DNA of 64,000 bases from an uncultured Opitutales bacterium. Its GTDB lineage: Bacteria; Verrucomicrobiota; Verrucomicrobiia; Opitutales; Seribacteraceae. Under the pieces are notes generated by a model, which worked only from the letters and a program-made list of their open reading frames with translations, did not search any database and was not told the DNA's origin. Position numbers and translations under genes: made by a program. The stretch lies in NCBI GenBank assembly GCA_943787575.1, contig CALSMY010000006.1, positions 62,001-126,000 on the forward strand, in the 5' to 3' direction. Positions 1 to 64,000 of the stretch are shown here, piece by piece (the stretch's first letter is position 1; each line of letters starts with the position of its first letter).

Positions 1-17
1 GAGGAGCCCAAGGCCGT

Positions 18-1358
18 ATGATTAGAAAACTTTTAAATATTTTCTTTGTACTCCTTCTTGGTGCCTTTTCTTTGTATTTAATTCAGGGAGCGTGTTTTCG
101 TTTGGTTGAGCCCTATGCAAAGTTACGCCTTGGGTTAGCTTGGGGGTCCTCGGATTCAATGAAAATGAATTCGATTATAAGCAAGTTACCATTAGATCAC
201 TTTGCTCAACCCCCCATCAAAGAGGGCTTCGAAATTCTTGAGGAAGAGTTAACATACTCTCGTAAAATAATGAGTTTTAATCGCCCAGCTCGTGATCGCT
301 ATTATAATTATGTTCGCAAACAGGCTGACCCCTTAAGGAATTTTGAGATTACAAATTTGGGCATGGTTAAAGAAGTTGTTCTGCCTGGTTTAAGGCGTCC
401 TGCGACTTCCCTTGATGTAGCTAATGGTTTGGCCAGAAGAGAAGGACTCCCGGTCGATTTTTCAAAAGCCCTCTTTGTCAGGGTTATTCCACAGACTTCC
501 CGCTTACTTTACGAACAGTCATTTGGCCAATGGGAAAAAGCATTTGCCTTTTTATTAAATCATGGAATTTCCTGCGTCCAGTTAAGCCCAAAAAACTCTG
601 AGGAATTATCAACTCAGCTTAGCTATTTACAGGCTCAGCATTCAAACTTCAGTGAAAATATTTTCGCTTACGCTGAAGGACAAGCAGTTGGACTTCTTGA
701 CCATGCAGTCAATGGGAACGAAGAAATTTCACTTCGATGTTTAATTGTTAAAGATCCAAGAGAAGAAGTTCTCCTTAGCGAACAACCTAATCCGGTCTGG
801 TTTATGGGAATAACGAGCCAGGTGGAAGCGGATGAAAAGGTGCTCTTATCCATGACCAAGCGTGCCCGACTATATCGAGACTCTCCATTGGTTTTTCATT
901 CAAGGCTTTCAGGATTAATTTATGAAGAATCCAAATGGGAAAACCTCCCCCTAACCTCTTTTCCCATGGCCTACATTCTAAATTGCCTGGAGTTTTATCC
1001 GGATTCAATTCCCTTCGAACATGAAGTTAAGGAGATGGCAGAAAATAATGTATCTTCATCCCTCATAAGTTCGAGTAAGCCCAGCCAAGAGATTGAAGAG
1101 CTTTCTTCCCTCTCTATTGATGATTTTGAGTATTCAAACCCGGAACCTAATTTTGACTGCGAGGTCGTTCGTGAATACCGCCAAATAAACAAGGGAGATG
1201 CAGCGGTTGCTGATTTGACCAACCGCGAGTTAGTACTTCAGATTGGTTCCTCATTCGAAGAAATGGGGGTCAATGTTTTGGAGCAAATTGCTGATCAAGA
1301 TCCGATGTTTTATCGCTTTTACTTATCTCTTAAAGAAATAGAAACATCTCAGAATTAG
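18..1358 (+). CDS. Membrane-anchored or secreted protein of unknown function
   Basis: I do not recognise this 446-residue protein. A strongly hydrophobic segment at about residues 5-27 follows a short basic N-terminus, so it is either exported or held in the membrane with the bulk outside the cytoplasm. The rest is soluble and mixed in charge, with an acidic, serine-rich stretch near residues 345-380 that is probably disordered. No catalytic motif, repeat or metal site stands out. A GAGGAG at the window edge, 11 bases before the ATG, may be its ribosome site, so it could be the last gene of an operon that begins outside. The following 113 bases contain no gene. Confidence 0.6.
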   Translation: MIRKLLNIFFVLLLGAFSLYLIQGACFRLVEPYAKLRLGLAWGSSDSMKMNSIISKLPLDHFAQPPIKEGFEILEEELTYSRKIMSFNRPARDRYYNYVRKQADPLRNFEITNLGMVKEVVLPGLRRPATSLDVANGLARREGLPVDFSKALFVRVIPQTSRLLYEQSFGQWEKAFAFLLNHGISCVQLSPKNSEELSTQLSYLQAQHSNFSENIFAYAEGQAVGLLDHAVNGNEEISLRCLIVKDPREEVLLSEQPNPVWFMGITSQVEADEKVLLSMTKRARLYRDSPLVFHSRLSGLIYEESKWENLPLTSFPMAYILNCLEFYPDSIPFEHEVKEMAENNVSSSLISSSKPSQEIEELSSLSIDDFEYSNPEPNFDCEVVREYRQINKGDAAVADLTNRELVLQIGSSFEEMGVNVLEQIADQDPMFYRFYLSLKEIETSQN

Positions 1359-1471
1359 GCTTTCAATCATTTGGACTAATTTGTCCCGGAGAAAAGTTGT
1401 AGATTATCCAATTTAGCCATTTCATTCATTTTGAAAGTACTTAAGATTGAATATCCTTTAAATTTACTGAA

Positions 1472-2449
1472 ATGATACAAAATAATAGATTATTCCTTTT
1501 CGTTTTATGCCAATTCTTATTTGGGGTTTGCTCGCAAGCAGCAGACAAAAAAGTGGTCTTTGTGGCCGGACCTAAAAGCCATGGATTTTTTGCTCATGAA
1601 CATGCTGCAGGTTGTAAATTACTTGCCGAGCATTTGGAGGCAGCTAATTTGGGTATTAAGACCGTTGTAGTAACCGGAGGTTACCCGCAGGAAACATCTG
1701 TCTTTAATGATGCAGATGCGGTGGTAGTTGCTTGTGATGGTGGTGTTCGCCACTTGCTAAATAGAAACCTTAAAGAATTTGATGAGGTGATGAAGCGGGG
1801 TGTTGGACTTGCCTGTATCCATTATGGGGTTGAAACAACAAAGGGGCCTGCTGGAGATCATTTTCTTAAATGGATTGGCGGTTATTTTGAACCTTACTGG
1901 TCGGTCAATCCAGTTTGGAATGCATCATTTAAACTTCTACCCCGTCATCCTATTACTCAGGGGGTAATGCCCTTTACCATGCAGGATGAATGGTACTATC
2001 ATATGAGGTTCCGTGAAGCGACTTCTGCAATTGGGTCAATCTTTCCAATTCTTTCTGCCCATCCACCAGAGAACACCATGAAACGATTGAAACCAGGAGT
2101 GGATAAACATCCTCATCATGGTAACCCGGATGTTGCCGCTGCAGTCCTTAAACGCAAAGAGGCACAGCATGTTGCATGGGCTTATCAGCGCGGCGAAGAT
2201 TACAACTACGGAAGAGGCTTTGGTTTTACTGGAGCACACTTTCACGAAAATTGGGCATCCTTAGATGCAAGGAGACTGGTGCTCAATGCCATTGCCTGGA
2301 TTGCGAAAGTGGATGTTCCAAAAACGGGAGTTTCCAGCAAAGAAGTGACGATGAAAGACCTGCTTCAAAACCAAGACTTCCCGAAGCCAGAGAATTGGAA
2401 AAATCAAAAGAAAGTCGAACAGAAGATGGCTGGTTTTAGGCTAAATTGA
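1472..2449 (+). CDS. ThuA-like domain protein, secreted
   Basis: A signal peptide (about residues 1-23, ending near SQAADKK) precedes a ThuA-like domain (trehalose utilisation family, a class-I glutamine-amidotransferase-like fold). Visible family marks are VVFVAGPKSHG at the start of the domain, DADAVVVACDGG, GLACIHYGVE, the conserved HPITQG segment and the late GRGFGFTGAHFHENW. The family is common in Verrucomicrobiota and Planctomycetota beside sugar dehydrogenases and DUF1080 proteins. ThuA proteins are linked to keto-sugar or disaccharide metabolism, but the reaction of this secreted subgroup is not settled. It stands alone, with 80 bases before the response regulator. A second member lies at 54289-55137. 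Confidence 0.85.
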   Translation: MIQNNRLFLFVLCQFLFGVCSQAADKKVVFVAGPKSHGFFAHEHAAGCKLLAEHLEAANLGIKTVVVTGGYPQETSVFNDADAVVVACDGGVRHLLNRNLKEFDEVMKRGVGLACIHYGVETTKGPAGDHFLKWIGGYFEPYWSVNPVWNASFKLLPRHPITQGVMPFTMQDEWYYHMRFREATSAIGSIFPILSAHPPENTMKRLKPGVDKHPHHGNPDVAAAVLKRKEAQHVAWAYQRGEDYNYGRGFGFTGAHFHENWASLDARRLVLNAIAWIAKVDVPKTGVSSKEVTMKDLLQNQDFPKPENWKNQKKVEQKMAGFRLN

Positions 2450-2529
2450 TTATGTTCATTTTCCATTGCTTGTTAACTCGTTCTCTGAGGGATGAGTAAT
2501 TTCTCCAAGATCATCACCTTTTTAAATTA

Positions 2530-3669
2530 ATGAATACCAAAATTTTATGTGTGGATGATGAGGAATCGATCCTTAAAGGCTTTCAATTAAACCTTAGAAA
2601 TAAATTTGAGCTACATTTGGCATCAGATGGACAGGAAGGCTTAGAACTATTTCAAAAGGAGGGCGGCTTTGCGGTTGTGCTTTCCGATATGAGAATGCCC
2701 CGGATGAACGGAGCGGAAATGCTATCAAGGATCAAGCAAATAGATGATGAAGTGGTAACTGTCTTACTAACGGGGCATACAGACTTTGAATCTGCAATGG
2801 CGGCGGTCAATGAGGGCAATGTCTTTCGTATGCTTTCCAAACCTTGTCCTGTCGGGGTATTAAAGAAGGTCCTGACGGATGCAACTGCTCAATATGATCT
2901 AATTACGGGCAAACGTATTTTATTAGACAAGACCTTACGTGGCGCAGTGGATGCCCTTGCCCAGTCCTTGGCCACAATTCAACCTTTGTTTTTTGGGCGT
3001 GCTCAAAGGGTGAGAAGATTAGCCAACGGATTGGCAGAAGAAATTAAACTCAATGATTCTTGGCGTGTTGGCGTTGCAGCAGTCTTTTCTCAATTAGCTT
3101 ACCTCTCAATTCCTCAGCACTTAAGTGAGTCAGTATATCACCGTAAAGATTTGAACCCGGAAACTAAGGTAATCATCCGAGACCTTCCAGAAGAAACCTT
3201 AAAAAGTGTTGCCCTTATTCCAGGACTCGAAGATGTCAGAGAAATTCTTCAAAGAACCGACATCCAGCCTAAGTTTGAGATGGAAGATGGTTCGGGAATT
3301 CGAACTGCAGCATCGATACTTCGAATCGCTTTAGACTATGACTATTACCAAGAACTTGGTCATGAAGACCCCGTGATTATAAGAACATTTCAATCCCGGC
3401 AAGACACATATGATCAAAATATAGTTGCATCTTTGGCAGCCTTCTTAAATTCCGATGCGAGTAGTTATAAGTTAGAAGAGGTAGAGACACGTAACCTTGT
3501 TGAGGGGATGAGGTTAAAAGAAGATTTACTTCTCGAAGAATCGATGCTGATCGCTTCTTCGGGAGCAGATATTGATCGAGCGTTGTTGAAAATTATTAAA
3601 AACTATAGTTCCTGTTATTCTACTTTTCCTTTTCCTCAGAAAATTCAGGTTTTGATTCCTGTTGCTTAA
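2530..3669 (+). CDS. Response regulator with degenerate HD-GYP-like output domain
   Basis: Residues 1-120 form a receiver domain: acidic pair D9-D10, phospho-acceptor D53 in LSDMRMP, T81 and K104-P105. The remaining 260 residues align by pattern with HD-GYP phosphodiesterases: RAQRVRRLANGLAEEIKL resembles the first helix, and AAVFSQLAYLSIP stands where an active protein has ALLHDIGKIGIP. The HD pair is therefore replaced by SQ and no GYP is visible, so cyclic-di-GMP hydrolysis is unlikely; the domain may work as a protein or ligand docking module. It lies 33 bases upstream of a histidine kinase, its likely partner. Confidence 0.85.
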   Translation: MNTKILCVDDEESILKGFQLNLRNKFELHLASDGQEGLELFQKEGGFAVVLSDMRMPRMNGAEMLSRIKQIDDEVVTVLLTGHTDFESAMAAVNEGNVFRMLSKPCPVGVLKKVLTDATAQYDLITGKRILLDKTLRGAVDALAQSLATIQPLFFGRAQRVRRLANGLAEEIKLNDSWRVGVAAVFSQLAYLSIPQHLSESVYHRKDLNPETKVIIRDLPEETLKSVALIPGLEDVREILQRTDIQPKFEMEDGSGIRTAASILRIALDYDYYQELGHEDPVIIRTFQSRQDTYDQNIVASLAAFLNSDASSYKLEEVETRNLVEGMRLKEDLLLEESMLIASSGADIDRALLKIIKNYSSCYSTFPFPQKIQVLIPVA

Positions 3670-3702
3670 TTGAATTAACCGTAATCGAATGAACTTTCGT
3701 TC

Positions 3703-5367
3703 ATGAAGGTTAGATCTTATATAGGCTTGCTTTCCGCAGGTAGTCTCGGCGGAGCGTTGATTGTGGGTATTATCGGGTGGCTGATATTATCTGGTATTAA
3801 TCAATCCAATAGAGAACTAGAACAAGAAAGCCGAAACTCTGGAGATTCATCCAGCGAATATTTGGATGCTCATGCCTTTCTATCTGCAACCCGCGGATGT
3901 TTTGAAGCCTTTGAAATTTATCCGCAAAATTTCACCGGGGTCTTTGGGGTAGTTCACGACCGGATTATTCTGGCGAAAGAAGGGCTGAATTTATTGTCGA
4001 CAAAATATTCAGCCAGTTATCCAGAGAAAAATATTCGACCTTTAGCTGCTGGAATTAGGGAGTTGGAAGATGCCGTTTCTTTGATGGAGAAAGCAGTTAA
4101 AGCAGATGCACGAAAAAGAGAGGCTTTATCCCAAACTGCACGAAAAAATTATCAAGATGCTCGAGAAAGTCTTTCTCAAAATTTAAACACACTGGAGTCT
4201 GGGGCAGAGCAGCGGATGTTCAAATCAAAGCAATCGATGGAGCAAAGACTATTGGCCTTACATGATGAAGAGTCTGCTAATATTTTAATGTTCTTTTTTG
4301 TTAGTGGACTGTATCTGATATTGGTGGGCTCTTTAGCCATGGTTACTTACAAAAGTTTTGCTAGCCCCATCCGTAAGCTTGAAGCAGCAGCAAAAAATTC
4401 TGTTGATCATAACAAACCTTTTAATTTAAGGGAATCTGGACCCTACGAGATTCGCTCAGTTACCAAGCGACTTCGAGGATTGATTGGAGGTTTGGAAACA
4501 AGAGTGAAGAAAAGAACGGCAGCTCTGCAAAAGAGCAACAATCAGTTAAAACAAGAGATGCAACAGCGAATTGAACTGGAAACTCAATTGGTCCATGCCC
4601 AAAAAATGGAAGCCGTTGGTCAATTAGCTTCAGGCATAGCCCATGAAATAAACTCTCCGTCGCAGTTTGCAAATGACAATGTACTTTTTTTAAAAGACGC
4701 CACCGATGGCTTTATTAAAAAGTTAAACCAATCTCCAGATGCTCCGGATGAAAGTGAAATTGAGTTCTTCAAAGAAAATGCACCTGAAGCGGTGGAGCAG
4801 GCTGCGGAAGGTATCTCGCGAATTACCACGATCGTAAAGTCGATGAAAAATTTTGCATACCGAGATGCGGAATCGGCTAAAAGAAATAATGATTTGAACC
4901 AGGCAATCCGTTCAACCGTGGTGGTAGCGACAAACGAATGGAAGTACCATGCAGAACTAGATCTCCGCCTTCAGGAAGATTTACCTATGGTGCCATGTAA
5001 TATTGGAGAAATTAATCAGGTTGTTTTAAATCTAATTGTCAATGGAGCACACGCGATTCGAGACCGTCTAAGCGAGGGGCAAAAGGGAAACTTAGTTGTG
5101 ACCACCCAGCATTATCCAGATGCACAGTGTGTGGTTATTGCGATTGCAGACAATGGAGGCGGAATTCCTCCCAAGGTACAGGAACGAATTTTTGAACCAT
5201 TTTTTACAACAAAAGAAGTAGGTGTTGGAACTGGGCAGGGCTTGGCTATTGCTCACAATGTAATTGTAAAATCACATGAGGGACAAATTTGGTTTGATAG
5301 CAAAGAGGGTGTGGGTACTACTTTTTATATCAAGTTGCCCATGATTCAGGCTAAGATGGAGGAATGA
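3703..5367 (+). CDS. Sensor histidine kinase
   Basis: This is a membrane sensor kinase. The first membrane segment spans about residues 7-30, followed by a helical extracytoplasmic sensor region (31-195) with no recognised ligand domain, a second membrane segment (197-218), a HAMP-like linker and a coiled coil (about 265-300). The dimerisation domain has the phospho-accepting H314 in [10 protein letters not shown]. The ATPase domain shows the N box ([15 protein letters not shown]), G1 box (IADNGGGIP), F box (FEPFFTTK) and G2 box (GTGQGLAIA). It follows the response regulator, and its stop overlaps the next start (ATGA), so regulator, kinase and FGE-like lipoprotein form one transcription unit. 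The signal sensed is unknown. Confidence 0.9.
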
Positions 5368-6593
5368 ATAATCGCTTTACTGCACTTGTTCTCAGGGCAT
5401 GGCAGATCTTTTCGTTCTCCATTATTTTTTTAGTGGGATGTGAAGATGCTAATAAGACTCAAGAAAATAACATCCAAGAAGGTGTAAGGTTTTTTGAAAT
5501 GGATGAGATTAGAAAAGATGCGTTACCCGCAATAATTAAATTGGCCAAAGAAGAGGGATTAATAAGGATTGATGCTGGAGAATTTCTTATGGGCAGTCCA
5601 TTGGAAGAAGTGGGGCGAAAACCAGATGAATTAAGAAACCGAGTAAAAATTTCTCAACCATTTTGGATAAAAAAATTTGAGGTTACCCAAGGGGACTGGA
5701 ACAAACATATTGCAAGTAACCAAAAAAAGGGCGATCCAGTTTTCAGTTTAAGTAGTAAAATACTTAATGAAATTTGTTCTTCTTCAGGTTATGCGGCAGG
5801 CAATTTTTCTATTATCGGTTTTCAGGGTGAAACTGGGAAAGAAATCTTTTTGGAAGAAGCAGTTTTATCGCAAGGTTTGTGGAAAACTGCCAAAAGCCCC
5901 AGAAATTATCAAGTGAACCACCAAAAATTTAATGATTTATTTGCTCTTTTAAAATTCTTAAAATCTAAAAATATTCAACAAATTGATCGGATGGGAAAAT
6001 TTCATCCGGTTTCCCGCGTCTCTTATTCCCAAGTGGTTGCTTATTGTTGGAAAAAAACTCAAGAGGCTCGACTGAATGGTTCTCTTCCAAGTCCTTTTGT
6101 TTTTCGATTGCCCACCGAGGCAGAGTGGGAGTATGCGTGCCGAGCAGGAACAAGTGGTTTTTGTGGGATTGGTGAAGAAGACTTGTTGTCAGGAGAAAAC
6201 GCCAATATTGATGGCTCGATAAGAGGTTACATAATAGACCAACGCCCCAAATCCGAATTTAGCGATGGTGGATCATTTACCCCTATTTTTCGCAAAGGGT
6301 ATGTACCTATTCGACCATTTCGTCCAATTTATCCTTCAAATGCTTGGGGCTTGCACGACATGCACGGGAATGTTTTGGAATGGTGTTATGATTTCTATGG
6401 ACCTTATCCAGATGACAACCTAACGAGGATTGATCCAATGGGACCCATACGGGGTAGCTATCGTATTGCAAGAGGAGGTAGTTTTGTCCGTACCGCACAT
6501 GAGAGCAGGTCTGCAGCAAGGTTTAGTTACGAGGCTTCCTACCGGGGTTCGGAGATTGGCTTTAGGTATGTATTGGGTTTACCCCTGAGGTGA
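5364..6593 (+). CDS. Formylglycine-generating-enzyme-like (SUMF1) lipoprotein
   Basis: A lipoprotein signal ends in the lipobox FLVGC. The C-terminal part is an FGE-sulfatase/SUMF1 domain: MGSPLEEVGRKPDE, FEVTQGDWN, HPVSRVSYSQVVAYCW, FRLPTEAEWEYACRAGT, GLHDMHGNVLEWCYD and ARGGSFVR are all family hallmarks. About 110 residues inserted between the VTQGDW and HPVSRVSY motifs make it longer than usual. True sulfatase-activating enzymes need a specific active-site cysteine pair, which I could not place here. Many bacterial relatives are not sulfatase activators and act as binding or structural domains. No sulfatase lies in the window. It is translationally coupled to the kinase, so it may be a sensor accessory or a target of the pathway. 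Confidence 0.85.
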   Translation: MNNRFTALVLRAWQIFSFSIIFLVGCEDANKTQENNIQEGVRFFEMDEIRKDALPAIIKLAKEEGLIRIDAGEFLMGSPLEEVGRKPDELRNRVKISQPFWIKKFEVTQGDWNKHIASNQKKGDPVFSLSSKILNEICSSSGYAAGNFSIIGFQGETGKEIFLEEAVLSQGLWKTAKSPRNYQVNHQKFNDLFALLKFLKSKNIQQIDRMGKFHPVSRVSYSQVVAYCWKKTQEARLNGSLPSPFVFRLPTEAEWEYACRAGTSGFCGIGEEDLLSGENANIDGSIRGYIIDQRPKSEFSDGGSFTPIFRKGYVPIRPFRPIYPSNAWGLHDMHGNVLEWCYDFYGPYPDDNLTRIDPMGPIRGSYRIARGGSFVRTAHESRSAARFSYEASYRGSEIGFRYVLGLPLR

Positions 6594-6598
6594 CCTGA

Positions 6599-7606
6599 TC
6601 AAGGCAACTCTTGAATCCACTGGTTTAATACCGGTAGTACTACGGAGGCAGGAAGAGCATAGCTGGTAACACGGTCGATTCTGGCTATATTAATGCCCAC
6701 ACAGTACCCTTGAAGATCAAATATTCCTCCGCCCATCATTTCTTTAAATAAAGGGAGGTCGTGTTGAAGAATCATGGGAAAATTGTCCTTTCTCTTGGAT
6801 ACAGGGCCACTCATCAAAAGATTGCGGTTAAACATATCAAAAGCGACCTCCCGGTGCCCCAATGTTATTCTTAATAGAGTTTCTTTTTTTCGTCTTTGAA
6901 TGGAAAGAATGAGAAGGTCTCCGGGGTCTTTTTTCTTAACAATTTCATTAATTTGCTCAGTCGTGCGGACAGTTCTTCCATCTACTCGTAAAATACGGTC
7001 CATCACCCTTAAACCTCCTCGGTCTCCAGCAGCATGAGGAAGCACTTCTAAAACCTCAACACCCCTGGTAGATGAATTACTTTCTTCCAAAATTACACCC
7101 ATTACACCACCTTCACGACCGATTGAGCGTGATTTGGCAGAAATCACCCCGAAGGTTAGTCCTGAAAGATCATTATTTCCAGAAACCCCCCAATTTCCAA
7201 TCTTGGTTTTGTTTAAATCATTTTGCCATTTCGCAAAAGGCCAGAGTTCTGATGAGCCTGTAATCTGCCAGAGAGCAAGGTCGGTCTTCTCATCTCTCTT
7301 GCGTATACGAATGGGTAAATACTTTCCTGAAAATGACTTGGCATATCTTGCACCCATACTTGAACTTGCCTTGGAAAGTAAATAGCCTTTCGCATTTACC
7401 ATTATTCCATGGGAAATAAGTTTATCATTTCGATAAAGGCCCCAAAGCAAATCCAAAACCTCGGCCTTTTTTACCCCCATCGTTTCATCCATCAGAGATC
7501 CATTTATGCGGTGTGAGGTTTCCAGGACTTCAACATCAGGAGGGGATGCGAGGAGCCCTTTAAAACTAAAAACTCCCACAAAAAATGACCATTTGAGAAA
7601 GTTCAT
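6599..7606 (-). CDS. Trypsin-fold pseudoprotease with PDZ domain inserted in the protease domain
   Basis: A signal peptide (about 1-20) precedes half of an HtrA-like trypsin fold. GYLLSKAS sits where GYILTNAH is expected, so catalytic His becomes S81; KTDLALW keeps the Asp (D109). A PDZ domain follows (about 170-250: RGVEVLEVLPHAAGDRGGLRVMDRILRVDG). Only after it comes the rest of the protease fold: KEMMGGGIFDLQGYCVGIN matches the usual GNSGGPLFDLDGxVxGIN, with the nucleophile replaced by M291. Two of three catalytic residues are lost, so it should not cut peptides. Its ATG overlaps the stop of the active protease upstream (ATGA), suggesting the two act together in the periplasm. Confidence 0.8.
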   Translation of the reverse strand: MNFLKWSFFVGVFSFKGLLASPPDVEVLETSHRINGSLMDETMGVKKAEVLDLLWGLYRNDKLISHGIMVNAKGYLLSKASSSMGARYAKSFSGKYLPIRIRKRDEKTDLALWQITGSSELWPFAKWQNDLNKTKIGNWGVSGNNDLSGLTFGVISAKSRSIGREGGVMGVILEESNSSTRGVEVLEVLPHAAGDRGGLRVMDRILRVDGRTVRTTEQINEIVKKKDPGDLLILSIQRRKKETLLRITLGHREVAFDMFNRNLLMSGPVSKRKDNFPMILQHDLPLFKEMMGGGIFDLQGYCVGINIARIDRVTSYALPASVVLPVLNQWIQELP

Positions 7607-8619
7607 TCTTCTGCAGGTCTTTCTCCTAGAGTAAGGCGAACAGAAATTTCTCTACCCTTGTGAAGGTAATCAAGAATTACCACTGATCCCGGAGGTTGTC
7701 TTGAGATGAGAATGGTTAATTTTTCCCGAGTATCCAAGAGTGTATCATTAAGCCTTAGCAAATAATCCCCCGGTCTTATTCCAGCACTTTCCGCGGAAGT
7801 CCCGGGAATTAATTCCAAAACCTCTAATCCTTTACTAGCTTCTTCGCATGAAACACCGAGAAATCCACCTCCTTGTAAGGATCCATAAGTCAGGATATCT
7901 TCTTCCAGGAAATATTTCCAATTGGAAAGAAACGATTCAATGGGAGTATGAAAATTTTCATCAGAATTTTGAGAAATTCTACTGTGTATACCAATGACTT
8001 CTCCAGATAGAGAAAAGAGAGGGCCTCCGGAGTCTCCACCAAGAAGTCGACAATCTGTTTGAATTGTCTCATCTTTTTTTCGAATGAGTCGTCCGAGACG
8101 CAGGACCATGCCCCGTTCATTATCAAACCCACTCGGGTGCCCCAATGCGAAACACCAATCCCCGACAATAGATTTATTGGCAAGAGCCATGGGTGCGTGT
8201 GGCCAGGGGCCACCTTCCATAATCTTCAACATCCCGGCATCTGATAATTCTGACCCCCCGAGGCTAATCGCTTTCACCTTATTTCCATCAGGAAAAATGA
8301 CGGTCATTTCTCTGCCCCGCTCTTCGATCACATGGGCTGCAGTGAGAATTAATCCTTCCGGAGAAATAAGGACTCCACTACCTGCTCCCTCGATAGCCTC
8401 AATAGAAACAACAGTTTCTCGTACTTCGGATAATTGTTCATGAAGTTGCTTCTGAATGCCAAGCAGATCATCAATAGAATGTGGGATCCGTTTATTCCAA
8501 GGTTTGGTGTTTGAAGCATCATTTCCCCAAAGCTTGTTTGGAGCTAAAGCAGCCAAGATAAAAAGGAGGAACCAGTGATAAGCTGTACTTCCCAGAGCTT
8601 TATTCACTTTCTTCAACAA
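7603..8619 (-). CDS. HtrA/DegP-like serine protease with C-terminal PDZ domain
   Basis: Predicted secreted protease. After a signal peptide (about 12-33), the trypsin-like domain carries an intact triad: H96 in ILTAAHV, D127 in LSDAGMLKI and S197 in GGDSGGPL (counted from 8619). One PDZ domain follows at about 250-332 (GGFLGVSCEE, IPGTSAESAGIRPGDYLLRLND). It is shorter than DegP, which has two PDZ domains. The longest reading starts at a TTG at 8619, overlapping the upstream gene by 20 bases; a GTG at 8607 is an alternative and neither has a good ribosome site. It is the middle gene of three overlapping minus-strand genes; expected role is envelope protein quality control or regulated proteolysis. 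Confidence 0.88.
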   Translation of the reverse strand: MLKKVNKALGSTAYHWFLLFILAALAPNKLWGNDASNTKPWNKRIPHSIDDLLGIQKQLHEQLSEVRETVVSIEAIEGAGSGVLISPEGLILTAAHVIEERGREMTVIFPDGNKVKAISLGGSELSDAGMLKIMEGGPWPHAPMALANKSIVGDWCFALGHPSGFDNERGMVLRLGRLIRKKDETIQTDCRLLGGDSGGPLFSLSGEVIGIHSRISQNSDENFHTPIESFLSNWKYFLEEDILTYGSLQGGGFLGVSCEEASKGLEVLELIPGTSAESAGIRPGDYLLRLNDTLLDTREKLTILISRQPPGSVVILDYLHKGREISVRLTLGERPAEE

Positions 8620-9541
8620 AACTTAAAAATTTTTGGGCAGTTTTTAAGAGTGGTGACTCTTTTCTTAGGTATGGAGAAAAATTAGAAACCAACTTTTTAC
8701 TATCGGATTTATAAAAAGAGTAATACAAACCTGCCCAAGCTGAATGCGGATTTGTACCTTTCATCCAATAGATTAAGTCAGGGAGATAATCTTTGTTATT
8801 AGCTTTCGAAAGAATGTGCATACTTGTATCCATGTTTTGTTGCTTAAGATAAGATACTTCCATCTGTACTCCTTCGTATGTTTCAAAATTTTCGATAGCC
8901 GAATTTAATAAATCTTGAGCTCCTGAGATCGCATAGATTTTTAACCGGGGTGAATGTATCCAATGGTCTGCACTTATTCCGGTCCATCCTTCAAGAGCAA
9001 ATTCAACTTGTCCTTTGGTAGGGGCGTTTAAAAATCGGAGGAAAGAAAGGGTAGGTGAACTTTCTTTTACTCGTTCTGGGGTCCAACTGATAAGTGGCTG
9101 AGGTGAATTTTTAGCTTCATTTGGAAGCGGTTGGGGGGCAGAAAAATAGGCAACAGATCCTCGGTTTTGCCAATTGTTTTGAGTAAATAAAAGATTTGTT
9201 TTTTTTGATTTCAAACAAAGAGCAAGATTCCAAGAAGCTGCTTTGTTTTGTGGGCCTTTAAATAAGTCGTCCATGATTTCACTATGACTCCGATAAGTCG
9301 CTTGAACAATGCAGGCAGCTTCCCTTTGGTATGCCTGACGAATCTTTTCGAAGGGCTCTTTACACTTTTCCCAGACAAGTACCCGAATGACTGGGAGCTC
9401 AGGCGACTTGGCCATTTTTTCCCAAACAGCAAGCATGCATACAAGTACAAATATAGACAGGAGAGAAAGGGTGATACCTGTATATTTGGGCGGTCGAAAA
9501 AATGGGGTGTTTTTTTCAAAGTCAAATCCTTGATGCCTCAT
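8600..9541 (-). CDS. Membrane-anchored periplasmic-binding-like protein
   Basis: The N-terminus has one hydrophobic segment (about residues 22-41) after a charged 20-residue cytoplasmic tail, so it is likely a membrane anchor rather than a cleaved signal. The exported part contains two stretches that look like the start of type-2 solute-binding lobes: VIRVLVWEKCKEPFEKIRQA near residue 50 and LKIYAISGAQDLLNSAIENF near 200, each followed by a pattern like the one after the first strand of ModA-type proteins. No ABC permease or ATPase accompanies it. It is first in the operon with the protease and pseudoprotease, so a role as a ligand-sensing or adaptor subunit is possible. Family assignment is tentative. 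Confidence 0.6.
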   Translation of the reverse strand: MRHQGFDFEKNTPFFRPPKYTGITLSLLSIFVLVCMLAVWEKMAKSPELPVIRVLVWEKCKEPFEKIRQAYQREAACIVQATYRSHSEIMDDLFKGPQNKAASWNLALCLKSKKTNLLFTQNNWQNRGSVAYFSAPQPLPNEAKNSPQPLISWTPERVKESSPTLSFLRFLNAPTKGQVEFALEGWTGISADHWIHSPRLKIYAISGAQDLLNSAIENFETYEGVQMEVSYLKQQNMDTSMHILSKANNKDYLPDLIYWMKGTNPHSAWAGLYYSFYKSDSKKLVSNFSPYLRKESPLLKTAQKFLSFVEESE

Positions 9542-9582
9542 ATTTTAAGTAATAAGCACGAAGGCTTGAGGGACAAAGAAAA

Positions 9583-10068
9583 TCAAGTCCTTTGGGGGAA
9601 AAATTTGCGAAGAACCTTGCCCATTGCTCGGTGGTGAAGAATATGGCAAGCTTTAGAAAGTTCTATCCACTTTCTTTTACGAAAGGATGCTTCCGGCCAA
9701 TTTTCAAAAACTTTGCTCACGGCCATGGGGTATAAATAAATACAAGTCCGTCCAATAGAGCAGGGAATGGGCTTGGAAGCCAAAGCGCCTTCAATCCCCG
9801 CCTCTTCGTAAGCCTCGAGCTGAGCAGTACGGGCTGGTCCTATGCGTTTCATTAAATTTCCCTTAGGCAGGCTCCAGTTTTTTCTTTTGGTTGAAATCAC
9901 AAGCACTTCTATCTTTCCAGAAGAATTCGTTCGGTAGGGAATGACTCCCCACTTTGAATTGGATTTTACTTTCTTAAAACCTTCCACATTTCCACCTTGA
10001 TACTCTTGATATCGCACCTGATATCTTTGTAAATAGTGAATCAATAAAACCTTCAGTCCTCGGCCCAT
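9583..10068 (-). CDS. NUDIX hydrolase family protein with altered Nudix box
   Basis: The NUDIX fold is recognised from KWGVIPYR, WSLPKGNL and the box region GNLMKRIGPARTAQLEAYEEAGIEG (starting near residue 85, quoted in parts elsewhere). The metal-binding EE-x-G core (EAYEEAGIEG) is kept, but the first Glu of the GX5E motif is Ile and the Arg of REUXEE is Leu. The same change occurs in a subgroup of small bacterial Nudix proteins with PKG...EAYEEAG, so activity cannot be ruled out. The substrate, possibly a nucleoside polyphosphate, cannot be read from sequence. It lies alone, divergent from the ABC exporter with 48 bases between the starts. Confidence 0.8.
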   Translation of the reverse strand: MGRGLKVLLIHYLQRYQVRYQEYQGGNVEGFKKVKSNSKWGVIPYRTNSSGKIEVLVISTKRKNWSLPKGNLMKRIGPARTAQLEAYEEAGIEGALASKPIPCSIGRTCIYLYPMAVSKVFENWPEASFRKRKWIELSKACHILHHRAMGKVLRKFFPQRT

Positions 10069-10116
10069 CCCGCTTGCTCAGGTAATTACTTTGGGGTATT
10101 AAAGAATTTCTATTGC

Positions 10117-10812
10117 ATGCACTTTCTCTCTGTTGAAAACCTTCATTTATCTTTTCGTTCCCCGAACGGAAAGAGTCATTCTGTCGTACAAGTGCCGGCA
10201 TTTTCCATGGAGCATAATCAGCAGATCGCTATCAAAGGACCTAGCGGCAGTGGAAAGACGACTTTTTTACATATGCTTGCCGGAGTATTAACCCCGGATT
10301 CGGGACAGATCCTGATCGATGGTCAATCTTTGGGTGCGATGAATGAATCAGATCGTGACCAATTGAGATCGGGAACGATTGGTTACATCTTTCAATCGTT
10401 TAATTTGTTGAACGGTTTTAGCTGTATGGAAAACCTACTCTTGGCCATGAGCCTGAATGGATCCTCCAACTTTGACCGGGCTCGTTCCTTGCTCGATAAA
10501 GTAGGGCTGGGAGACCGTAAGGATCACCTTCCTGGCCAACTTTCAATCGGTCAGCAACAACGCGTGGCTATTGCCCGTGCTCTGATTAATCGTCCCAAAC
10601 TGGTTCTAGCCGATGAACCAACAGGAAATTTAGATCCCAGCAATACAGATCGTTCACTTGAGCTACTATGTTCGCTTTGCAAGGAGTGGGAGAGTGCACT
10701 CATTTTAGTCAGCCATGACCCTCGAGTGATCGGGAAGTTCGAACATCAAATTGACTGGGAAGAATTGAATCAAGTTAAAGAGCCCGAAGAGGTGGAGGTT
10801 GAAAAACTGTAA
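10117..10812 (+). CDS. ABC transporter ATP-binding protein, LolD/MacB type
   Basis: A 231-residue ATPase subunit of an ABC transporter of the LolCDE/MacB (FtsX-permease) superfamily. Walker A is GPSGSGKTT, the signature is LSIGQQQR (a variant of LSGGQ), Walker B is LVLADEPTGNLD and the H-loop is LVSHDP. The IFQSFNLLNGFS segment after the Q-loop is typical of LolD/MacB ATPases. Its 3' end overlaps or abuts the permease gene, and a DUF3299 lipoprotein follows. Such systems use ATP to move material or transmit force in the cell envelope; the cargo cannot be read from sequence. Confidence 0.92.
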   Translation: MHFLSVENLHLSFRSPNGKSHSVVQVPAFSMEHNQQIAIKGPSGSGKTTFLHMLAGVLTPDSGQILIDGQSLGAMNESDRDQLRSGTIGYIFQSFNLLNGFSCMENLLLAMSLNGSSNFDRARSLLDKVGLGDRKDHLPGQLSIGQQQRVAIARALINRPKLVLADEPTGNLDPSNTDRSLELLCSLCKEWESALILVSHDPRVIGKFEHQIDWEELNQVKEPEEVEVEKL

Positions 10813-10819
10813 AAGAAAT

Positions 10820-12034
10820 ATGGCTGCGATATCTGTATCTTTAAGGCTTGCGAGACGAGCACTCAGGCAGAACCTCCTTTCTACTTTAGTGGCCGTATTT
10901 ACCGTATCTTTGTCTGGAGGTTTATTTTTGGGAGCCTGGAAAACCAAACAATCAGTCAAGCTGGCCTTCGCCCATTCCGCGGGTGGATTTGACGCTGTTT
11001 TAGGAGCCAGAGGTTCACAACTTCAAATCGTGCTCAATGCCTTGTTCCATCTGGAAAATTCTCCAGGAAATTTGGACTGGGAACAGTATGAAACCATTCG
11101 TTCACACCCTGGAGTTTCCGAGGCTTATCCATTTGCCTTGGGAGATAATTACCTTGGATACCGATTAGTTGGAACCATACCGGAATTATTTCTTAATCAT
11201 CAGTGGAGATCCGGAAAAAATTATCAGGTGCGATCACCGGGAAGAATCTTTTCGGATTCGGCTAAGGAGGCCTTGGTGGGAGCCGAAGTGGCCAGAGAAC
11301 TTGGGTTGCAACTGGGCGATCGATTCCACCCTTACCATGGATTGGAATACAACCCAGACCGTAAACATAACGATATTTACCTAGTGGTGGGAATTTTGGA
11401 GCCCACGGGAACTCCAACTGATCAAGTAATCTGGATACCTCTCAGAGGTGTACAAACGATGGAAGGGCACGATCCTGAGGAGGCAAATTCCATAAGTGGT
11501 GTATTGTTAAACTTGAAGGGCTCATCGGGACTTGCCTTGGATGTAAAATATAATAAGCAGGGCGATCGGGCCACTCTCGCATGGCCGGTACCTGCAATTT
11601 TATCGTCCTTCTTTAACCGCTTTGCTTGGCTGGAGCGTTCGGTTGCTGCTCTTGCCCTATTAATGGCTTTGGTGGGTGGCTTAATTATTTTAGCAACCCT
11701 GCGTACAACCATGCATGAGAGAAGGCGCGAATTTGCGGTGCTTCGCTGTATGGGTGCAAGCCGAACGGTGGTAACTGGATCCATTCTTTGGCAATCTATA
11801 TTGCTATCCGCTTTCGGAGCATTGGGTTCATGGATTATTTATTTTCTCTTATCCATGGCTGTATCATCGCTTATTCATTTACAAATTGGTGTGGGCATGA
11901 ACCTTCCCATATTGGATGGCATGGCTTTGCTTACCGGAGTAGGTATTCTTCTGCTTGGCCTTGTAAGTGCCTGGTTTCCTGCCCGCAAACTTTATCGTTC
12001 GAGCTTGCAAGAATCTCTAAACCCTCACGGATAG
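10820..12034 (+). CDS. ABC transporter permease, FtsX/MacB-like
   Basis: An FtsX-type permease with four predicted membrane segments: one near the N-terminus (about residues 15-38), then a large periplasmic domain, then three near the C-terminus (about 275-300, 325-350 and 365-390). ATLRTTMHERRREFAVLRCMGAS just after the second segment is the typical coupling-helix region that meets the ATPase. The longest reading frame begins at a TTG at 10799, inside the ATPase gene. I prefer the ATG at 10820 (protein MAAISVSLRLARRALRQ), where permeases of this family normally begin. It is read in the same unit as the ATPase and the lipoprotein that follows 15 bases later. Confidence 0.9.
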   Translation: MAAISVSLRLARRALRQNLLSTLVAVFTVSLSGGLFLGAWKTKQSVKLAFAHSAGGFDAVLGARGSQLQIVLNALFHLENSPGNLDWEQYETIRSHPGVSEAYPFALGDNYLGYRLVGTIPELFLNHQWRSGKNYQVRSPGRIFSDSAKEALVGAEVARELGLQLGDRFHPYHGLEYNPDRKHNDIYLVVGILEPTGTPTDQVIWIPLRGVQTMEGHDPEEANSISGVLLNLKGSSGLALDVKYNKQGDRATLAWPVPAILSSFFNRFAWLERSVAALALLMALVGGLIILATLRTTMHERRREFAVLRCMGASRTVVTGSILWQSILLSAFGALGSWIIYFLLSMAVSSLIHLQIGVGMNLPILDGMALLTGVGILLLGLVSAWFPARKLYRSSLQESLNPHG

Positions 12035-12049
12035 TGGGTAAGTTAGGCA

Positions 12050-12823
12050 ATGAGTAAAAGAGAAAAACGATCGGTGGCACCTTTGGGCCTAAAGGGAATT
12101 CTGTTGGTTTTTACCTGCTGGTCTGTCGGATGTTCACCAGAGTCAGAGGATTCAGCAAAGCAATTTGAATTCACTGAAGTGGGCGAGCCTTTGACGGGAG
12201 ATCCCATAGGAGTTCCAGTTTCTAACCCGCCTGAGGAGGTGCTTGAAGAATTCAAGGTACAGGAGGAGAATGCTAATGCCACTGCCGATTTAAATCAGAC
12301 TGGTGAAATACTGGAGGGCAGAATTGTTCTGGGTCAAACCTTATTGTCTACGGAGGACAATCAATCCTTACCGGTCATTAATAATCTTCCACCCCATGAT
12401 AGTTCCAGTGGATACGAGGCATTGAAGTATTCCGTACTTACCACTTTCCCTTATGAAATTGAATGGGAGTCAGATGGGTTGGATTATGACTTTTCTGCCT
12501 ATTCGGCTCGCGTACCTAAGCAAGTACGTAGTCTTTCCGGGACGCAGGTTGCCATCGAGGGATTTATGGTCCCGACCGTGGTCGATGAAGAGAATTTAGT
12601 GAAAGAATTTTTATTAATGCCCGATCAATTAAGCTGTTGTTTTGGGCAGGCTCCAGAAGCAAATGGATGGGTGGTTGCCCGATCCGAGAGCGGAGTGGAA
12701 GTAACCATGGACCGCGTGATACGGATCTTGGGAAGGTTGACAGTGGAAGAGAGATGGGACGAAGAATTCTTTGTTGGTCTCTACCATTTGCAGTGCGAAG
12801 AGTTAATCGGATCTGATCCTTAA
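12050..12823 (+). CDS. DUF3299 domain lipoprotein
   Basis: A lipoprotein signal ends in SVGC (near residue 26). An acidic, probably disordered linker follows to about residue 150. The C-terminal DUF3299 domain is recognised from GTQVAIEGFMVPTV, FLLMPDQLSCCFGQAP and LTVEERWDEEFFVGLYHL. The paired cysteines in LSCCFG are conserved in the family and could bind metal. DUF3299 genes often sit next to LolD/FtsX-type ABC genes, and some such clusters are reported to be zinc-regulated in gamma-proteobacteria. That link is from memory of the family and is not shown here. It is the last gene of a plus-strand unit of three. Confidence 0.82.
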   Translation: MSKREKRSVAPLGLKGILLVFTCWSVGCSPESEDSAKQFEFTEVGEPLTGDPIGVPVSNPPEEVLEEFKVQEENANATADLNQTGEILEGRIVLGQTLLSTEDNQSLPVINNLPPHDSSSGYEALKYSVLTTFPYEIEWESDGLDYDFSAYSARVPKQVRSLSGTQVAIEGFMVPTVVDEENLVKEFLLMPDQLSCCFGQAPEANGWVVARSESGVEVTMDRVIRILGRLTVEERWDEEFFVGLYHLQCEELIGSDP

Positions 12824-12845
12824 TCCACACAACTTGTGAGTGGAT
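12823..12845. terminator. Possible bidirectional terminator hairpin
   Basis: An imperfect inverted repeat, ATCCAC-a-CA with TG-a-GTGGAT around a short loop, sits between two converging genes (DUF3299 lipoprotein on plus, cyclophilin on minus). There is no clear T-run, so this is a weak call based mainly on location. Confidence 0.35.
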
Positions 12846-12856
12846 GAATCGAAAGA

Positions 12857-13456
12857 TTACTTTTCGTCTGATTTACTTTTTTCTGCCTTAGGTCTACCAA
12901 CGGTTACTTTGACCATGTGGTCAGGATCGCTGACCGATCCATTGTCCCGGCTAGAACCCATTTTAATGTTGTCCACAAATTCCATACCCTCAATCACTTG
13001 GCCCCAGACTGTGTATTGACGGTCAAGGAAGGAAGAAGGTTCGAAGCAGATAAAAAATTGGCTGTTGGCACTATCGGGACTGGCTGAGCGAGCCATGGAA
13101 CAGGTGCCACGCTCATGTTTCTTGTCATTGAATTCAGCCTTGATGTCTGGAAAGTCAGAACCACCGGTTCCAACCCTACCTTCACTGAAATCTTTGACAT
13201 TTCCGAATTCAACATCACCGGTTTGAGCCATGAAACCATCGATGACTCGATGAAAGGCTACACCGTCGTACTTTCCGGCTTTGGCAAGCTTTTCGATACG
13301 TTCAACATGCTTGGGTGCGACATCTGGGAAAGTTTCGATGACGACTGGACCGTCCTTCAATTCGATGACGATGACATTTTCGGATGATGATGAGGAAGAT
13401 TTGGCTGCTGACACGACGAAAGGAAGCAAGAGCGCAAAACAGGCGAGATACTTCAT
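12857..13456 (-). CDS. Peptidyl-prolyl cis-trans isomerase, cyclophilin type, exported
   Basis: A signal peptide (about 1-18) and a serine-rich linker precede a cyclophilin domain of about 160 residues. Hallmarks are VAFHRVIDGFMAQTGD (catalytic Arg in FHR and the FMAQTGD loop), GTCSMARSASPDSANSQFFI (MA, the SQFF core) and FLDRQYTVWGQVIEGM. It should speed up proline isomerisation in secreted proteins in the periplasm. A charged lysine-rich tail ends the protein. It is a single-gene unit, converging with the DUF3299 gene. Confidence 0.95.
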   Translation of the reverse strand: MKYLACFALLLPFVVSAAKSSSSSSENVIVIELKDGPVVIETFPDVAPKHVERIEKLAKAGKYDGVAFHRVIDGFMAQTGDVEFGNVKDFSEGRVGTGGSDFPDIKAEFNDKKHERGTCSMARSASPDSANSQFFICFEPSSFLDRQYTVWGQVIEGMEFVDNIKMGSSRDNGSVSDPDHMVKVTVGRPKAEKSKSDEK

Positions 13457-13564
13457 AATAATTGGTTATAGTTTAGGTTGAAAGGTATCTACCCTTGCCG
13501 ATGACCTATGCAAAGGTCGAGTCCAAAGAGCCATTAGAGTACCAAATTCTAAAGAAGAATGTTT

Positions 13565-14275
13565 TTAAAAGAGCTGGGTAAGGGGTTGCCCTTTGTCAAC
13601 AAGAGTGAATGGCCTGCGGGAGGGAGAGAAAACGATTTCGTCCAATGGCAGTCCAAGAGCATAGGCAATAGTGGCGTTAAAGTCAGGAATCTGCGTGATC
13701 CCATCGACCACTTCGCGACCCTCTTCGTCCGTCGCTCCCCAGATCTGTCCACCGCGAATTCCACCTCCGGCAAGCATGCAGGAAAATGCTTTGGGGTAAT
13801 GGTCTCTTCCTTGATTCACATTGTAGTCTGGGGTTCGTCCAAATTCGGTTGCTAAAACGACCAGGGTTTCTTCAAGCATTCCCCGTTTGTGCAAGTCGTC
13901 AAGTAAGGCAGAAAGTGCCTGGTCCAGAATATTACAATTATCAAATACTCTGTCGTAATTGTTATTATGCGTATCCCAACCGCCTAATTGTACTTCAACA
14001 AAACGGACTTGTTTTTCCACTAGCCTACGAGCAAGAAGAACACCTTGTCCGAACTTGTCCGAACCATAGGCCTCGCGAACGACCTGAGGCTCCTTGCCTA
14101 AATCAAATGCGTCAAGGTCTTGGCTGCGCATTAAACGGACGGCATCTTCGTACATATCGGCATAGGAACGAACTTGGGCAAGGTTGTACTTTTCAACAAA
14201 TGAACGGTCCAGTTTTTTGGAGAGGTTTAAATTCCGGTTAAATTTTTCTTCCGTAAATGTCTGAATAATGTTCAC
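13565..14275 (-). CDS. DUF1501 protein, C-terminal part (frameshifted)
   Basis: This reading frame holds the second half of a DUF1501 protein (alkaline-phosphatase/sulfatase-like fold, very common in Planctomycetota and Verrucomicrobiota): LSKKLDRSFVEKY, MRSQDLDAFDL, FGQGVLLARRLVEKQVRFVEVQLGGWDTHNNN, LVVLATEFGRTPDYN and GRDHYPKAFSCMLAGGGI. It could begin only at a GTG whose bases overlap the stop of the upstream half (GTGA). Comparison of the three frames shows that the family sequence continues through all of them between 14270 and 14312, which is best explained by two extra single bases. Either the gene is broken or the assembly has errors. Confidence 0.8.
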   Translation of the reverse strand: MNIIQTFTEEKFNRNLNLSKKLDRSFVEKYNLAQVRSYADMYEDAVRLMRSQDLDAFDLGKEPQVVREAYGSDKFGQGVLLARRLVEKQVRFVEVQLGGWDTHNNNYDRVFDNCNILDQALSALLDDLHKRGMLEETLVVLATEFGRTPDYNVNQGRDHYPKAFSCMLAGGGIRGGQIWGATDEEGREVVDGITQIPDFNATIAYALGLPLDEIVFSPSRRPFTLVDKGQPLTQLF

Positions 14276-14865
14276 AGTTTGCCAATCCTTTTCCAGGGGC
14301 TCCGACTTTTGAGGGGTTGATGACGGGTAGATAAAAAACCAGAAAGGGGATGTTCGTTTCCAGTACCCACAACCACCGCACCGGGTAAGGTCGGGTTAAA
14401 TCGACCATCTAGACGAGTAACCCATGAGCCCATACTTGGATGGACAATTGTTCCGCGCTTATCATAGCTCGTGTGCATGAAATAATTACCCTGTGCATGG
14501 GCACCCTTTGTCGAAGTGAGACCCCGTATAATAGCGATTTTGTCTGAGTGATTTGCTACAAGGGGTAGGGTTTCGGCGAGGATCATCCCGTCGGTTTTAG
14601 TGCCCAAGGTTTCCATCTTTCCTCTGACTTTCGAGGTTTTTGGGTCAAAGGTATCCAAATGGCTCATGCCCCCGGACATATATAAATATATAACATTCTT
14701 TGCTTTGGGGGCGTAATTAACAGGCCTGTTCAATCCAAGGCCGGCAGCACCCAAGGGGGAAGGGCTTGCCCAAGGTAATATGCTAACACCTAAAAAGCCT
14801 TTAGCGGCCATGCTGAGGTAGGCTCGACGGTCGAGCTCGGAAGAAAAAGTAGATGAATTTTTCAT
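14272..14865 (-). CDS. DUF1501 protein, N-terminal part with Tat-like signal (frameshifted)
   Basis: The first 35 residues contain LDRRAYLSMAAKGFLG, a twin-arginine-type export signal as usual for DUF1501 proteins. The conserved start of the domain follows: AKNVIYLYMSGGMSHLDTFDPK and HSDKIAIIRGLTSTKGAHAQGNYFMHT. Family similarity stops at RHQPLK (about residue 185). Reading one base further on from there gives KVGAPGKGLAN, which fits the family linker better than the annotated tail SRSPWKRIGKL. An extra A in a run of four (14307-14310, T on plus) would explain this. The gene starts 6 bases after the DUF1549/1553 stop; the two families are nearly always partners. Confidence 0.8.
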   Translation of the reverse strand: MKNSSTFSSELDRRAYLSMAAKGFLGVSILPWASPSPLGAAGLGLNRPVNYAPKAKNVIYLYMSGGMSHLDTFDPKTSKVRGKMETLGTKTDGMILAETLPLVANHSDKIAIIRGLTSTKGAHAQGNYFMHTSYDKRGTIVHPSMGSWVTRLDGRFNPTLPGAVVVGTGNEHPLSGFLSTRHQPLKSRSPWKRIGKL

Positions 14866-14871
14866 GGCGAT

Positions 14872-17055
14872 TTATTGAATAAAAGAAAATTCACGAGTGT
14901 TTATAAGTGCCCAGGTCAAATGGCGCAGCTCCCCATGAACTTTCGCTAAATATACCTTATTGTAATGGCTAAATTGTTTTAAAGATTTTTTCGCAAGCTT
15001 GGAATTATTGCTATCTTGATTTTTTAGTATGGGTGGGTCTGGAAGCATAAAGGTTTCCAGGCAAATTTTTATCTCCTCTTTTGTCGGGTGCCGTTGAAGC
15101 AAACCAAGATAAATTGCCTCAATTTTTTCATTGACCGTTTTCTTGGATAAAACTTCTTGGGTAAGTACGGATTGATGACTGGTAAGCATGCCCCGCATCC
15201 GAGTGTTGAGTAGATTGAGGGCTTGTGGAACGGAGGCTTCTTTTTTGCTATTATCAAGTAAGTTGCGATCGGATTGACCAAATTCACGTAAGAAATGATC
15301 TGCATAAGCGGGCGAACCTATTTCTGATGCTCGACGCAGGTATTCTGGATACCTTTTTTGTTCTTGGGTTAAGGGTTTTTTGCTTTTGGGCATACTGTTT
15401 TTATACATCGGCAAGGTGTTGAAGTTTTCTCCCATGATCAAGTTGGCGGTCGAAGATCTTTGCTGATCACGTAGTTGGTTCAGTTGTTTTTTTAAATTAC
15501 CAAGATTCTGACGATCATCGGTTGCAAGTGCCTCTTTAATTTTGGAGTTTAAATCGTTCATTTGCTCTTGAAGTTCTTGATTGAGGGATAACCCTTTTCG
15601 AACAAATTTAACTAAATTTTCGGTACTTAAACTTTCTATTTTTTGTCGATATTTTTTAAAAGTTTCCTTTTTTAAATCAATGTACTCTTTATCTGATTGC
15701 AGTGCCCGGTTATCTACATCCGGTACGATAATCGCGAGGACTGAATCCCAAAGCTGTTCGCTGGACATTCGAGTAAGAACAGGTGCAGGAAAGGAATAGG
15801 GTGCCAGTGGTTCAATTTCCTGGTTGTAAGCTTCGCGCTCAAAAATTTCCAGGTTTAGCAGAACGCGTTGAAACTCTCTAAGGTCATAGTCCAGCCGGAC
15901 CATTAGTTCTGTTAAATAGTCCAACAACTCAGGGATAGAAGCAAGGGTATCATCTTTCCAGTCGTTCATGGGTTCAACAAGTCCACGACCAAAGATCTTC
16001 TTCCACATACGATTGGCAATCACCCTGGTAAATCGTGGGTTTTCCGGGGAGGTCATCCAGTTTGCATATTGGGTAACTGGGTTAACCTCCAATGAGGAAT
16101 CATCGGGTGCGGGGGAATCAAAAATAACTCCCGGTTTGACAACTTGTTTAGGCTTAGCGTCATCATATTTATAATCGTGAGGTAACTTGAGTTTTCGGTT
16201 TTGATATTTTGTTCCAATTTGCAATGGCAGGAGCATATCAGCGGTAGCTTGCCTAAAGGCACGGGCCTCTTTGGAGTTACCCTTACCCGACATCGAGGAC
16301 ATCTGCATGGAATTCATTTCTTTCTGCCTGTCCTTAACCAGTTTTTGAATCTTCCCAATTCTTTCTCCCTGCATCCTCGTTATAATTCCGTAGGTATGGG
16401 AGGCCATTTGATAATATTCCATTTGCGTCCATTTGTCGAAGGGATGGTCATGGCATTGGGCACATACCATTTGGGTTCCCAAAAATAATTCCGCGGTGTT
16501 AGACATATTCTCCAGGGGCATGCCGTCGTCTCTTACATAATAACCAACAGCCCCATCTTCCCAGGGGTATCCTTCCGCAGTGATCACGGATCTGGCCAAT
16601 TCGTCAAAGTGTACATTCTTAGCCACTTCAGATTTCAGCCAGTCAACGTATAAAAATCCAAGTCCAATTTGATTGGCTTGGCCTGTGACATATGTTTTTG
16701 CCCTAAGATGATCTGCCCACCAATTAAACATTTGGCTCTGATATGCCTTGGATTCAAGGAGTTGGTCGATTAGTCCCTGTTTGAGCCCTGATTTATAATG
16801 GGGATAAACCTCTTTAATTTCTGGATAGCTTGGGATTCTCCCGGCAGTCGCCAGATAAATTCTCCGAATCAATAGATCATTGGAAAGTTTTTGGGGTGGC
16901 GTAATTTTCTTTTTCTCATGTTCATCCCTAAGGATTTTGTTTATGGCGGCGACCTCTTTGGCCAACTCTCCTGAGGAGAGTTGCAGCCCTTTGGCAGCTA
17001 GGAAAACGGGAAAGGAAAGTAACAAAGAGCAGAAGGCGGTGGATAAGCGAATCAT
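14872..17055 (-). CDS. DUF1549/DUF1553 domain protein, exported
   Basis: A signal peptide (about 1-21) is followed by a DUF1549 domain (LSNDLLIRRIYLATAGRIP, RAKTYVTGQANQ, PLENMSNTAELFLGTQMVCAQCHDHPFDKW) and a C-terminal DUF1553 domain (PRFTRVIANRMWKKIFGRGLVEP, LDYDLREFQRVLLNLEIFEREA, LLNTRMRGML, LGLLQRHPTKEEI). The CAQCH motif looks like a haem c attachment site and is conserved in this family, although no separate cytochrome domain is present. A coiled-coil stretch lies at about residues 500-545. The family is typical of Planctomycetota and Verrucomicrobiota and is co-expressed with DUF1501; its function remains unknown, with organic-polymer degradation often proposed. Confidence 0.92.
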   Translation of the reverse strand: MIRLSTAFCSLLLSFPVFLAAKGLQLSSGELAKEVAAINKILRDEHEKKKITPPQKLSNDLLIRRIYLATAGRIPSYPEIKEVYPHYKSGLKQGLIDQLLESKAYQSQMFNWWADHLRAKTYVTGQANQIGLGFLYVDWLKSEVAKNVHFDELARSVITAEGYPWEDGAVGYYVRDDGMPLENMSNTAELFLGTQMVCAQCHDHPFDKWTQMEYYQMASHTYGIITRMQGERIGKIQKLVKDRQKEMNSMQMSSMSGKGNSKEARAFRQATADMLLPLQIGTKYQNRKLKLPHDYKYDDAKPKQVVKPGVIFDSPAPDDSSLEVNPVTQYANWMTSPENPRFTRVIANRMWKKIFGRGLVEPMNDWKDDTLASIPELLDYLTELMVRLDYDLREFQRVLLNLEIFEREAYNQEIEPLAPYSFPAPVLTRMSSEQLWDSVLAIIVPDVDNRALQSDKEYIDLKKETFKKYRQKIESLSTENLVKFVRKGLSLNQELQEQMNDLNSKIKEALATDDRQNLGNLKKQLNQLRDQQRSSTANLIMGENFNTLPMYKNSMPKSKKPLTQEQKRYPEYLRRASEIGSPAYADHFLREFGQSDRNLLDNSKKEASVPQALNLLNTRMRGMLTSHQSVLTQEVLSKKTVNEKIEAIYLGLLQRHPTKEEIKICLETFMLPDPPILKNQDSNNSKLAKKSLKQFSHYNKVYLAKVHGELRHLTWALINTREFSFIQ

Positions 17056-17156
17056 AGAAGTGTTATTAGTTTAGGTTATCCCTAATTCCATCAAAGTTAT
17101 TTTGCACGGAGAAAGATGGAAAAAATGGAAAATATTTTTAGCAAGGCGAAGGTCAT

Positions 17157-17996
17157 TTAACCGTTCCAAACTCTTTCAATCGCCCAATAAATTCCGAGGC
17201 CTGCAATAATGAATGACAAAGGAATAACAATTCCTTTCCGGTAAGAGTCTTCATTTTTAAAACGATAAACTCCAATAAAAGAAAGTAGGATGACTGCGAG
17301 TTGACCACCTTCTACTCCTAAATTAAATCCAATCAGGGAAAATATGAGTATAGAGGGATCGAGGTTGAGATCGGAAAGAGCACCAGCAAATCCAAGTCCG
17401 TGAATGAGTCCAAAAACAAAGACAATGATAAGTCTGCGTGGATGGTAGGTGGGAAAAAAGATATTTTCCAAAGCAACGAAAGCAATACTGGCGGCAATGA
17501 TGGGCTCTACGATGGTGGAGGGAACCGAAATCAATCCCAGGGTGGCTAAGCCGAGTGTCAAGGTATGAGCCAGGGTGAAAATAGATATTTGGTAGATCAA
17601 AACCTTGAACTTTCTGGATAATAGAAAGAGACCGATAACAAAGAGAATATGGTCGAGCCCAAGGGGCAGAACATGTAAAAAGCCTTGCCTAAGAAAGGAT
17701 GCAAAGGTGCTCCAGGTGTCTGCATCGACATAACTATTTTGTTCAGAGTTGGTTAATTTTGGAGCATCTGAAACAGGGTCATCGGAAATATGCTCCAAGC
17801 TTTTCAGTGGGGGGAGGCGAAGCGCAAAGCTTTCCTCTCCAGGAAATAATACATTCACCCGGCGATGAGGTATTCCATTTAAACGGTTGGTGAAGATCAA
17901 GTCGAGGGGGGCAGATTCCTTTGCTTTAATTTGATAGGTGGCATTTGTCTCCCGTGAAAGCTTGGCGGTTGCTTCCAGATAGGATGATGGGGGCAT
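17157..17996 (-). CDS. HupE/UreJ-like membrane protein, C-terminal part (frameshifted)
   Basis: This frame carries the membrane half of a HupE/UreJ-type protein: about seven hydrophobic segments including FLRQGFLHVLPLGLDHILFV, TLAHTLTLGLATLGL and FVFGLIHGLGFAGAL, where the conserved histidines (GLDHILF, LAHTLTL, GLIHGLGF) may bind nickel or another metal. Family members are putative metal permeases. The longest frame runs from 18065, but residues before about 17996 are shadow translation of the N-terminal half. Removing one C from the run of five (G on plus, 17989-17993) joins the halves as SDAP-SSYLEATAK. Therefore this is one gene with a frameshift, either real or from sequencing. Confidence 0.8.
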   Translation of the reverse strand: MPPSSYLEATAKLSRETNATYQIKAKESAPLDLIFTNRLNGIPHRRVNVLFPGEESFALRLPPLKSLEHISDDPVSDAPKLTNSEQNSYVDADTWSTFASFLRQGFLHVLPLGLDHILFVIGLFLLSRKFKVLIYQISIFTLAHTLTLGLATLGLISVPSTIVEPIIAASIAFVALENIFFPTYHPRRLIIVFVFGLIHGLGFAGALSDLNLDPSILIFSLIGFNLGVEGGQLAVILLSFIGVYRFKNEDSYRKGIVIPLSFIIAGLGIYWAIERVWNG

Positions 17997-18357
17997 CAGA
18001 AAACTCGACCATTCGCGGTTCGGAAAAGCCATACTCAAATTCAGGAAGATTCCAGGGTTCCTCATTTAAACGGATGAGCAAAGACTTTTTAACCAACTCT
18101 TTTGCCTGTTCGAGCAAATCATTCCGTTCAGAAATATTGAAGTCGTTTAGGGTATCTGACGTCAGGAATGATTCGGCTTCCGGATCCTCAGCAAAGCCTC
18201 TGGGGTCGATCTCGATCAAGATATTAGAAGTCCCATTGTTATCGAACGATCCGAAAACGGGAAGATCGGGAATGGGGTGAGCAATACTCGGGAAGAAGGA
18301 TCCAAAGAAAAAGAGAACAATTAGTGCACTTAAGAAGGCTCGATTATTATACAACAT
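17926..18357 (-). CDS. HupE/UreJ-like protein, N-terminal extracytoplasmic part (frameshifted)
   Basis: This holds the signal peptide (about residues 1-26, ending PSIAHP) and the first part of the extracytoplasmic domain found before the membrane region in long HupE/UreJ_2 proteins (NILIEIDPRGFAEDP, LLIRLNEEPWNLPEFEYGF). The meaningful sequence ends near FSDAP at about 17994; the remaining residues to the stop at 17926 are out of frame. The other frame continues the gene to 17157. The complete protein would be about 400 residues. Confidence 0.7.
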   Translation of the reverse strand: MLYNNRAFLSALIVLFFFGSFFPSIAHPIPDLPVFGSFDNNGTSNILIEIDPRGFAEDPEAESFLTSDTLNDFNISERNDLLEQAKELVKKSLLIRLNEEPWNLPEFEYGFSEPRMVEFSDAPIILSGSNRQAFTGDKCHLSN

Positions 18358-18402
18358 AAGAAATAATTTATTTTAGAAAAGTATACTTCGTTCTTGTGTC
18401 TT

Positions 18403-18432
18403 TTGAAATAGTGGATTGGAAGTAAGTATTAA
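18403..18432 (+). promoter_or_regulatory. Possible sigma-70-type promoter for the small secreted protein
   Basis: TTGAAA (18403-18408) and TATTAA (18427-18432) are 18 bases apart, 29 bases before the ATG at 18462. The interval is intergenic between diverging genes. This rests on consensus similarity only. Confidence 0.35.
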
Positions 18433-18461
18433 ATATTTTTTAATCCTAACCCCATAATATC

Positions 18462-18746
18462 ATGAAAATCGTTGCAACTATCCTCGCTAGTTTCTTTTTG
18501 GCCGCTTCCGTATTTGCTGGTTGTCCTTCCAAGACAATAAAAGGCAAAGTGGTAAGTTTTGATGCTGACTCCAAGACCCTTACAGTAAAACAGGGAAAGC
18601 GTGAAAAGCAGATAAAAGTATCCAGCAAAACCGAGTTGGATGGGTTTGAATGCCCAACTAAATTGGCCGCTGGTGACAAGGTCGCAATTGATGGATGTAA
18701 TTGTTCAAGCAAGAAGGCATCCAAAATCGCACTTGCTCAAAAGTAA
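18462..18746 (+). CDS. Small secreted protein with beta-rich core
   Basis: A 94-residue protein with a clear signal peptide (MKIVATILASFFLAASVFAG). The mature part alternates hydrophobic and polar residues as in a small beta barrel (TIKGKVVSFDADSKTLTVKQGKREKQIKVSSKT, quoted only in part as TIKGKVVSFDADSKTLTV), resembling OB-like folds of the DUF5666 kind. Four cysteines (after the signal, ECPT, and GCNC) suggest disulfides or metal binding. It is a single-gene unit with its own terminator. I cannot name a function; its place next to metal-uptake and HupE-like genes may be a coincidence. Confidence 0.7.
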   Translation: MKIVATILASFFLAASVFAGCPSKTIKGKVVSFDADSKTLTVKQGKREKQIKVSSKTELDGFECPTKLAAGDKVAIDGCNCSSKKASKIALAQK

Positions 18747-18764
18747 GCTATATTTATTTAATCC

Positions 18765-18793
18765 AAAAGCCTCCGCTTTGCGGGGGCTTTTTT
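18765..18793. terminator. Rho-independent terminator
   Basis: A 10-bp stem AAGCCTCCGC / GCGGGGGCTT with a 3-base loop is followed by a T-run on plus. A-rich sequence on the other side means it may also end the minus-strand metal transport operon whose last stop is at 18798. Confidence 0.85.
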
Positions 18794-18797
18794 GTGC

Positions 18798-19751
18798 TTA
18801 GTTGATTGGTATACCTTTTGAGCCTTCTTGAATGGATAAGCTTTTAGTATTAGTAAAAATTCCACCGTTTGGCCCAAAGAGGCAACATGGTAAAAAAATT
18901 ACAACCCCGGTAATGGCCATCGATGCGGAAATAGGAAAGTTCATCCAATAAGCAAGGTGGAGACCACCGAGGGAGTAAAGAATTGATAAGGGCAGGCAAC
19001 TAAGAAGAATATTTGGTAAGCGACGAAAAAGAAAAGACGAGGAAACGGGGGGTAATATCATCATGGCTAAAACCAAAATCACGCCAACGGATTCGAACGA
19101 GGCAACTACAACCAAGGCTAATAGAAGCATCAATCCATATTGTATCGAGGCTACGGGCATGCCCAGAGAGCGGGCAAGGCTGGTATCAAAACTAGTGACT
19201 AAAAGAAACCGATAAAAGACTACGGTTGAAATCATTGTCGCGAGGCAGACCAAGCCCATATTCCAAAGAGCTTGATTCCCACAAGGTACTCCCCAAAGCA
19301 CCAGTTCGGGTGCGAGTGGAGTAAGTCCAATTTCTCCGTAAAGAATACAGGCGGGATCTAAATGAACTTGTCCAACTTCAAGACTGAGTAACACAATCCC
19401 CAGTGCAAAAAAGGAAGTAAAGGTAAGACCCATCGCGGCATCCTCACGTAGGGGTGTTTTGGTTCGTAGCCATTCGATACATGCCCCGCACCCTAAGCCT
19501 GCGATACAGGCACCGATCCAGACCGGTCCGACTGATAAACTACCTGTAAGTAAGTAAGCGATTACAATTCCAGGTAAAATACCATGACTAACTGCATCCC
19601 CCAGAAGGGCCATTCGTCTGACCACCACAAAGCAACCAACCAAGCCACAACTAAGGCTGACCATTATCCCCATAAAAACAATTTGCAGATTCCAGATGAC
19701 TTGCTCATGGGTGGACCAGGCATCTATTAGGCTTTCAACGAGATTAAACAT
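18798..19751 (-). CDS. Metal ABC transporter permease, ZnuB/MntB/TroC family
   Basis: An ABC-3 family permease of 317 residues with about eight or nine membrane segments. Family marks include RRMALLGDAVSHGILPGIVIAYLL near residue 47 (the conserved GDAxSHxxLPG) and SFESVGVILVLAMMILPP near 220. It should form the membrane channel of a Mn, Zn or Fe importer with the second permease. Its ATG shares a base with the stop of the upstream permease-DtxR gene (TAATG), so translation is coupled. It is the last gene of a four-gene minus-strand operon. Confidence 0.92.
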   Translation of the reverse strand: MFNLVESLIDAWSTHEQVIWNLQIVFMGIMVSLSCGLVGCFVVVRRMALLGDAVSHGILPGIVIAYLLTGSLSVGPVWIGACIAGLGCGACIEWLRTKTPLREDAAMGLTFTSFFALGIVLLSLEVGQVHLDPACILYGEIGLTPLAPELVLWGVPCGNQALWNMGLVCLATMISTVVFYRFLLVTSFDTSLARSLGMPVASIQYGLMLLLALVVVASFESVGVILVLAMMILPPVSSSFLFRRLPNILLSCLPLSILYSLGGLHLAYWMNFPISASMAITGVVIFLPCCLFGPNGGIFTNTKSLSIQEGSKGIPIN

Positions 19752-21238
19752 TATTTTTCTGTAACCAGGGGAGGGGATAGCCAGCCGCGATCAATATCAT
19801 TTTGGCTTGGTATGAGTTTTCCGTGGGGGTCACGCCGCGGGTTATCAAGAATACGTTCAAGTTCTCGAACGGTTTTTTCTCCAATGATATGTTCAATTTT
19901 TTCCGCGTCATCATGAACATGATCCGGGGCATAGGAGGCTTCTTTGGTTAGATACAATTCCCAAAGGCGATGATTACGAATCATCCGGGTTGCAATCTCC
20001 CAGCCGCTTGGGGTCAGGGAAATCATATTTTCTGAGGGGAGTTCACTTTTTTGCTCAAGTAAAATTATCTGACGAGTTGCATAACCTTCTCGAATCAAGA
20101 CATCGATTTCCCGTTCGATTTCTGCATCGCTTTTTCTCCGTCTTCGAGCCAGGGAAGTTTGAGAAAAAGATTGGCTGGAAAAAGAAGATTCTTCCAGTAC
20201 CTGGTAGCATGCCTTGAGGGTGTTTTCGCAACGAATACGCTGTCCTCTTTTTCTTGTTCGAATCCAAGATGGAAGAATGCCCCGAACAGGATTGAAGAAT
20301 AAAACCGTCAAAAAAAGAAAGGCCGAACACAGTACGATTACCGGACCGGCGGGGAGTCTTTCCACCAGAAAAGAGAGAAAGCAACCAATGATTCCGGTCA
20401 GGGCTCCTAAAATACCAGAAAAGAGGAGCAACCGACTCATCTTGTGAGTGAGTAATCCAGCGGTCGCCGCGGGAATAATTAAGAGGGCGGAAACCAGAAC
20501 TACCCCAATAATTTGAAGAGAAGAAACGATGCAAAAGGCCAATAATATCCAAAGGCAAAAGTGTAAAAGATCAACCGGCAGGCCCACAGACCGCGCGAAG
20601 GATGGATCAAAACCAGAAAGGAGCAATTCCTTGTTTAGCAAAACAAAGCAAAGAATGATCATAGCAAGACAAAGGCAAAGAGGAATAAGGTCGTCGGCAG
20701 AAAGTCCAACAAGGGAGCCAAAGAGATAACTTTCTAGCCCGGCCATTCCCCCGCCAGATGATTTTTGTAAATAAGTAATCAGGCAAATACCAAGTGCGTA
20801 AAAGCCTGATAAGACCAGTCCCATGGCACTGTCCTCTTTCATTTTGGTATACCTTTTAAGTAGGGAAATGATCCCAACTCCAACAAATCCCGAAAAGGTC
20901 GCTCCAATCATTAATGCGACTTCATCCCTTGATTGACTGATCATAAAGCCAACAGCAATCCCGGGGAGCACTGCATGTGAGAGGGTGTCTCCAAACATCG
21001 AGAGTCTTCGGCTTACCACATAACCGCCCATAAGTCCGCAATTGATTCCGATGAGGATTGCTCCCAGGGCAATCACTTGAATGGAGTAATCAGCAAAAGT
21101 CCAAAAGCGAAATGCTTTATTGATCCAATCCTGTTCCAAATTCGACGAAATTTGGGCAGCACACAAAACACATGGCATCCAAAACAAAGCCAAAAGTAGA
21201 AGGGCACACCGAAGCCTTTTCCAAATCAGTAAAAACAT
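19751..21238 (-). CDS. Metal ABC transporter permease fused to a DtxR-like domain
   Basis: Residues 1-40 include a signal-like hydrophobic start. Residues about 45-320 form an ABC-3 permease (SRRLSMFGDTLSHAVLPGIAVG, IIGVVLVSALLIIPAATAGLL). After a basic stretch (SWIRTRKRGQRIRCEN), residues about 335-495 resemble a DtxR/MntR regulator without the SH3 domain: winged-helix-like ARRRRKSDAEIEREIDVLIREGY, then NHRLWELYL, HDDAEKIEHIIGEK and LDNPRRDPHGKLIP. The C-terminal metal ligands of the family (H in NHRLWE, E, E and H in AEKIEH) are kept; the N-terminal ligand positions read N and K. The fused part would face the cytoplasm and could sense metal to gate transport. Confidence 0.9.
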   Translation of the reverse strand: MFLLIWKRLRCALLLLALFWMPCVLCAAQISSNLEQDWINKAFRFWTFADYSIQVIALGAILIGINCGLMGGYVVSRRLSMFGDTLSHAVLPGIAVGFMISQSRDEVALMIGATFSGFVGVGIISLLKRYTKMKEDSAMGLVLSGFYALGICLITYLQKSSGGGMAGLESYLFGSLVGLSADDLIPLCLCLAMIILCFVLLNKELLLSGFDPSFARSVGLPVDLLHFCLWILLAFCIVSSLQIIGVVLVSALLIIPAATAGLLTHKMSRLLLFSGILGALTGIIGCFLSFLVERLPAGPVIVLCSAFLFLTVLFFNPVRGILPSWIRTRKRGQRIRCENTLKACYQVLEESSFSSQSFSQTSLARRRRKSDAEIEREIDVLIREGYATRQIILLEQKSELPSENMISLTPSGWEIATRMIRNHRLWELYLTKEASYAPDHVHDDAEKIEHIIGEKTVRELERILDNPRRDPHGKLIPSQNDIDRGWLSPPLVTEK

Positions 21239-22030
21239 TTATAAAACGGCTGAAGGCGGCTGTTTGTGCTCTACCTGTCGGCTACCTATCTCTGAGAGCA
21301 CGGTTAGTTTTCCGCCATAGGTTCTTTGCAAAAGATCATGCGTGAAAACATCCTGAGTTTCTCCAAAAGCAACGAGGCGTAAATTCAGGAGGGCCAGCTG
21401 GTCGAAATATTCTTTGGCTGTAGATAAATCGTGGTGTACGACCAATAGGGTTTTTCCTTGGTTGCGCAAACTTTTGAGTAAATCGACAATGGCCTTTTCC
21501 GTGATTGCATCGACGCCTTCGAAGGGTTCATCCATTAGGTATAGATCACTTTGTTGGGCTAGGGCACGTGCGAGAAATACTCGTTGTTGTTGACCACCCG
21601 AAAGGTTGCCGATTTGGCGATTAGCGTAAGGGAGCATGTTCATTTGCTCGAGGCATTCCGCGGCAAATATACGATCGCGCTTACTAATCCTTCTGAACCA
21701 TCCAGCATGACTAAACCTGCCCATCAGAACAACATCCATAGCACTTACTGGAAAATCCCAATCCACACTTGCCCGTTGTGGAACATAACCTACACGGGTA
21801 ATGGCTTTACGGGTTGTTTCTCCAAAGATTTTAACATATCCGTCCACTGGTTTTATGATCCCCATGACCGCTTTAATTAAGGTCGATTTTCCGGCACCGT
21901 TTGGACCAATTATGCCAACCAAAGACCCTGCTTCTACTTCCATATCTATCCCATAGAGTACCGGTTTTTTTTGGTAAGCCACCGTCAGGTCGTGAATCTC
22001 CAGGGGCTTGGGTAGGGTGGCTTTCATCAA
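21239..22030 (-). CDS. Metal ABC transporter ATP-binding protein, ZnuC/MntB family
   Basis: A 263-residue ABC ATPase: Walker A GPNGAGKST, Q-loop VGYVPQRASVDWDFP (typical of Mn/Zn/Fe importers), signature LSGGQQQRVFLARAL, Walker B LYLMDEPFEGVDA and H-loop VVHHDLS. VDWDFPVSAMDVVLMG is a family-specific segment. It powers the two ABC-3 permeases downstream. The ATG overlaps the stop of the substrate-binding lipoprotein by 4 bases, and the permease-DtxR gene starts directly after its stop, so all four genes are one operon. Confidence 0.95.
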   Translation of the reverse strand: MMKATLPKPLEIHDLTVAYQKKPVLYGIDMEVEAGSLVGIIGPNGAGKSTLIKAVMGIIKPVDGYVKIFGETTRKAITRVGYVPQRASVDWDFPVSAMDVVLMGRFSHAGWFRRISKRDRIFAAECLEQMNMLPYANRQIGNLSGGQQQRVFLARALAQQSDLYLMDEPFEGVDAITEKAIVDLLKSLRNQGKTLLVVHHDLSTAKEYFDQLALLNLRLVAFGETQDVFTHDLLQRTYGGKLTVLSEIGSRQVEHKQPPSAVL

Positions 22031-23010
22031 CGCTCGCTCAGGGCTTTTTTAATGACATTCAAATTGTGAACCATCATCCCTTGCCAGGTAGCAGTCGAAT
22101 GATTATTTCCGTCCGGCCCTTGAGTGAATTGTTTGTCAGTTCCCAAGGCATCAGAAAAAAGAGTGCCCCCGATGTACGCACCAGTCTCTTTGGCAATTTC
22201 TACCAAAGCTTTTGGGTTTACACTGCTTTCAACAAAAAGGGCAGGGGAGTTATGCTGCCGGATAAAATCGACTAAATTAGTCCGGTCGGCCAAGCCTGCT
22301 TCTGCAAGGGTATTGATTCCTTGCAGGCCGATTACCCGGATTGCGAAATGATTTCCAAAATACTGAAAGGCGTCATGACTTGTAATTAAGATGCGTTGGT
22401 TCTTCGGTATGCCTAACAACAGAGATTTGCCCCATCTATCGATTGATTTCACTGAATCCCTAAAGGCAGATAAATTTGTTTCAAAAAAACTTTTCTCTTC
22501 TGGCATTACTTCCGAAAGCTTTTGGGCTAGTGCGTGGGCACATGATATCCAAATATCGGGCGCGAACCAAAGGTGCGGGTCAACAGTATGGTTTGTATCA
22601 TTGGTGAAAATTAATTGATTTCGTGGTAATTCCTCGCAGGGAGAAAAGTGAACTTTTCCTTTGCGTTTGGTTTCCTGTAACACCCGGGCGATTTTCCCTT
22701 CGAGAGATAGGCCGTGAAACAAGACGAAATCAGCTTCATGAAGTCGGGCAATATCCTGAGCGGATGCTCGGTAAGAATGGGGATCAACGCCCGGACCCAT
22801 GAGGGCATCTACCTCGATACGATCGCCTCCAATTTGACGGGCCAAATCAGCGAGATGAGTTGTTGTTGCCAACAACTTAAACTTTCCGGGTACATCTCCT
22901 CGATCTTCATTTAAATTTGTACACGAAATCAGCCATGCACAAGATACCAAAACAAAGAGCAAGAAAAAGAGCTTATTATTTCTGTAGTGTTGATGTTTAA
23001 AATATTTCAC
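22027..23010 (-). CDS. Metal ABC transporter substrate-binding lipoprotein, TroA/ZnuA family
   Basis: The lipobox is LISC near residue 30. The ligand set of TroA-like proteins is complete: His in GVDPHSY, His in TVDPHLW, His in ITSHDAF and Asp in LFSDALG. The third ligand being His, not Glu, is like TroA and unlike PsaA/MntC. There is no histidine-rich loop of the kind common in zinc-specific ZnuA. The metal is therefore Mn, Zn or Fe, not decided. The only reasonable start is a GTG at 23010, which lies inside the 18-bp palindrome at 23009-23026, so a repressor bound there would cover the start of the operon. Confidence 0.93.
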   Translation of the reverse strand: MKYFKHQHYRNNKLFFLLFVLVSCAWLISCTNLNEDRGDVPGKFKLLATTTHLADLARQIGGDRIEVDALMGPGVDPHSYRASAQDIARLHEADFVLFHGLSLEGKIARVLQETKRKGKVHFSPCEELPRNQLIFTNDTNHTVDPHLWFAPDIWISCAHALAQKLSEVMPEEKSFFETNLSAFRDSVKSIDRWGKSLLLGIPKNQRILITSHDAFQYFGNHFAIRVIGLQGINTLAEAGLADRTNLVDFIRQHNSPALFVESSVNPKALVEIAKETGAYIGGTLFSDALGTDKQFTQGPDGNNHSTATWQGMMVHNLNVIKKALSER

Positions 23011-23026
23011 TTTGATTAATCAAAGT
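23009..23026. promoter_or_regulatory. Perfect 18-bp palindrome, candidate operator of the DtxR/MntR regulator
   Basis: ACTTTGATTAATCAAAGT is a perfect inverted repeat between the diverging metal-uptake operon (GTG at 23010) and the DtxR/MntR-type regulator gene (ATG at 23089). A TATACT (minus strand, 23030-23025) next to it could be the -10 box of the operon. Size, symmetry and location fit DtxR/MntR operators, although the bases differ from the known DtxR and MntR consensus sequences. Function is inferred. Confidence 0.6.
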
Positions 23027-23088
23027 ATAAACAAATAGGCTTGAAAATCAAAGGGGTCAACATCAGGGTTATGGTTTCTTTATTTAAT

Positions 23089-23748
23089 ATGCCAAGCTCG
23101 ACCGTAGAGAATTACCTTAAGCAAATCCTGGTGGAATCCCTTCAGGGAACTTCTTCCGAGGTGGGCATGGGTAAAATAGCTGATTGCCTTGGGGTCACGC
23201 CTGGAACTGCCACTACCATGGTTAAAAATATGGAAAGTAAGGGATGGGTGAAGTATCGACCTCGCAAAGGAGTAAAACTAACAACTGCCGGTCGCAAGGT
23301 GGGGATGAATATGTTGCGCCGGCATCGATTGCTCGAAACCTTTTTGGTTGAGACTCTTGGTTTAGACTGGGGAGAAATTCATGAAGAAGCTGAAGTATTG
23401 GAACATGCCATTTCCGAAAAAGTTTTAGAAAAACTGGATGAATTTCTTGGTCGTCCAAGCCACGACCCCCATGGTGATCCCATTCCTACAAAGAGGGGAG
23501 GCTTACCCAAGGCATCCAACCGGAGTTTGCTAGATTGTAAAGTGGGAGACCTTGTGCGTATTGAATCAATACAGGATCAAGAAAAGGAATTTCTTCAATT
23601 TGCCCGCAAAAATAAATTGATGCCCGGCAGAAAAATTGAAGTGATTCGCCATGATCGGATTGCCGATTCCATAGAGATAAAAATTGATAACAAAACAGTC
23701 ATTACTTTGGGATCCAAAACTGCAGAAAAAATCGTTATCCGAAACTAA
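23089..23748 (+). CDS. DtxR/MntR-family metal-dependent regulator
   Basis: The three DtxR domains are present: winged helix (MPSSTVENYLKQILVES through KGVKLTTAGRKVG), metal-binding dimerisation domain (RRHRLLETFLVETLGLDW, IHEEAEVLEHAISEK, RPSHDPHGDPIP) and a C-terminal SH3/FeoA-like domain (CKVGDLVRIESIQD to TAEKIVIRN). Ligand residues H in RRHRLLE, E, E and H in EAEVLEH are kept. The position of MntR Asp8/DtxR Met10 is Asn, and that of MntR Glu11 is Lys. The frame is open from a TTG at 23041, but family alignment puts the start at the ATG at 23089. It is divergent from the metal ABC operon, which it most likely represses. Confidence 0.92.
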   Translation: MPSSTVENYLKQILVESLQGTSSEVGMGKIADCLGVTPGTATTMVKNMESKGWVKYRPRKGVKLTTAGRKVGMNMLRRHRLLETFLVETLGLDWGEIHEEAEVLEHAISEKVLEKLDEFLGRPSHDPHGDPIPTKRGGLPKASNRSLLDCKVGDLVRIESIQDQEKEFLQFARKNKLMPGRKIEVIRHDRIADSIEIKIDNKTVITLGSKTAEKIVIRN

Positions 23749-23839
23749 GGTTTCGAACTTTTATAAAAAAGGGGTTGCCCATAAACTTCTGAATTTGCGA
23801 AAACCATAAACCCTAACTTTAAAACCTACTATATTAGCC

Positions 23840-24883
23840 ATGCCTAGAAATGTCACACTCTTCACCGGTCAATGGGCCGATCTCTCACTTCCGGACCTTG
23901 CCGCCAAAGCTTCCCAGATGGGATACGACGGATTGGAATTAGCCTGTTGGGGCGATCATTTCGATGTCGATAAAGCAGCTGTCTCCAAAAAATACTGCCG
24001 GGAAAGATGGGATATTCTAAGTGATCATGGACTAACTGCTTTTGCCATATCCAGCCACTTGGTCGGACAGGCGGTTTGCGATCTGATAGACGAGCGTCAC
24101 AAATCCATTTTGCCCGCAGATGTTTGGGGCGAAGGTGATCCTGAAAAAGTTCGCCGGCGGGCAGCCAAAAAATTAGCCAAGACGGCCAAGGCATGCCGAA
24201 ATTTCATCAATGAAAAACCTGGCAGGGGAAAGAAAGACGATTTTCCGGCTGTGGTAAATGGTTTTACCGGTTCGAGTATCTGGCATTCGATCTATGCGTT
24301 TCCACCAACGGACCAAGCCTACTGGGACAAGGGGTTTGAAGATTTTGCCCGTCGTTTTGGCCCCATTCTTGAGGAGTTTGAAAAGCAAAAGGTAAACTTT
24401 GCTTTGGAGGTTCACCCAACGGAAATTGCCTTTGATATAGCCAGTGCCCAGCGGGCTTTGGACGCGGTCAAGGGTCATAAACGATTTGGTTTTAATTATG
24501 ATCCCTCGCACCTTGGTTATCAAGGCGTGGACTATGTAAAGTTTATCAGAACATTTCCCGGACGTATCTACCACGCCCACATGAAGGATGCCTGGTGGGG
24601 GCACGGAGACGGGTCGGTAGGAGTATTTGGAGGGCATACCACATTTGCGGATCCCCGAAGGTTTTGGGACTTTCGTTCCATTGGTCGCGGAGATGTGAAT
24701 TTTGAGGATATTATTATTGCCCTCAACGATATTGGTTATGCTGGTCCACTTTCAGTCGAGTGGGAGGATAGCCGGATGGATCGATTTCACGGAGCTGAAG
24801 AGTCCTGTGATTTTGTAAGAAAGCTTGATTTTAAACCTAATGAAATGGCCTTTGATTCGGCATTCGACAAAGAAAACCAATAA
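23840..24883 (+). CDS. Sugar phosphate isomerase/epimerase family protein (xylose-isomerase-like TIM barrel)
   Basis: A 347-residue AP-endonuclease-2/xylose-isomerase-like TIM barrel: [70 protein letters not shown] and [14 protein letters not shown]. The Glu, Asp/His, His and Glu residues in these motifs form the usual divalent metal site. The protein lacks a signal and is cytosolic. It is read with the two oxidoreductases that follow (12 bases to the next). Such trios process sugars or inositol-like compounds by oxidation and isomerisation; the exact substrate is unknown. Confidence 0.88.
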
Positions 24884-24895
24884 TCTTTCAAACAT

Positions 24896-26065
24896 ATGAA
24901 AAATAGAAAATTAAGAATGGGTATGGTTGGAGGAGGCCGGGGGGCTTTTATTGGAGGTGTTCATCGCCGGGCGGCCGCTTTGGACGGTCAAATTGAATTG
25001 GTGGCGGGGGCCTTTTCCTCTGACCCTAAAAAATCAGCCTTGTCGGGTAAGGATTTTTTTGTCGACTCGTCGAAAGTTTATTCCTCCTACAAGGAAATGG
25101 CCCAAAAGGAAAGTGCCTTACCTTTGGGAGAAAGAATAGACTTTGTATCTATTGTGGTGCGCAATCATTTGCACTTCGAAGTCGCTAAGACCTTTTTGGA
25201 AGCGGGCATCAATGTAATCTGTGACAAACCAGCCACCTTCACTCTGGCGGAGGCTAGGGAATTGAAAAAAATTATTCATAAAAGTAAAAAGGTATTTGCC
25301 CTCACCCACAACTATACAGGCTACCCCATGGTCAAGCTTGCACGTCAGATGGTGAAAAAAGGAGATCTTGGAAAAATCATCAAGGTGGTATGCGAATACC
25401 CTCAGGGCTATGCCATCACCGCTTTGACTGGAGAAGACAAATCGATTGCTAACTGGCGAGCCGATCCGAAAGTTGCAGGTATTTCCAACTGTATGGGAGA
25501 TATTGGAACCCACGCGGAAAACCTCGTTCATTATATAAGCGGCTTGGAGATCGATTCATTATGTGCCGATCTTTCCGTAAATATTCCGGGGAGAAAATTG
25601 GATGATGATGGCAATGTTTTGGTTCGCTTTAAAGGAGGTGCTCGGGGAATTATTTATGCATCCCAAGTTTCCAATGGAGATGAGAATAACCTTAATATTC
25701 GGGTATATGGAACCAAGAAGTCAATTGAGTGGCACCAGGAAGAACCTAATGATTTGATCGTTAAGGATGCCCGTGCTCCTCGGCAGGTTTACCGACGTGG
25801 AAACAGTTATGTTTCTGGAGATGCAGCCTCACATACGCGGATACCTTTTGGGCATCCGGAAGGATTTATTGAAGCCTTTGCTAATGTTTACAACTCCGCA
25901 TCCGTGGCAATTCGTGATGAAGTGAATGGAAAGTTTCCCCGTAAGTCAGGTTATGATTATCCGGATATTCGTGATGGTATTATTGGCATGGCGTTTATCG
26001 AGACCGTGGTCAAAAGCTCCAACTCAAAGCAAAAGTGGGTCAAATTTCCCTCTATTCCTAAGTAA
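24896..26065 (+). CDS. Gfo/Idh/MocA family oxidoreductase
   Basis: An NAD(P)-dependent sugar dehydrogenase-like protein. The Rossmann fold starts with MGMVGGGRGAFIGGVH; the conserved EKP motif of the family is CDKPATFTL, with Lys as a catalytic residue, and GDIGTHAENLVHY matches the GxxxDxxxH region with the active-site His. At 389 residues it is of normal length and has no export signal. The neighbour genes suggest it oxidises a sugar or polyol whose product is handled by the upstream isomerase. Confidence 0.93.
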   Translation: MKNRKLRMGMVGGGRGAFIGGVHRRAAALDGQIELVAGAFSSDPKKSALSGKDFFVDSSKVYSSYKEMAQKESALPLGERIDFVSIVVRNHLHFEVAKTFLEAGINVICDKPATFTLAEARELKKIIHKSKKVFALTHNYTGYPMVKLARQMVKKGDLGKIIKVVCEYPQGYAITALTGEDKSIANWRADPKVAGISNCMGDIGTHAENLVHYISGLEIDSLCADLSVNIPGRKLDDDGNVLVRFKGGARGIIYASQVSNGDENNLNIRVYGTKKSIEWHQEEPNDLIVKDARAPRQVYRRGNSYVSGDAASHTRIPFGHPEGFIEAFANVYNSASVAIRDEVNGKFPRKSGYDYPDIRDGIIGMAFIETVVKSSNSKQKWVKFPSIPK

Positions 26066-26092
26066 ATTCTAGCCTTTATCTATTAATATTTT

Positions 26093-27178
26093 ATGACTCA
26101 AAAAATAGGAATCATTGGTGCCGGTGGAATGTTGCAATATCATGCCCCTGGATTTAAAGCAGGCGGTGGCGAAATTATTGCCATTTGCGATATGAACCAA
26201 GAAGCTGCCAAGAAGGCGGCTCATACTTACGGAGCATCTCATGTCTTTGGAGATTCTCAAAAGATGTTGGATGAATTGTCGGACTTGGACGCAATTAGTA
26301 TTATTACGCCCAATCGTACACACATGCCTCTTGCATTACAGGCTTTGCGTGCAGGAAAACATGTTTTTTGCGAAAAACCACCTGCCCTTAATGCCCAGGA
26401 AGTAGCAGAGATGAAACAGGCGGCAGATGATGCGGGTAAGACATTGATGTTCAACTTCAATAACCGTGCCCGGCCGGAATCTTATGCTATGCGAAGTTAC
26501 ATTGAGTCCGGCCAGTTGGGAACGATTAATTCCGCTCAGGCCAAATGGATTCGTCGAACGGGAATTCCCGGCTTTGGTGGATGGTTTACCAACCAGGCTC
26601 AGTCGGGCGGGGGCCCTTTGATCGATCTTTTACACATGATTGATTTGGCTCTCTTTTACATGGATTATCCCAAGCCCACTCATGTGCTTGCTCAGACCTT
26701 TAATGACTTTATCCAAGATAAGGGATTCAAGGGACCGTGGGGGATTCCCGATGTGGCTGATGGTGTGACCGATGTTGAAAGTGCAGCCCATGGCTTTGTT
26801 CGTTTTGATACTGGACAGGTATTAAGTTTTCAAGTGTCCTGGGCGGAAATGAACAAGCGCGAAGAAGTTTCGGTTACATTCCAAGGATCTCAGGCTGGTG
26901 GAATGGTTCGCAGGCTATTTGGGCGGGATGGAATTGATGCTACCGCTTTAGATGATTGCGAACTTTATTTTCAAGAGCATGGCCGCTCGGTCAATCGTTC
27001 GGTAGTGGTTGAGGAATGCGAAGATATGGGAAGAATTCGGTCAGCCCAGAATTTCGCTTTAACTTTAGAGGGCAAAGAAGCTCCGTTAAATACTCCCGAC
27101 CAAGCCCTTGCGTTGATGAAAATCATCGATGCTACCTACGAGTCCGCCCGCTCGGGCAAGCCGGTTGAAATTGCTTGA
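26093..27178 (+). CDS. Gfo/Idh/MocA family oxidoreductase
   Basis: A second cytosolic dehydrogenase-like protein, 361 residues. IGIIGAGGMLQYHAPGF is the dinucleotide-binding start, CEKPPALNAQEVAEM the EKP motif and GGGPLIDLLHMIDLALF the His-containing active-site segment. It is not a recent duplicate of the preceding gene: the two differ in most motifs outside the fold. It begins 27 bases after it, so they are probably co-transcribed. Confidence 0.93.
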   Translation: MTQKIGIIGAGGMLQYHAPGFKAGGGEIIAICDMNQEAAKKAAHTYGASHVFGDSQKMLDELSDLDAISIITPNRTHMPLALQALRAGKHVFCEKPPALNAQEVAEMKQAADDAGKTLMFNFNNRARPESYAMRSYIESGQLGTINSAQAKWIRRTGIPGFGGWFTNQAQSGGGPLIDLLHMIDLALFYMDYPKPTHVLAQTFNDFIQDKGFKGPWGIPDVADGVTDVESAAHGFVRFDTGQVLSFQVSWAEMNKREEVSVTFQGSQAGGMVRRLFGRDGIDATALDDCELYFQEHGRSVNRSVVVEECEDMGRIRSAQNFALTLEGKEAPLNTPDQALALMKIIDATYESARSGKPVEIA

Positions 27179-27238
27179 GCTTGGTCATTCACTGAGCTTG
27201 CCAACACTTTCTAATTACCGTAGTTTCTTCTTTCGAAC

Positions 27239-27550
27239 ATGAGTAAACAGTATAACAAATTGATCAAGCGTCGTCGTCGCACTGCCTATTTGGCCCGTCG
27301 AAAAAAAGCGCTGGCTGAAGCCACCACCAAAAAAACGTCTGCCAAAGCAAAGCCGGCCAAAGCTAAAAGAGTTTCCAAGTCCGTGCCTAAGCGTCCTGCT
27401 CCCAAGGCTGAACCAACCAGTTCAGCAGCAGAGGTTAAAGCATCAGACAAAGCAACCGCTGCTGATGTGCTGGGACCAGATTCGGAGGCTTCAAAAACTC
27501 CGGAAGCTGTCGTTGAGGAGAAGGAAGCACCTTCCTCCTCAAAGGAGTAA
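27239..27550 (+). CDS. Small basic Lys/Ala-rich protein
   Basis: The first 35 residues are strongly basic (MSKQYNKLIKRRRRTAYLAR, then KK pairs), followed by a Lys/Ala/Pro-rich middle resembling histone H1-like tails and an acidic, disordered C-terminus. Low complexity prevents a firm family call. The N-terminal basic block could bind nucleic acid or ribosomes. I believe similar short proteins occur in other Verrucomicrobiota, but I could not test this. It lies 60 bases after the oxidoreductase and 18 before the next gene. Confidence 0.6.
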   Translation: MSKQYNKLIKRRRRTAYLARRKKALAEATTKKTSAKAKPAKAKRVSKSVPKRPAPKAEPTSSAAEVKASDKATAADVLGPDSEASKTPEAVVEEKEAPSSSKE

Positions 27551-27568
27551 TTTTTGACCGGGCCGGGA

Positions 27569-28048
27569 ATGCGGGGAATCATATTTGGTTTCCCTGCCAT
27601 CTTTGCTTGCCTAAGTTTTTTGGCCTCACCCTGTGGTGGAGAGGTAAAATTAGAAGTAAGAAATCGAGAGTTTTTTACGGTAAAGGATTTCAAACGAATT
27701 CCAGAATTTTTTACTGGGCGAGAATTTTCGGGTTGGAAAGTTTACTGCCGATCTAATCCTCAAGTTAGGGATGGATTCTACTTTGTGGTAAAAGTTGGCG
27801 GGAAAAAGCAAAAATTACCGATTAACTCTCATTGGATTGTTGACTGGGTGACCTCTGCTGATCCAATGGTCAAAACTCAAAAAGTTTCCATTCCAAATTT
27901 AAAGCTTTTTGGTAAAGAAGTTTTTGTCGGACTGACCGGAGACCACTGGACCGATCGTTCCCTTAAACCGCTTGCCTGGCGATTACGCCTGATTGATGAT
28001 CAGGGGATTTCGCTGGGATCAAGTCAGAGCTTTTTGTGGTCCAAATAA
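27569..28048 (+). CDS. Secreted protein of unknown function
   Basis: I do not recognise this protein of about 159 residues. It begins with a signal peptide (MRGIIFGFPAIFACLSFLAS). The mature part is basic and beta-rich with KFYCRSNPQVR-like polar stretches; no motif is recognisable. The frame is open from a TTG at 27554, but the ATG at 27569 makes a cleaner signal peptide. Its 3' end would overlap the longest reading of the DNA glycosylase, which is why I start that gene later. Confidence 0.55.
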   Translation: MRGIIFGFPAIFACLSFLASPCGGEVKLEVRNREFFTVKDFKRIPEFFTGREFSGWKVYCRSNPQVRDGFYFVVKVGGKKQKLPINSHWIVDWVTSADPMVKTQKVSIPNLKLFGKEVFVGLTGDHWTDRSLKPLAWRLRLIDDQGISLGSSQSFLWSK

Positions 28049-28067
28049 ATTGGGTCTGCCCAATGTC

Positions 28068-28949
28068 ATGACCGCTTGTTGGGAGTCGATCGGTTCCCCT
28101 GACTCGATCAGCCTTCTTGGCCTTGAGGAGTCTCTGCTTGGCGGACAAAGTTTTTCCTGGTCTTGTCTGGGTGATGAGAAATGGGTCGGAGTAATTCGGA
28201 GATCAGTCGTTCATTTGCGATGGGAAAATGGTCAGTTGTATTGGTGTGCCTCTGGTCCCGTTCCTCTGAGTAAAAAAGAAATTGAAGATTATTTATGGCT
28301 TGATGATTCATATCGAGAAGCCGTCGATGCGTTGCCTTGGCGTAGTGATCAGTCCCTGGACCAAGCAATTAAGAAATTTTCCGGTTTGCGAGTGCTTAGG
28401 CAACCAATCGATGAAACTTTATTGGTTTTTCTTTTGAGTTCCGCCAAGAGTATTCCTCAAATTAAGCAGCTTCGTCATCGTATTCACTTAAATTTTGGAG
28501 AGGATTTAGGAGAGGGTTTGTTCGCTTTTCCCGGCTGGGAAAGGCTGAGTAAATTGTCTGAAACTGAAGCAAGGAAATTGGGTATGGGGTACCGTGCCAA
28601 ATACTTGGTTGGTGTCGCCCAATTTATTTGCCAGCGGCAGGGCTGGTTAGAGGAGGTAAGTGGGTTGAAGTACAAAGAAGCCCGATCCTGCCTTATGGAA
28701 CTACCTGGCGTGGGACCCAAAGTGGCGGATTGCGTACTTTTGTTTGGTGCTGGAAAAAGCCAAGCGTTCCCCATCGACACCTGGATTTTACAAGCTTTAG
28801 AAAGACAATATGGGATGAAAGGATGGACCATGCAACAAATGCAGGAATTTGCTGGAATCCATTTTGGTCAACACGCAGGACTTGCTCAACAATTCCTCTT
28901 TTCTTTCCAAAGGTCGGTCGGGCAGACGAAATCTGCCAAAAAAGAATAA
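28068..28949 (+). CDS. ogg: 8-oxoguanine DNA glycosylase, OGG1 type
   Basis: This is an HhH-GPD base-excision repair enzyme most like eukaryotic OGG1. The N-terminal OGG domain shows GGQSFSWSCLGDEKWVGVI. The catalytic core is LPGVGPKVADCVLLFG (helix-hairpin-helix with the catalytic Lys in PKVADC) followed by AFPIDTWILQAL with the essential Asp. It removes oxidised guanine and cuts the DNA by beta-elimination. The frame is open from 27993, but the protein before 28068 does not resemble the family, and that part overlaps the upstream gene; MTACWESIG at 28068 is the likely start. Confidence 0.85.
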   Translation: MTACWESIGSPDSISLLGLEESLLGGQSFSWSCLGDEKWVGVIRRSVVHLRWENGQLYWCASGPVPLSKKEIEDYLWLDDSYREAVDALPWRSDQSLDQAIKKFSGLRVLRQPIDETLLVFLLSSAKSIPQIKQLRHRIHLNFGEDLGEGLFAFPGWERLSKLSETEARKLGMGYRAKYLVGVAQFICQRQGWLEEVSGLKYKEARSCLMELPGVGPKVADCVLLFGAGKSQAFPIDTWILQALERQYGMKGWTMQQMQEFAGIHFGQHAGLAQQFLFSFQRSVGQTKSAKKE

Positions 28950-29022
28950 AAAAGTGACAATGCACTTTCCAATTAGACAGAGTGGCGCAAGACTTGGTTC
29001 CTTATTTTTGTAAAATTTTTTA

Positions 29023-30477
29023 ATGAATCCTCACTCCCAATTTAAAAATTATTCAGTTGATCATTTCTTTGATGAAATGTTCATCGATAAAGAGGGGAAA
29101 AATCCACGCCTTCATTATGAAAGAATTTTTAAAAGATTGGACAGCCTGACCGAATCGGAAATTTCTGAAAGGCGTCAACAAGCGGACACCTCTTTTCTGG
29201 AGCATGGTATTACTTTTACAGTCTACGGTGAAGAAGGTGGAACCGAACGTATCTTTCCCTTTGACCCAATCCCCCGGGTGATTCCCGAGAGTGAATGGAG
29301 TGTGGTTGAGCGGGGGCTTAGGCAGCGTATCATCGCCTTGAATTTATTTCTCAATGATATTTACCATGATGGAAAGATCATAAAGGATGGGGTTATTCCT
29401 GAGGAGATCATTCGTTCTTCCAAAAATTTTCGTCCGGAAATGGCTGGTTTTGAACCACCTCAAGAAGTATACGCTCATATCTGCGGGACTGATTTGATTC
29501 GTGATGACCAGGGAAATTACTTGGTCTTGGAAGACAATGCCCGCTGTCCATCCGGAGCCTCTTATCTCCTGGAGAATCGGGAAATTATAAAGCGTGCTTT
29601 TCCTCAAACTTTTGGGGGTATGTCGGTTCGCCCAGTAGAAGCTTATCCGGACTTACTCTTACGAACATTGGAGCACCTTTCTCCCCGTAAGTCCCAAAAA
29701 CCTGTCTGTGTCCTGCTGACTCCCGGGGTATACAACAGTGCTTATTTCGAGCATACTTTTCTTGCCAGACAGATGGGCATAGAAATCGTGGAGGGTAAGG
29801 ATTTAGTTTCGATTGATTCTTTTGTCTACATGAGAACAACGCGTGGTTTAGTCCAAGTCGATGTGATCTACCGTAGGTTGGACGATGACTTTTTGGACCC
29901 TTTGGTATTTCGAAAAGATTCGATGCTGGGCGTCCCTGGATTAATGGATGCATACCTCCGTGGAAATGTTGCTCTAGCCAATGCCGTAGGTACGGGAGTA
30001 GCCGATGACAAGGTTACTTACGCCTATGTTCCGGATATGATTAAATACTACCTTGATGAGGATGCGATTCTTCCCAATGTGCCCACATATTTATGTTGGC
30101 GGGATACAGACCGATCGCATGTTTTAGAAAACCTCCAGAATCTGGTGGTGAAAGCGGCTAATGAATCTGGTGGTTACGGTATGCTCATAGGAAATCAATC
30201 CACGGCAAAGGAGCGTGAAGAATTTGCGCAGCTCATAAAATCCAATCCTAGAGAGTATATTGCTCAGCCGATTATATCTCTTTCACGTCACCCCACTTTT
30301 TGTGAAGAGGGCATACAAGGCAGACATGTTGATTTACGCCCCTTTATTCTTTATGGCGAGGATGTGGAAATCGTGCCTGGTGGATTAACCCGGGTTGCCC
30401 TGAAAAAAGGATCTCTCGTAGTTAATTCTTCTCAAGGTGGTGGCAGTAAAGACACCTGGGTATTAAAGGATTTTTAA
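29023..30477 (+). CDS. Circularly permuted ATP-grasp protein type 2 (DUF404/DUF407)
   Basis: A 484-residue protein of the CP_ATPgrasp_2 family: [20 protein letters not shown] and [20 protein letters not shown] at the start, [20 protein letters not shown] and [13 protein letters not shown] in the middle, and [29 protein letters not shown] and [11 protein letters not shown] at the end. The family is predicted to ligate a carboxylate to an amine using ATP, making a peptide-like product that is still unknown. It is 4 bases ahead of the alpha-E gene; this pair plus a transglutaminase is conserved in many phyla. Confidence 0.95.
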
Positions 30478-30481
30478 GATC

Positions 30482-31468
30482 ATGCTTTCTCGAGTTGCAG
30501 ATAATTTATATTGGATGAGCCGGTACATCGAACGGGCTGAGGGAATGTCCCGTATGATACAAGTACACCAAAGCCTTGCCTTGGAATATGCCGGGAACGA
30601 CCAACAACTCGAAGAGTTTTGGCAACCTGTTCTTAAATCCATTTGTACAGATCAAGTACACCTCGAAGCAGAGGGGTTTCGTAAAATTGGTAAAACATTA
30701 ATTTTTTCTGACACTTATTCGAACTCCATTCGTTCCTGTATTTCGATGGCTCGGGAAAATGCCCGTATGGTCAGGGATCAATTATCTGAAGAGCTTTGGT
30801 TGGAACTAAATAACATTTATCTTTTATTTCGCGACGGCGGGGCGGAAAAACTTTATGAACAGGGATCCGATCATTTACTCGATCGAATCGCGCGTTTTTC
30901 CCTGGTTTTTCAGGGCTTATCTGATGCCACCATTCCCCATGGTGAGGGTTGGCGCTTTTTGTCATTGGGGAAATATTTGGAGCGGACTGATCAGACAAGT
31001 CGAATGCTTGATACATTAAATTTGCGCAGTAAGGCTCCATCCCGTGCTGATTTAATGTCCGTCCTTCGTTGCTGCATTGCATTATCTGCGTTTCGCCTAC
31101 AATTCCGGGGAAATCTCTCTCTCCAAAATGTTGCAAACTTCCTACTTTTTTCAGAAGATTTTCCAAGATCAATTCGTTTTTGCCTCCGAGCTATTGATCA
31201 TAGCCTTCATACAATATCTGGCTTCCCTTCAGGGGCGTTTTCTAATGAGGCAGAGCGGTTGACTGGGAGTGCTTTGGCTATGGTAAATTTTACAAGTTGG
31301 GAACAGGTAGTAGAGAAAGGTTTACATCAGACTCTTGATGAATTGCAGGTCACCCTGATTGAAATTGGACAAAGGGTATTTGAAACCTATGTTTTATTAC
31401 CCTCAGAAATTAAAAGCCTGGGCGAGATTGATTCCGTCCAACTCGCCCAAGCTCAACAACAGCAGTGA
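30482..31468 (+). CDS. Alpha-E domain protein (DUF403)
   Basis: An all-helical protein of 328 residues recognised by its first line MLSRVADNLYWMSRYIERAE and by ARENARMVRDQLSEELW, GEGWRFLSLGKYLERTDQTSRML and EDFPRSIRFC. It always accompanies the circularly permuted ATP-grasp protein and probably works in the same peptide-forming system. No catalytic residue can be assigned. Confidence 0.95.
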   Translation: MLSRVADNLYWMSRYIERAEGMSRMIQVHQSLALEYAGNDQQLEEFWQPVLKSICTDQVHLEAEGFRKIGKTLIFSDTYSNSIRSCISMARENARMVRDQLSEELWLELNNIYLLFRDGGAEKLYEQGSDHLLDRIARFSLVFQGLSDATIPHGEGWRFLSLGKYLERTDQTSRMLDTLNLRSKAPSRADLMSVLRCCIALSAFRLQFRGNLSLQNVANFLLFSEDFPRSIRFCLRAIDHSLHTISGFPSGAFSNEAERLTGSALAMVNFTSWEQVVEKGLHQTLDELQVTLIEIGQRVFETYVLLPSEIKSLGEIDSVQLAQAQQQQ

Positions 31469-31507
31469 TTCCTAAAAGGGCTAAACCTGTGGTTGCCTAG
31501 GAAGTTT
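31469..31507 (+). terminator. Possible terminator or attenuator hairpin
   Basis: TTCCTA pairs with TAGGAA at the ends, and GGC and AACC pair with GGTT and GCC inside, with small bulges on the left arm; GTTTTTA follows. It lies between the alpha-E gene and the transglutaminase gene, whose start is 9 bases further, so it may limit read-through rather than end transcription. Confidence 0.4.
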
Positions 31508-31517
31508 TTAGCAAACC

Positions 31518-32372
31518 ATGCGATTGTATATTTTTCATCGAACAAGTTACCGTTACCCAGGTCCGGTTACTCAAAGCTACAACGAATTAAGGTTGCATCC
31601 TCTTACCAATGATTGGCAGAAGTGCATTTCTTCTACGGTGTCGATTTTGCCGATCTGTCGCCCCCAAAGCTATTTGGATTTAAATGGTAACATTGTACAA
31701 TTTTTCGAACTCGCAGAGGAACATCAAAAATTAGCAATTGAGGTACGTTCAGATGTGGAAACTAGACTTCAGGTAAATTTTGAGGAATTTCCTTATGGGG
31801 TAAATTTGTCCACTTTGGCAAAAATGGAAAAGGTTCCTGAATACAGAGATTATTTACAAACTTCTACTTTTGTGGAGATTAATCCAGAGATCTGGCGCAC
31901 CGCTGTTGATATTCAAGCAAACTCTAATGATGTTTTTCAAACGGCCTATCAAGTAATGGGCTTCATCTATCAAAACTTTGAATATTCAAAAAGTACAACA
32001 ACGGTAGAGACGCATGCCAATGAAGTGCTCAAAATTCGCCGTGGTGTCTGTCAGGATTTTGTGCATGCCGCTCTTGCGCTCTGCCGCTGCCTGGGTATTC
32101 CTGCTCGCTATGTGAGCGGATACTTTTTCGATTCAACTAGGGAACGTCAGATGCGTGGAGCTGAAGCCTCGCACGCCTGGCTCGAAGTTATGGTTGAAGG
32201 ACATGGATGGTTTGGCTTGGATCCAACCAACAACCGGGTGGTTGATGATACTTATGTTATTTTGGGAACGGGTAGGGACTATCGGGATGTTGCACCGGTC
32301 ACCGGTTCTTATTTTGGGCCCAAACCCAGTGAGTTCGAGGTCGTGGTCCGGGTTAAGCAGACAGACGATTAA
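31518..32372 (+). CDS. Transglutaminase-like cysteine peptidase family protein
   Basis: The bacterial transglutaminase-like N-terminal domain (RLYIFHRTSYRYPGPVTQSY, NELRLHP) is followed by the papain-like core with Cys in RRGVCQDFVHAAL, His in ASHAWLEVMV and Asp in GLDPTNNR. These proteins are usually peptidases or amidases rather than cross-linking enzymes. It is cytosolic by sequence. Together with the two preceding genes it forms the widespread ATP-grasp/alpha-E/transglutaminase cluster, where one enzyme is thought to make a peptide-like bond and another to cut it. Confidence 0.93.
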   Translation: MRLYIFHRTSYRYPGPVTQSYNELRLHPLTNDWQKCISSTVSILPICRPQSYLDLNGNIVQFFELAEEHQKLAIEVRSDVETRLQVNFEEFPYGVNLSTLAKMEKVPEYRDYLQTSTFVEINPEIWRTAVDIQANSNDVFQTAYQVMGFIYQNFEYSKSTTTVETHANEVLKIRRGVCQDFVHAALALCRCLGIPARYVSGYFFDSTRERQMRGAEASHAWLEVMVEGHGWFGLDPTNNRVVDDTYVILGTGRDYRDVAPVTGSYFGPKPSEFEVVVRVKQTDD

Positions 32373-34051
32373 AGCCCGAAATCAGAGGATCGGTTGGCCA
32401 ATGGGATCGAGTTGATAAGTTTGCGGGTATAACTCGATTTTGGATTACGATAGAGATCTTCGGCTAACCCGTTCTCTACTATTTTCCCATTCTGCATTAC
32501 CGAAATTTCATCGGACATAAACTTGACCACGCCCAAGTCGTGAGAAATGAAAAGGTAGGTCAGGTTGCGAGAGGCTTGAAGAGATCGTAGTAAATTGAGA
32601 ACCTGTGCCTGAACGGATACATCCATGGCACTGACGCATTCATCACAAACAATAAATTCTGGTTCAGTGGTCAAGGCTCGGGCAACACAAATCCTTTGTC
32701 TTTGTCCTCCAGAGAATTCATGGGGATATCGGTGTAAATATTCCTCTCCCAGGCCCACTTCTTCAAGAAGTTTGACCACACGATCGATACGGTCCTTACG
32801 GGACTTCCCAAGGCCATGTACCTTCATGGGTTCAAGCAGGGCTTGCTCCACAGTAAGGCGGGGATTTAATGAGGCATAGGGATCTTGAAAAATAATCTGC
32901 ATCGATTTACGAAACCTTGTGCGATCCTGAATATTTTCTAATGAAATTGCATTTCCCTGGTAGAGAATTTTTCCTGAATTTACTTTGGTCAATTGGAGGA
33001 TAGATCTTCCCAAGGTAGTTTTCCCTGAACCTGACTCTCCGACCAGACCATGAGTTGATCCTTTACGAATCGTGAGGCTGGCTCCATCAACTGCCCGGAC
33101 GGGACCATCTTCGGTTGGAAATTCAACCACTAAGTCTTGGACTTCAAGCAGAGTTTCTTGGGAATCTAAATTTAGGGATGGGGATTCCAGTTTTTTAAGG
33201 GCCTGACATTTCCCCGTTTTTGGATTCATGAAATCCTCCACCGTGGGCAAATGGACAGGGTTACTTTCCAATGTCGGTCTGCAAGCGATCAGGGCTTTGA
33301 CATAGGGGTGTTGAGGGTTGGAGAAAATTGAACGCGTATCGTTTTGCTCGACTACCTTACCACGGTACATTACCACGACACGATCAGCCAGCTCAGCGAC
33401 AAGGCCGAGGTCATGGCTAACAAAAAGAACGCTCACCCCCAGGTCGGTGCACAATTCTTTAAGAATGTTCAGGACCTTTGCCTGAACCGTTACATCAAGA
33501 GCGGTGGTGGGTTCGTCTGCAAGCAGCAGGGAGGGCTTGGTCACCAGGGCCATGGCAATCATTGCCCTTTGTCGCATACCCCCGGAAAATTCGTGGGGGT
33601 AGGCGTGGGGATGATCCACCACTCGTTGAACCCCTACCCGGGCAAGCATTTCACAAGCCTGCTTTCTGGCATTCGTCGGACTGGCCATTCCATGGATAAC
33701 CAAAGGTTCTGCAACTTGATCCAGTACAGAGAGGTATGGATTCAAGCAACTCATCGGATCTTGAAAGATCATGGAAATTTCTTTTCCCCGAATTCCCCGC
33801 ATCTTTTCATCGTGTTGCCTGAGGAGATCTTTTCCTGACCAGTCGATTGTTCCTCCTTCTATTTGTGCGGGTGGGGTGGGGAGAAGTTGAAGGATGGAGT
33901 TACAGGTTACGGATTTACCTGAACCTGATTCGCCGACCAAGCCAATAATTTCTCCTGGCTTGATTGAAAGATCAACCCCATCGACAGCATGGATAATTCC
34001 TTCACGGGTGTGAAAGGATACCTTTAAGTTTTGTATGTCCAGATTTCCCAT
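32369..34051 (-). CDS. Peptide ABC transporter ATPase, OppD-OppF fusion
   Basis: Two complete ATPase domains lie in one chain: the first has GESGSGKSVT, LSGG-type signature FSGGMRQRAMIA and [12 protein letters not shown]; the second has GESGSGKTTL, FSGGQRQRICVARAL and FIVCDECVSAMD, where the usual DEPVSALD reads DECVSAMD. The catalytic Glu is kept. A short oligopeptide-type C-terminal extension (HPYVKALIACRPT) follows the first domain. The frame extends to 34099, but the ATG at 34051, 4 bases after the permease stop, gives the normal start MGNLDIQNLKVSFH. It energises the importer encoded upstream. Confidence 0.93.
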   Translation of the reverse strand: MGNLDIQNLKVSFHTREGIIHAVDGVDLSIKPGEIIGLVGESGSGKSVTCNSILQLLPTPPAQIEGGTIDWSGKDLLRQHDEKMRGIRGKEISMIFQDPMSCLNPYLSVLDQVAEPLVIHGMASPTNARKQACEMLARVGVQRVVDHPHAYPHEFSGGMRQRAMIAMALVTKPSLLLADEPTTALDVTVQAKVLNILKELCTDLGVSVLFVSHDLGLVAELADRVVVMYRGKVVEQNDTRSIFSNPQHPYVKALIACRPTLESNPVHLPTVEDFMNPKTGKCQALKKLESPSLNLDSQETLLEVQDLVVEFPTEDGPVRAVDGASLTIRKGSTHGLVGESGSGKTTLGRSILQLTKVNSGKILYQGNAISLENIQDRTRFRKSMQIIFQDPYASLNPRLTVEQALLEPMKVHGLGKSRKDRIDRVVKLLEEVGLGEEYLHRYPHEFSGGQRQRICVARALTTEPEFIVCDECVSAMDVSVQAQVLNLLRSLQASRNLTYLFISHDLGVVKFMSDEISVMQNGKIVENGLAEDLYRNPKSSYTRKLINSIPLANRSSDFGL

Positions 34052-34055
34052 TGCC

Positions 34056-34916
34056 TTAATCTTTGGAGGATTTTGGATCGAGGGCATCACGCAGGCCATC
34101 CCCTAAAAAATTAAGGGCGAATAAAGAAAGACAGAAAAACATTCCCGGGAAAAAGAGAAGCCAGGGAGCAGCATCCATTTTTTCTGCACCTTCCTTGATC
34201 AGGCTACCCCATGAGCTCATTGGAGCCTGTACACCAAGACCAAGAAAACTCAGCACCGCTTCCAAGAGCATAACCGCGGGCACGGTTAGGGTTGCATAAA
34301 CAATGATCGGACCAATCAAGTTTGGAAGGAGGTGGCGAAAAAGGATACGACCATGCGAATAGCCCAGAGCCCGCGCAGCTTCTATAAACTCGGAGCGTTT
34401 TAAATTCATGGTTTGTGCCCGGGTGATGCGAGCCATGGTCAGCCATTCCACAGCACCAATTGCAAGAAAAAGTAAGAGGAAGTTACGACCGAATATGACC
34501 ATAAGTAAAATAACAAAAATGGTAAAAGGCAGGGCGTAAAGCACATCTACTGCACGCATCATCCATGCATCTACCCGACCACCAGTGTAGCCCGAAAACA
34601 TTCCATAACTTACCCCAATAACAAGAGACACCAGGGTGGCCAGCAGTCCAACGGCCAAGGAAATTCTACCTCCGTAAGTGGTACGGGCAAAGAGGTCGCG
34701 CCCAAGGTTGTCTGTGCCAAAAATATGATCTTTACCCGGGCCTTCAAACACGCGATCAAGATTCTGCTGATCGTAAGCGTATGGAGATATCGCTGGTCCA
34801 ATTAAGGATACTAAAATAATGCCCATTAAAATGAACAAGCTGATCATTGCCATACGGTTTGCTCTTAAACGCAACCAGGCGTCTTTTCCTAAGGAGGATG
34901 ATTTTTCAACACTCAT
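34056..34916 (-). CDS. Peptide ABC transporter permease, OppC/DppC family
   Basis: A 286-residue permease with the N-terminal OppC extension (AWLRLRANRMAMISLFILMG), GTDNLGRDLFARTTYGGRISL, the EAA loop EAARALGYSHGRILFRHLLPN and GLGVQAPMSSWGSLI. Six membrane segments are expected. Its ATG overlaps the stop of the OppB-like gene (ATGA). It forms the channel together with that protein. Confidence 0.94.
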   Translation of the reverse strand: MSVEKSSSLGKDAWLRLRANRMAMISLFILMGIILVSLIGPAISPYAYDQQNLDRVFEGPGKDHIFGTDNLGRDLFARTTYGGRISLAVGLLATLVSLVIGVSYGMFSGYTGGRVDAWMMRAVDVLYALPFTIFVILLMVIFGRNFLLLFLAIGAVEWLTMARITRAQTMNLKRSEFIEAARALGYSHGRILFRHLLPNLIGPIIVYATLTVPAVMLLEAVLSFLGLGVQAPMSSWGSLIKEGAEKMDAAPWLLFFPGMFFCLSLFALNFLGDGLRDALDPKSSKD

Positions 34917-35833
34917 TGTGCTTGTCGGGCTTTTGGATCAAGCCAAGCCTGAAGTAAGTCGACCAATAAGTTCAGAAGTATGATCAAGGCGGCATAGAAA
35001 AGTACCGTTCCCAAGACCATTGTGTAGTCCCTGTTAAAAGCTGCGGTAACAAAGAATTTTCCCAGACCAGGTATAAAAAATATACTTTCTATGATAAAGG
35101 ATCCGCTAATCAATCCGGCAAAGGCGGGCCCCAAATAAGTCACTACCGGTAAAAGCCCTCCCCTTAAGGCATGTTTAGTGACGACCTGCCAAGGACTTGC
35201 CCCTTTGGCACGAGCTGTACGAACATAATCTTGCTGTAAAGTTTCAAGCATACCTGCCCGGGTCAGGCGGGCAACATAGGCCGCATAGAAAAGACCAAGA
35301 GTGAAGGAAGGAAGTACCCAGTCTGCTGGACCATACCATCCAAGTGGTGGAAAGAGGCCGAGCTGTGTGGAGAAAATGTAAATCAGCAAGGGTCCAAGTA
35401 CAAAGGTCGGTAAGCAGATCCCGGCCATAGACAAACTCATGGGCAGGTAATCCAACCAGGTATTTTTTCGCAGAGCGGCAATAATTCCAGCAGGTATTCC
35501 GATAAGCAAGGCGATCCCCAAAGACAATACGCCCAATGTAAGGGAAACTGGAAAGGCGGTAGCGATCAATTCGGAGACTTCCCAACCCGGATATTTAAAT
35601 GAGGGTCCAAGGTCGCCACGCAAAAGGTTTTTTAAATAGAGCAGGTACTGATCAAATAATGGACGATCGAGCCCAAAATGACTTTCCAGCTTTACTTTAA
35701 TCTCTTGAGGGATTGCCTTTTCTGCATCAAACGGACCACCCGGAGCAAATCGGGTCATAAAAAAGGTAAGAGTGGCAATCACCCAAAGAGTGGGGATGGC
35801 TTGCAGTACCCGAGAGAGAACAAATTTTTTCAC
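34913..35833 (-). CDS. Peptide ABC transporter permease, OppB/DppB family
   Basis: A permease of about 306 residues: KKFVLSRVLQAIPTLWVIAT is the usual start, FAPGGPFD the periplasmic motif, FGLDRPLFDQYLLYLKNLL and GDLGPSF follow, and the EAA loop is RTARAKGASPWQVVTKHALR. The frame is open to 35899, but that part overlaps the binding-protein gene. The GTG at 35833 overlaps that gene's stop (GTGA) and gives a family-like N-terminus. Confidence 0.93.
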   Translation of the reverse strand: MKKFVLSRVLQAIPTLWVIATLTFFMTRFAPGGPFDAEKAIPQEIKVKLESHFGLDRPLFDQYLLYLKNLLRGDLGPSFKYPGWEVSELIATAFPVSLTLGVLSLGIALLIGIPAGIIAALRKNTWLDYLPMSLSMAGICLPTFVLGPLLIYIFSTQLGLFPPLGWYGPADWVLPSFTLGLFYAAYVARLTRAGMLETLQQDYVRTARAKGASPWQVVTKHALRGGLLPVVTYLGPAFAGLISGSFIIESIFFIPGLGKFFVTAAFNRDYTMVLGTVLFYAALIILLNLLVDLLQAWLDPKARQAQ

Positions 35834-37485
35834 GGAGCCTCCTCCTTTTGCAAGTAAACATATTTGTAAGGGTGGTGATCCAGTAGGGTGGGGTACCAAC
35901 CGCGCACTGTGGGGTGTCGCAGAGTTAGATGAACATAAAAGTAGAGAGGCAGGACGGGGAAATCTTTTGCTAATAAATCTTCACATATCTGAAAGTTTTT
36001 CCAGCGTTCTTGCTCGGAATTTGATGTTTCCCCAAGTTTCAGCGCTTGGTCGTAGGATGCATTTGCCCAGCCGGTCATATTGAGCCCTTCGCCTGACCGC
36101 CACATATGGAGAAAAGTATGCGGATCAACATAATCTCCAATCCATCCTGCACGAGCCAATGAAAATTCACCTTTTGAAATAGTAGAGAGAAAAACCTTCC
36201 ATTCCATATTGAATAATCGAATTTCCACTCCAAGGGCTTCATTCCACATGCCATGCAGGGCCTCGGCAACCTTCTTGTGCCCTTCTGATGTGTTGTAAGT
36301 TAATTCAATAGGAGGTAGTCGCTCCAATCCTTTTTCTGATAAATAAGAATCGAGCAAACGCCTGGCCTTTTTCGGGTCGTAAAGAAACTGTGGCTGTGGA
36401 TAAAAACCACCTGTGCCAGGAGGTGTAAAGGTATTTGCGGGTGTCTGTCCGCCTTTTAGTACTTTTTCGACCAGCCGTTGCCGATCGATTGCCAGGCTAA
36501 AAGCTTGGCGAACCCGAAGATCGTCAAATGGGGGAGATTTCAAATTGAATCGATAAAAATAAGTGCCGAGATAGGGTTCGAAGTAAAGTTCTTCAGGATA
36601 CTTTTCTTTCAAATAATCAATGCGATCCGCAGACACGCTCTGAGTTAAGTGTAGAAAGCCAGCCCGATAGGCCCGTTCCTCGGTATCAACTGATTCGATG
36701 GGGTAGAAACGAATGCCTTCGAGCCGGACGGATGAAGCATCCCAATAGTGTTTATTCTTTCCTGCCGCGATGACCGAATTAATTTGATGCTCGACCAATT
36801 GAAAGGGTCCATTGCCTACAAAGTTACCTGGCTTGGTCCATGGAGTCCCCATTTTTTCAAAGGCATCAAATTTTTCAAGGGTGGGGCGGTGGACCGGAAA
36901 CCAGGAATAATGATTGAGCAATTCCAAGAAGTATGGAATCGGATGTTCCAAGGTAATTTTCAAAGTATAATTATCAATCGCTTCGGCTCCCACCTTGGCT
37001 TCCTCCCAAGTCTTTTTTCCTTCATGGTATAGTTTGGCGTTTTTTAGGGGATGAAGCATGGAAGCATACTGAGCACCAAGGTTCGGATTAAGAATGCGAC
37101 GAAAGGAATAAACAAAATCATGAGCAGTTACGGGATCTCCATTGCTCCAGAGTGCATTATCCCGGAGATAAAAAAGGTAGGTTTTCCCTTCTTCCAATTT
37201 TTCCCATCTATGGGCGACACCTGGAACCGGTTTGAGTGTTTCCGGGTGCTCGCTTACCAAGCCCTCAAGCAAGGCAGATAGAATATTGTGAGCGGCCACA
37301 CTGGTGGCCAAGTGAGGATCCAGGTGCTGTGGTTCCGCACCCAATCCAAAGTGTAGAATATTCTCGTCCAGTGCAGTCTCGACATTAGAGGGCCTGGAGC
37401 ATCCCTGAAGGAACCATGCTACGCAAAGACATCCAACCCATGCAATTAAAGGGTGGAATTTATGGGATGTTAATTCTGTGCGCAT
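35830..37485 (-). CDS. Oligopeptide-binding lipoprotein, OppA family 5
   Basis: The lipobox is FLQGC. The protein is a family-5 extracellular solute-binding protein: LGAEPQHLDPHLATSVAAHNIL, PVPGVAHRWEKLEEGKTY, LRDNALWSNGDPVTAHDFVYSFRRIL (quoted in part as WSNGDPVTAHDFVYSF) and RQAFSLAIDRQRLVEKVL. It should bind peptides or similar ligands in the periplasm and deliver them to the OppB/C channel. The frame begins at a TTG at 37503, but the ATG at 37485 gives a better lipoprotein signal. It is the first gene of the first importer operon. Confidence 0.94.
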   Translation of the reverse strand: MRTELTSHKFHPLIAWVGCLCVAWFLQGCSRPSNVETALDENILHFGLGAEPQHLDPHLATSVAAHNILSALLEGLVSEHPETLKPVPGVAHRWEKLEEGKTYLFYLRDNALWSNGDPVTAHDFVYSFRRILNPNLGAQYASMLHPLKNAKLYHEGKKTWEEAKVGAEAIDNYTLKITLEHPIPYFLELLNHYSWFPVHRPTLEKFDAFEKMGTPWTKPGNFVGNGPFQLVEHQINSVIAAGKNKHYWDASSVRLEGIRFYPIESVDTEERAYRAGFLHLTQSVSADRIDYLKEKYPEELYFEPYLGTYFYRFNLKSPPFDDLRVRQAFSLAIDRQRLVEKVLKGGQTPANTFTPPGTGGFYPQPQFLYDPKKARRLLDSYLSEKGLERLPPIELTYNTSEGHKKVAEALHGMWNEALGVEIRLFNMEWKVFLSTISKGEFSLARAGWIGDYVDPHTFLHMWRSGEGLNMTGWANASYDQALKLGETSNSEQERWKNFQICEDLLAKDFPVLPLYFYVHLTLRHPTVRGWYPTLLDHHPYKYVYLQKEEAP

Positions 37486-37614
37486 AAAATATGTATCCGA
37501 CAAATACGAGACAGGCGGTCAGGCTTGGCAAGCAAAAGGATGGATAAATGTTCAGGTTTTAGGTGTTTGTCTTTACTCCGATGAGAGATTCGAAGTATGA
37601 ATTTCTTTTTCTGA

Positions 37615-39039
37615 ATGCGCGATTACTTCATTCGTAGGTTGCTTTTGATTCCTCCCGTATTGGTAGGGATTAGCTTGATGGTATTTGCTTTGACACGGAT
37701 GGCCCCCGGTGGACCGATCGAACAGGCGATGATGCAGATGCAACAAGTGAGTGAGGAAGGCGGGGGTGGACGCAGTCCTGGAACCGAGCAAGCTCTTTCA
37801 GCAGCACAGTTATTGCAGATGAAAAGGCTTTACGGATTTGATAAGCCTGTCTGGGAAGCGTATTTAATTTGGTTAGGTTTAAGGCCTAGAGAAATTGAAT
37901 TTCGTGAGGTTCGATTTTCGGATAATGAAAAAAAGATTAGCGAACGGATCAGTTTGCCAAACTTTCATCTAGTTCGTTTGGATTGGAATGGGGATGGGTA
38001 TGTGAGCCGGGAGGAAATCCCGGAACATCTCAAACGGGCAATACCTTTTAAAGAATTCGATCGCAATAAAGATGGCCGGATTGACGGGTGGGAGGCGGAT
38101 TCTCGCAGTGGATGGGTTGAAAGAGCTCGCGAAAGTGTAGATTTACTAAGAGGTGAGGGTGGTACCGTGGAGATCTTGAATCATTCCTCTCTTTTGGGAA
38201 ATTGGCAGGTTCGAATGCGTGATGCAGAAACCAGTCAATTTGCGGTACCGATTGCCGAACTGTATCTGGAGAAGTATGCCGGTGTGTTTCAGGGAAACCT
38301 TGGGAAATCCATTCGGTTTGGAGAACCGGTGATCTCGGTTATCGCTGAACGCCTTCCTGTTTCAACCTATTTTGGAGTTCTTACTTTTTTATTGAGCTAT
38401 TTTGTTTGTATACCCTTGGGTGTCTTTAAGGCATTAAGGCACAAAACTGGGTGGGACGATTTTTCCTCCGTAGTTGTATTTATTGGATATGCTGTTCCAG
38501 GTTATGCCTTGGGATCTTTGTTGCTGCTCTTCTTCTCTGTCAAACTCGACTGGTTACCCATGAGTGGGCTAACCTCGCCTGGTGCCGAGGCAATGAGTCC
38601 GTGGGAGCAAACCTTGGATTTGTTCGCTCATACGATTCAACCGCTGGCTTGTTATTTAATCGGCGGATTTGCATTTGTTACCATGTTGATGAAAAACCAC
38701 CTGCTCGACCATCTTGCTGCCGATTATGTTAGGACAGCCATGGCTAAGGGGCTTTCTTTTTCCCAAGCTGTTCGAAGGCATGCCTTACGTAATTCGCTTG
38801 TTCCCATGGCCACTAATGTCGGCCACCAAGTGACTCTATTTGTAACGGGTTCTTTTCTGATTGAAACGATTTTTGATATCGATGGATTTGGGCTTCTGGG
38901 GTTTAACGCGGTAATCGATCGGGACTATCCGGTGGTTATGGGAGTGCTTGGATTGTCCGCCTGCTTAATGTTGTTGGGTAATGTACTTGCAGATGCTCTC
39001 GTGGCGTGGGCGGATCCGCGAGTACGCTTTGAGGGGTGA
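37615..39039 (+). CDS. YejB-like peptide ABC permease with inserted EF-hand pair
   Basis: The start (MRDYFIRRLLLIPPVLVGIS, TRMAPGGPIEQAM) and the end (RTAMAKGLSFSQAVRRHALRN, the EAA loop, and FLIETIFDIDGFGLLGFNAV) are of the DppB/YejB family. Between the first and second membrane segments lies a periplasmic loop of over 200 residues, much longer than usual. It contains two textbook EF-hand calcium loops: DWNGDGYVSREE (residues 123-134) and DRNKDGRIDGWE (149-160). The family normally has 310-365 residues; this one has 474. It is the first gene of a five-gene importer and overlaps the YejE-like gene by 4 bases. Confidence 0.9.
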   Translation: MRDYFIRRLLLIPPVLVGISLMVFALTRMAPGGPIEQAMMQMQQVSEEGGGGRSPGTEQALSAAQLLQMKRLYGFDKPVWEAYLIWLGLRPREIEFREVRFSDNEKKISERISLPNFHLVRLDWNGDGYVSREEIPEHLKRAIPFKEFDRNKDGRIDGWEADSRSGWVERARESVDLLRGEGGTVEILNHSSLLGNWQVRMRDAETSQFAVPIAELYLEKYAGVFQGNLGKSIRFGEPVISVIAERLPVSTYFGVLTFLLSYFVCIPLGVFKALRHKTGWDDFSSVVVFIGYAVPGYALGSLLLLFFSVKLDWLPMSGLTSPGAEAMSPWEQTLDLFAHTIQPLACYLIGGFAFVTMLMKNHLLDHLAADYVRTAMAKGLSFSQAVRRHALRNSLVPMATNVGHQVTLFVTGSFLIETIFDIDGFGLLGFNAVIDRDYPVVMGVLGLSACLMLLGNVLADALVAWADPRVRFEG

Positions 39040-40112
39040 TGAGAATAACCCTCAACCCATTGACCCTGCGAAAGCTTCAACGCTTTCGCTCCCTGCGTCG
39101 TGGTTATTGGTCATTTATCCTTTTGCTTGGTGCTTTTTTACTTAGCTTGTGTGCTGAGTTGGTCGTAAATAAACGGGCTTTAATTGTATATTATGAGGGC
39201 GAATATTTTTTCCCTTCCTATGGTGCTCAAATTCCTGGAGACCAGTTTGGATTGGATTACAGTTACGAAACCAATTATCGAGAACTCAAACAGATTTTTC
39301 ACCATCGATCGGAGGGCAACTGGCTTCTTTTACCACCCGTTCCCTATGATCCCTATGAAATGGACTATAGAGAAACTGATTCCACCGGTTTTTCACCTCC
39401 AAGTTTGGAAAGCCGGCACCTTTTGGGTACGGATAAGACTGAAAGAGATGTGCTTGCCCGTTTGGTCTACGGGTTCCGTATTACTTTTGCCTTTGCCCTG
39501 GGCTATCTTTTTTTAACTTATTTATTGGCTATTGTGGCTGGGTCTGTCCTTGGCTATTTTGGGGGTAAAATTGATATGTTCGGGTTGCGACTCGTTGAGG
39601 TTTGGTCGAATGTCCCCTTTCTTTACATGGTGATCATTCTTGTATCCGTGATGCCCGGATGGTGGGGACTTACTTGGCAGATATCTTCCCTGCTTTTGAT
39701 CATGGTATTGTTTAGCTGGACCGGAATGACTTATTATGTTCGTTCCGCTGTGTACAAAGAAAAAGCCAAGGACTATGTCGCTGCTGCTCAGGTGATTGGA
39801 GCAGGGTCGGGGAGGATTATTCTGCGGCATCTCCTGCCTAATGTTATTTCCACCTTGGTTACTTTTGCTCCTTTTACTGTAGCTGCGGCGATATCCTCAA
39901 TTACCGCATTAGATTTTCTTGGCTATGGCCTGCCAGCACCGACCCCTAGTTGGGGTGAATTGCTCAAGCAGGGGGTGAATAACCTCAGAATTGCCCCATG
40001 GATTGTTTCGTCCGCCGCCGGGGCACTTGTGCTCACCCTTACCTTGGTTACCTTCGTCGGAGAAGCGATCCGAGAAGCTTTTGACCCCAAAAAATTTTCC
40101 ACTTACCAATGA
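39036..40112 (+). CDS. YejE-like peptide ABC permease
   Basis: At 358 residues this resembles YejE of the microcin C/peptide importer more than OppC: FPSYGAQIPGDQFGLDYSYE in the first periplasmic loop, LLPPVPYDPYEMDY and HLLGTDKTERDVLARLVYGF before the second membrane segment, then AAAQVIGAGSGRIILRHLLPN as EAA loop and GLPAPTPSWGELLKQG near the end. It overlaps the genes on both sides by 4 bases. Confidence 0.92.
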   Translation: MMRITLNPLTLRKLQRFRSLRRGYWSFILLLGAFLLSLCAELVVNKRALIVYYEGEYFFPSYGAQIPGDQFGLDYSYETNYRELKQIFHHRSEGNWLLLPPVPYDPYEMDYRETDSTGFSPPSLESRHLLGTDKTERDVLARLVYGFRITFAFALGYLFLTYLLAIVAGSVLGYFGGKIDMFGLRLVEVWSNVPFLYMVIILVSVMPGWWGLTWQISSLLLIMVLFSWTGMTYYVRSAVYKEKAKDYVAAAQVIGAGSGRIILRHLLPNVISTLVTFAPFTVAAAISSITALDFLGYGLPAPTPSWGELLKQGVNNLRIAPWIVSSAAGALVLTLTLVTFVGEAIREAFDPKKFSTYQ

Positions 40113-42310
40113 ACACCGCAAAAAAAATAAACCTACATCCTTTCACTCTCTTGGTCTTTTTCTTCCTTTCTCTATTTGCAGGCTGTGAAGACAATACCCT
40201 TAAAAAACCGGACTCAATAAACTCAGGAAGCCAACCCCAGGAAACGGCTCGAACTATGGGCGAAGCGGACCGTGAGTATATTCGGGAATTGGCTCGCGAA
40301 TTTGCTCAGGAATTTAGAAAGGAGATCGGCTCTTCTGTCGGGGATGTAAATGCTGATCAACCAAACAAAGAAAAAACATTTACTGAATTTTCCGGGCTTT
40401 TAGATGAATCTGGAAACCCTCATCCTTTGCTGGCTCACTGTTCTGATGCGGTTCTGGATTTCTACTTAAAGCACAAAGACGCATTTCAAATCTCTAGTAT
40501 CAATCAATTACCCAAGGATTTGCAATGGGAGGATGGTTCAAAGGAAAATGAATTTTCTTCTCCTGACGCAAAGCGTGGAGGAACCTGGAAAACTTTCATG
40601 TCTGACTTTCCCAGAACCTTGCGAACCATTGGACCGGATGCCAATGGAGCTTTTCGTAGATATTTGCTCGATTATAACGGTGTGGGCCTCGTGATGACAC
40701 ATCCAAATTCTGATGGCTATTATCCTGGACTCGCCGAGCGGTGGGCTCTTGGGGAAGATGGCCGCACGGTTTATTTTCAATTGGATGGTGACGCGAGGTA
40801 CAGCGATGGTCAGCCAGTGCGGGCGAGTGATTTTTTCTTCACCTTCTACTTCATGAGAAGCAAGCATCTGCAAGCCCCCTGGTACAATGATTTCTATGGA
40901 AAGGACAAATTTTTAAAGATTACGCTTTTTGACGAAAATACTCTTTCAATTACTTATCATTCTGCCAAACCTGACTTGGTTGAGCGCATTTCTATACGTT
41001 CTATACCCGAACACTTTTATGATGAACTGGGCGGTGATTATCTTAAAAAATACCAATGGGTTCAGGAACCAACAACTGGGCCCTATGTGGTTCGCAAAGA
41101 GGACATCAAAAAAGGGCAGTCTGTAACTCTTACCCGTTTATCCAATTGGTGGGCTGATCAGAAAAAGTTTTATCGTAACCGATACAACCCCGACCGTATC
41201 ATGGTCCAAGTCATTCGTGACCCAAGCAAAGCTTTTGAGGTATTTCTCAAGGGAGACCTCGATATGTTTAGTTTGTCCAAAACCGATTATTGGTATGAAA
41301 AATTGCCCAATGATCATGAATTAGTGAGTAAGGGATATTTGACCAAGGTTACCTTTTTTAATCAAGTCCCTCCTCCCTCCTACGCCCTGCGTATCAATTC
41401 TTCTAAACCACCATTTGATGATTTAAACATTCGAATTGGGTTTCAGCATGCAATGAATTTTGATCTTGTTCTCAAAAAAATATTTCGGGGAGATTTTGAA
41501 AGAATGCGAACGGTAGCAGATGGATATGGCAAGCGTTCACACCCGACTTTGCAGGCCCGAAAATTTTCTGTTGATTTGGCGACAAAGTTTTTTGCCAAAG
41601 CGGGATACCGTGATCGTGGAAAAGATGGGATTTTGATCAATGATGCAGGCAAACGATTGTCAGTTGAATTGCTCACGGGCTATAAACATTTGGAAGATGT
41701 GCTGGTGGTCTTACGGGAGGAGGCCAAAAAAGCAGGGCTTGATTTGAAGCTTAAAATACTCGAGAGCACAGCCGCGTTTAAGACGGCATCAGAGAAAAAT
41801 CATCAGGTTGTTTTTTCAGCATTTAGTTCCTTCGTTGAATTGTTTCCCCGTTTTTGGGAACCTTATCATTCAGATAATGCCTATTCACCGAGCGGGAAGG
41901 AAAAGTTTACTACAGATGGATCGTTACGGTCGGATATTGTAGTTAAAACAAGTACCAATAATTTTACCCAAACCGCTGTTCTCGAAATTGATCAATTAAT
42001 CGATCAATACAGAATGGAGGATAGCTTAAAAGAAATTACCAGCTTGGCTCATCAATTGAGCAAATTGATTCATGACCATGCAGTCTATGTACCAGGTTGG
42101 AAAAAGCCTTGGTTACGAATGGGGCATTGGAATTGGGTGGCATTTCCCGAAGACTGGGGTCCTTCTGAAAGCAGAGACTATGCAGAATTTCAAGTTTTTT
42201 GGATCGACGAGGATAAGAGGTTATTAATTGATGACGCCAGAAAGAATGGCAGGAAATTAGATGCTCAATTTGGTGTAAGAGTTTATGAAAAGCACCGAAT
42301 CAATTTTTAA
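40109..42310 (+). CDS. Peptide-binding lipoprotein, YejA/family 5
   Basis: The signal ends in the lipobox LFAGC. About 130 residues of unassigned sequence with a charged helix (EADREYIRELAREFAQEF) precede the family-5 binding domain: RGGTWKTFMSDFPRTLRTIG, YPGLAERWALGEDGRTVYF, YSDGQPVRASDFFFTFYF and FDDLNIRIGFQHAMNFD. The combination with YejB- and YejE-like permeases points to the Yej subgroup, which imports larger or modified peptides such as microcin C in E. coli. At 733 residues it is longer than YejA (about 600). Confidence 0.9.
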   Translation: MNTAKKINLHPFTLLVFFFLSLFAGCEDNTLKKPDSINSGSQPQETARTMGEADREYIRELAREFAQEFRKEIGSSVGDVNADQPNKEKTFTEFSGLLDESGNPHPLLAHCSDAVLDFYLKHKDAFQISSINQLPKDLQWEDGSKENEFSSPDAKRGGTWKTFMSDFPRTLRTIGPDANGAFRRYLLDYNGVGLVMTHPNSDGYYPGLAERWALGEDGRTVYFQLDGDARYSDGQPVRASDFFFTFYFMRSKHLQAPWYNDFYGKDKFLKITLFDENTLSITYHSAKPDLVERISIRSIPEHFYDELGGDYLKKYQWVQEPTTGPYVVRKEDIKKGQSVTLTRLSNWWADQKKFYRNRYNPDRIMVQVIRDPSKAFEVFLKGDLDMFSLSKTDYWYEKLPNDHELVSKGYLTKVTFFNQVPPPSYALRINSSKPPFDDLNIRIGFQHAMNFDLVLKKIFRGDFERMRTVADGYGKRSHPTLQARKFSVDLATKFFAKAGYRDRGKDGILINDAGKRLSVELLTGYKHLEDVLVVLREEAKKAGLDLKLKILESTAAFKTASEKNHQVVFSAFSSFVELFPRFWEPYHSDNAYSPSGKEKFTTDGSLRSDIVVKTSTNNFTQTAVLEIDQLIDQYRMEDSLKEITSLAHQLSKLIHDHAVYVPGWKKPWLRMGHWNWVAFPEDWGPSESRDYAEFQVFWIDEDKRLLIDDARKNGRKLDAQFGVRVYEKHRINF

Positions 42311-42349
42311 GCATAAGGATTTTTGCTCCATGCGAACCACCGATTTTCA

Positions 42350-43336
42350 ATGAGTCTGCTTGAAGTAAGAGGGCTGGAAGTTGCCTTTGAAAATGAAGAG
42401 GGAGACGACTTAGTCGTGGTCGATGGAGTGGATCTCTCTTTAAAGCCGGGACAGACGCTTGGGCTTGTGGGCGAATCGGGTTGCGGGAAGAGTGTAAGTG
42501 CACTTTCTCTGCTTCGCTTGCTTCCGCAACCCACCGGTAAAATTCTTAACGGTTCTATTTTGTGGAAGGGTAACGACTTGCTTACTATGTCCACCGATGA
42601 AATTCGGTCCATTCGTGGGAAAGAGATCGGAATGATTTTTCAGGAACCGATGAATGCACTAAATCCTGCTCATACGATCGGAAGGCAAGTGGATGAGGTG
42701 TTTCTTACCCATCAAGGTTTGGACAGGGAGCAAGCCCGAGTTCATACCTTGAATATGTTGCAAAAGGTGGGCATCCCTGAGCCAAGTATTCGAGCAAATG
42801 AATACCCCCATCAATTGTCTGGAGGTATGAGGCAACGGATCGTTATTGCCATTGCTTTAGCTTGCGAGCCCGATCTGATTATTGCCGACGAGCCAACCAC
42901 AGCCCTTGATGTCACTATTCAGGCACAAGTTCTTCAACTGATGTCTGAATTACAGGAACAGTCAGGTGCATCCCTTCTTCTAATTACTCACGATTTGGGC
43001 GTGGTTGCTCAGACTTGTGACGAAGTAGCTGTTATGTATGCAGGGAGAATTGTTGAGCAAGCCCCTATGCGTAGGCTTTTTGAATTTCCTCAACATGCCT
43101 ACACCAAAGGTTTGCTCGCTTCGATACCCTCACTTACCGGTCCCGTTCAAACCGAACTTCCCGTCATTCAGGGAATGATTCCAGCATTGGCAGATTTAAA
43201 CTCAGGCTGTCGCTTTGCTTCAAGAAGTCCTCATTTTCATGAGCAGGAGTGGTTGGAGGTGCGGGCTCCCTTTGTGGAGGTCGAAGAAAATCATTGGGTT
43301 GAGGATTGTCCTGCATGTGGACGCTTGAATAACTAA
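42350..43336 (+). CDS. Peptide ABC transporter ATP-binding protein, OppD type
   Basis: Walker A is [10 protein letters not shown], signature [15 protein letters not shown], Walker [13 protein letters not shown] and H-loop LITHDLG. The C-terminal oligopeptide extension has [15 protein letters not shown] and CPACG; cysteines in this region can hold an iron-sulfur cluster in some OppD proteins, but here only part of the set is visible. The start is the ATG at 42350; the frame is open from 42323. It pairs with the next gene to power the Yej-like importer. Confidence 0.94.
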
Positions 43337-43347
43337 GTTTCAATTTG

Positions 43348-44322
43348 ATGGAGGAAATACTTAAAATATCTCAATTAAAGGTTCACTTTCCTGTTAAAGG
43401 GGGAATTTGGATGCGTCCGGTGGCCACTTGTAAGGCAGTCGATGGTGTAAGCCTTGAACTAGCTAAGGGTGAGACTCTTGGGTTAGTCGGTGAATCGGGT
43501 TGTGGAAAATCTACTTTAGCCCGAACAGTGGTAGGATTAAATGTGCCAACAGCCGGAGAAATTTTTTTAGACGGACAAAAACTGGGAGATTTTAGGGGTA
43601 AACTTGGCAAAGAAAATCGGAAGCGCGTACAAATGGTCTTCCAGGATCCAGCAGAATCGCTTAACGCTCGCCATACTGTCGGACAAATCCTCGAGGAACC
43701 CTTGGTCATTCATCAAATTGGAGATCCATGCCGAAGAACCGCCCGGGTAAAGGAATTGTTAAACTTGGTGGGATTGCCGGAAAATGCAGGTTCTCGTTAT
43801 CCTTTTGAATTTTCTGGCGGACAGCGCCAAAGGATTGGTATAGCCCGAGCCCTTGCTTTGAGTCCTGAAATTTTGGTTTTAGATGAACCTGTTTCTGCTC
43901 TTGATCTATCCATTCGTAGTCAGGTTCTTAACCTATTGCTGGAGCTAAAAAATCGCCTTGGTTTGACCTGCCTATTTATTGCTCACGACCTCTCGGTGGT
44001 TCGACATCTTTCGGATCGAATCGCAGTGATGTACTTGGGCAAGGTTATCGAAATCGCATCTGCTGAAGAATTAATCAACAATCCACTGCATGCTTACACA
44101 CGCTCATTGATTGACGCCATTCCCCAGCCGAACCCTCAAGTGCGCGGAAAATTTTCCGCCCTCTCTGGGGAAGTGCCTTCCCCGATTAATCCTCCCCCTG
44201 GTTGTGCTTTTGGGTATCGTGTGGGTTCACCATCCTATGCGAAAAGCATTGGTCAGTCTTTGGAATTGAAGGAATTCAGTCCTGGTCACTTTGTTCAGGA
44301 GTGTCCTTGTTGTATGATCTAG
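43348..44322 (+). CDS. Peptide ABC transporter ATP-binding protein, OppF type
   Basis: Walker A is [10 protein letters not shown], signature FSGGQRQRIGIARAL, Walker B ILVLDEPVSALD and H-loop FIAHDLS; the C-terminus has PSPINPPPGCAFGYR and ends ECPCCMI, the usual Cys-rich tail. Unlike E. coli YejF, OppD- and OppF-type ATPases are separate genes here. The ATG at 43348 is preferred over the TTG one codon earlier. The stop codon is part of the terminator hairpin that ends the operon. Confidence 0.94.
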   Translation: MEEILKISQLKVHFPVKGGIWMRPVATCKAVDGVSLELAKGETLGLVGESGCGKSTLARTVVGLNVPTAGEIFLDGQKLGDFRGKLGKENRKRVQMVFQDPAESLNARHTVGQILEEPLVIHQIGDPCRRTARVKELLNLVGLPENAGSRYPFEFSGGQRQRIGIARALALSPEILVLDEPVSALDLSIRSQVLNLLLELKNRLGLTCLFIAHDLSVVRHLSDRIAVMYLGKVIEIASAEELINNPLHAYTRSLIDAIPQPNPQVRGKFSALSGEVPSPINPPPGCAFGYRVGSPSYAKSIGQSLELKEFSPGHFVQECPCCMI

Positions 44323-44353
44323 AAGAATATTCACCTTCTAGCTACTTTTTTTA
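44319..44353 (+). terminator. Rho-independent terminator of the Yej-like operon
   Basis: A 7-bp perfect stem CTAGAAG / CTTCTAG with a 9-base loop is followed by CTAC and seven T. The left arm includes the stop codon of the OppF-type gene. Confidence 0.75.
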
Positions 44354-44449
44354 ATTTTCGTCATCGTTTACGAAGAAAATCATCCAAGAAAAGGCTTGCG
44401 GGTGTATTCGGGTCTGTCTTTTATCCGAAAAGTTACCCTATATTCCTTG

Positions 44450-46180
44450 ATGTTTTTTAAGATCACTTTTTCTGCAATTTGCATAGTTTCATTGTCCTTT
44501 GGATTATTTCCTTTGAACGGGCAAAACCCCGCGGATATGCCCATGCGGCAAGTGATGAGCGAGGCTCAGCAATTAATTGGTGAGGGAGATTATGCCAGTG
44601 CAGCACCATATTTAGATCAGCTTGAAATTCGCTTTGCTGGTGAAGGTAATCCGGAAGTTGAAAAAATTCTCGAACAATTTGGATATGTCCGGGGTGTTGG
44701 ATACCTTCAAAACTTTGGCAAAACTGGAGACATGTCCAACATGCAAAAGGCAGCGGATGCATTTGCAAAGTTTGTGGGGAAATACCCCGAAAATGAAAAT
44801 GCAGTTGCCGCGATGCAGCAGCGCACTACTTGTTTGCGTGCTTTACAAAAATGGGATGAAGCCGCAGAAGTGATCGAAGAATTATTGGATGAGGATAAAC
44901 CTTTTAAGAAAAAAATTCTTAGAAGGAGTGATTTAATGAATCTTTATTATGGTAGGGCTCAGTGTTACCACATTAAACAAAACTGGAGAAGTGGTGAAAA
45001 AGCTTTCGATGAGTTACTTAAATTTGCCGACCTTGCCAAGGATGAAGACAGAGCGGCTTACGCTGTTTCCTGCATGGTGGAAATGTTTGTTAAAGAGAAA
45101 AGGATAGACGAAGTATTTCCTCTACTTCCGAGGTTGTCAGCTGATACTCCTGCCCGCTTTGATCTTCGATTAAATGTGAACCTGATGCAGGGGGCTGAGG
45201 TTCTAAAGGAAAAGGACAGACAAGTAGAAGCATCTCTTCTCTTTGCCCTAACCATGACGACTGAAGAAATTGTGACCTTTTACACTGCAAGGGAAAAAGA
45301 AATTTCCTATGAAATAGATCAAATCCAATCATTTATTGACTCACAAGGTAGACGATTACCACCTAAGAGAGTTTCATCTCTCAAAAATAGAATCAATGAA
45401 TTGGCGATGAAGGCAACAAGCGCTCGGAGTCATCTAAAACTAGCAAAGGACACTCCTTCCTTCACTACCGTTTTACGATGGAGAAAAGCGGATAACTTTC
45501 AGGCTTGTAAGAGGGAATGGGAGTCGTTCTGGGCATTTTATTGGCTTTATAAGGACTTTCCTGATCACGAAATGGTGGAAAATTTCATTTATGCCGCCTT
45601 TGCATCTGCAAACACCGTAAAATTTCGCGAGAAATCAATTGAGCTGGGAGAAGAGTACTTGGCGAACAAGGAGTTATTGAAGTTCCGTGCCGATGTTACC
45701 TTTATTATGGCAAACGCTTATCGTAAGGAAGTGGTTTCACAAATGGAAATCGTGGAGGAATTACAAGCTTCCCTGGCTACCGTTGATAAAGAGAAAGCGG
45801 CTGCCGCAAAAGCAAAAGCTGACGAATATCAAGCCCGATTTTTTGAACTTTGTGAGGACTTTTTAGAAGTCATGCCTGAACACAAATATTCTCGTGAATT
45901 TATTGGTATGATGGGTGCTGAGTTTTTCAAACGCCAAGAATTTGACAAGTTGCTCAATAAATTTGCTGGTTTCGAAAATGGAACTTTTAATCCATCCCTG
46001 GGATATGCAAACAAGAAAGAACTCCAAGGAACCGTAGCTATGGGCCGTATTAACTACATGAGTGGACTGGCTTTGCTAGCCAGTGGAAACTATGATGCTG
46101 CTAAACCTTTCCTCGGTGCAGTTGTCGGGGTCAGTATCAAAGGCCTACCTTTGGACGAAGCAGCGATTGAGGAAGAATGA
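44450..46180 (+). CDS. Secreted TPR-like helical repeat protein
   Basis: A signal peptide (MFFKITFSAICIVSLSFGLF) is followed by about 550 residues of helical repeats with the alanine and tyrosine spacing of TPR units, for example AQQLIGEGDYASAAPYLDQL and MQKAADAFAKFVGKYPENEN. A coiled coil (about residues 435-470, MEIVEELQASLATVDKEKAA) lies in the second half. The frame is open from a TTG at 44396, but the ATG at 44450 gives the signal peptide. It is first in a six-gene unit ending in ExbB/ExbD proteins; its stop overlaps the next start (ATGA). It is probably a periplasmic scaffold. Confidence 0.75.
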   Translation: MFFKITFSAICIVSLSFGLFPLNGQNPADMPMRQVMSEAQQLIGEGDYASAAPYLDQLEIRFAGEGNPEVEKILEQFGYVRGVGYLQNFGKTGDMSNMQKAADAFAKFVGKYPENENAVAAMQQRTTCLRALQKWDEAAEVIEELLDEDKPFKKKILRRSDLMNLYYGRAQCYHIKQNWRSGEKAFDELLKFADLAKDEDRAAYAVSCMVEMFVKEKRIDEVFPLLPRLSADTPARFDLRLNVNLMQGAEVLKEKDRQVEASLLFALTMTTEEIVTFYTAREKEISYEIDQIQSFIDSQGRRLPPKRVSSLKNRINELAMKATSARSHLKLAKDTPSFTTVLRWRKADNFQACKREWESFWAFYWLYKDFPDHEMVENFIYAAFASANTVKFREKSIELGEEYLANKELLKFRADVTFIMANAYRKEVVSQMEIVEELQASLATVDKEKAAAAKAKADEYQARFFELCEDFLEVMPEHKYSREFIGMMGAEFFKRQEFDKLLNKFAGFENGTFNPSLGYANKKELQGTVAMGRINYMSGLALLASGNYDAAKPFLGAVVGVSIKGLPLDEAAIEEE

Positions 46181-48456
46181 TCATGAGTTGGTTGACTACA
46201 TACCCATCAAAGAAAAGCATTACTAATTTGTTGGCATCTAGAATCAGTTTTTTGCTTTCATTACCGCTCATTTTGGGAACAATTGGATGTGGGGGAGATG
46301 ACCCTGTTACCACTGATGAGTCTGCAGAAAAAACACCTGCATCCGAAGTTGATTCTACTGACATTACCGATGGTAATTTGGATGAGGGCTTAGCCCCAGA
46401 CCCTGTAGAACCTGACCCAGAAGAGTCTGAACCTCTCGAGGTTCCCGATCCGAATGGGGTATTTTTGCCGATGTATGATGAGAAGGATGGTAAGATGGAA
46501 ATGGTCAAATTAAACGATCATCCAGTTTACTCGAACGGGGAAGGCTACTTTTTATGGACCAATGGTTCTCTGTGGAATATTACCACCAAGGTTGGTTCGG
46601 GAAGAACGGTTGCATCCGGCGGAGAAAACTTGGTTGATTCCTGGCCGAATGGAGCTCAAGCAAGATTTTCTCCGGATGAGGAGTATGCAAAACAGGCGAT
46701 GTTCCGCTTGGCAGTTGCTTTCCAGGGATCTCAAGATAATGAAAATGCCATCCGTTTGTTTAGCCAGTTTGTAACTTTATTCCCAGAAGATAAACTTGTG
46801 GCAGAAGTTTACTTAAGCATGGGAGATCTTGCTACAAGTGGTTTAGGGCCCGACACCCAGCCAAGTATTAAGCAAATTCAACAAGCAAGAACTAGTTATT
46901 CCAATGTCCGGAAAAACACAGAACAAATTGGTTTAATTTCTGATTCTGTTGCCAATGAGGGTGGTCTATTGGAGAGGGTGGGCGAAAACCCCGAAGGCTT
47001 GGTCAACCATTTCCTGAGCTTCGATAAAGATTCAGATAAATGCGTTGGTAAGGGGGAGTATGATGCTTTGCGGGTAGATATGAAAGATTCCTTTGAGTTT
47101 TCATTGGCGGATCATGATTTTAACGGCGATTCAAAATTACAATTTGAAGAACTTTACGACGCCGCGACAACTTCCTGCTACAAGGAGATCGAATCTCTGT
47201 ACACTGATTACATGGGGAACTATGGATCCCAAGAAGGGGCTCAAGTAGCCAAGGCCACCGAAAAAATTGGTTTTGCGAAAGAGAAATTAGGACAGCCTTC
47301 CGCCATGTTAAAATTGTACTTTGATGAAATTAAAAAGTTTGGCAATGATCCCGCAAACCTAGGTGTTGATGATCTCCTCAAAAAATACTGCGAAAAGTAT
47401 CGTTATTATGAAGATCGATTTGGACAAACCCTAGAGGTTTTGGAAAAACTCCAAAATCCTTCAGAGCAAGTAACCTTCAGTTTTACTGATCGCAAAGGGG
47501 TCGAGCAGCAGGTCTCAGGTACTGTTCAGGAAATCATACTCGATCGCAGCAAAAGTTTGTCCATGCTCTCCTCTCAATACAATCAGATGGATCCGAAAAT
47601 CTATGAGGATATCGTCAAATATCGAGGAGGTGTTTTCAATAACCCTAAGTATATCGAACAGTTTAAAGGTTATTTAAAAAAATATGAGGGATTACAGTCC
47701 CGTTTTCCTAAGGATTTATCACCCTCCAAAGCTTTTGCTTCCATGTTACAAGTGGCAGAGTCCAATGGCCAAAAAAGCCTCGAACTCCGAATGAGGGCTA
47801 ACCTTGACCGGGTTGGCTCTCGGGTTGGCTCGAACTACAATCCCCAGGCAAATGATTTCCCTGCGGCCAGCCCAAGTGTTTTGATTTGGATGGCCCAAAA
47901 GATGTTGGCACAGAACTCACTCAATGACGCCCTTGCCGCGATGGAAAGACTTTCTCAAGTCTATCCCAATGCTGAGGGTGAACTTTTGTTTTCAGCTAAC
48001 TATATCATCGGCCAGGTTCACGACAAAAATAAGGATTTTGAAGAATCTGCTAATAGCTATGACATCGCGATTACCAATGCTCCTTGGCACCCCAACTCTA
48101 ACAATGCCCGATTACGCAAAGGACATGCATTGTACGAAATTGCCAAGATTAATAAAGACAGCGATAAGTTTCTTCTGGCTCAGGCTTCTTTTGGTGAAGC
48201 CAGAGATAGCGACGAAAGTACAATGGAGCTGAAAGGTGAATGCTCTTACATGATGGGGGAATGCCTCAAAGAGATGAGAGATTTTGAAGGGGCATCCCGA
48301 CATTTTGATGACACTACCTCAAGGTATGCGTCATCAGGTAAGTGGGCCGAGAAAGCATTCGATCAAGCTATTAGTTGTTATGAAAGAATTGGTAATTCCA
48401 ACCAAGTCAGCAGGCTGGAGAAGAGAAGAGATGATTGGCTAAGGAGGTACCAATGA
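46177..48456 (+). CDS. Probable lipoprotein with TPR-like repeats and an EF-hand pair
   Basis: A hydrophobic signal ends at TIGC (C38), a plausible lipobox. An acidic proline-rich linker follows to about residue 90. TPR-like units flank the middle (YAKQAMFRLAVAFQGSQDNE near 170; PNAEGELLFSANYIIGQVHD and ASRHFDDTTSRYASSGKWAE near the end, similar to YbgF/BamD-type repeats). Two canonical EF-hand loops lie in the centre: DKDSDKCVGKGE (residues 283-294) and DFNGDSKLQFEE (314-325). The protein should therefore bind calcium in the periplasm. It is coupled to genes on both sides. Confidence 0.75.
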   Translation: MIMSWLTTYPSKKSITNLLASRISFLLSLPLILGTIGCGGDDPVTTDESAEKTPASEVDSTDITDGNLDEGLAPDPVEPDPEESEPLEVPDPNGVFLPMYDEKDGKMEMVKLNDHPVYSNGEGYFLWTNGSLWNITTKVGSGRTVASGGENLVDSWPNGAQARFSPDEEYAKQAMFRLAVAFQGSQDNENAIRLFSQFVTLFPEDKLVAEVYLSMGDLATSGLGPDTQPSIKQIQQARTSYSNVRKNTEQIGLISDSVANEGGLLERVGENPEGLVNHFLSFDKDSDKCVGKGEYDALRVDMKDSFEFSLADHDFNGDSKLQFEELYDAATTSCYKEIESLYTDYMGNYGSQEGAQVAKATEKIGFAKEKLGQPSAMLKLYFDEIKKFGNDPANLGVDDLLKKYCEKYRYYEDRFGQTLEVLEKLQNPSEQVTFSFTDRKGVEQQVSGTVQEIILDRSKSLSMLSSQYNQMDPKIYEDIVKYRGGVFNNPKYIEQFKGYLKKYEGLQSRFPKDLSPSKAFASMLQVAESNGQKSLELRMRANLDRVGSRVGSNYNPQANDFPAASPSVLIWMAQKMLAQNSLNDALAAMERLSQVYPNAEGELLFSANYIIGQVHDKNKDFEESANSYDIAITNAPWHPNSNNARLRKGHALYEIAKINKDSDKFLLAQASFGEARDSDESTMELKGECSYMMGECLKEMRDFEGASRHFDDTTSRYASSGKWAEKAFDQAISCYERIGNSNQVSRLEKRRDDWLRRYQ

Positions 48457-49697
48457 TAAAGACTTTTTGTACTAAGCGCTGGCTGCTTCTCGTTGCCATT
48501 TTCTGCTCAAGTACCGCTTTTGCAGCAGAAGACTATTTTAAAAAATATGGCGGTGGCGGTATTTCGGTAAAAGTACATTACCTAAAGTCAGCTGCTACTA
48601 AGCCAATGAAGCTTTTGGGCATAGACTCTGCCCGGGGCATTATTTATGCAGAAATGGAGGGTGCTGGTCGATTGGAACTAGAGTTACGTGGTCTGCAAAG
48701 ACAGAATATCAAAAAATTTGAGTTCGACTGGTCAAGAAACGCGAAAACATACCTCAATTACTTGTCTAATGAGCAATACGACCCCCGTGTACTGACGGCA
48801 TTAAGGCCAGAGATTTACAAAGTCATGCTCTTTCTTGATATGCCCTTTGAATACCTTGCCATTCATGATGATTGCTTAACCTATGTCAAAGGCCTGTTGG
48901 GTATGGAGCAATACAATGAGGCTTTTTATTTACTCTCTCGTTTAAATCTTTCTCGACTGGATGGTTATGGATATAGAGATTTTTCTGAAGCTGCTCTCGA
49001 GTTGTGTGGGAAAATGATTGTATCAAACCCTGATTCTGCTAAAGCATCCCGAGCTCTTTTACAGCGAATATCGATTCGGGATAACAGTGCAGATCATGCC
49101 TCTTACCTACGTTTGGCAGATTCGTTAAGGCAGCAAGGACTTTATACCGAGGCGATCAGTGAATACGCTAGACTTGGACCGATTGTAGCCAAGGACGCAA
49201 ATAGTCCATATAATAAAATTTTGGAAATATGGCCGGTTTACTGTTACATGAAATTGTACGAAGTTTATGCTCCTGCTGCAGCCAAAGATAAAAGATATGC
49301 AGCAGCAGCTGGTAAAATGTTCAATTCTGCAGTACAGGGTCTTAAAAAACTTGATGATCAACCACCGGCTCGAAACACCAACGAATATTCGCTGTATAAA
49401 TTATTGCGTTCTTTACTTCGCGTTCAATATGCCAGGATCCATGACGCCCGTGGAGAAGAGTTAAAGTCTGCAGATTACTACAGGCAGTCTGTGCTCGAAG
49501 TTACAGAGGGTATAGTCAATGCCCGGATTGGACTAGATTGGTTACCTGAATCTTTAATGATGGCAGGAGATGCTTATGAAAAGCTTGAACTTCAAGAAGC
49601 TGCCCGAAATGTCTACAACCAAATCAAAGTATTCTTTCCTAAAACCAAGTGGGAAAAAATGAGTATCGAACGACTGGCCAATCTGCCCCAATCATAA
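48453..49697 (+). CDS. Secreted TPR-like protein of unknown function
   Basis: A signal peptide (about residues 5-25, ending STAFAAEDY) leads into a short beta-rich stretch (GGISVKVHYLKSAATKPMKL, IIYAEMEGAGRLELELRGLQ) and then helical repeats (GMEQYNEAFYLLSRLNLSRL, LRQQGLYTEAISEYARLGPI, ESLMMAGDAYEKLELQEAAR). The ATG at 48453 overlaps the stop of the previous gene (ATGA); the frame is open from 48435. No enzyme motif is seen. It is third in the ExbB/ExbD operon. Confidence 0.7.
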   Translation: MIKTFCTKRWLLLVAIFCSSTAFAAEDYFKKYGGGGISVKVHYLKSAATKPMKLLGIDSARGIIYAEMEGAGRLELELRGLQRQNIKKFEFDWSRNAKTYLNYLSNEQYDPRVLTALRPEIYKVMLFLDMPFEYLAIHDDCLTYVKGLLGMEQYNEAFYLLSRLNLSRLDGYGYRDFSEAALELCGKMIVSNPDSAKASRALLQRISIRDNSADHASYLRLADSLRQQGLYTEAISEYARLGPIVAKDANSPYNKILEIWPVYCYMKLYEVYAPAAAKDKRYAAAAGKMFNSAVQGLKKLDDQPPARNTNEYSLYKLLRSLLRVQYARIHDARGEELKSADYYRQSVLEVTEGIVNARIGLDWLPESLMMAGDAYEKLELQEAARNVYNQIKVFFPKTKWEKMSIERLANLPQS

Positions 49698-49756
49698 TCT
49701 AACAAATCCTCATTGACCTATATCAATATTCTTACTTTTCTAATTCCTTAATCGCA

Positions 49757-50578
49757 ATGAACCGCACTATGAAACCTTGTACCTTACGTATACCTGCCTG
49801 CCTCCTCTTACTCTACGCTACTCTTTCGCCAACTATGCTTGTTAATAAAGCCTTGGCTCAAGACAGTAATCTTTTCGTTGCAGCATGGAGTAATTTGGGC
49901 CCCACTTTCTTTACTGTATTTTTACTCCTTATTATCGCCGGCATAACTTTGATTATTTTCAATAGTATCAATGTTCGCAGAAAAGCTTTTATTAAGGATG
50001 ATGTAATTGATCCAATCATGGATGCAGTCAAGGGCCTTGATATTGAAGGTGCGAAATCGCTTTGCGACCAGTATAAACTTCCCATTACTTCGATTATGAA
50101 AGGGGGCTTGGAACGTATACAAGATGACGAGTTAGATATCGAAGCGATTGAAAAAGGATTAGATGAAAACGCAGCCTTGCATATGTCGAAACCATTTACC
50201 TGGATCAATATGTTGAATACGGTTGGTTCGATTGCCCCAATGGTTGGACTGCTTGGTACCGTGGTTGGTATGATTGGTGCCTTTGCCGTCTTAACCAGTG
50301 CTGGTATGGGTGGAGAAGCAAGTAAGCAAATGGCAGGTAATATTGGTAGTGCACTTTGGACGACAGCTGCCGGTCTCGTGGTTGCGATCCCTTGTCTGAT
50401 TTCATATTTTCTTTTCAAAACAAAGTTTGGAAACATTGCGGCAGAAGTAAACAAGGTAACAGGATCTATGGTCTTCACTCTTGTCCGTGCTGCCCGTGGC
50501 GGATTTGAAGATGAGGGTGGTGCGGAGGAAGTATATGAGGAAGATACTTTTGAAGAAACCGCTCCTGAACCTGCCTGA
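49757..50578 (+). CDS. MotA/TolQ/ExbB-family proton channel protein
   Basis: An N-terminal signal-like segment (about 8-34, ending NKALAQDS) precedes the first true membrane helix (about 50-72). A cytoplasmic region follows, then the conserved pair of helices: NMLNTVGSIAPMVGLLGTVV GMIGAF (about 150-180) and GNIGSALWTTAAGLVVAIP CLISYF (about 200-225), the hallmark of TolQ/ExbB. An acidic tail ends the protein. With ExbD-type partners it should form an inner-membrane channel that converts proton flow into force on envelope proteins. The extra N-terminal signal occurs in many ExbB proteins of this group. Confidence 0.93.
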   Translation: MNRTMKPCTLRIPACLLLLYATLSPTMLVNKALAQDSNLFVAAWSNLGPTFFTVFLLLIIAGITLIIFNSINVRRKAFIKDDVIDPIMDAVKGLDIEGAKSLCDQYKLPITSIMKGGLERIQDDELDIEAIEKGLDENAALHMSKPFTWINMLNTVGSIAPMVGLLGTVVGMIGAFAVLTSAGMGGEASKQMAGNIGSALWTTAAGLVVAIPCLISYFLFKTKFGNIAAEVNKVTGSMVFTLVRAARGGFEDEGGAEEVYEEDTFEETAPEPA

Positions 50579-50624
50579 TTGAATATTTTTATCGCTGACT
50601 TACTGTTTTAAAAGACCGTAAATT

Positions 50625-51044
50625 ATGGCAAAATTTGAAGTGCCAGATACCAACGACTCACCGGATCTTACTCCGATGATTGATGTCGTATTCCTATTGA
50701 TTGTATTTTTTATGGTCGTGGCTAAACAGGTCTCCGAGCAATATGTTGAGCTTTCTGATCCTAAGCTCGGCATTGCTTCAAATGCTAAAATTCCTGAGTC
50801 GCCTCCATCGCGCACTATTATTTCTGTGGATGACGATCCTTCGATGGGACAAATGATTTATTGGGGAGAACAACCGATTGATATTTCTCAAGTCTCAGTT
50901 GCCGTAGCCAGAAATCCCACATGGAAAGTCTTTTTGCGTTACCATGTAGATATTCCTGCATCGGTTCTCAATGATGTCCATGAACAAGTTTTGATGGGAG
51001 GCCAATCGAATATTGTTTTTGGTGCCTTCAAATCTGCGGAGTAG
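50625..51044 (+). CDS. ExbD/TolR-family protein 1
   Basis: A 139-residue protein with one membrane helix near the N-terminus. LTPMIDVVFLLIVFFMV contains the conserved proton-carrying Asp (D19) and the Pro before it. The periplasmic domain (SRTIISVDDDPSMGQMIYWG) is short and unlike its neighbour. It should assemble with the ExbB-like channel. Confidence 0.92.
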   Translation: MAKFEVPDTNDSPDLTPMIDVVFLLIVFFMVVAKQVSEQYVELSDPKLGIASNAKIPESPPSRTIISVDDDPSMGQMIYWGEQPIDISQVSVAVARNPTWKVFLRYHVDIPASVLNDVHEQVLMGGQSNIVFGAFKSAE

Positions 51045-51054
51045 AATAAAAGTC

Positions 51055-51489
51055 ATGGATACTTTTAAGAAAATTTTGGATGATGTAGATGAGGTCGATC
51101 TTACCCCAATGATTGATGTTACTTTCTTGCTACTAATTTATTTCATGGTTACTACCATGATCAAACAACCTGAGGCAGAACTCTCTGCCATTCTCCCGGG
51201 AAAATCTGCACCGAGTAGTTACAATAAGCCGAAGCCAGAATCGCATATAGAAATCGAAGCAGATGGCTCGGTTAGGGTAGATGGCAACTATATGGGTAAT
51301 GCATTTGAAGCATTGGACCTTCCCGATGTTAAAGATTATTTACTTGGAGAAAAAAGTAAGCATGGGGAAGATTTTGTAGTACATATTTGGACAGATCCAC
51401 TAGCTAATTGGCAAGCCCCTCTAGCTGCATTGAATGCATGCGGTGCTGCCAAGATAAAGAGTGTATCGCCAAATATGAGAAGGAAATAG
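51055..51489 (+). CDS. ExbD/TolR-family protein 2
   Basis: The second ExbD-type subunit, also with one membrane helix and the conserved Asp in DLTPMIDVTFLLLIYFMVT. The periplasmic part includes PESHIEIEADGSVRVDGNYM. The frame is open from 51013 inside the previous gene, but the ATG at 51055 (MDTFKKILDDVDEVDLTPM) is the family-like start. Two different ExbD paralogues next to one ExbB are typical of Tol-like or gliding-type machines and of some TonB systems. Confidence 0.92.
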   Translation: MDTFKKILDDVDEVDLTPMIDVTFLLLIYFMVTTMIKQPEAELSAILPGKSAPSSYNKPKPESHIEIEADGSVRVDGNYMGNAFEALDLPDVKDYLLGEKSKHGEDFVVHIWTDPLANWQAPLAALNACGAAKIKSVSPNMRRK

Positions 51490-51502
51490 GGCAAACCTTC
51501 AA

Positions 51503-51886
51503 ATGGTAGTTAGCAAGTTTCTACATACCCGTATGCGGGTAAATGATTTAGAAAAAACGCTCGAATTTTATCAGCGTGTTTTTGGTTTGGAAATCACCCG
51601 TAGGCATGAATCTCCCCGGGGGTCTAAGTTAGCATTTCTTGCTGTTCCTAACAGTGAAGAGGAAATTGAAATTACCTATTTCCCGGGATCTGGCCCAGTG
51701 AAAGTACAGGAGGATCTAATGCACTTGGCCTTTGAGGTCGATAGTATGATAGATTTTCAAACTCATTTAGATTCAATTGGTGTGCCCTTGAGTGATGGTC
51801 CAACCCAAAGCTCATCAGGTTCAATTTTTGCTTTTGTGGATGCACCTGAAGGTTACGAGATTGAGGTAATTGAACGGCCAAAGTAG
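51503..51886 (+). CDS. gloA: Glyoxalase I (lactoylglutathione lyase), VOC family
   Basis: A 127-residue VOC protein with the four metal ligands of GloA-type enzymes: His in FLHTRMRV, Glu in EEEIEITYF, His in LMHLAFEVD and Glu in GYEIEVIER. The LEKTLEFYQRVFGLEITRR start and SIFAFVDAPEGYEIE are family marks. It would convert methylglyoxal-glutathione adducts to lactoylglutathione, or act on another thiol adduct. It begins 13 bases after the ExbD gene, so it may be co-transcribed, but no functional link is evident. Confidence 0.9.
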   Translation: MVVSKFLHTRMRVNDLEKTLEFYQRVFGLEITRRHESPRGSKLAFLAVPNSEEEIEITYFPGSGPVKVQEDLMHLAFEVDSMIDFQTHLDSIGVPLSDGPTQSSSGSIFAFVDAPEGYEIEVIERPK

Positions 51887-51916
51887 AACCTTTCTTTAGG
51901 GTTATCGTTTTCTTAT

Positions 51917-51935
51917 TAATTAATACAATTAATTA
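51917..51935. repeat. AT-rich perfect inverted repeat
   Basis: TAATTAAT-ACA-ATTAATTA has 8-bp perfect arms around a 3-base centre and lies 8 bases before the ATG of the DUF1080-like gene. It could be an operator or a promoter-linked sequence; AT-only arms make chance a real possibility. Confidence 0.4.
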
Positions 51936-51943
51936 TAGTCACC

Positions 51944-52582
51944 ATGATTAAAAGCTCACTTTGCTTATTCATTAGTGTGCTTGGTTGTCTGGCCAATGAA
52001 ACCCCTCAGGAATTGGAAGTTAGTCGGAAAATCCTTTTTGACGGACAAAGCTTAGAAAATTGGGAGATCACAGATTTTGCGGGTAGGGGAGAAGTTGGCC
52101 TTGATGGAAATGGAAGTGCCATGCTTGAATTTGGCATAGCTTTGACTGGCATACATTGGGTCGGCGAGGAGTTGCCCCGGATTAATTATGAAATCAGATG
52201 GGAGGCCAAGAAGGTTATGGGAACAGATTTTTTTGGTTCTCTCACATTCCCTTATTTAAAAAGTCATGGAACTTTAATTCTTGGCGGATGGGGAGGTGCT
52301 TTGGTTGGAATATCTTGCATTGATGGTTTTGACGCATCCGAAAACGATGCGGCCACGGCTCATCGATTTCGTACGGATCATTGGTATACCTGTCGGTTAC
52401 GAGTTACGGGTACCCATTTGAAATTTTGGGTTGATGAAGAAAAATTGATTGATTGTGACGTTGAAGGCCGGGAAATCTCGATGCGTACGGGAGAGATTGA
52501 AATGTCCATACCGCTTGGCTTCTCAACTTATGATACCACAGGCCTCATCAAAAATGTAACTCTTATTAAGTTGTCGGACTAA
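51944..52582 (+). CDS. DUF1080/3-keto-disaccharide hydrolase-like protein, secreted
   Basis: A signal peptide (about 1-19) is followed by a concanavalin-like beta-sandwich of the DUF1080 type: KILFDGQSLENWEITDFAGR is the family opening, and FRTDHWYTCRLRVTGTHLKFWVDEEKLIDCD, quoted in part, shows the late strands (WYTCRLRVTGTHLKFWVD). At 212 residues it has normal length. Members are abundant in Verrucomicrobiota and Planctomycetota; some hydrolyse 3-keto-sugars, and others have no known activity. Confidence 0.82.
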   Translation: MIKSSLCLFISVLGCLANETPQELEVSRKILFDGQSLENWEITDFAGRGEVGLDGNGSAMLEFGIALTGIHWVGEELPRINYEIRWEAKKVMGTDFFGSLTFPYLKSHGTLILGGWGGALVGISCIDGFDASENDAATAHRFRTDHWYTCRLRVTGTHLKFWVDEEKLIDCDVEGREISMRTGEIEMSIPLGFSTYDTTGLIKNVTLIKLSD

Positions 52583-52603
52583 GAGGTATCAGCCCGTACA
52601 GGC

Positions 52604-53695
52604 TCAGGATGTTTGTAGAGTTTTATTTTCGCGCAGCCTTAATTGGCCACAGGCAGCATCTATGTCGTGCCCTTTTTCCATACGCAAAGTTACCCGTGGT
52701 GGGTTGCCTTGCTCCACCTTTTGGTGGAATGCGCGAATTTGTTCCAGGGAAGGTCTTTTCCAAGAGAGTCCATCCACTCGGTTGTATGGAATTAAGTTGA
52801 TCTTCGCATTAAGCCGAGATGCATGGTTTGCCAAGAGTTCTGCTTGCTTTAGATCATCGTTTACTCCTTCGATCAAAATATATTCCAAAGTGATCATCTT
52901 TTTGCGCTCCTCGATAAATTTTTCACATGATTCGAGCAAAGTTTTGAGGGGATAGCGTTCATTGATGGGCATAATCTTTTGGCGTGTTTGATCATCCCCA
53001 CCATGAAGAGATATCGCCAGGCGTATTTGAGCGGGGTATTTTGCCAGTTCCAAGATCTTGGGGGCCAATCCACTGGTGGAGAGTGTCAGGTGCCTCGCTC
53101 CAATGCCTAAGCCCTTTTCGGAAAGAATTTGATCGAGCGCAGGGAGAAGGGCGGGGAGGTTGGCTAAAGGTTCGCCCATGCCCATGAACACGAGGTTATC
53201 AATTCTACGATTTGCCTGATTACGAGCGAGGAGAACCTGACCGACGATCTCCCCAGTGGTCAGATTACGCTTTAAACCATCCAGCCCACTGGCGCAAAAT
53301 TTACAGCCTATGGCACACCCGACTTGTGTGGATACACAAAGGGTAAGTCGTGATGAACGTACGCCTTTCGTTCCGGTAGTTGCCGGAATGAGCACGCTCT
53401 CGATAAGTTGTCCATCCCTTAGTTTCCATAGAAATTTACGGGTCGTATCGGTTGAACCTTGAGACCGAAGTATTTCCATAGGACATAAGTCCCAATGAGT
53501 AGAAAGTTCTTGCTTAAGAGATTTGGGCAGGTTGGACATCTCTTCCCATTCGAAGCATCCTTGTTCAAAGATCCAATGGCGCAATTGTTCCATGCGGTAG
53601 GTTGGAACTTTGCCAAGTTGCCATTTTTCGTAGGGCTTATCTAAGAGTAAAGGATTCACATTTATTCTTTTGTCCGAAAACTTGAGCCATGGCAA
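52604..53695 (-). CDS. rlmN: 23S rRNA (adenine-2503-C2)-methyltransferase RlmN
   Basis: A radical SAM enzyme with the CxxxCxxC cluster motif in QVGCAIGCKFCASGL, GEIVGQVLLARNQ, VFMGMGEPLAN, HLTLSTSGLAPKI, RLAISLHGGDD and INLIPYNRVDGL. The second catalytic Cys is in DIDAACGQL at the end. It methylates A2503 of 23S rRNA, and usually A37 of some tRNAs, in the cytosol. The length of 363 residues is normal. It converges with the DUF1080-like gene and diverges from the Fur-family gene. Confidence 0.96.
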   Translation of the reverse strand: MPWLKFSDKRINVNPLLLDKPYEKWQLGKVPTYRMEQLRHWIFEQGCFEWEEMSNLPKSLKQELSTHWDLCPMEILRSQGSTDTTRKFLWKLRDGQLIESVLIPATTGTKGVRSSRLTLCVSTQVGCAIGCKFCASGLDGLKRNLTTGEIVGQVLLARNQANRRIDNLVFMGMGEPLANLPALLPALDQILSEKGLGIGARHLTLSTSGLAPKILELAKYPAQIRLAISLHGGDDQTRQKIMPINERYPLKTLLESCEKFIEERKKMITLEYILIEGVNDDLKQAELLANHASRLNAKINLIPYNRVDGLSWKRPSLEQIRAFHQKVEQGNPPRVTLRMEKGHDIDAACGQLRLRENKTLQTS

Positions 53696-53758
53696 ACGAT
53701 CAAGTCGGTTACATCTTGCCCAATAGTAAAAATAGGGAGAGCATGGAAAGCATTAGTT

Positions 53759-54187
53759 ATGTCAAACTCTTTGGTCGATAAATCATTAGTTCATTTAAGC
53801 GAAGCTGGTTTGCGGCTTACCAAGCAGCGAAAAGCTATGCTAGAGGTTTTAGCAAAAGCTGAGAATCCAATGTCCGCTGAAGAGGCACACGCGGAACTTC
53901 CTACCAGTACCTGTGACTTGGTAACCGTGTATCGTTCGCTTGAACAGTTCGAGCGGGTTGGAGTCGTTCAACTTGGAGTTCGGGAAAATGGAACAAAGGT
54001 GTACTGCCTGTCTCATGGACATGATCACCACCATCATTTGACCTGCCGAATCTGTGGTCGTACCGAACGAGTGGATCTGTGCATGGCGGAAGAATTAGAA
54101 AAAGTAGGAAGGTCTTTCGGATTCACTGAATTATCCCATGTGATGGAACTCTTTGGCACTTGTCCTGTGTGCAAAAAAGAAGGCTGA
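53759..54187 (+). CDS. Fur-family metal-dependent repressor
   Basis: The winged helix (RLTKQRKAMLEVLAKAENPM, STCDLVTVYRSLEQFERVGV) and the metal-binding dimerisation domain (HGHDHHHHLTCRICGRTERV, FGTCPVCKKEG) are complete. Both structural zinc CxxC motifs are there. The histidine cluster fits Fur or Zur; the sensed metal cannot be decided. The target is unknown; the TroA-type uptake operon 30 kb away has its own DtxR-type regulator. A GGAAAG lies 8 bases before the ATG. Confidence 0.92.
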   Translation: MSNSLVDKSLVHLSEAGLRLTKQRKAMLEVLAKAENPMSAEEAHAELPTSTCDLVTVYRSLEQFERVGVVQLGVRENGTKVYCLSHGHDHHHHLTCRICGRTERVDLCMAEELEKVGRSFGFTELSHVMELFGTCPVCKKEG

Positions 54188-54288
54188 ATTCGAAGAAAGC
54201 CTTTTAGAATAAAAATTTCTATTCTTGGGTATTCTCCCTTGCTTGCGCTCCTTTTTTTATGGAATATGATGTTTTTATAAAATTTTGT

Positions 54289-55137
54289 ATGATTAGAACG
54301 ATTACTATTTTACTCTGCTGGGGAGTTACTTTTTTGTCTGCATCTCCAGATCCTGAGTTAAAGAAGATAGAAAAGGCACTCCAAACGTTTCCAACTGTTA
54401 AACCCAAAAAAGTTCCTCAAATTCTAGTCTATTCGAAAGCGAGTGGATTTGCTCACAAGTCTATCCCGACTGGAGTTAAGGCATTGCGTGCTTTGGCACT
54501 AAAGACTGGAGCCTTTAATCCAAAATTTTCTCAGTCGGTTGAAGATTTTTCAGCTGAAAACCTAAAAAACTTTGATGGCCTGATTTTTAATAATTGCACG
54601 CGTGTGGAAAAGGCTTTTGTCAGTCCAAAACAGCGAAGTGCACTTTTGAATTTTATCAGGAAAGGCAAAGGATTTGTCGGTTTTCATGGCGCTTCGGACG
54701 CGGGTATGCCCAAATGGCAGGAGTATACAAATATGATTGGAGGATGCTTTGATGGTCACCCCTGGAATGCAGGTGGCACATGGCCCTTTAGGGTAGAGGA
54801 TCCTGGGCATACTTTGTCTAAAAGCTTTGCCGCTAATACCTTTCGCTTTTCGGATGAGATCTATCAATACAAAGGGTATGATCGTAAAAACCTGCGTGTT
54901 TTAATAAGTTTGGACGCAAATAAAAGCGGAAAATCTGGAAAGTCTCCTACTCAGGATTACCCAGTTTCCTGGGTAAAGCCTTATGGAAAAGGGAGGGTAT
55001 TTTATTCAAATTTTGGACACAATAAAGCCACTTGGTGGACTCCTTTCTTATTGGAACACTTCCTTGCAGGCATTCGATGGTCGGTCGGAGAATTGGATGG
55101 ACCGCACGAGAGTTTGCCCCAACCGCCCAGACTTTGA
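54289..55137 (+). CDS. ThuA-like domain protein, secreted
   Basis: A signal peptide (MIRTITILLCWGVTFLSASP) leads into a ThuA-like domain: ILVYSKASGFAHKSIPTGVK, FDGLIFNNCTR, LLNFIRKGKGFVGFHGASDA, GHPWNAGGTWPFRVEDPGHT, DEIYQYKGYD and GKGRVFYSNFGHNKATWW. It is a different subgroup from the protein at 1472-2449 and matches those encoded beside Tat-exported Gfo/Idh/MocA proteins, as here (44 bases upstream of one). The ATG at 54289 makes a better signal than the first ATG at 54259. A role in modifying keto-sugars outside the cytoplasm is plausible. Confidence 0.88.
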   Translation: MIRTITILLCWGVTFLSASPDPELKKIEKALQTFPTVKPKKVPQILVYSKASGFAHKSIPTGVKALRALALKTGAFNPKFSQSVEDFSAENLKNFDGLIFNNCTRVEKAFVSPKQRSALLNFIRKGKGFVGFHGASDAGMPKWQEYTNMIGGCFDGHPWNAGGTWPFRVEDPGHTLSKSFAANTFRFSDEIYQYKGYDRKNLRVLISLDANKSGKSGKSPTQDYPVSWVKPYGKGRVFYSNFGHNKATWWTPFLLEHFLAGIRWSVGELDGPHESLPQPPRL

Positions 55138-55181
55138 TGTATTAAACTTAACTCCTAAACTAATAACATAAAACTATAATA

Positions 55182-56513
55182 ATGAGTAACCAAGATTCAG
55201 TAAGTAGAAGAAATTTCATGGGGTCCGCCGCCCTAGCTGGTGCTGCGGTTTCTTTCCCCAATGTACTAACCGCAAAGAGCAAAGGAAAAGAAGTTATTCG
55301 ATTTGCTTTGATCGGTTGTGGCGGGCGGGGAAAAGGTGCTGCTGCTCAAGTAATGAACTCTCCTCACAAGACAGAATGTGTGGCACTGGCAGATGCTTTC
55401 ATGGATACAGCCAAAGGAGCCCAGAATTACCTCAAGCATGTTGGGCATGAAGATAAGCTTAAAGTAACAGATGATACCATTTTTGCCGGCTTGGATGCAT
55501 ACAAGAAAGTTATGGAAATGGACAATGTTGATTTGGTCCTCCTAACCACTTCACCTGGATTCCGTCCATTGCATTTCGAGCATGCCATCAACAAAGGTAA
55601 ACATGTCTTCATGGAAAAGCCAGTTGGCACAGACGGAGCAGGAATTCGAAGAGTTCTTGCGGCAAATGAAATTGCCAAGCAAAAGAATCTTATGGTTGCC
55701 GTTGGTCTTCAACGCCACCATGAGCCTAATTATATAGAAACCGTTAAGCGTATTCAGGATGGTGCGATCGGTGATCTTTCATACGCCCGTGTATTCTGGA
55801 ACGGTGGAGGAGTTTGGACCAAGAAAAGAACTTCCAGCCAGAATGATATGGAATACCAAGTTCGTAACTGGTTTTATTTTAACTGGCTTTGTGGAGACCA
55901 TATTGTTGAACAACATATTCATAACACTGATATCATCAATTGGATCAAAGGAGCCTATCCAATCAAAGCGAACGGTCATGGAGGACGCCAAGTGCGCGGT
56001 AATCCGGCCAATGATCCTGATTGGAAAGATCACGGAGAAATCTTTGATCATCATTTCGTTGAGTTTGAATATGCGGACGGTTTTCGCATGTACAGTCAAT
56101 GCCGACATATTAAGGGATGTTCCCAAAATGTATCCGAGCACATATATGGAGCTGATGGATATAGCCAGGTAGGTGGACCTCACACAATCTTTCCAAAATC
56201 TGGAGATCCTTGGCGTTATCCAGGTAAGAAAGTTGGCGGTCATCAACAAGAACAGCTCAATATGATTGATGCATTGGCTAAGGGAGAAGTTTACAATGAG
56301 GGAGATTATGGAGCGAAAAGTACCATGACCAATATCCTTGGTCGTTGCGCCACTTATTCCGGTAAGGAGGTCACCTTTGATCAGGCATTAAATTCGAAGG
56401 TAGAACTTTGTCCTAACATTGATTCCCTTACTTGGGAAAGCGAAGCCCCTGTACAAATGAATTCTGCAGGAGGTTACGATGCACCAGTGCCAGGAAAAAC
56501 CCGAGTGATTTAA
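55182..56513 (+). CDS. Tat-exported Gfo/Idh/MocA family oxidoreductase
   Basis: The N-terminus SRRNFMGSAALAGAAVSFP is a twin-arginine signal, so it folds with its nucleotide cofactor in the cytoplasm before export. The Rossmann start is RFALIGCGGRGKGAAAQVM; the EKP motif is FMEKPVGTDGAGIRRVLAA; LQRHHEPNYIETVKRIQDG and GDHIVEQHIHNTDIINWIKG (catalytic His) follow. Glycoside-processing relatives use tightly bound NAD. It is probably co-transcribed with the ThuA-like protein. Confidence 0.93.
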   Translation: MSNQDSVSRRNFMGSAALAGAAVSFPNVLTAKSKGKEVIRFALIGCGGRGKGAAAQVMNSPHKTECVALADAFMDTAKGAQNYLKHVGHEDKLKVTDDTIFAGLDAYKKVMEMDNVDLVLLTTSPGFRPLHFEHAINKGKHVFMEKPVGTDGAGIRRVLAANEIAKQKNLMVAVGLQRHHEPNYIETVKRIQDGAIGDLSYARVFWNGGGVWTKKRTSSQNDMEYQVRNWFYFNWLCGDHIVEQHIHNTDIINWIKGAYPIKANGHGGRQVRGNPANDPDWKDHGEIFDHHFVEFEYADGFRMYSQCRHIKGCSQNVSEHIYGADGYSQVGGPHTIFPKSGDPWRYPGKKVGGHQQEQLNMIDALAKGEVYNEGDYGAKSTMTNILGRCATYSGKEVTFDQALNSKVELCPNIDSLTWESEAPVQMNSAGGYDAPVPGKTRVI

Positions 56514-56538
56514 ATCATACTTAATCAAGAATCTTAGA

Positions 56539-56576
56539 AGCGACCCCGGTTGAAAAACTCGGGGTCGCTTTGTTTT
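56539..56576 (+). terminator. Rho-independent terminator
   Basis: A 10-bp perfect stem AGCGACCCCG / CGGGGTCGCT with an 11-base loop is followed by TTGTTTT. It ends the ThuA-like/oxidoreductase unit. Confidence 0.88.
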
Positions 56577-56609
56577 GACCCGGCAAGATTAACCTTTAGC
56601 AAATAAGTT

Positions 56610-57146
56610 ATGATACTTTCAGACGGAGCTATTTTAGATGCAATTCAACGCAGAGATATTGTGATCGAACCCTATGACCGTTCTTGCCTTGGTACAAACA
56701 GCTACGATGTCCACCTTTCTCCACATCTTGCCTGTTATGTGGATGATGTAATTGATGCCCGTAAGCACAACCAAGTGGAACATTTTACTATCCCAGACGA
56801 TGGTTTCGTCCTTAGGCCCGGGCAAACTTACCTGGGATCCACTTTGGAATATACCGAAACTCGTCGGTTTGTCCCTTTTTTAGAGGGAAAGTCGAGCGTT
56901 GGCAGGTTGGGCATTGATATCCATGCAACTGCGGGTAAGGGAGATGTTGGGTTTTGTAATCATTGGACCTTGGAAATTTCTGTTTCTCAACCTGTACGAG
57001 TCTATGCACAAATGCCCATCGGGCAGCTCATTTATTTTTTGGTCGAGGGAGAAGTCGAGGTAGATTATTCCAACAAAGCCTCAGCTAAGTATAATCAACG
57101 GTCTTCATTACCGGTTGAATCGATGATGTGGAAGAATGCTTTTTAA
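56610..57146 (+). CDS. dcd: dCTP deaminase
   Basis: A 178-residue dUTPase-fold enzyme: IEPYDRSCLGTNSYDVHLSP at the start, FVLRPGQTYLGSTLEYTET, the substrate-binding loop EGKSSVGRLGIDIHATAGKG and NHWTLEISVSQPVRVYAQMP with the catalytic Glu. GQLIYFLVEG and a short C-terminal lid end it. It turns dCTP into dUTP for dTMP synthesis. Whether it is mono- or bifunctional (dCTP to dUMP) cannot be told. Confidence 0.94.
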   Translation: MILSDGAILDAIQRRDIVIEPYDRSCLGTNSYDVHLSPHLACYVDDVIDARKHNQVEHFTIPDDGFVLRPGQTYLGSTLEYTETRRFVPFLEGKSSVGRLGIDIHATAGKGDVGFCNHWTLEISVSQPVRVYAQMPIGQLIYFLVEGEVEVDYSNKASAKYNQRSSLPVESMMWKNAF

Positions 57147-57566
57147 GTGAATAAGGAAGAAGGGCTGTTAAGAGAAATTCTCGAGGAACATGCCAGTAAT
57201 CCATGTGGCCAAGAAGAATTGTCCGACACCTCTCATTCTGGCGAATGGAAAAGTCGTAAAACAGGAAATCTTTGTTCTGTACAAATAAAGGTACACAATG
57301 ATCAGATATTAAGGATGGTTGCACGAGTTGAAGGTTCTGCATTAGCCAAAGCCTGTGCATCAATTATGTGTAGTGAATTGGAGGGTAAATGTATTGATAG
57401 TGCCCGGACAACGATGCAAGTGGTCGAAAAATGGATCGAGTATGGAGAAGCACCAGAGAATTGGCCGGGCGAACTAGTGGTTTACCAATCCTTGGTTCAA
57501 TTTCCCGAACGAGTGGACTGTGCGACCTTGTGCTGGAGGTCTCTCAAGAATGCACTTGAAGATTAA
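57147..57566 (+). CDS. SufU/NifU-N-like protein with incomplete cysteine set
   Basis: The 139 residues follow the IscU/SufU pattern: EILEEHASNP at the start, GNLCSVQIKV (first ligand Cys), VEGSALAKACASIM (where SufU has EGCSISMASAS; the second ligand Cys reads Ser, and another Cys appears six residues later) and FPERVDCATLCWRSL (third ligand Cys). The Asp of the CGD motif is Ser. Iron-sulfur scaffold or sulfur-acceptor activity is thus doubtful. It begins with a GTG directly after the dcd stop (TAAGTG), so the two are coupled; its end overlaps the helicase gene by 4 bases on the other strand. Confidence 0.75.
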   Translation: MNKEEGLLREILEEHASNPCGQEELSDTSHSGEWKSRKTGNLCSVQIKVHNDQILRMVARVEGSALAKACASIMCSELEGKCIDSARTTMQVVEKWIEYGEAPENWPGELVVYQSLVQFPERVDCATLCWRSLKNALED

Positions 57567-59677
57567 TACCCAAATTTTTTGTAACTCTTATACCCACCAC
57601 CGGAATTTCCCCAATTCGAATTTCCGAATGATCGCTCTCTTCTGTGCCCATGGCGGGAATGTGCATTGAATAACTCATAACGAGACTCGGGAAGTTCTTT
57701 GATGAACCTGCTTTGCATCAGCCGTACGGGCATACCTTTTTGGTTGGCGAGGGTGGGGTAGAGTAGGTGTAAAGATCGTTCTGCCCGGGTAGTCGCCACA
57801 TAAAAGAGCCTCCTTTCTTCCTCCAAGTCCCCCTCCCCATCAATTGCCCGTTTGTTGGGAAAAAGTCCGTCCGCCAGGCCAATGATAAATACATGGGGAT
57901 ATTCCAGGCCTTTTGACTGGTGGATCGTGGATAATCGAATACAGCTTTCTCCCTGTTTAACTACTCGATCTCCGGATTCTGAACTAAGAAGTACCAATTG
58001 TGAGAGCATTTCTGCTAAACTTTGATGCTTGGAAGCAAAATCTACTAGGCTTTCTAAATCCTCTTCCCTTCTCGGCCAGTTTTCGAAGGTTGCCCGGAGG
58101 TAGGTTTGATACCACCCGCCAATGGCTTCTTCAACCACAACGGATGGAGTTGCGGTAGCAGCAATTATATCAATATTAGCCAAGGTTTCAGCCATCGATT
58201 CCCAGTCTTCTTTGGCATCTGCTGGCACTTTTTTAAATAGCTTTTCTTCTCCCAGGACTTGGCAGATTGATACCGCTTTTTCAGTGGCAATTTGGGTAGC
58301 CAGTTTTAACAGTTTGATTGCGGTTTTTTCCCCAATCTTAGGGAGCAGGCAAGCAAAACGGAAGAAAGCCGTGCTGTCTTTTGGGTTGGCCACAAACCTT
58401 AATTGGGCAACCAAATCCTTGACGTGAGCTTGTTCGAAAAATTTTAATCCACTGGTTATAAGAAAAGGAAGTCCGCGACGGGACAGTTCAACCTGGAGTT
58501 CCATGGCGTGATAATGTGCCCGGTAGAGAATGGCAATTTGATCATAGTTTGCACCGGAATCATAGAGCTCTTCAATTTTAGAGATAACAAAATCAGCCTG
58601 TTGATAAGCTTCCAAGGTAGGAACCACTTTGGGTAATTCGTGGTGTGGACGGGATGCTTTTAGCTCCTTAGTAAAACTTTTTTCAGCCGTTCGATTCTCA
58701 AGAATTCCATTGGCTAAATTAAGGATTTCAGGAGAACTTCGATAATTGGTTTCAATTTTATAAATTTTAGCACCTGGGTGCCTCTCTGGAAAAGAAAGGA
58801 TTTGATCGAGGTCTGCACCTCTCCAGGTGTAGATGCATTGAGCATCGTCACCTACGGCCATTACCTGATGGTTTGAAGCAATTTGGTCGACAATGCTAGC
58901 TTGGAGCAGGTTCACATCCTGATATTCATCTACAAGCACATGGGAAAAACGATTCTGGAAATAGGTGCGTGCATCTTCGTGCTTTTCCATAAGGGTTAGC
59001 CAAAAGACAAGTAGGTCGTCGTAGTCGGTTAATCCCCGAGCTAATTTTGTACGGGTATAAGCGTCGAAAAAATGCTCAATTTTTGAGGCAAGTTCACGGT
59101 TCGATGGATAACGAGCGAGGGCTACTTCTTCGACATCTTTACCCACATTTCTGGCAAAGCTTATCAATCCTTTGATCGGTTTTGCCTTGGGGTTTTCTTT
59201 CGCCTTGAAGAAGTCAGGGTCAATCTCCCGAATGATTTCATTTAACAATGCGTCGGAATCACCATCATCGAGGATGGTAAAACTTCTGGGTAGACCGATT
59301 AAATCACCAAACATACGCAGTGCCTGTCCACCGACATGATGAAAGGTACCACCTAGAAACCTGTGGCCGCCAATACCGGTCAATTCTTCAACCCTTTCAA
59401 GCATTTGCCTAGATGCTTTGTTGGTAAAAGTGAGCAGGAGGATAGATTCCGGGGCAGCTCCTTGTTCTAAGAGGTAAGCAACCCGGTAGGTCAAGGTACG
59501 TGTTTTACCCGAACCGGCCCCGGCCAAAACTAAAGCTGGACCATTTGGAGCAGTAACCGCCTGATATTGGTCTGCGTTTAACTCTTTCTTAAAATCAATG
59601 CCTTCGTCAGTGGCAGGCTTGATCGATTGGGGGGGCGGACCAAATAAATCGTCTTCTTCGTCTTCGTAGTCGTACAT
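57563..59677 (-). CDS. UvrD/PcrA-like ATP-dependent DNA helicase
   Basis: A superfamily 1A helicase of 704 residues with ELNADQYQAVTAP (Q motif), AGAGSGKT (Walker A), LLTFTNKASRQML, LVDEYQDVNLLQ (DExx box), AVGDDAQCIYTWRGAD, IETNYRSSPEI, RLSTIHQSKGLEYPHVFIIG and LFYVATTRAERSLHL. The tail is rich in Gly, Ser and Arg (RHGHRRERSFGNSNWGNSGG). It would unwind DNA 3' to 5' in repair or replication restart. Its start is 1 base after the proB stop, so it is co-transcribed with proB. Confidence 0.95.
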   Translation of the reverse strand: MYDYEDEEDDLFGPPPQSIKPATDEGIDFKKELNADQYQAVTAPNGPALVLAGAGSGKTRTLTYRVAYLLEQGAAPESILLLTFTNKASRQMLERVEELTGIGGHRFLGGTFHHVGGQALRMFGDLIGLPRSFTILDDGDSDALLNEIIREIDPDFFKAKENPKAKPIKGLISFARNVGKDVEEVALARYPSNRELASKIEHFFDAYTRTKLARGLTDYDDLLVFWLTLMEKHEDARTYFQNRFSHVLVDEYQDVNLLQASIVDQIASNHQVMAVGDDAQCIYTWRGADLDQILSFPERHPGAKIYKIETNYRSSPEILNLANGILENRTAEKSFTKELKASRPHHELPKVVPTLEAYQQADFVISKIEELYDSGANYDQIAILYRAHYHAMELQVELSRRGLPFLITSGLKFFEQAHVKDLVAQLRFVANPKDSTAFFRFACLLPKIGEKTAIKLLKLATQIATEKAVSICQVLGEEKLFKKVPADAKEDWESMAETLANIDIIAATATPSVVVEEAIGGWYQTYLRATFENWPRREEDLESLVDFASKHQSLAEMLSQLVLLSSESGDRVVKQGESCIRLSTIHQSKGLEYPHVFIIGLADGLFPNKRAIDGEGDLEEERRLFYVATTRAERSLHLLYPTLANQKGMPVRLMQSRFIKELPESRYELFNAHSRHGHRRERSFGNSNWGNSGGGYKSYKKFGY

Positions 59678-59678
59678 G

Positions 59679-60791
59679 TTAAGATGATGCTGAACTTGCT
59701 TTGGATATTAGAGGTGCAAGAAAATCACGATGAACAACTTCGGATCGATTGCTCCATGAATGAGTTTTCATCACGGTTTCATTACTTGCTCCAATAATTT
59801 CTTCAAGCTCTTCACTTGCAAAACGGGAAATTCCACGGGCAATAATTTTTCCGGAAGGATCGAGGATGGACACTACATCTGACCGTCCAAAAGATCCGGT
59901 TGATTTTAAAACTCCACTGGCTAAGAGGCTCGCTCCTTGTTCGAGGATAGCGGTGCATGCTCCCTGATCAATTTCGATTGAACCTTTTGGGTTTGGGAAA
60001 AAAGCCAGCCATTTCTTGCGTTGCTTTAGCTCCAAGCCCGCAGGGGCAAAAAAGGTACCCTCAGTTTTACCTTCGATAATTTGCGGAAGTCGGCCTGGGG
60101 TTTCCCCACATCCAATAAATACTGCGCAACCTGATTTTGTCGCCACTTTGGCTGCCTCAATTTTAGTAGCCATCCCACCCATTGCGGTCGGGCTGGTCGT
60201 ACCTTCAGCCATTTTTTCGATCTCAGAATTAATTTCGCTCACAAACGGAACAAGTACGCCAGAATTTACCGATGTCATTAAGCCTTTTGCGGTTGTCAGG
60301 ATAATTAGAAGTTCGGCTTGCGTTAGGGAGGCTAGAAGAGCTGATAATATGTCGTTATCTCCAAATTTTAATTCTTCATCACTGACAGAATCGTTTTCAT
60401 TGACGACCGGAACAACACCCCTGTCGAGCAGGGAATCTATGGTTTCTTTTACTTTTATGGATCTTGCTTCCTCATTAAAATCCTCTCGGGTTAACAGAAT
60501 CTGTGCGGCCAAAAAACCATGGGCACTGAGGGCAGATTTCCATGCGTGCATCAGTTCACTTTGCCCAACTGAAGCACATGAACGAAGTAAAGAAAGGTCA
60601 TCTGGCCTTGAAGCAAGTCCCAGTTTCCCCATGCCTAAGCCAACAGCTCCAGAACTAACAAGAACAACTTCAACACCTTGTTTCTTGAGCAGATCTATAC
60701 CGGAACAAATTTGAGAAATTCTTTCTACTCGGATATTCCCGTTACCGGCTGATAAAAGACCGGTTCCTAATTTGATTACCACACGCTTCAT
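59679..60791 (-). CDS. proB: Glutamate 5-kinase with PUA domain
   Basis: The amino-acid kinase domain spans about residues 1-250 (VVIKLGTGLL, VLVSSGAVGLGMGKLGL, NENDSVSDEELKFGDNDILSALLA quoted in part as VNENDSVSDEELKFGDND, TTAKGLM and GMATKIEAAKVATKSG). A PUA domain fills 275-355 (GACTAILEQGASLLASGVLK, ILDPSGKIIARGISRFAS). It makes glutamyl 5-phosphate, the first step of proline synthesis. proA is not adjacent. It is third in the pyrH-frr-proB-helicase series, 105 bases after frr. Confidence 0.95.
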   Translation of the reverse strand: MKRVVIKLGTGLLSAGNGNIRVERISQICSGIDLLKKQGVEVVLVSSGAVGLGMGKLGLASRPDDLSLLRSCASVGQSELMHAWKSALSAHGFLAAQILLTREDFNEEARSIKVKETIDSLLDRGVVPVVNENDSVSDEELKFGDNDILSALLASLTQAELLIILTTAKGLMTSVNSGVLVPFVSEINSEIEKMAEGTTSPTAMGGMATKIEAAKVATKSGCAVFIGCGETPGRLPQIIEGKTEGTFFAPAGLELKQRKKWLAFFPNPKGSIEIDQGACTAILEQGASLLASGVLKSTGSFGRSDVVSILDPSGKIIARGISRFASEELEEIIGASNETVMKTHSWSNRSEVVHRDFLAPLISKASSASS

Positions 60792-60895
60792 GAATTACAT
60801 CTTTCTAAGCCTCAAAGATGTGAGAAAAGGTAAATAGAGCAAACCTCAAGCAAACGAAGTTTGTTGGATTCTCAGTTTTCCAAATAACCTTTGCT

Positions 60896-61453
60896 TTAGA
60901 CTTTTCTTAGATCAGATTCTTTTGCAGTCACCGCTTGAGTGATTTGGTTTCCCATATCATCAGTCAATTTTTGGACTTCTTTTTCAGCTCTCTTAAAGTC
61001 ATCTTCGGGAAGGCCTTCTTTTTGTAGAGATTTTAACATATCCAAACCTTCTTTGCGGGAAGCTCGAATTCCAATCCTTCCATTTTCCGCGAAGCCCTGG
61101 GCCATTTTGCATAATTCTTCCCGCCTTTCCCCGCTTAGCTCGGGGATAGGTAAACGAATAAGTTCACCAGTAACTACTGGATTAATACCAAGTTTTGCAT
61201 CGATAAGTGCCTTTTCGATAGGGGCAACCGTTCCTTTGTCCCAGGCTTGAATTTGCAGGGTTCTCAAGTCGGGTGTAGTGATGGCAGCAACATCTCTCAG
61301 TTTCATAGAGGATCCGTAGACATCAACCGTAATTCCTTCGATCATGGAGGGGTTTGCTTTGCCTGTGTGTAAAGTGGCAAATTCACTTATGACATGATCT
61401 ACAGACTTTTGCATGTCGTCTTTAATCTTTTTAAAAATAACTTCGGTATCCAT
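60896..61453 (-). CDS. frr: Ribosome recycling factor
   Basis: A full-length RRF of 185 residues: VDHVISEFATLHTGKANPSM, VDVYGSSMKLRDVAAITTPD, IQAWDKGTVAPIEKALIDAK and LGINPVVTGELIRLPIPELS, RREELCKMAQGFAENGRIGI. It splits the post-termination ribosome together with EF-G. It follows pyrH by 42 bases, the usual bacterial order. Confidence 0.97.
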   Translation of the reverse strand: MDTEVIFKKIKDDMQKSVDHVISEFATLHTGKANPSMIEGITVDVYGSSMKLRDVAAITTPDLRTLQIQAWDKGTVAPIEKALIDAKLGINPVVTGELIRLPIPELSGERREELCKMAQGFAENGRIGIRASRKEGLDMLKSLQKEGLPEDDFKRAEKEVQKLTDDMGNQITQAVTAKESDLRKV

Positions 61454-61495
61454 AATATTGTAGGGTTTTGTATTGTATAAATTAAATAAGTATAC

Positions 61496-62215
61496 CTAGC
61501 GAACAATCGTGCCAATCGATTCACCACAAACCGCTTTGCGAATAGATTGCTCCTGTTGAAGGTCAAAAACAAGAATGGGCATGCGATTATCCATGCATAG
61601 AGAAAAAGCGGTTGAGTCCATGACCGATAGGCGTTTCTCCAAGCAATCCATGTAAGTAAGTTCAGAAAACTTTTTGGCGTCTTCGTACTTGTGTGGGTCC
61701 TTGTCATAAATACCATCCACCTTGGTCGCCTTTAAGATAATATCGGCGGATATTTCACTGGCTCTCAACGCAGCTGTAGTATCGGTAGAAAAATATGGAT
61801 TTCCAGTGCCTGACACAAAAATAACTATTCTTTCACGTTCGAGGTGCCGAATTGCCCGGCGTTGAATATAGGGCTCGGCTAATTTATCCATAGGAATGGC
61901 ACTTTGTACTCGCACGACGGCTCCCATTTTTTCCAATCGATCCATTAATGCGAGACCGTTAATAACCGTGGCAAGCATACCCATCGAATCCCCAGTCGTC
62001 CGATCAATACCTTTGTCAGTTCCTTGCAAACCTCGAAAAATATTACCACCACCTACAACAAGTCCAACCTCTACGCCCATGTCAGAAACCGCTTTTATTT
62101 CACCGCAGATCTTTTCTAATGATTGAGCAAAAATGGGTTCACCTGCAGCTCGATTTCCAAGGATTTCCCCACTGATTTTAAGAATTATTCGTTTGAATTT
62201 GGGTTTCGGCATCAT
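61496..62215 (-). CDS. pyrH: UMP kinase
   Basis: A 239-residue bacterial UMP kinase of the amino-acid kinase family: [84 protein letters not shown] and [12 protein letters not shown]. It phosphorylates UMP to UDP. The rpsB-tsf genes that often precede it are not in the window; upstream lie tRNA-Gln (opposite strand) and a MORN-type gene. The frame begins MMPKPKFKR; the second ATG is also possible. Confidence 0.96.
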
Positions 62216-62237
62216 AAATTTGAAGGTTGGTAGTTCC

Positions 62238-62268
62238 TTGACTTTATCGGATGATAAAGCAGTATGTG
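62238..62268 (+). promoter_or_regulatory. Possible promoter of tRNA-Gln
   Basis: TTGACT (62238-62243) and TATGTG (62263-62268) are 19 bases apart, with the -10 ending 8 bases before the tRNA. A 7-bp hairpin CTTTATC/GATAAAG lies in the spacer. Confidence 0.3.
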
Positions 62269-62276
62269 AATCCCGT

Positions 62277-62350
62277 AGCCTGGTGGTGTAATGGTAGCAC
62301 AGAGGTTTTTGGTACCTTCAGTCGGGGTTCGAGTCCCTGCCGGGCTGCCA
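62277..62350 (+). tRNA. tRNA-Gln (anticodon TTG)
   Basis: A complete cloverleaf folds by eye: acceptor stem AGCCTGG with CCGGGCT (one T-G pair), D arm GTG/CAC with loop containing GG, anticodon stem GAGGT/ACCTT and loop TTTTGGT giving anticodon TTG at 62309-62311, T arm CGGGG-TTCGAGT-CCCTG. Discriminator G and an encoded CCA end it. It reads glutamine codons CAA (and CAG by wobble). It is transcribed opposite to both neighbours. Confidence 0.95.
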
Positions 62351-62401
62351 CTTGTATTTTTTGATTTCTTCGCATTGCTTAAAGAAGCGTTGCAAAGCGT
62401 C

Positions 62402-63982
62402 TTAGTTCTCAAACGGATCAAATGTAGGTGGCGGTGGGGGTGGTTCCGGAATTTCTGTAAAATCATTCTTTATAGCTTCTGTTGGAGCAGGGTTAGCAAA
62501 CACATCTCCTAAGGGAACCTCTTCAGGATCATCGTTGCTTTGCGGGTTGTCAGGACTTTCTCCAAACGGATCAAAGTTAGCCGGGGGTGCGGGAGGATCG
62601 TTAAAAGGACTTTCCAGAGCAGGCTGAGGTTCTTCAAAAGGATTTGCCGCGGGGTCGGGTTGAGGAAGTTCTTCTCCAAAAGGATCAAAAGTATCTGGAG
62701 TAGGTGGGGCGGGAAAATTACTTGAATCAGGTGCTTCTAATGGATCATTTCCGAAGGGGTTTTCAGATGGAGGCTGAGCGGAGGTTGGTGGTTCCTTTAT
62801 TTGGGGCTCTTCAAGCGGTGGCAAATCACCAAACGGGTCGAAGGAAGGGGCGGGAGCTGGTGCTGGAGGTGGCGGAGGTAAAATGTCCTCAGGTGCCTTA
62901 TTTATAACTTTTTCTGACTTAGGTTGGGGAGGTGGGGGAATTTCAACGGGATTAGATGGAGGTGACGGATCCTTGGAAGTAGGATTCGTTTTAGGATCTT
63001 CAGTAACCTTTTTATCGGGTTTATCCTGTTTGCCCTCATCAGGTTCTATGGGCTTGGGAAGTTTATTCCTTGGACTAGGTTTGATATTATCTTTTTCGTT
63101 TTCGGGCAAAGGTGGCAGGTCAACTTTTTCTAATGCATCAATTTCGTCTGAGGTTTCTTGTAAGGCCGGTTCATTTTCCTTTGATTCTTCAGCAATAGGG
63201 GGGGACGTAGGGGTAGCGATTCTTTGCCCGGTTAATAAATCTTGGGCAGGAACACCGTTGTTAAATCGAATTTCCGATATTTTTTCCCCGCTTTCGTCCC
63301 ATTCGGTACATACGCCATGTTCGAGGTTGTTTTTAAAATTATAGTCAAATTGTTGCTGTCCAGAAGGAAACCATCCTTTGGAGTTACCTTCCATCTTATC
63401 ATCTAAAAATTGGGCGGAGAGGCGTTTCTTTCCATTTTCATACCAAATTGTCCTAAGACCGTGCTGCTGATCTTTTTGATAAAAGAGACCGAGTTTTTGT
63501 TGTCCGTTGGGGTACCATTCCGAGGATGGACCTTCCCGCAACCCGTGTCTGTAAATTGTGGCAGATTTCTCGGTTCCGTCCGCGTACCACTCTTTGGCTT
63601 CTCCGTGAGCAACTCCCTCCCGCATTTCGACCTGAAAACTTTTAACCCCGTTGGGGTGCCATTCTGATTTTGGCCCGGTTAGTTGATCTTCTTGATAAGT
63701 TTCTTCACGCCATAATTCGCCAGTGATTCGGAATTCTTGAGAAGGGCCGTGGCGATTGCCATTTTTATAAACTATGGAGGTTCTTTTTCTACCGTTGTAA
63801 AAATATTCAAGAGTGATCCCGTGACGCTGACCATCCTTCCAGGAAGAAATTGATTTCGTAGGGCTTTGTTCAAAAGTTTCGATGGCCTTACCACTGAAGG
63901 GTTCCCTCTGCTTGGTAAGGTTGCCCTCGATTTCGGCTTCGCGAACTACACCTGTGTCGTCGACTTCCAACCAATGGAGCAT
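62402..63982 (-). CDS. MORN/YwqK-type repeat protein with FDPFG-repeat tail (5' end probably outside)
   Basis: Residues about 25-255 are a run of ten or so MORN_2/YwqK-type repeats of some 23 residues, such as KDGQRHGITLEYFYNGRKRT, ENGKKRLSAQFLDDKMEGNS and FPSGQQQFDYNFKNNLEHGV. The rest is proline- and acid-rich, with repeated FDPFG, NPFG and SPF units to the last residues (TFDPFEN). The first ATG is at 63982, but the frame stays open to the window edge and no signal peptide is seen, so the true start is probably further right. Repeats of this kind are found in antitoxin-like and envelope proteins; no enzymatic role is visible. Confidence 0.75.
   Translation of the reverse strand: MLHWLEVDDTGVVREAEIEGNLTKQREPFSGKAIETFEQSPTKSISSWKDGQRHGITLEYFYNGRKRTSIVYKNGNRHGPSQEFRITGELWREETYQEDQLTGPKSEWHPNGVKSFQVEMREGVAHGEAKEWYADGTEKSATIYRHGLREGPSSEWYPNGQQKLGLFYQKDQQHGLRTIWYENGKKRLSAQFLDDKMEGNSKGWFPSGQQQFDYNFKNNLEHGVCTEWDESGEKISEIRFNNGVPAQDLLTGQRIATPTSPPIAEESKENEPALQETSDEIDALEKVDLPPLPENEKDNIKPSPRNKLPKPIEPDEGKQDKPDKKVTEDPKTNPTSKDPSPPSNPVEIPPPPQPKSEKVINKAPEDILPPPPPAPAPAPSFDPFGDLPPLEEPQIKEPPTSAQPPSENPFGNDPLEAPDSSNFPAPPTPDTFDPFGEELPQPDPAANPFEEPQPALESPFNDPPAPPANFDPFGESPDNPQSNDDPEEVPLGDVFANPAPTEAIKNDFTEIPEPPPPPPTFDPFEN
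62404..62855 (-). repeat. Region coding for FDPFG/NPF/SPF short repeats
   Basis: Seven short units lie in the C-terminal 150 codons: SFDPFGD, ENPFGND, TFDPFGE, ANPFEEP, ESPFNDP, NFDPFGE and TFDPFEN, spaced by Pro/Glu-rich linkers. The DNA of the units is also similar (CCAAACGGATCAAA and variants), so they may have arisen by local duplication. Confidence 0.65.
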
Positions 63983-64000
63983 GACGGTTTGGTCAGTGGA

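Follow-up and report, generated by a model that had tools for sequence, protein, structure and literature searches.

A TolQ/TolR-like motor operon with split TPR proteins in an Opitutales family and a probable vWA transducer encoded in trans

Introduction

Which protein is moved by an ExbB/ExbD-type motor when no TonB, TolA, TolB or Pal is encoded beside it? The question is raised by a cluster of six genes at positions 44450-51489 of the window (the stretch of 64,000 nucleotides from an uncultured Opitutales bacterium analysed here), in which genes for three TPR proteins are followed by one ExbB/TolQ-like and two ExbD/TolR-like genes. In the initial annotation, the repeat proteins were taken as the only candidate partners of the motor encoded nearby, and the whole as possibly a Tol-like, gliding-like or new envelope machine. 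The locus is read here, with a probability of about 0.55, as a variant, at the level of one family, of the TPR-TolQ-TolR-TolR-vWA machine of Verrucomicrobiota, which would work with an HTH-fused vWA transducer encoded in trans.

Results and discussion

The six genes and their predicted products

The coordinates and the tight order of the six genes were verified (Table 1), as were the ATGA overlaps at the T1/T2 and T2/T3 junctions. All three upstream products gave Pfam TPR matches, and the motor subunits passed the Pfam cut-offs with 95 bits for ExbB and 48 and 58 bits for the two ExbDs. T1 and T3 had been described as secreted and T2 as a lipoprotein, in agreement with the signal peptides found in the former two and with the invariant Cys38 of the latter, which lies after a hydrophobic stretch and is followed by Gly-Gly in the manner of an outer-membrane lipoprotein. 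Scans of the locus for promoters, terminators, repeats and Rfam families returned nothing.

Table 1. Coordinates of the operon features in the window and the evidence for each.
Feature	Position	Strand	Evidence
T1, secreted TPR protein, 576 aa	44450..46180	+	Pfam TPR, signal peptide
T2, TPR lipoprotein, 759 aa, invariant Cys38	46177..48456	+	Pfam TPR, conserved columns, AF2
EF-hand-like pair within T2, residues ~283-325, DKDSDKCVGKGE ... DHDFNGDSKLQFEE	47023..47151	+	Sequence, conserved columns, AF2
T3, secreted protein, 414 aa, N-terminal five-stranded domain, then TPR superhelix	48453..49697	+	Pfam, AF2
ExbB/TolQ-like motor subunit	49757..50578	+	Pfam; pore Thr kept; family-specific Ser for Glu of 'AEAL'
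ExbD1/TolR-like subunit, TPMID proton-binding Asp	50625..51044	+	Pfam
ExbD2/TolR-like subunit, TPMID proton-binding Asp	51055..51489	+	Pfam
Glyoxalase-fold gene, directly 3' of ExbD2 and conserved there	51503..51886	+	Pfam, synteny

In the AF2 model of T2 (pLDDT 77), the N-terminus is disordered and the TPR superhelix bears an EF-hand-like insert. The model of T3 (pLDDT 88) shows a five-stranded N-terminal domain joined to a TPR superhelix; a Foldseek search of both models against the PDB retrieved generic TPR superhelices alone. The EF-hand proposed for T2 is visible by eye in the sequence and is modelled as a pair of loop-helix units whose short strands lie at residues 289-291 and 320-322, although the pair obtains no Pfam score. 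Ahead of the TPR part of T2, residues ~90-150 (46444-46626) hold a conserved motif region of unassigned type, PDPNGVYLP...GFFMWFNGSxWKISDK.GGG.

Conservation of the operon within the family

A scan with T1 over 84,980 species genomes yielded 15 loci from genomes labelled Opitutales, Opitutia or Verrucomicrobia(ota). The genes for T1, T2, T3, ExbB, ExbD1, ExbD2 and the glyoxalase follow each other in the same order and on the same strand in all 15, wherever the locus is not cut by a contig end. Identity to the window proteins falls in the deeper branch to 58-64% for T1, 43-50% for T2 and 61-63% for T3, so that the order has been kept over real divergence, and the presence of the six genes in every uncut family locus shows that the cluster is not due to chance. 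The upstream oligopeptide ABC genes are kept in some loci and are replaced in L007-L009 by distant, oppositely oriented ones; they therefore lie outside the unit. The separation of T1 from T2 is not a sequencing error, since the members of the family share both the T1 stop and the T2 lipoprotein start. In one single-cell genome, a further stop breaks T2 into two ORFs (L012:11729-13885), and this one may be an error of the sequence. On the evidence of sequence and synteny, the six genes are a real, conserved machine of the cell envelope, predicted to be driven by protons.

T1 and T2 correspond to one long TPR protein of the phylum

The T1 profile matched 33 of 388 genomes of the phylum. Outside the family of the window the match was a single TPR protein of ~1000 aa, after which a T3-like protein, an ExbB and two ExbDs are encoded in most loci. 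The proposal that the six genes make up a single machine is strengthened at both levels, by the syntenic order in the 15 family loci and by the recurrence of a homologous operon, with its TPR, T3, ExbB and two ExbD genes, in more distant Verrucomicrobiota.

When aligned with the long-TPR profile (1006 positions), T1 covered positions 8-413 with 305 bits and T2 positions 597-978 with 158 bits. Because T1 thus matches the N-terminal and T2 the C-terminal part, the two are assigned as the split counterpart of the long TPR protein, whose middle is, by the same alignment, replaced by the C-terminal region of T1 and the N-terminal region of T2, including the EF-hand-like pair. That the operons are the same is supported by the glyoxalase gene, which lies between ExbD2 and the next operon gene, coding for a vWA protein, in L065 and L066. 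In L076 it is placed just beyond the vWA gene, and the glyoxalase-fold gene is a conserved operon neighbour across families.

A vWA transducer often follows the motor genes in relatives

The next gene of the relatives codes for a protein of ~450 aa, in which a proline-rich linker joins an N-terminal helix to a degenerate vWA domain. In seven of ten sampled vWA proteins, the helix carries S or T (once A instead), three residues and then H, and in the remaining ones the His is mostly kept and the Ser is not. The SHLS motif, with which TonB docks on ExbB and TolA on TolQ, opens with Ser-x3-His (PMC12215075). A vWA match was found within 12 kb of the best long-TPR match in 45 of the 64 genomes listed, several of the others ending at contig borders. 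As an initial tally of TPR matches (377 of 388 genomes) reflected mostly cross-matching of generic TPRs, it was rejected and a threshold of E <= 1e-30 was adopted for the long TPR protein. With this threshold, and E <= 0.001 for vWA, both proteins occurred in 96 of the 388 genomes, the long TPR alone in 17 and vWA alone in 11, in lists that were transcribed by hand and in which the relatedness of the genomes inflates the Fisher p-value.

The view of the repeat proteins as the only candidate partners of the motor finds no support. A TonB/TolA partner always adjacent in relatives had been named beforehand as a finding that would weaken the original interpretation, and a TolA/TonB-like vWA transducer is largely what the relatives have. 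The proposal of a new machine was also too strong, since the 'TPR-TolQ-TolR-TolR-vWA' arrangement of the PVC bacteria was published in 2025 (PMC12204202); the description as Tol-like was a fair one. The operon of the relatives, with one long TPR and a vWA gene, corresponds to this published arrangement, and the window family is for this reason classed, from its sequences, as a derived variant, which has a split TPR protein with an additional EF-hand lipoprotein half, no adjacent vWA gene and, throughout the family, the ExbB substitutions described below. It is a variant of a recently described kind and no categorically new machine. One operon vWA gene of the relatives codes for two tandem vWA-like units in 764 aa (L078:12091-14388, +).

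An unlinked HTH-vWA protein as the probable transducer

The operon of the window and all 15 family loci lack a vWA gene, and at E <= 0.001 the vWA profile had no match in the genome of the window (G000; 2.1 Mb in 20 contigs, 86% complete). At E about 0.001, an unlinked protein was detected at C8:95625-97097 of this genome, and it was also found in ten further genomes of the family. This brings the number of genomes that encode it to at least 11 of the 16 in the family, a count obtained with the distant profile alone from genomes that are mostly partial MAGs or SAGs. Its ~490 aa comprise an HTH at residues 4-54, a basic stretch, one helix, a linker of ~100 aa and a degenerate vWA-like domain. 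Full-length matches were absent from the remaining 387 phylum genomes, and within the sample of 388 the full-length protein is confined to this family.

When compared by hhalign with the operon vWA transducers, the HTH-vWA protein gave a probability of 98.2% and an E value of 6e-14, and the controls gave 0.4% (a vWA of the Bat type) and 0.5% (a canonical vWA of 360 aa). By this comparison, its vWA domain is homologous to those of the operon transducers. Within its helix only Leu86, Ser89 and Asn93 do not vary, so that it reads S-x3-N against the S-x3-H of most relatives; according to Swayne and Postle (2011), Asn fully replaces His20 of TonB in E. coli. Taken together, these results make this unlinked gene the probable source of the missing transducer. 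Other vWA proteins were discarded as candidates: the VWA_2 matches at C14 and C3 lie in clusters of the MoxR/DUF58/BatA type, and a ~360-aa vWA protein of seven family genomes (L085, L086) has no adjoining ExbB where the surroundings were read and matches the HTH-vWA profile poorly.

The motor subunits and direct coupling to the TPR proteins

The motor subunits score highest with the NCBIfam models of TolQ and TolR, above those of ExbB and ExbD, and the long TPR protein of a relative scored 126 bits with YbgF/CpoB (cut-off 90), a value inflated by the repeats. Both pore Thr positions of ExbB are invariant in 16 of 16 family members and the TPMID Asp is invariant in both ExbDs, so ExbB, ExbD1 and ExbD2 have, as judged from these residues, the parts of a proton-driven motor of the 5:2 type.

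Two other positions of ExbB are fixed in the family in one way and in 19 operon relatives in another. In all 16 family proteins the Glu of 'AEAL' is Ser and the Ser of TM1 is Ile, the latter in a helix for which the alignment with TolQ is weak and uncertain by several residues, TolQ Ser28 being paired with an invariant Thr. Docking may consequently have been changed or lost, which counts against a transducer in trans, as do the unlinked position of the HTH-vWA gene and its detection in 11 of the 16 genomes. These substitutions, together with the lack of a vWA gene at all 16 family loci, would also fit a direct action of the periplasmic domains of ExbD1 and ExbD2 on the TPR proteins, in which case the loss of the operonic vWA gene would mark the switch to this direct mode, with a different role for the HTH-vWA protein. 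Such a switch is considered unlikely, as the persistence in trans of a specific homolog of the lost transducer, with the S and N of its helix conserved, would be unexpected if docking had been abandoned.

The HTH of the unlinked protein

The HTH is the most conserved part of the HTH-vWA protein, with a mean identity of 0.79 compared to 0.66 for the vWA domain and 0.41 for the helix. Its Pfam matches are of the transposase type, although weak and below the cut-off (HTH_Tnp_1, E = 0.002), and this part of the protein also has matches among short multi-copy ORFs of other genomes. The conservation of the HTH and the nature of its match would be expected of a membrane-tethered transcription factor of ToxR-like architecture, which would sense the periplasmic machine and transduce no force. 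With the HTH match below the cut-off, and with S-x3-N, invariant in the helix, being what a motor-docking helix would keep, this role is judged decidedly unlikely. A combination of both functions, in which a domesticated transposase HTH would in this one marine Opitutales family be fused to the vWA transducer of this motor, so that the motor pulls on or reports to a membrane-tethered DNA-binding domain and its mechanical state is passed on to transcription, is a rather doubtful proposal. Cytoplasmic fusions to the vWA transducer are seen more than once, since a vWA protein beside the operon of a relative carries an N-terminal Ser/Thr protein kinase (L084:6845-9322, -; Pkinase, 134 bits).

Other motors in the genome

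Five MotA/TolQ/ExbB matches were found in G000, corresponding to the locus of the window, two genes in L022, one in L021 and one MotA. L022 holds a complete DUF3450-ExbB-ExbB-ExbD-ExbD-TonB-TPR operon, in which the one TonB_C match of the genome is located (C7:152.8 kb), and TonB-dependent receptor plugs are encoded at five places unlinked to the locus of the window. The N-terminal helix of this TonB (MGLAALVSFGLFCLLPL; L022:12396-13073, +) shows no obvious S-x3-H, although the gene lies in a complete Ton operon. The statement that TonB, TolA, TolB and Pal are missing thus holds for the locus, and equally for the surroundings of the 15 family loci, and has to be qualified for the genome by one TonB in an operon of its own. 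No match to TolB_N or to OmpA/Pal domains was obtained in the 86%-complete genome, which gives no sign of the separate Tol-Pal set that had been suggested as a check; the lack of TolB_N was rejected as a special trait of G000, as the domain is matched in just 13 of the 388 genomes sampled from the phylum.

The ExbB/ExbD pair in L021 (L021:10241-11403, -; C7:80 kb) is TolQ/TolR-like, is located beside fabD and has no adjoining TolA, TolB or Pal. This second pair, which keeps a Trp in its first membrane helix, could be the partner of the HTH-vWA protein instead, and the operon of the window would then borrow the one TonB of the genome or another unlinked partner. Such an exchange appears quite improbable, as the HTH-vWA domain is most closely related to the transducers of the operon type found in the window and the TonB already belongs to a complete operon. 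Lastly, that the TPR genes adjoin the motor genes but share no function with them is very improbable despite the abundance of TPR proteins in the phylum and despite a locus in which TPR, T3 and vWA genes have no ExbB/ExbD over the ~12-16 kb read to each side (L074:7581-13266, +; L113, L114), since the synteny of 15 of 15 family loci and the same gene set across families largely refute it.

Proposed mechanism and comparison with known systems

If the HTH-vWA protein is the transducer, proton flow would turn or flex the ExbD1/ExbD2 pair, and the S-x3-N helix of the unlinked protein would dock on ExbB in the way that the S-x3-H helix of TolA or TonB does. The vWA domain would then pull the periplasmic TPR assembly of T1 and T3, which T2 could tie to the outer membrane. 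This reading corrects the idea of the TPR proteins alone as the load, and it places the surprising part of the system outside 44450-51489, in a probable force transducer that left the operon and gained a transposase-type HTH. The family can be regarded as a natural experiment, in which the transducer has probably left the operon, its cytoplasmic end has been rebuilt and the motor has changed at positions fixed elsewhere. The question of docking is now testable, namely which protein is pulled by the motor, and whether a trans S-x3-N helix serves in place of S-x3-H.

The PVC vWA clusters of the Tichowtungia type (PMC12204202) share with the locus the gene set and order, with the TPR upstream and two different ExbD/TolR genes, and a homologous vWA domain, which is found here in the unlinked protein. 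They differ from it in that the TPR protein is split in two in the window family, with an EF-hand lipoprotein part added, and in that the vWA gene is outside the operon, its probable counterpart being unlinked, HTH-fused and equipped with S-x3-N instead of S-x3-H. The Tol-Pal system likewise has a TolQ/TolR-like motor, CpoB/YbgF-like TPR proteins and an outer-membrane lipoprotein, whereas the locus has three large TPR proteins and lacks a TolA C-domain, TolB and a Pal/OmpA domain, the place of TolA domain III being taken in the relatives by the vWA domain. With Ton systems of the TonB2 type, the ExbB/ExbD motor and a nearby TPR protein are shared, but no TonB is encoded at the locus and the genome has its separate, complete Ton operon.

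The long TPR protein is present in roughly a third of the sampled phylum genomes, and strong TPR and vWA matches were obtained even in genomes of 1.2-1.7 Mb; the machine therefore appears to be a basic one for these cells. Its most likely job is a Tol-like coupling of the outer membrane to the cell wall, a best guess held at somewhat less than even odds, because of the TolQ-, TolR- and CpoB-like scores, the lack of a recognisable TolB or Pal and the presence of TPR and vWA in such small genomes. Uptake of macromolecules comes next and is possible, if not favoured. Within the same phylum, the mucin utilisation loci MUL1 and MUL2 of Akkermansia hold genes for pili and for a periplasmic complex required for the accumulation of imported mucin products, and MUL1 may be taken as a tentative lead to a homolog. 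By their description the two differ from the locus: MUL1 is described as Sus-like and as not syntenic in aquatic Akkermansiaceae, and MUL2 as pilus-like (PMC13174399).
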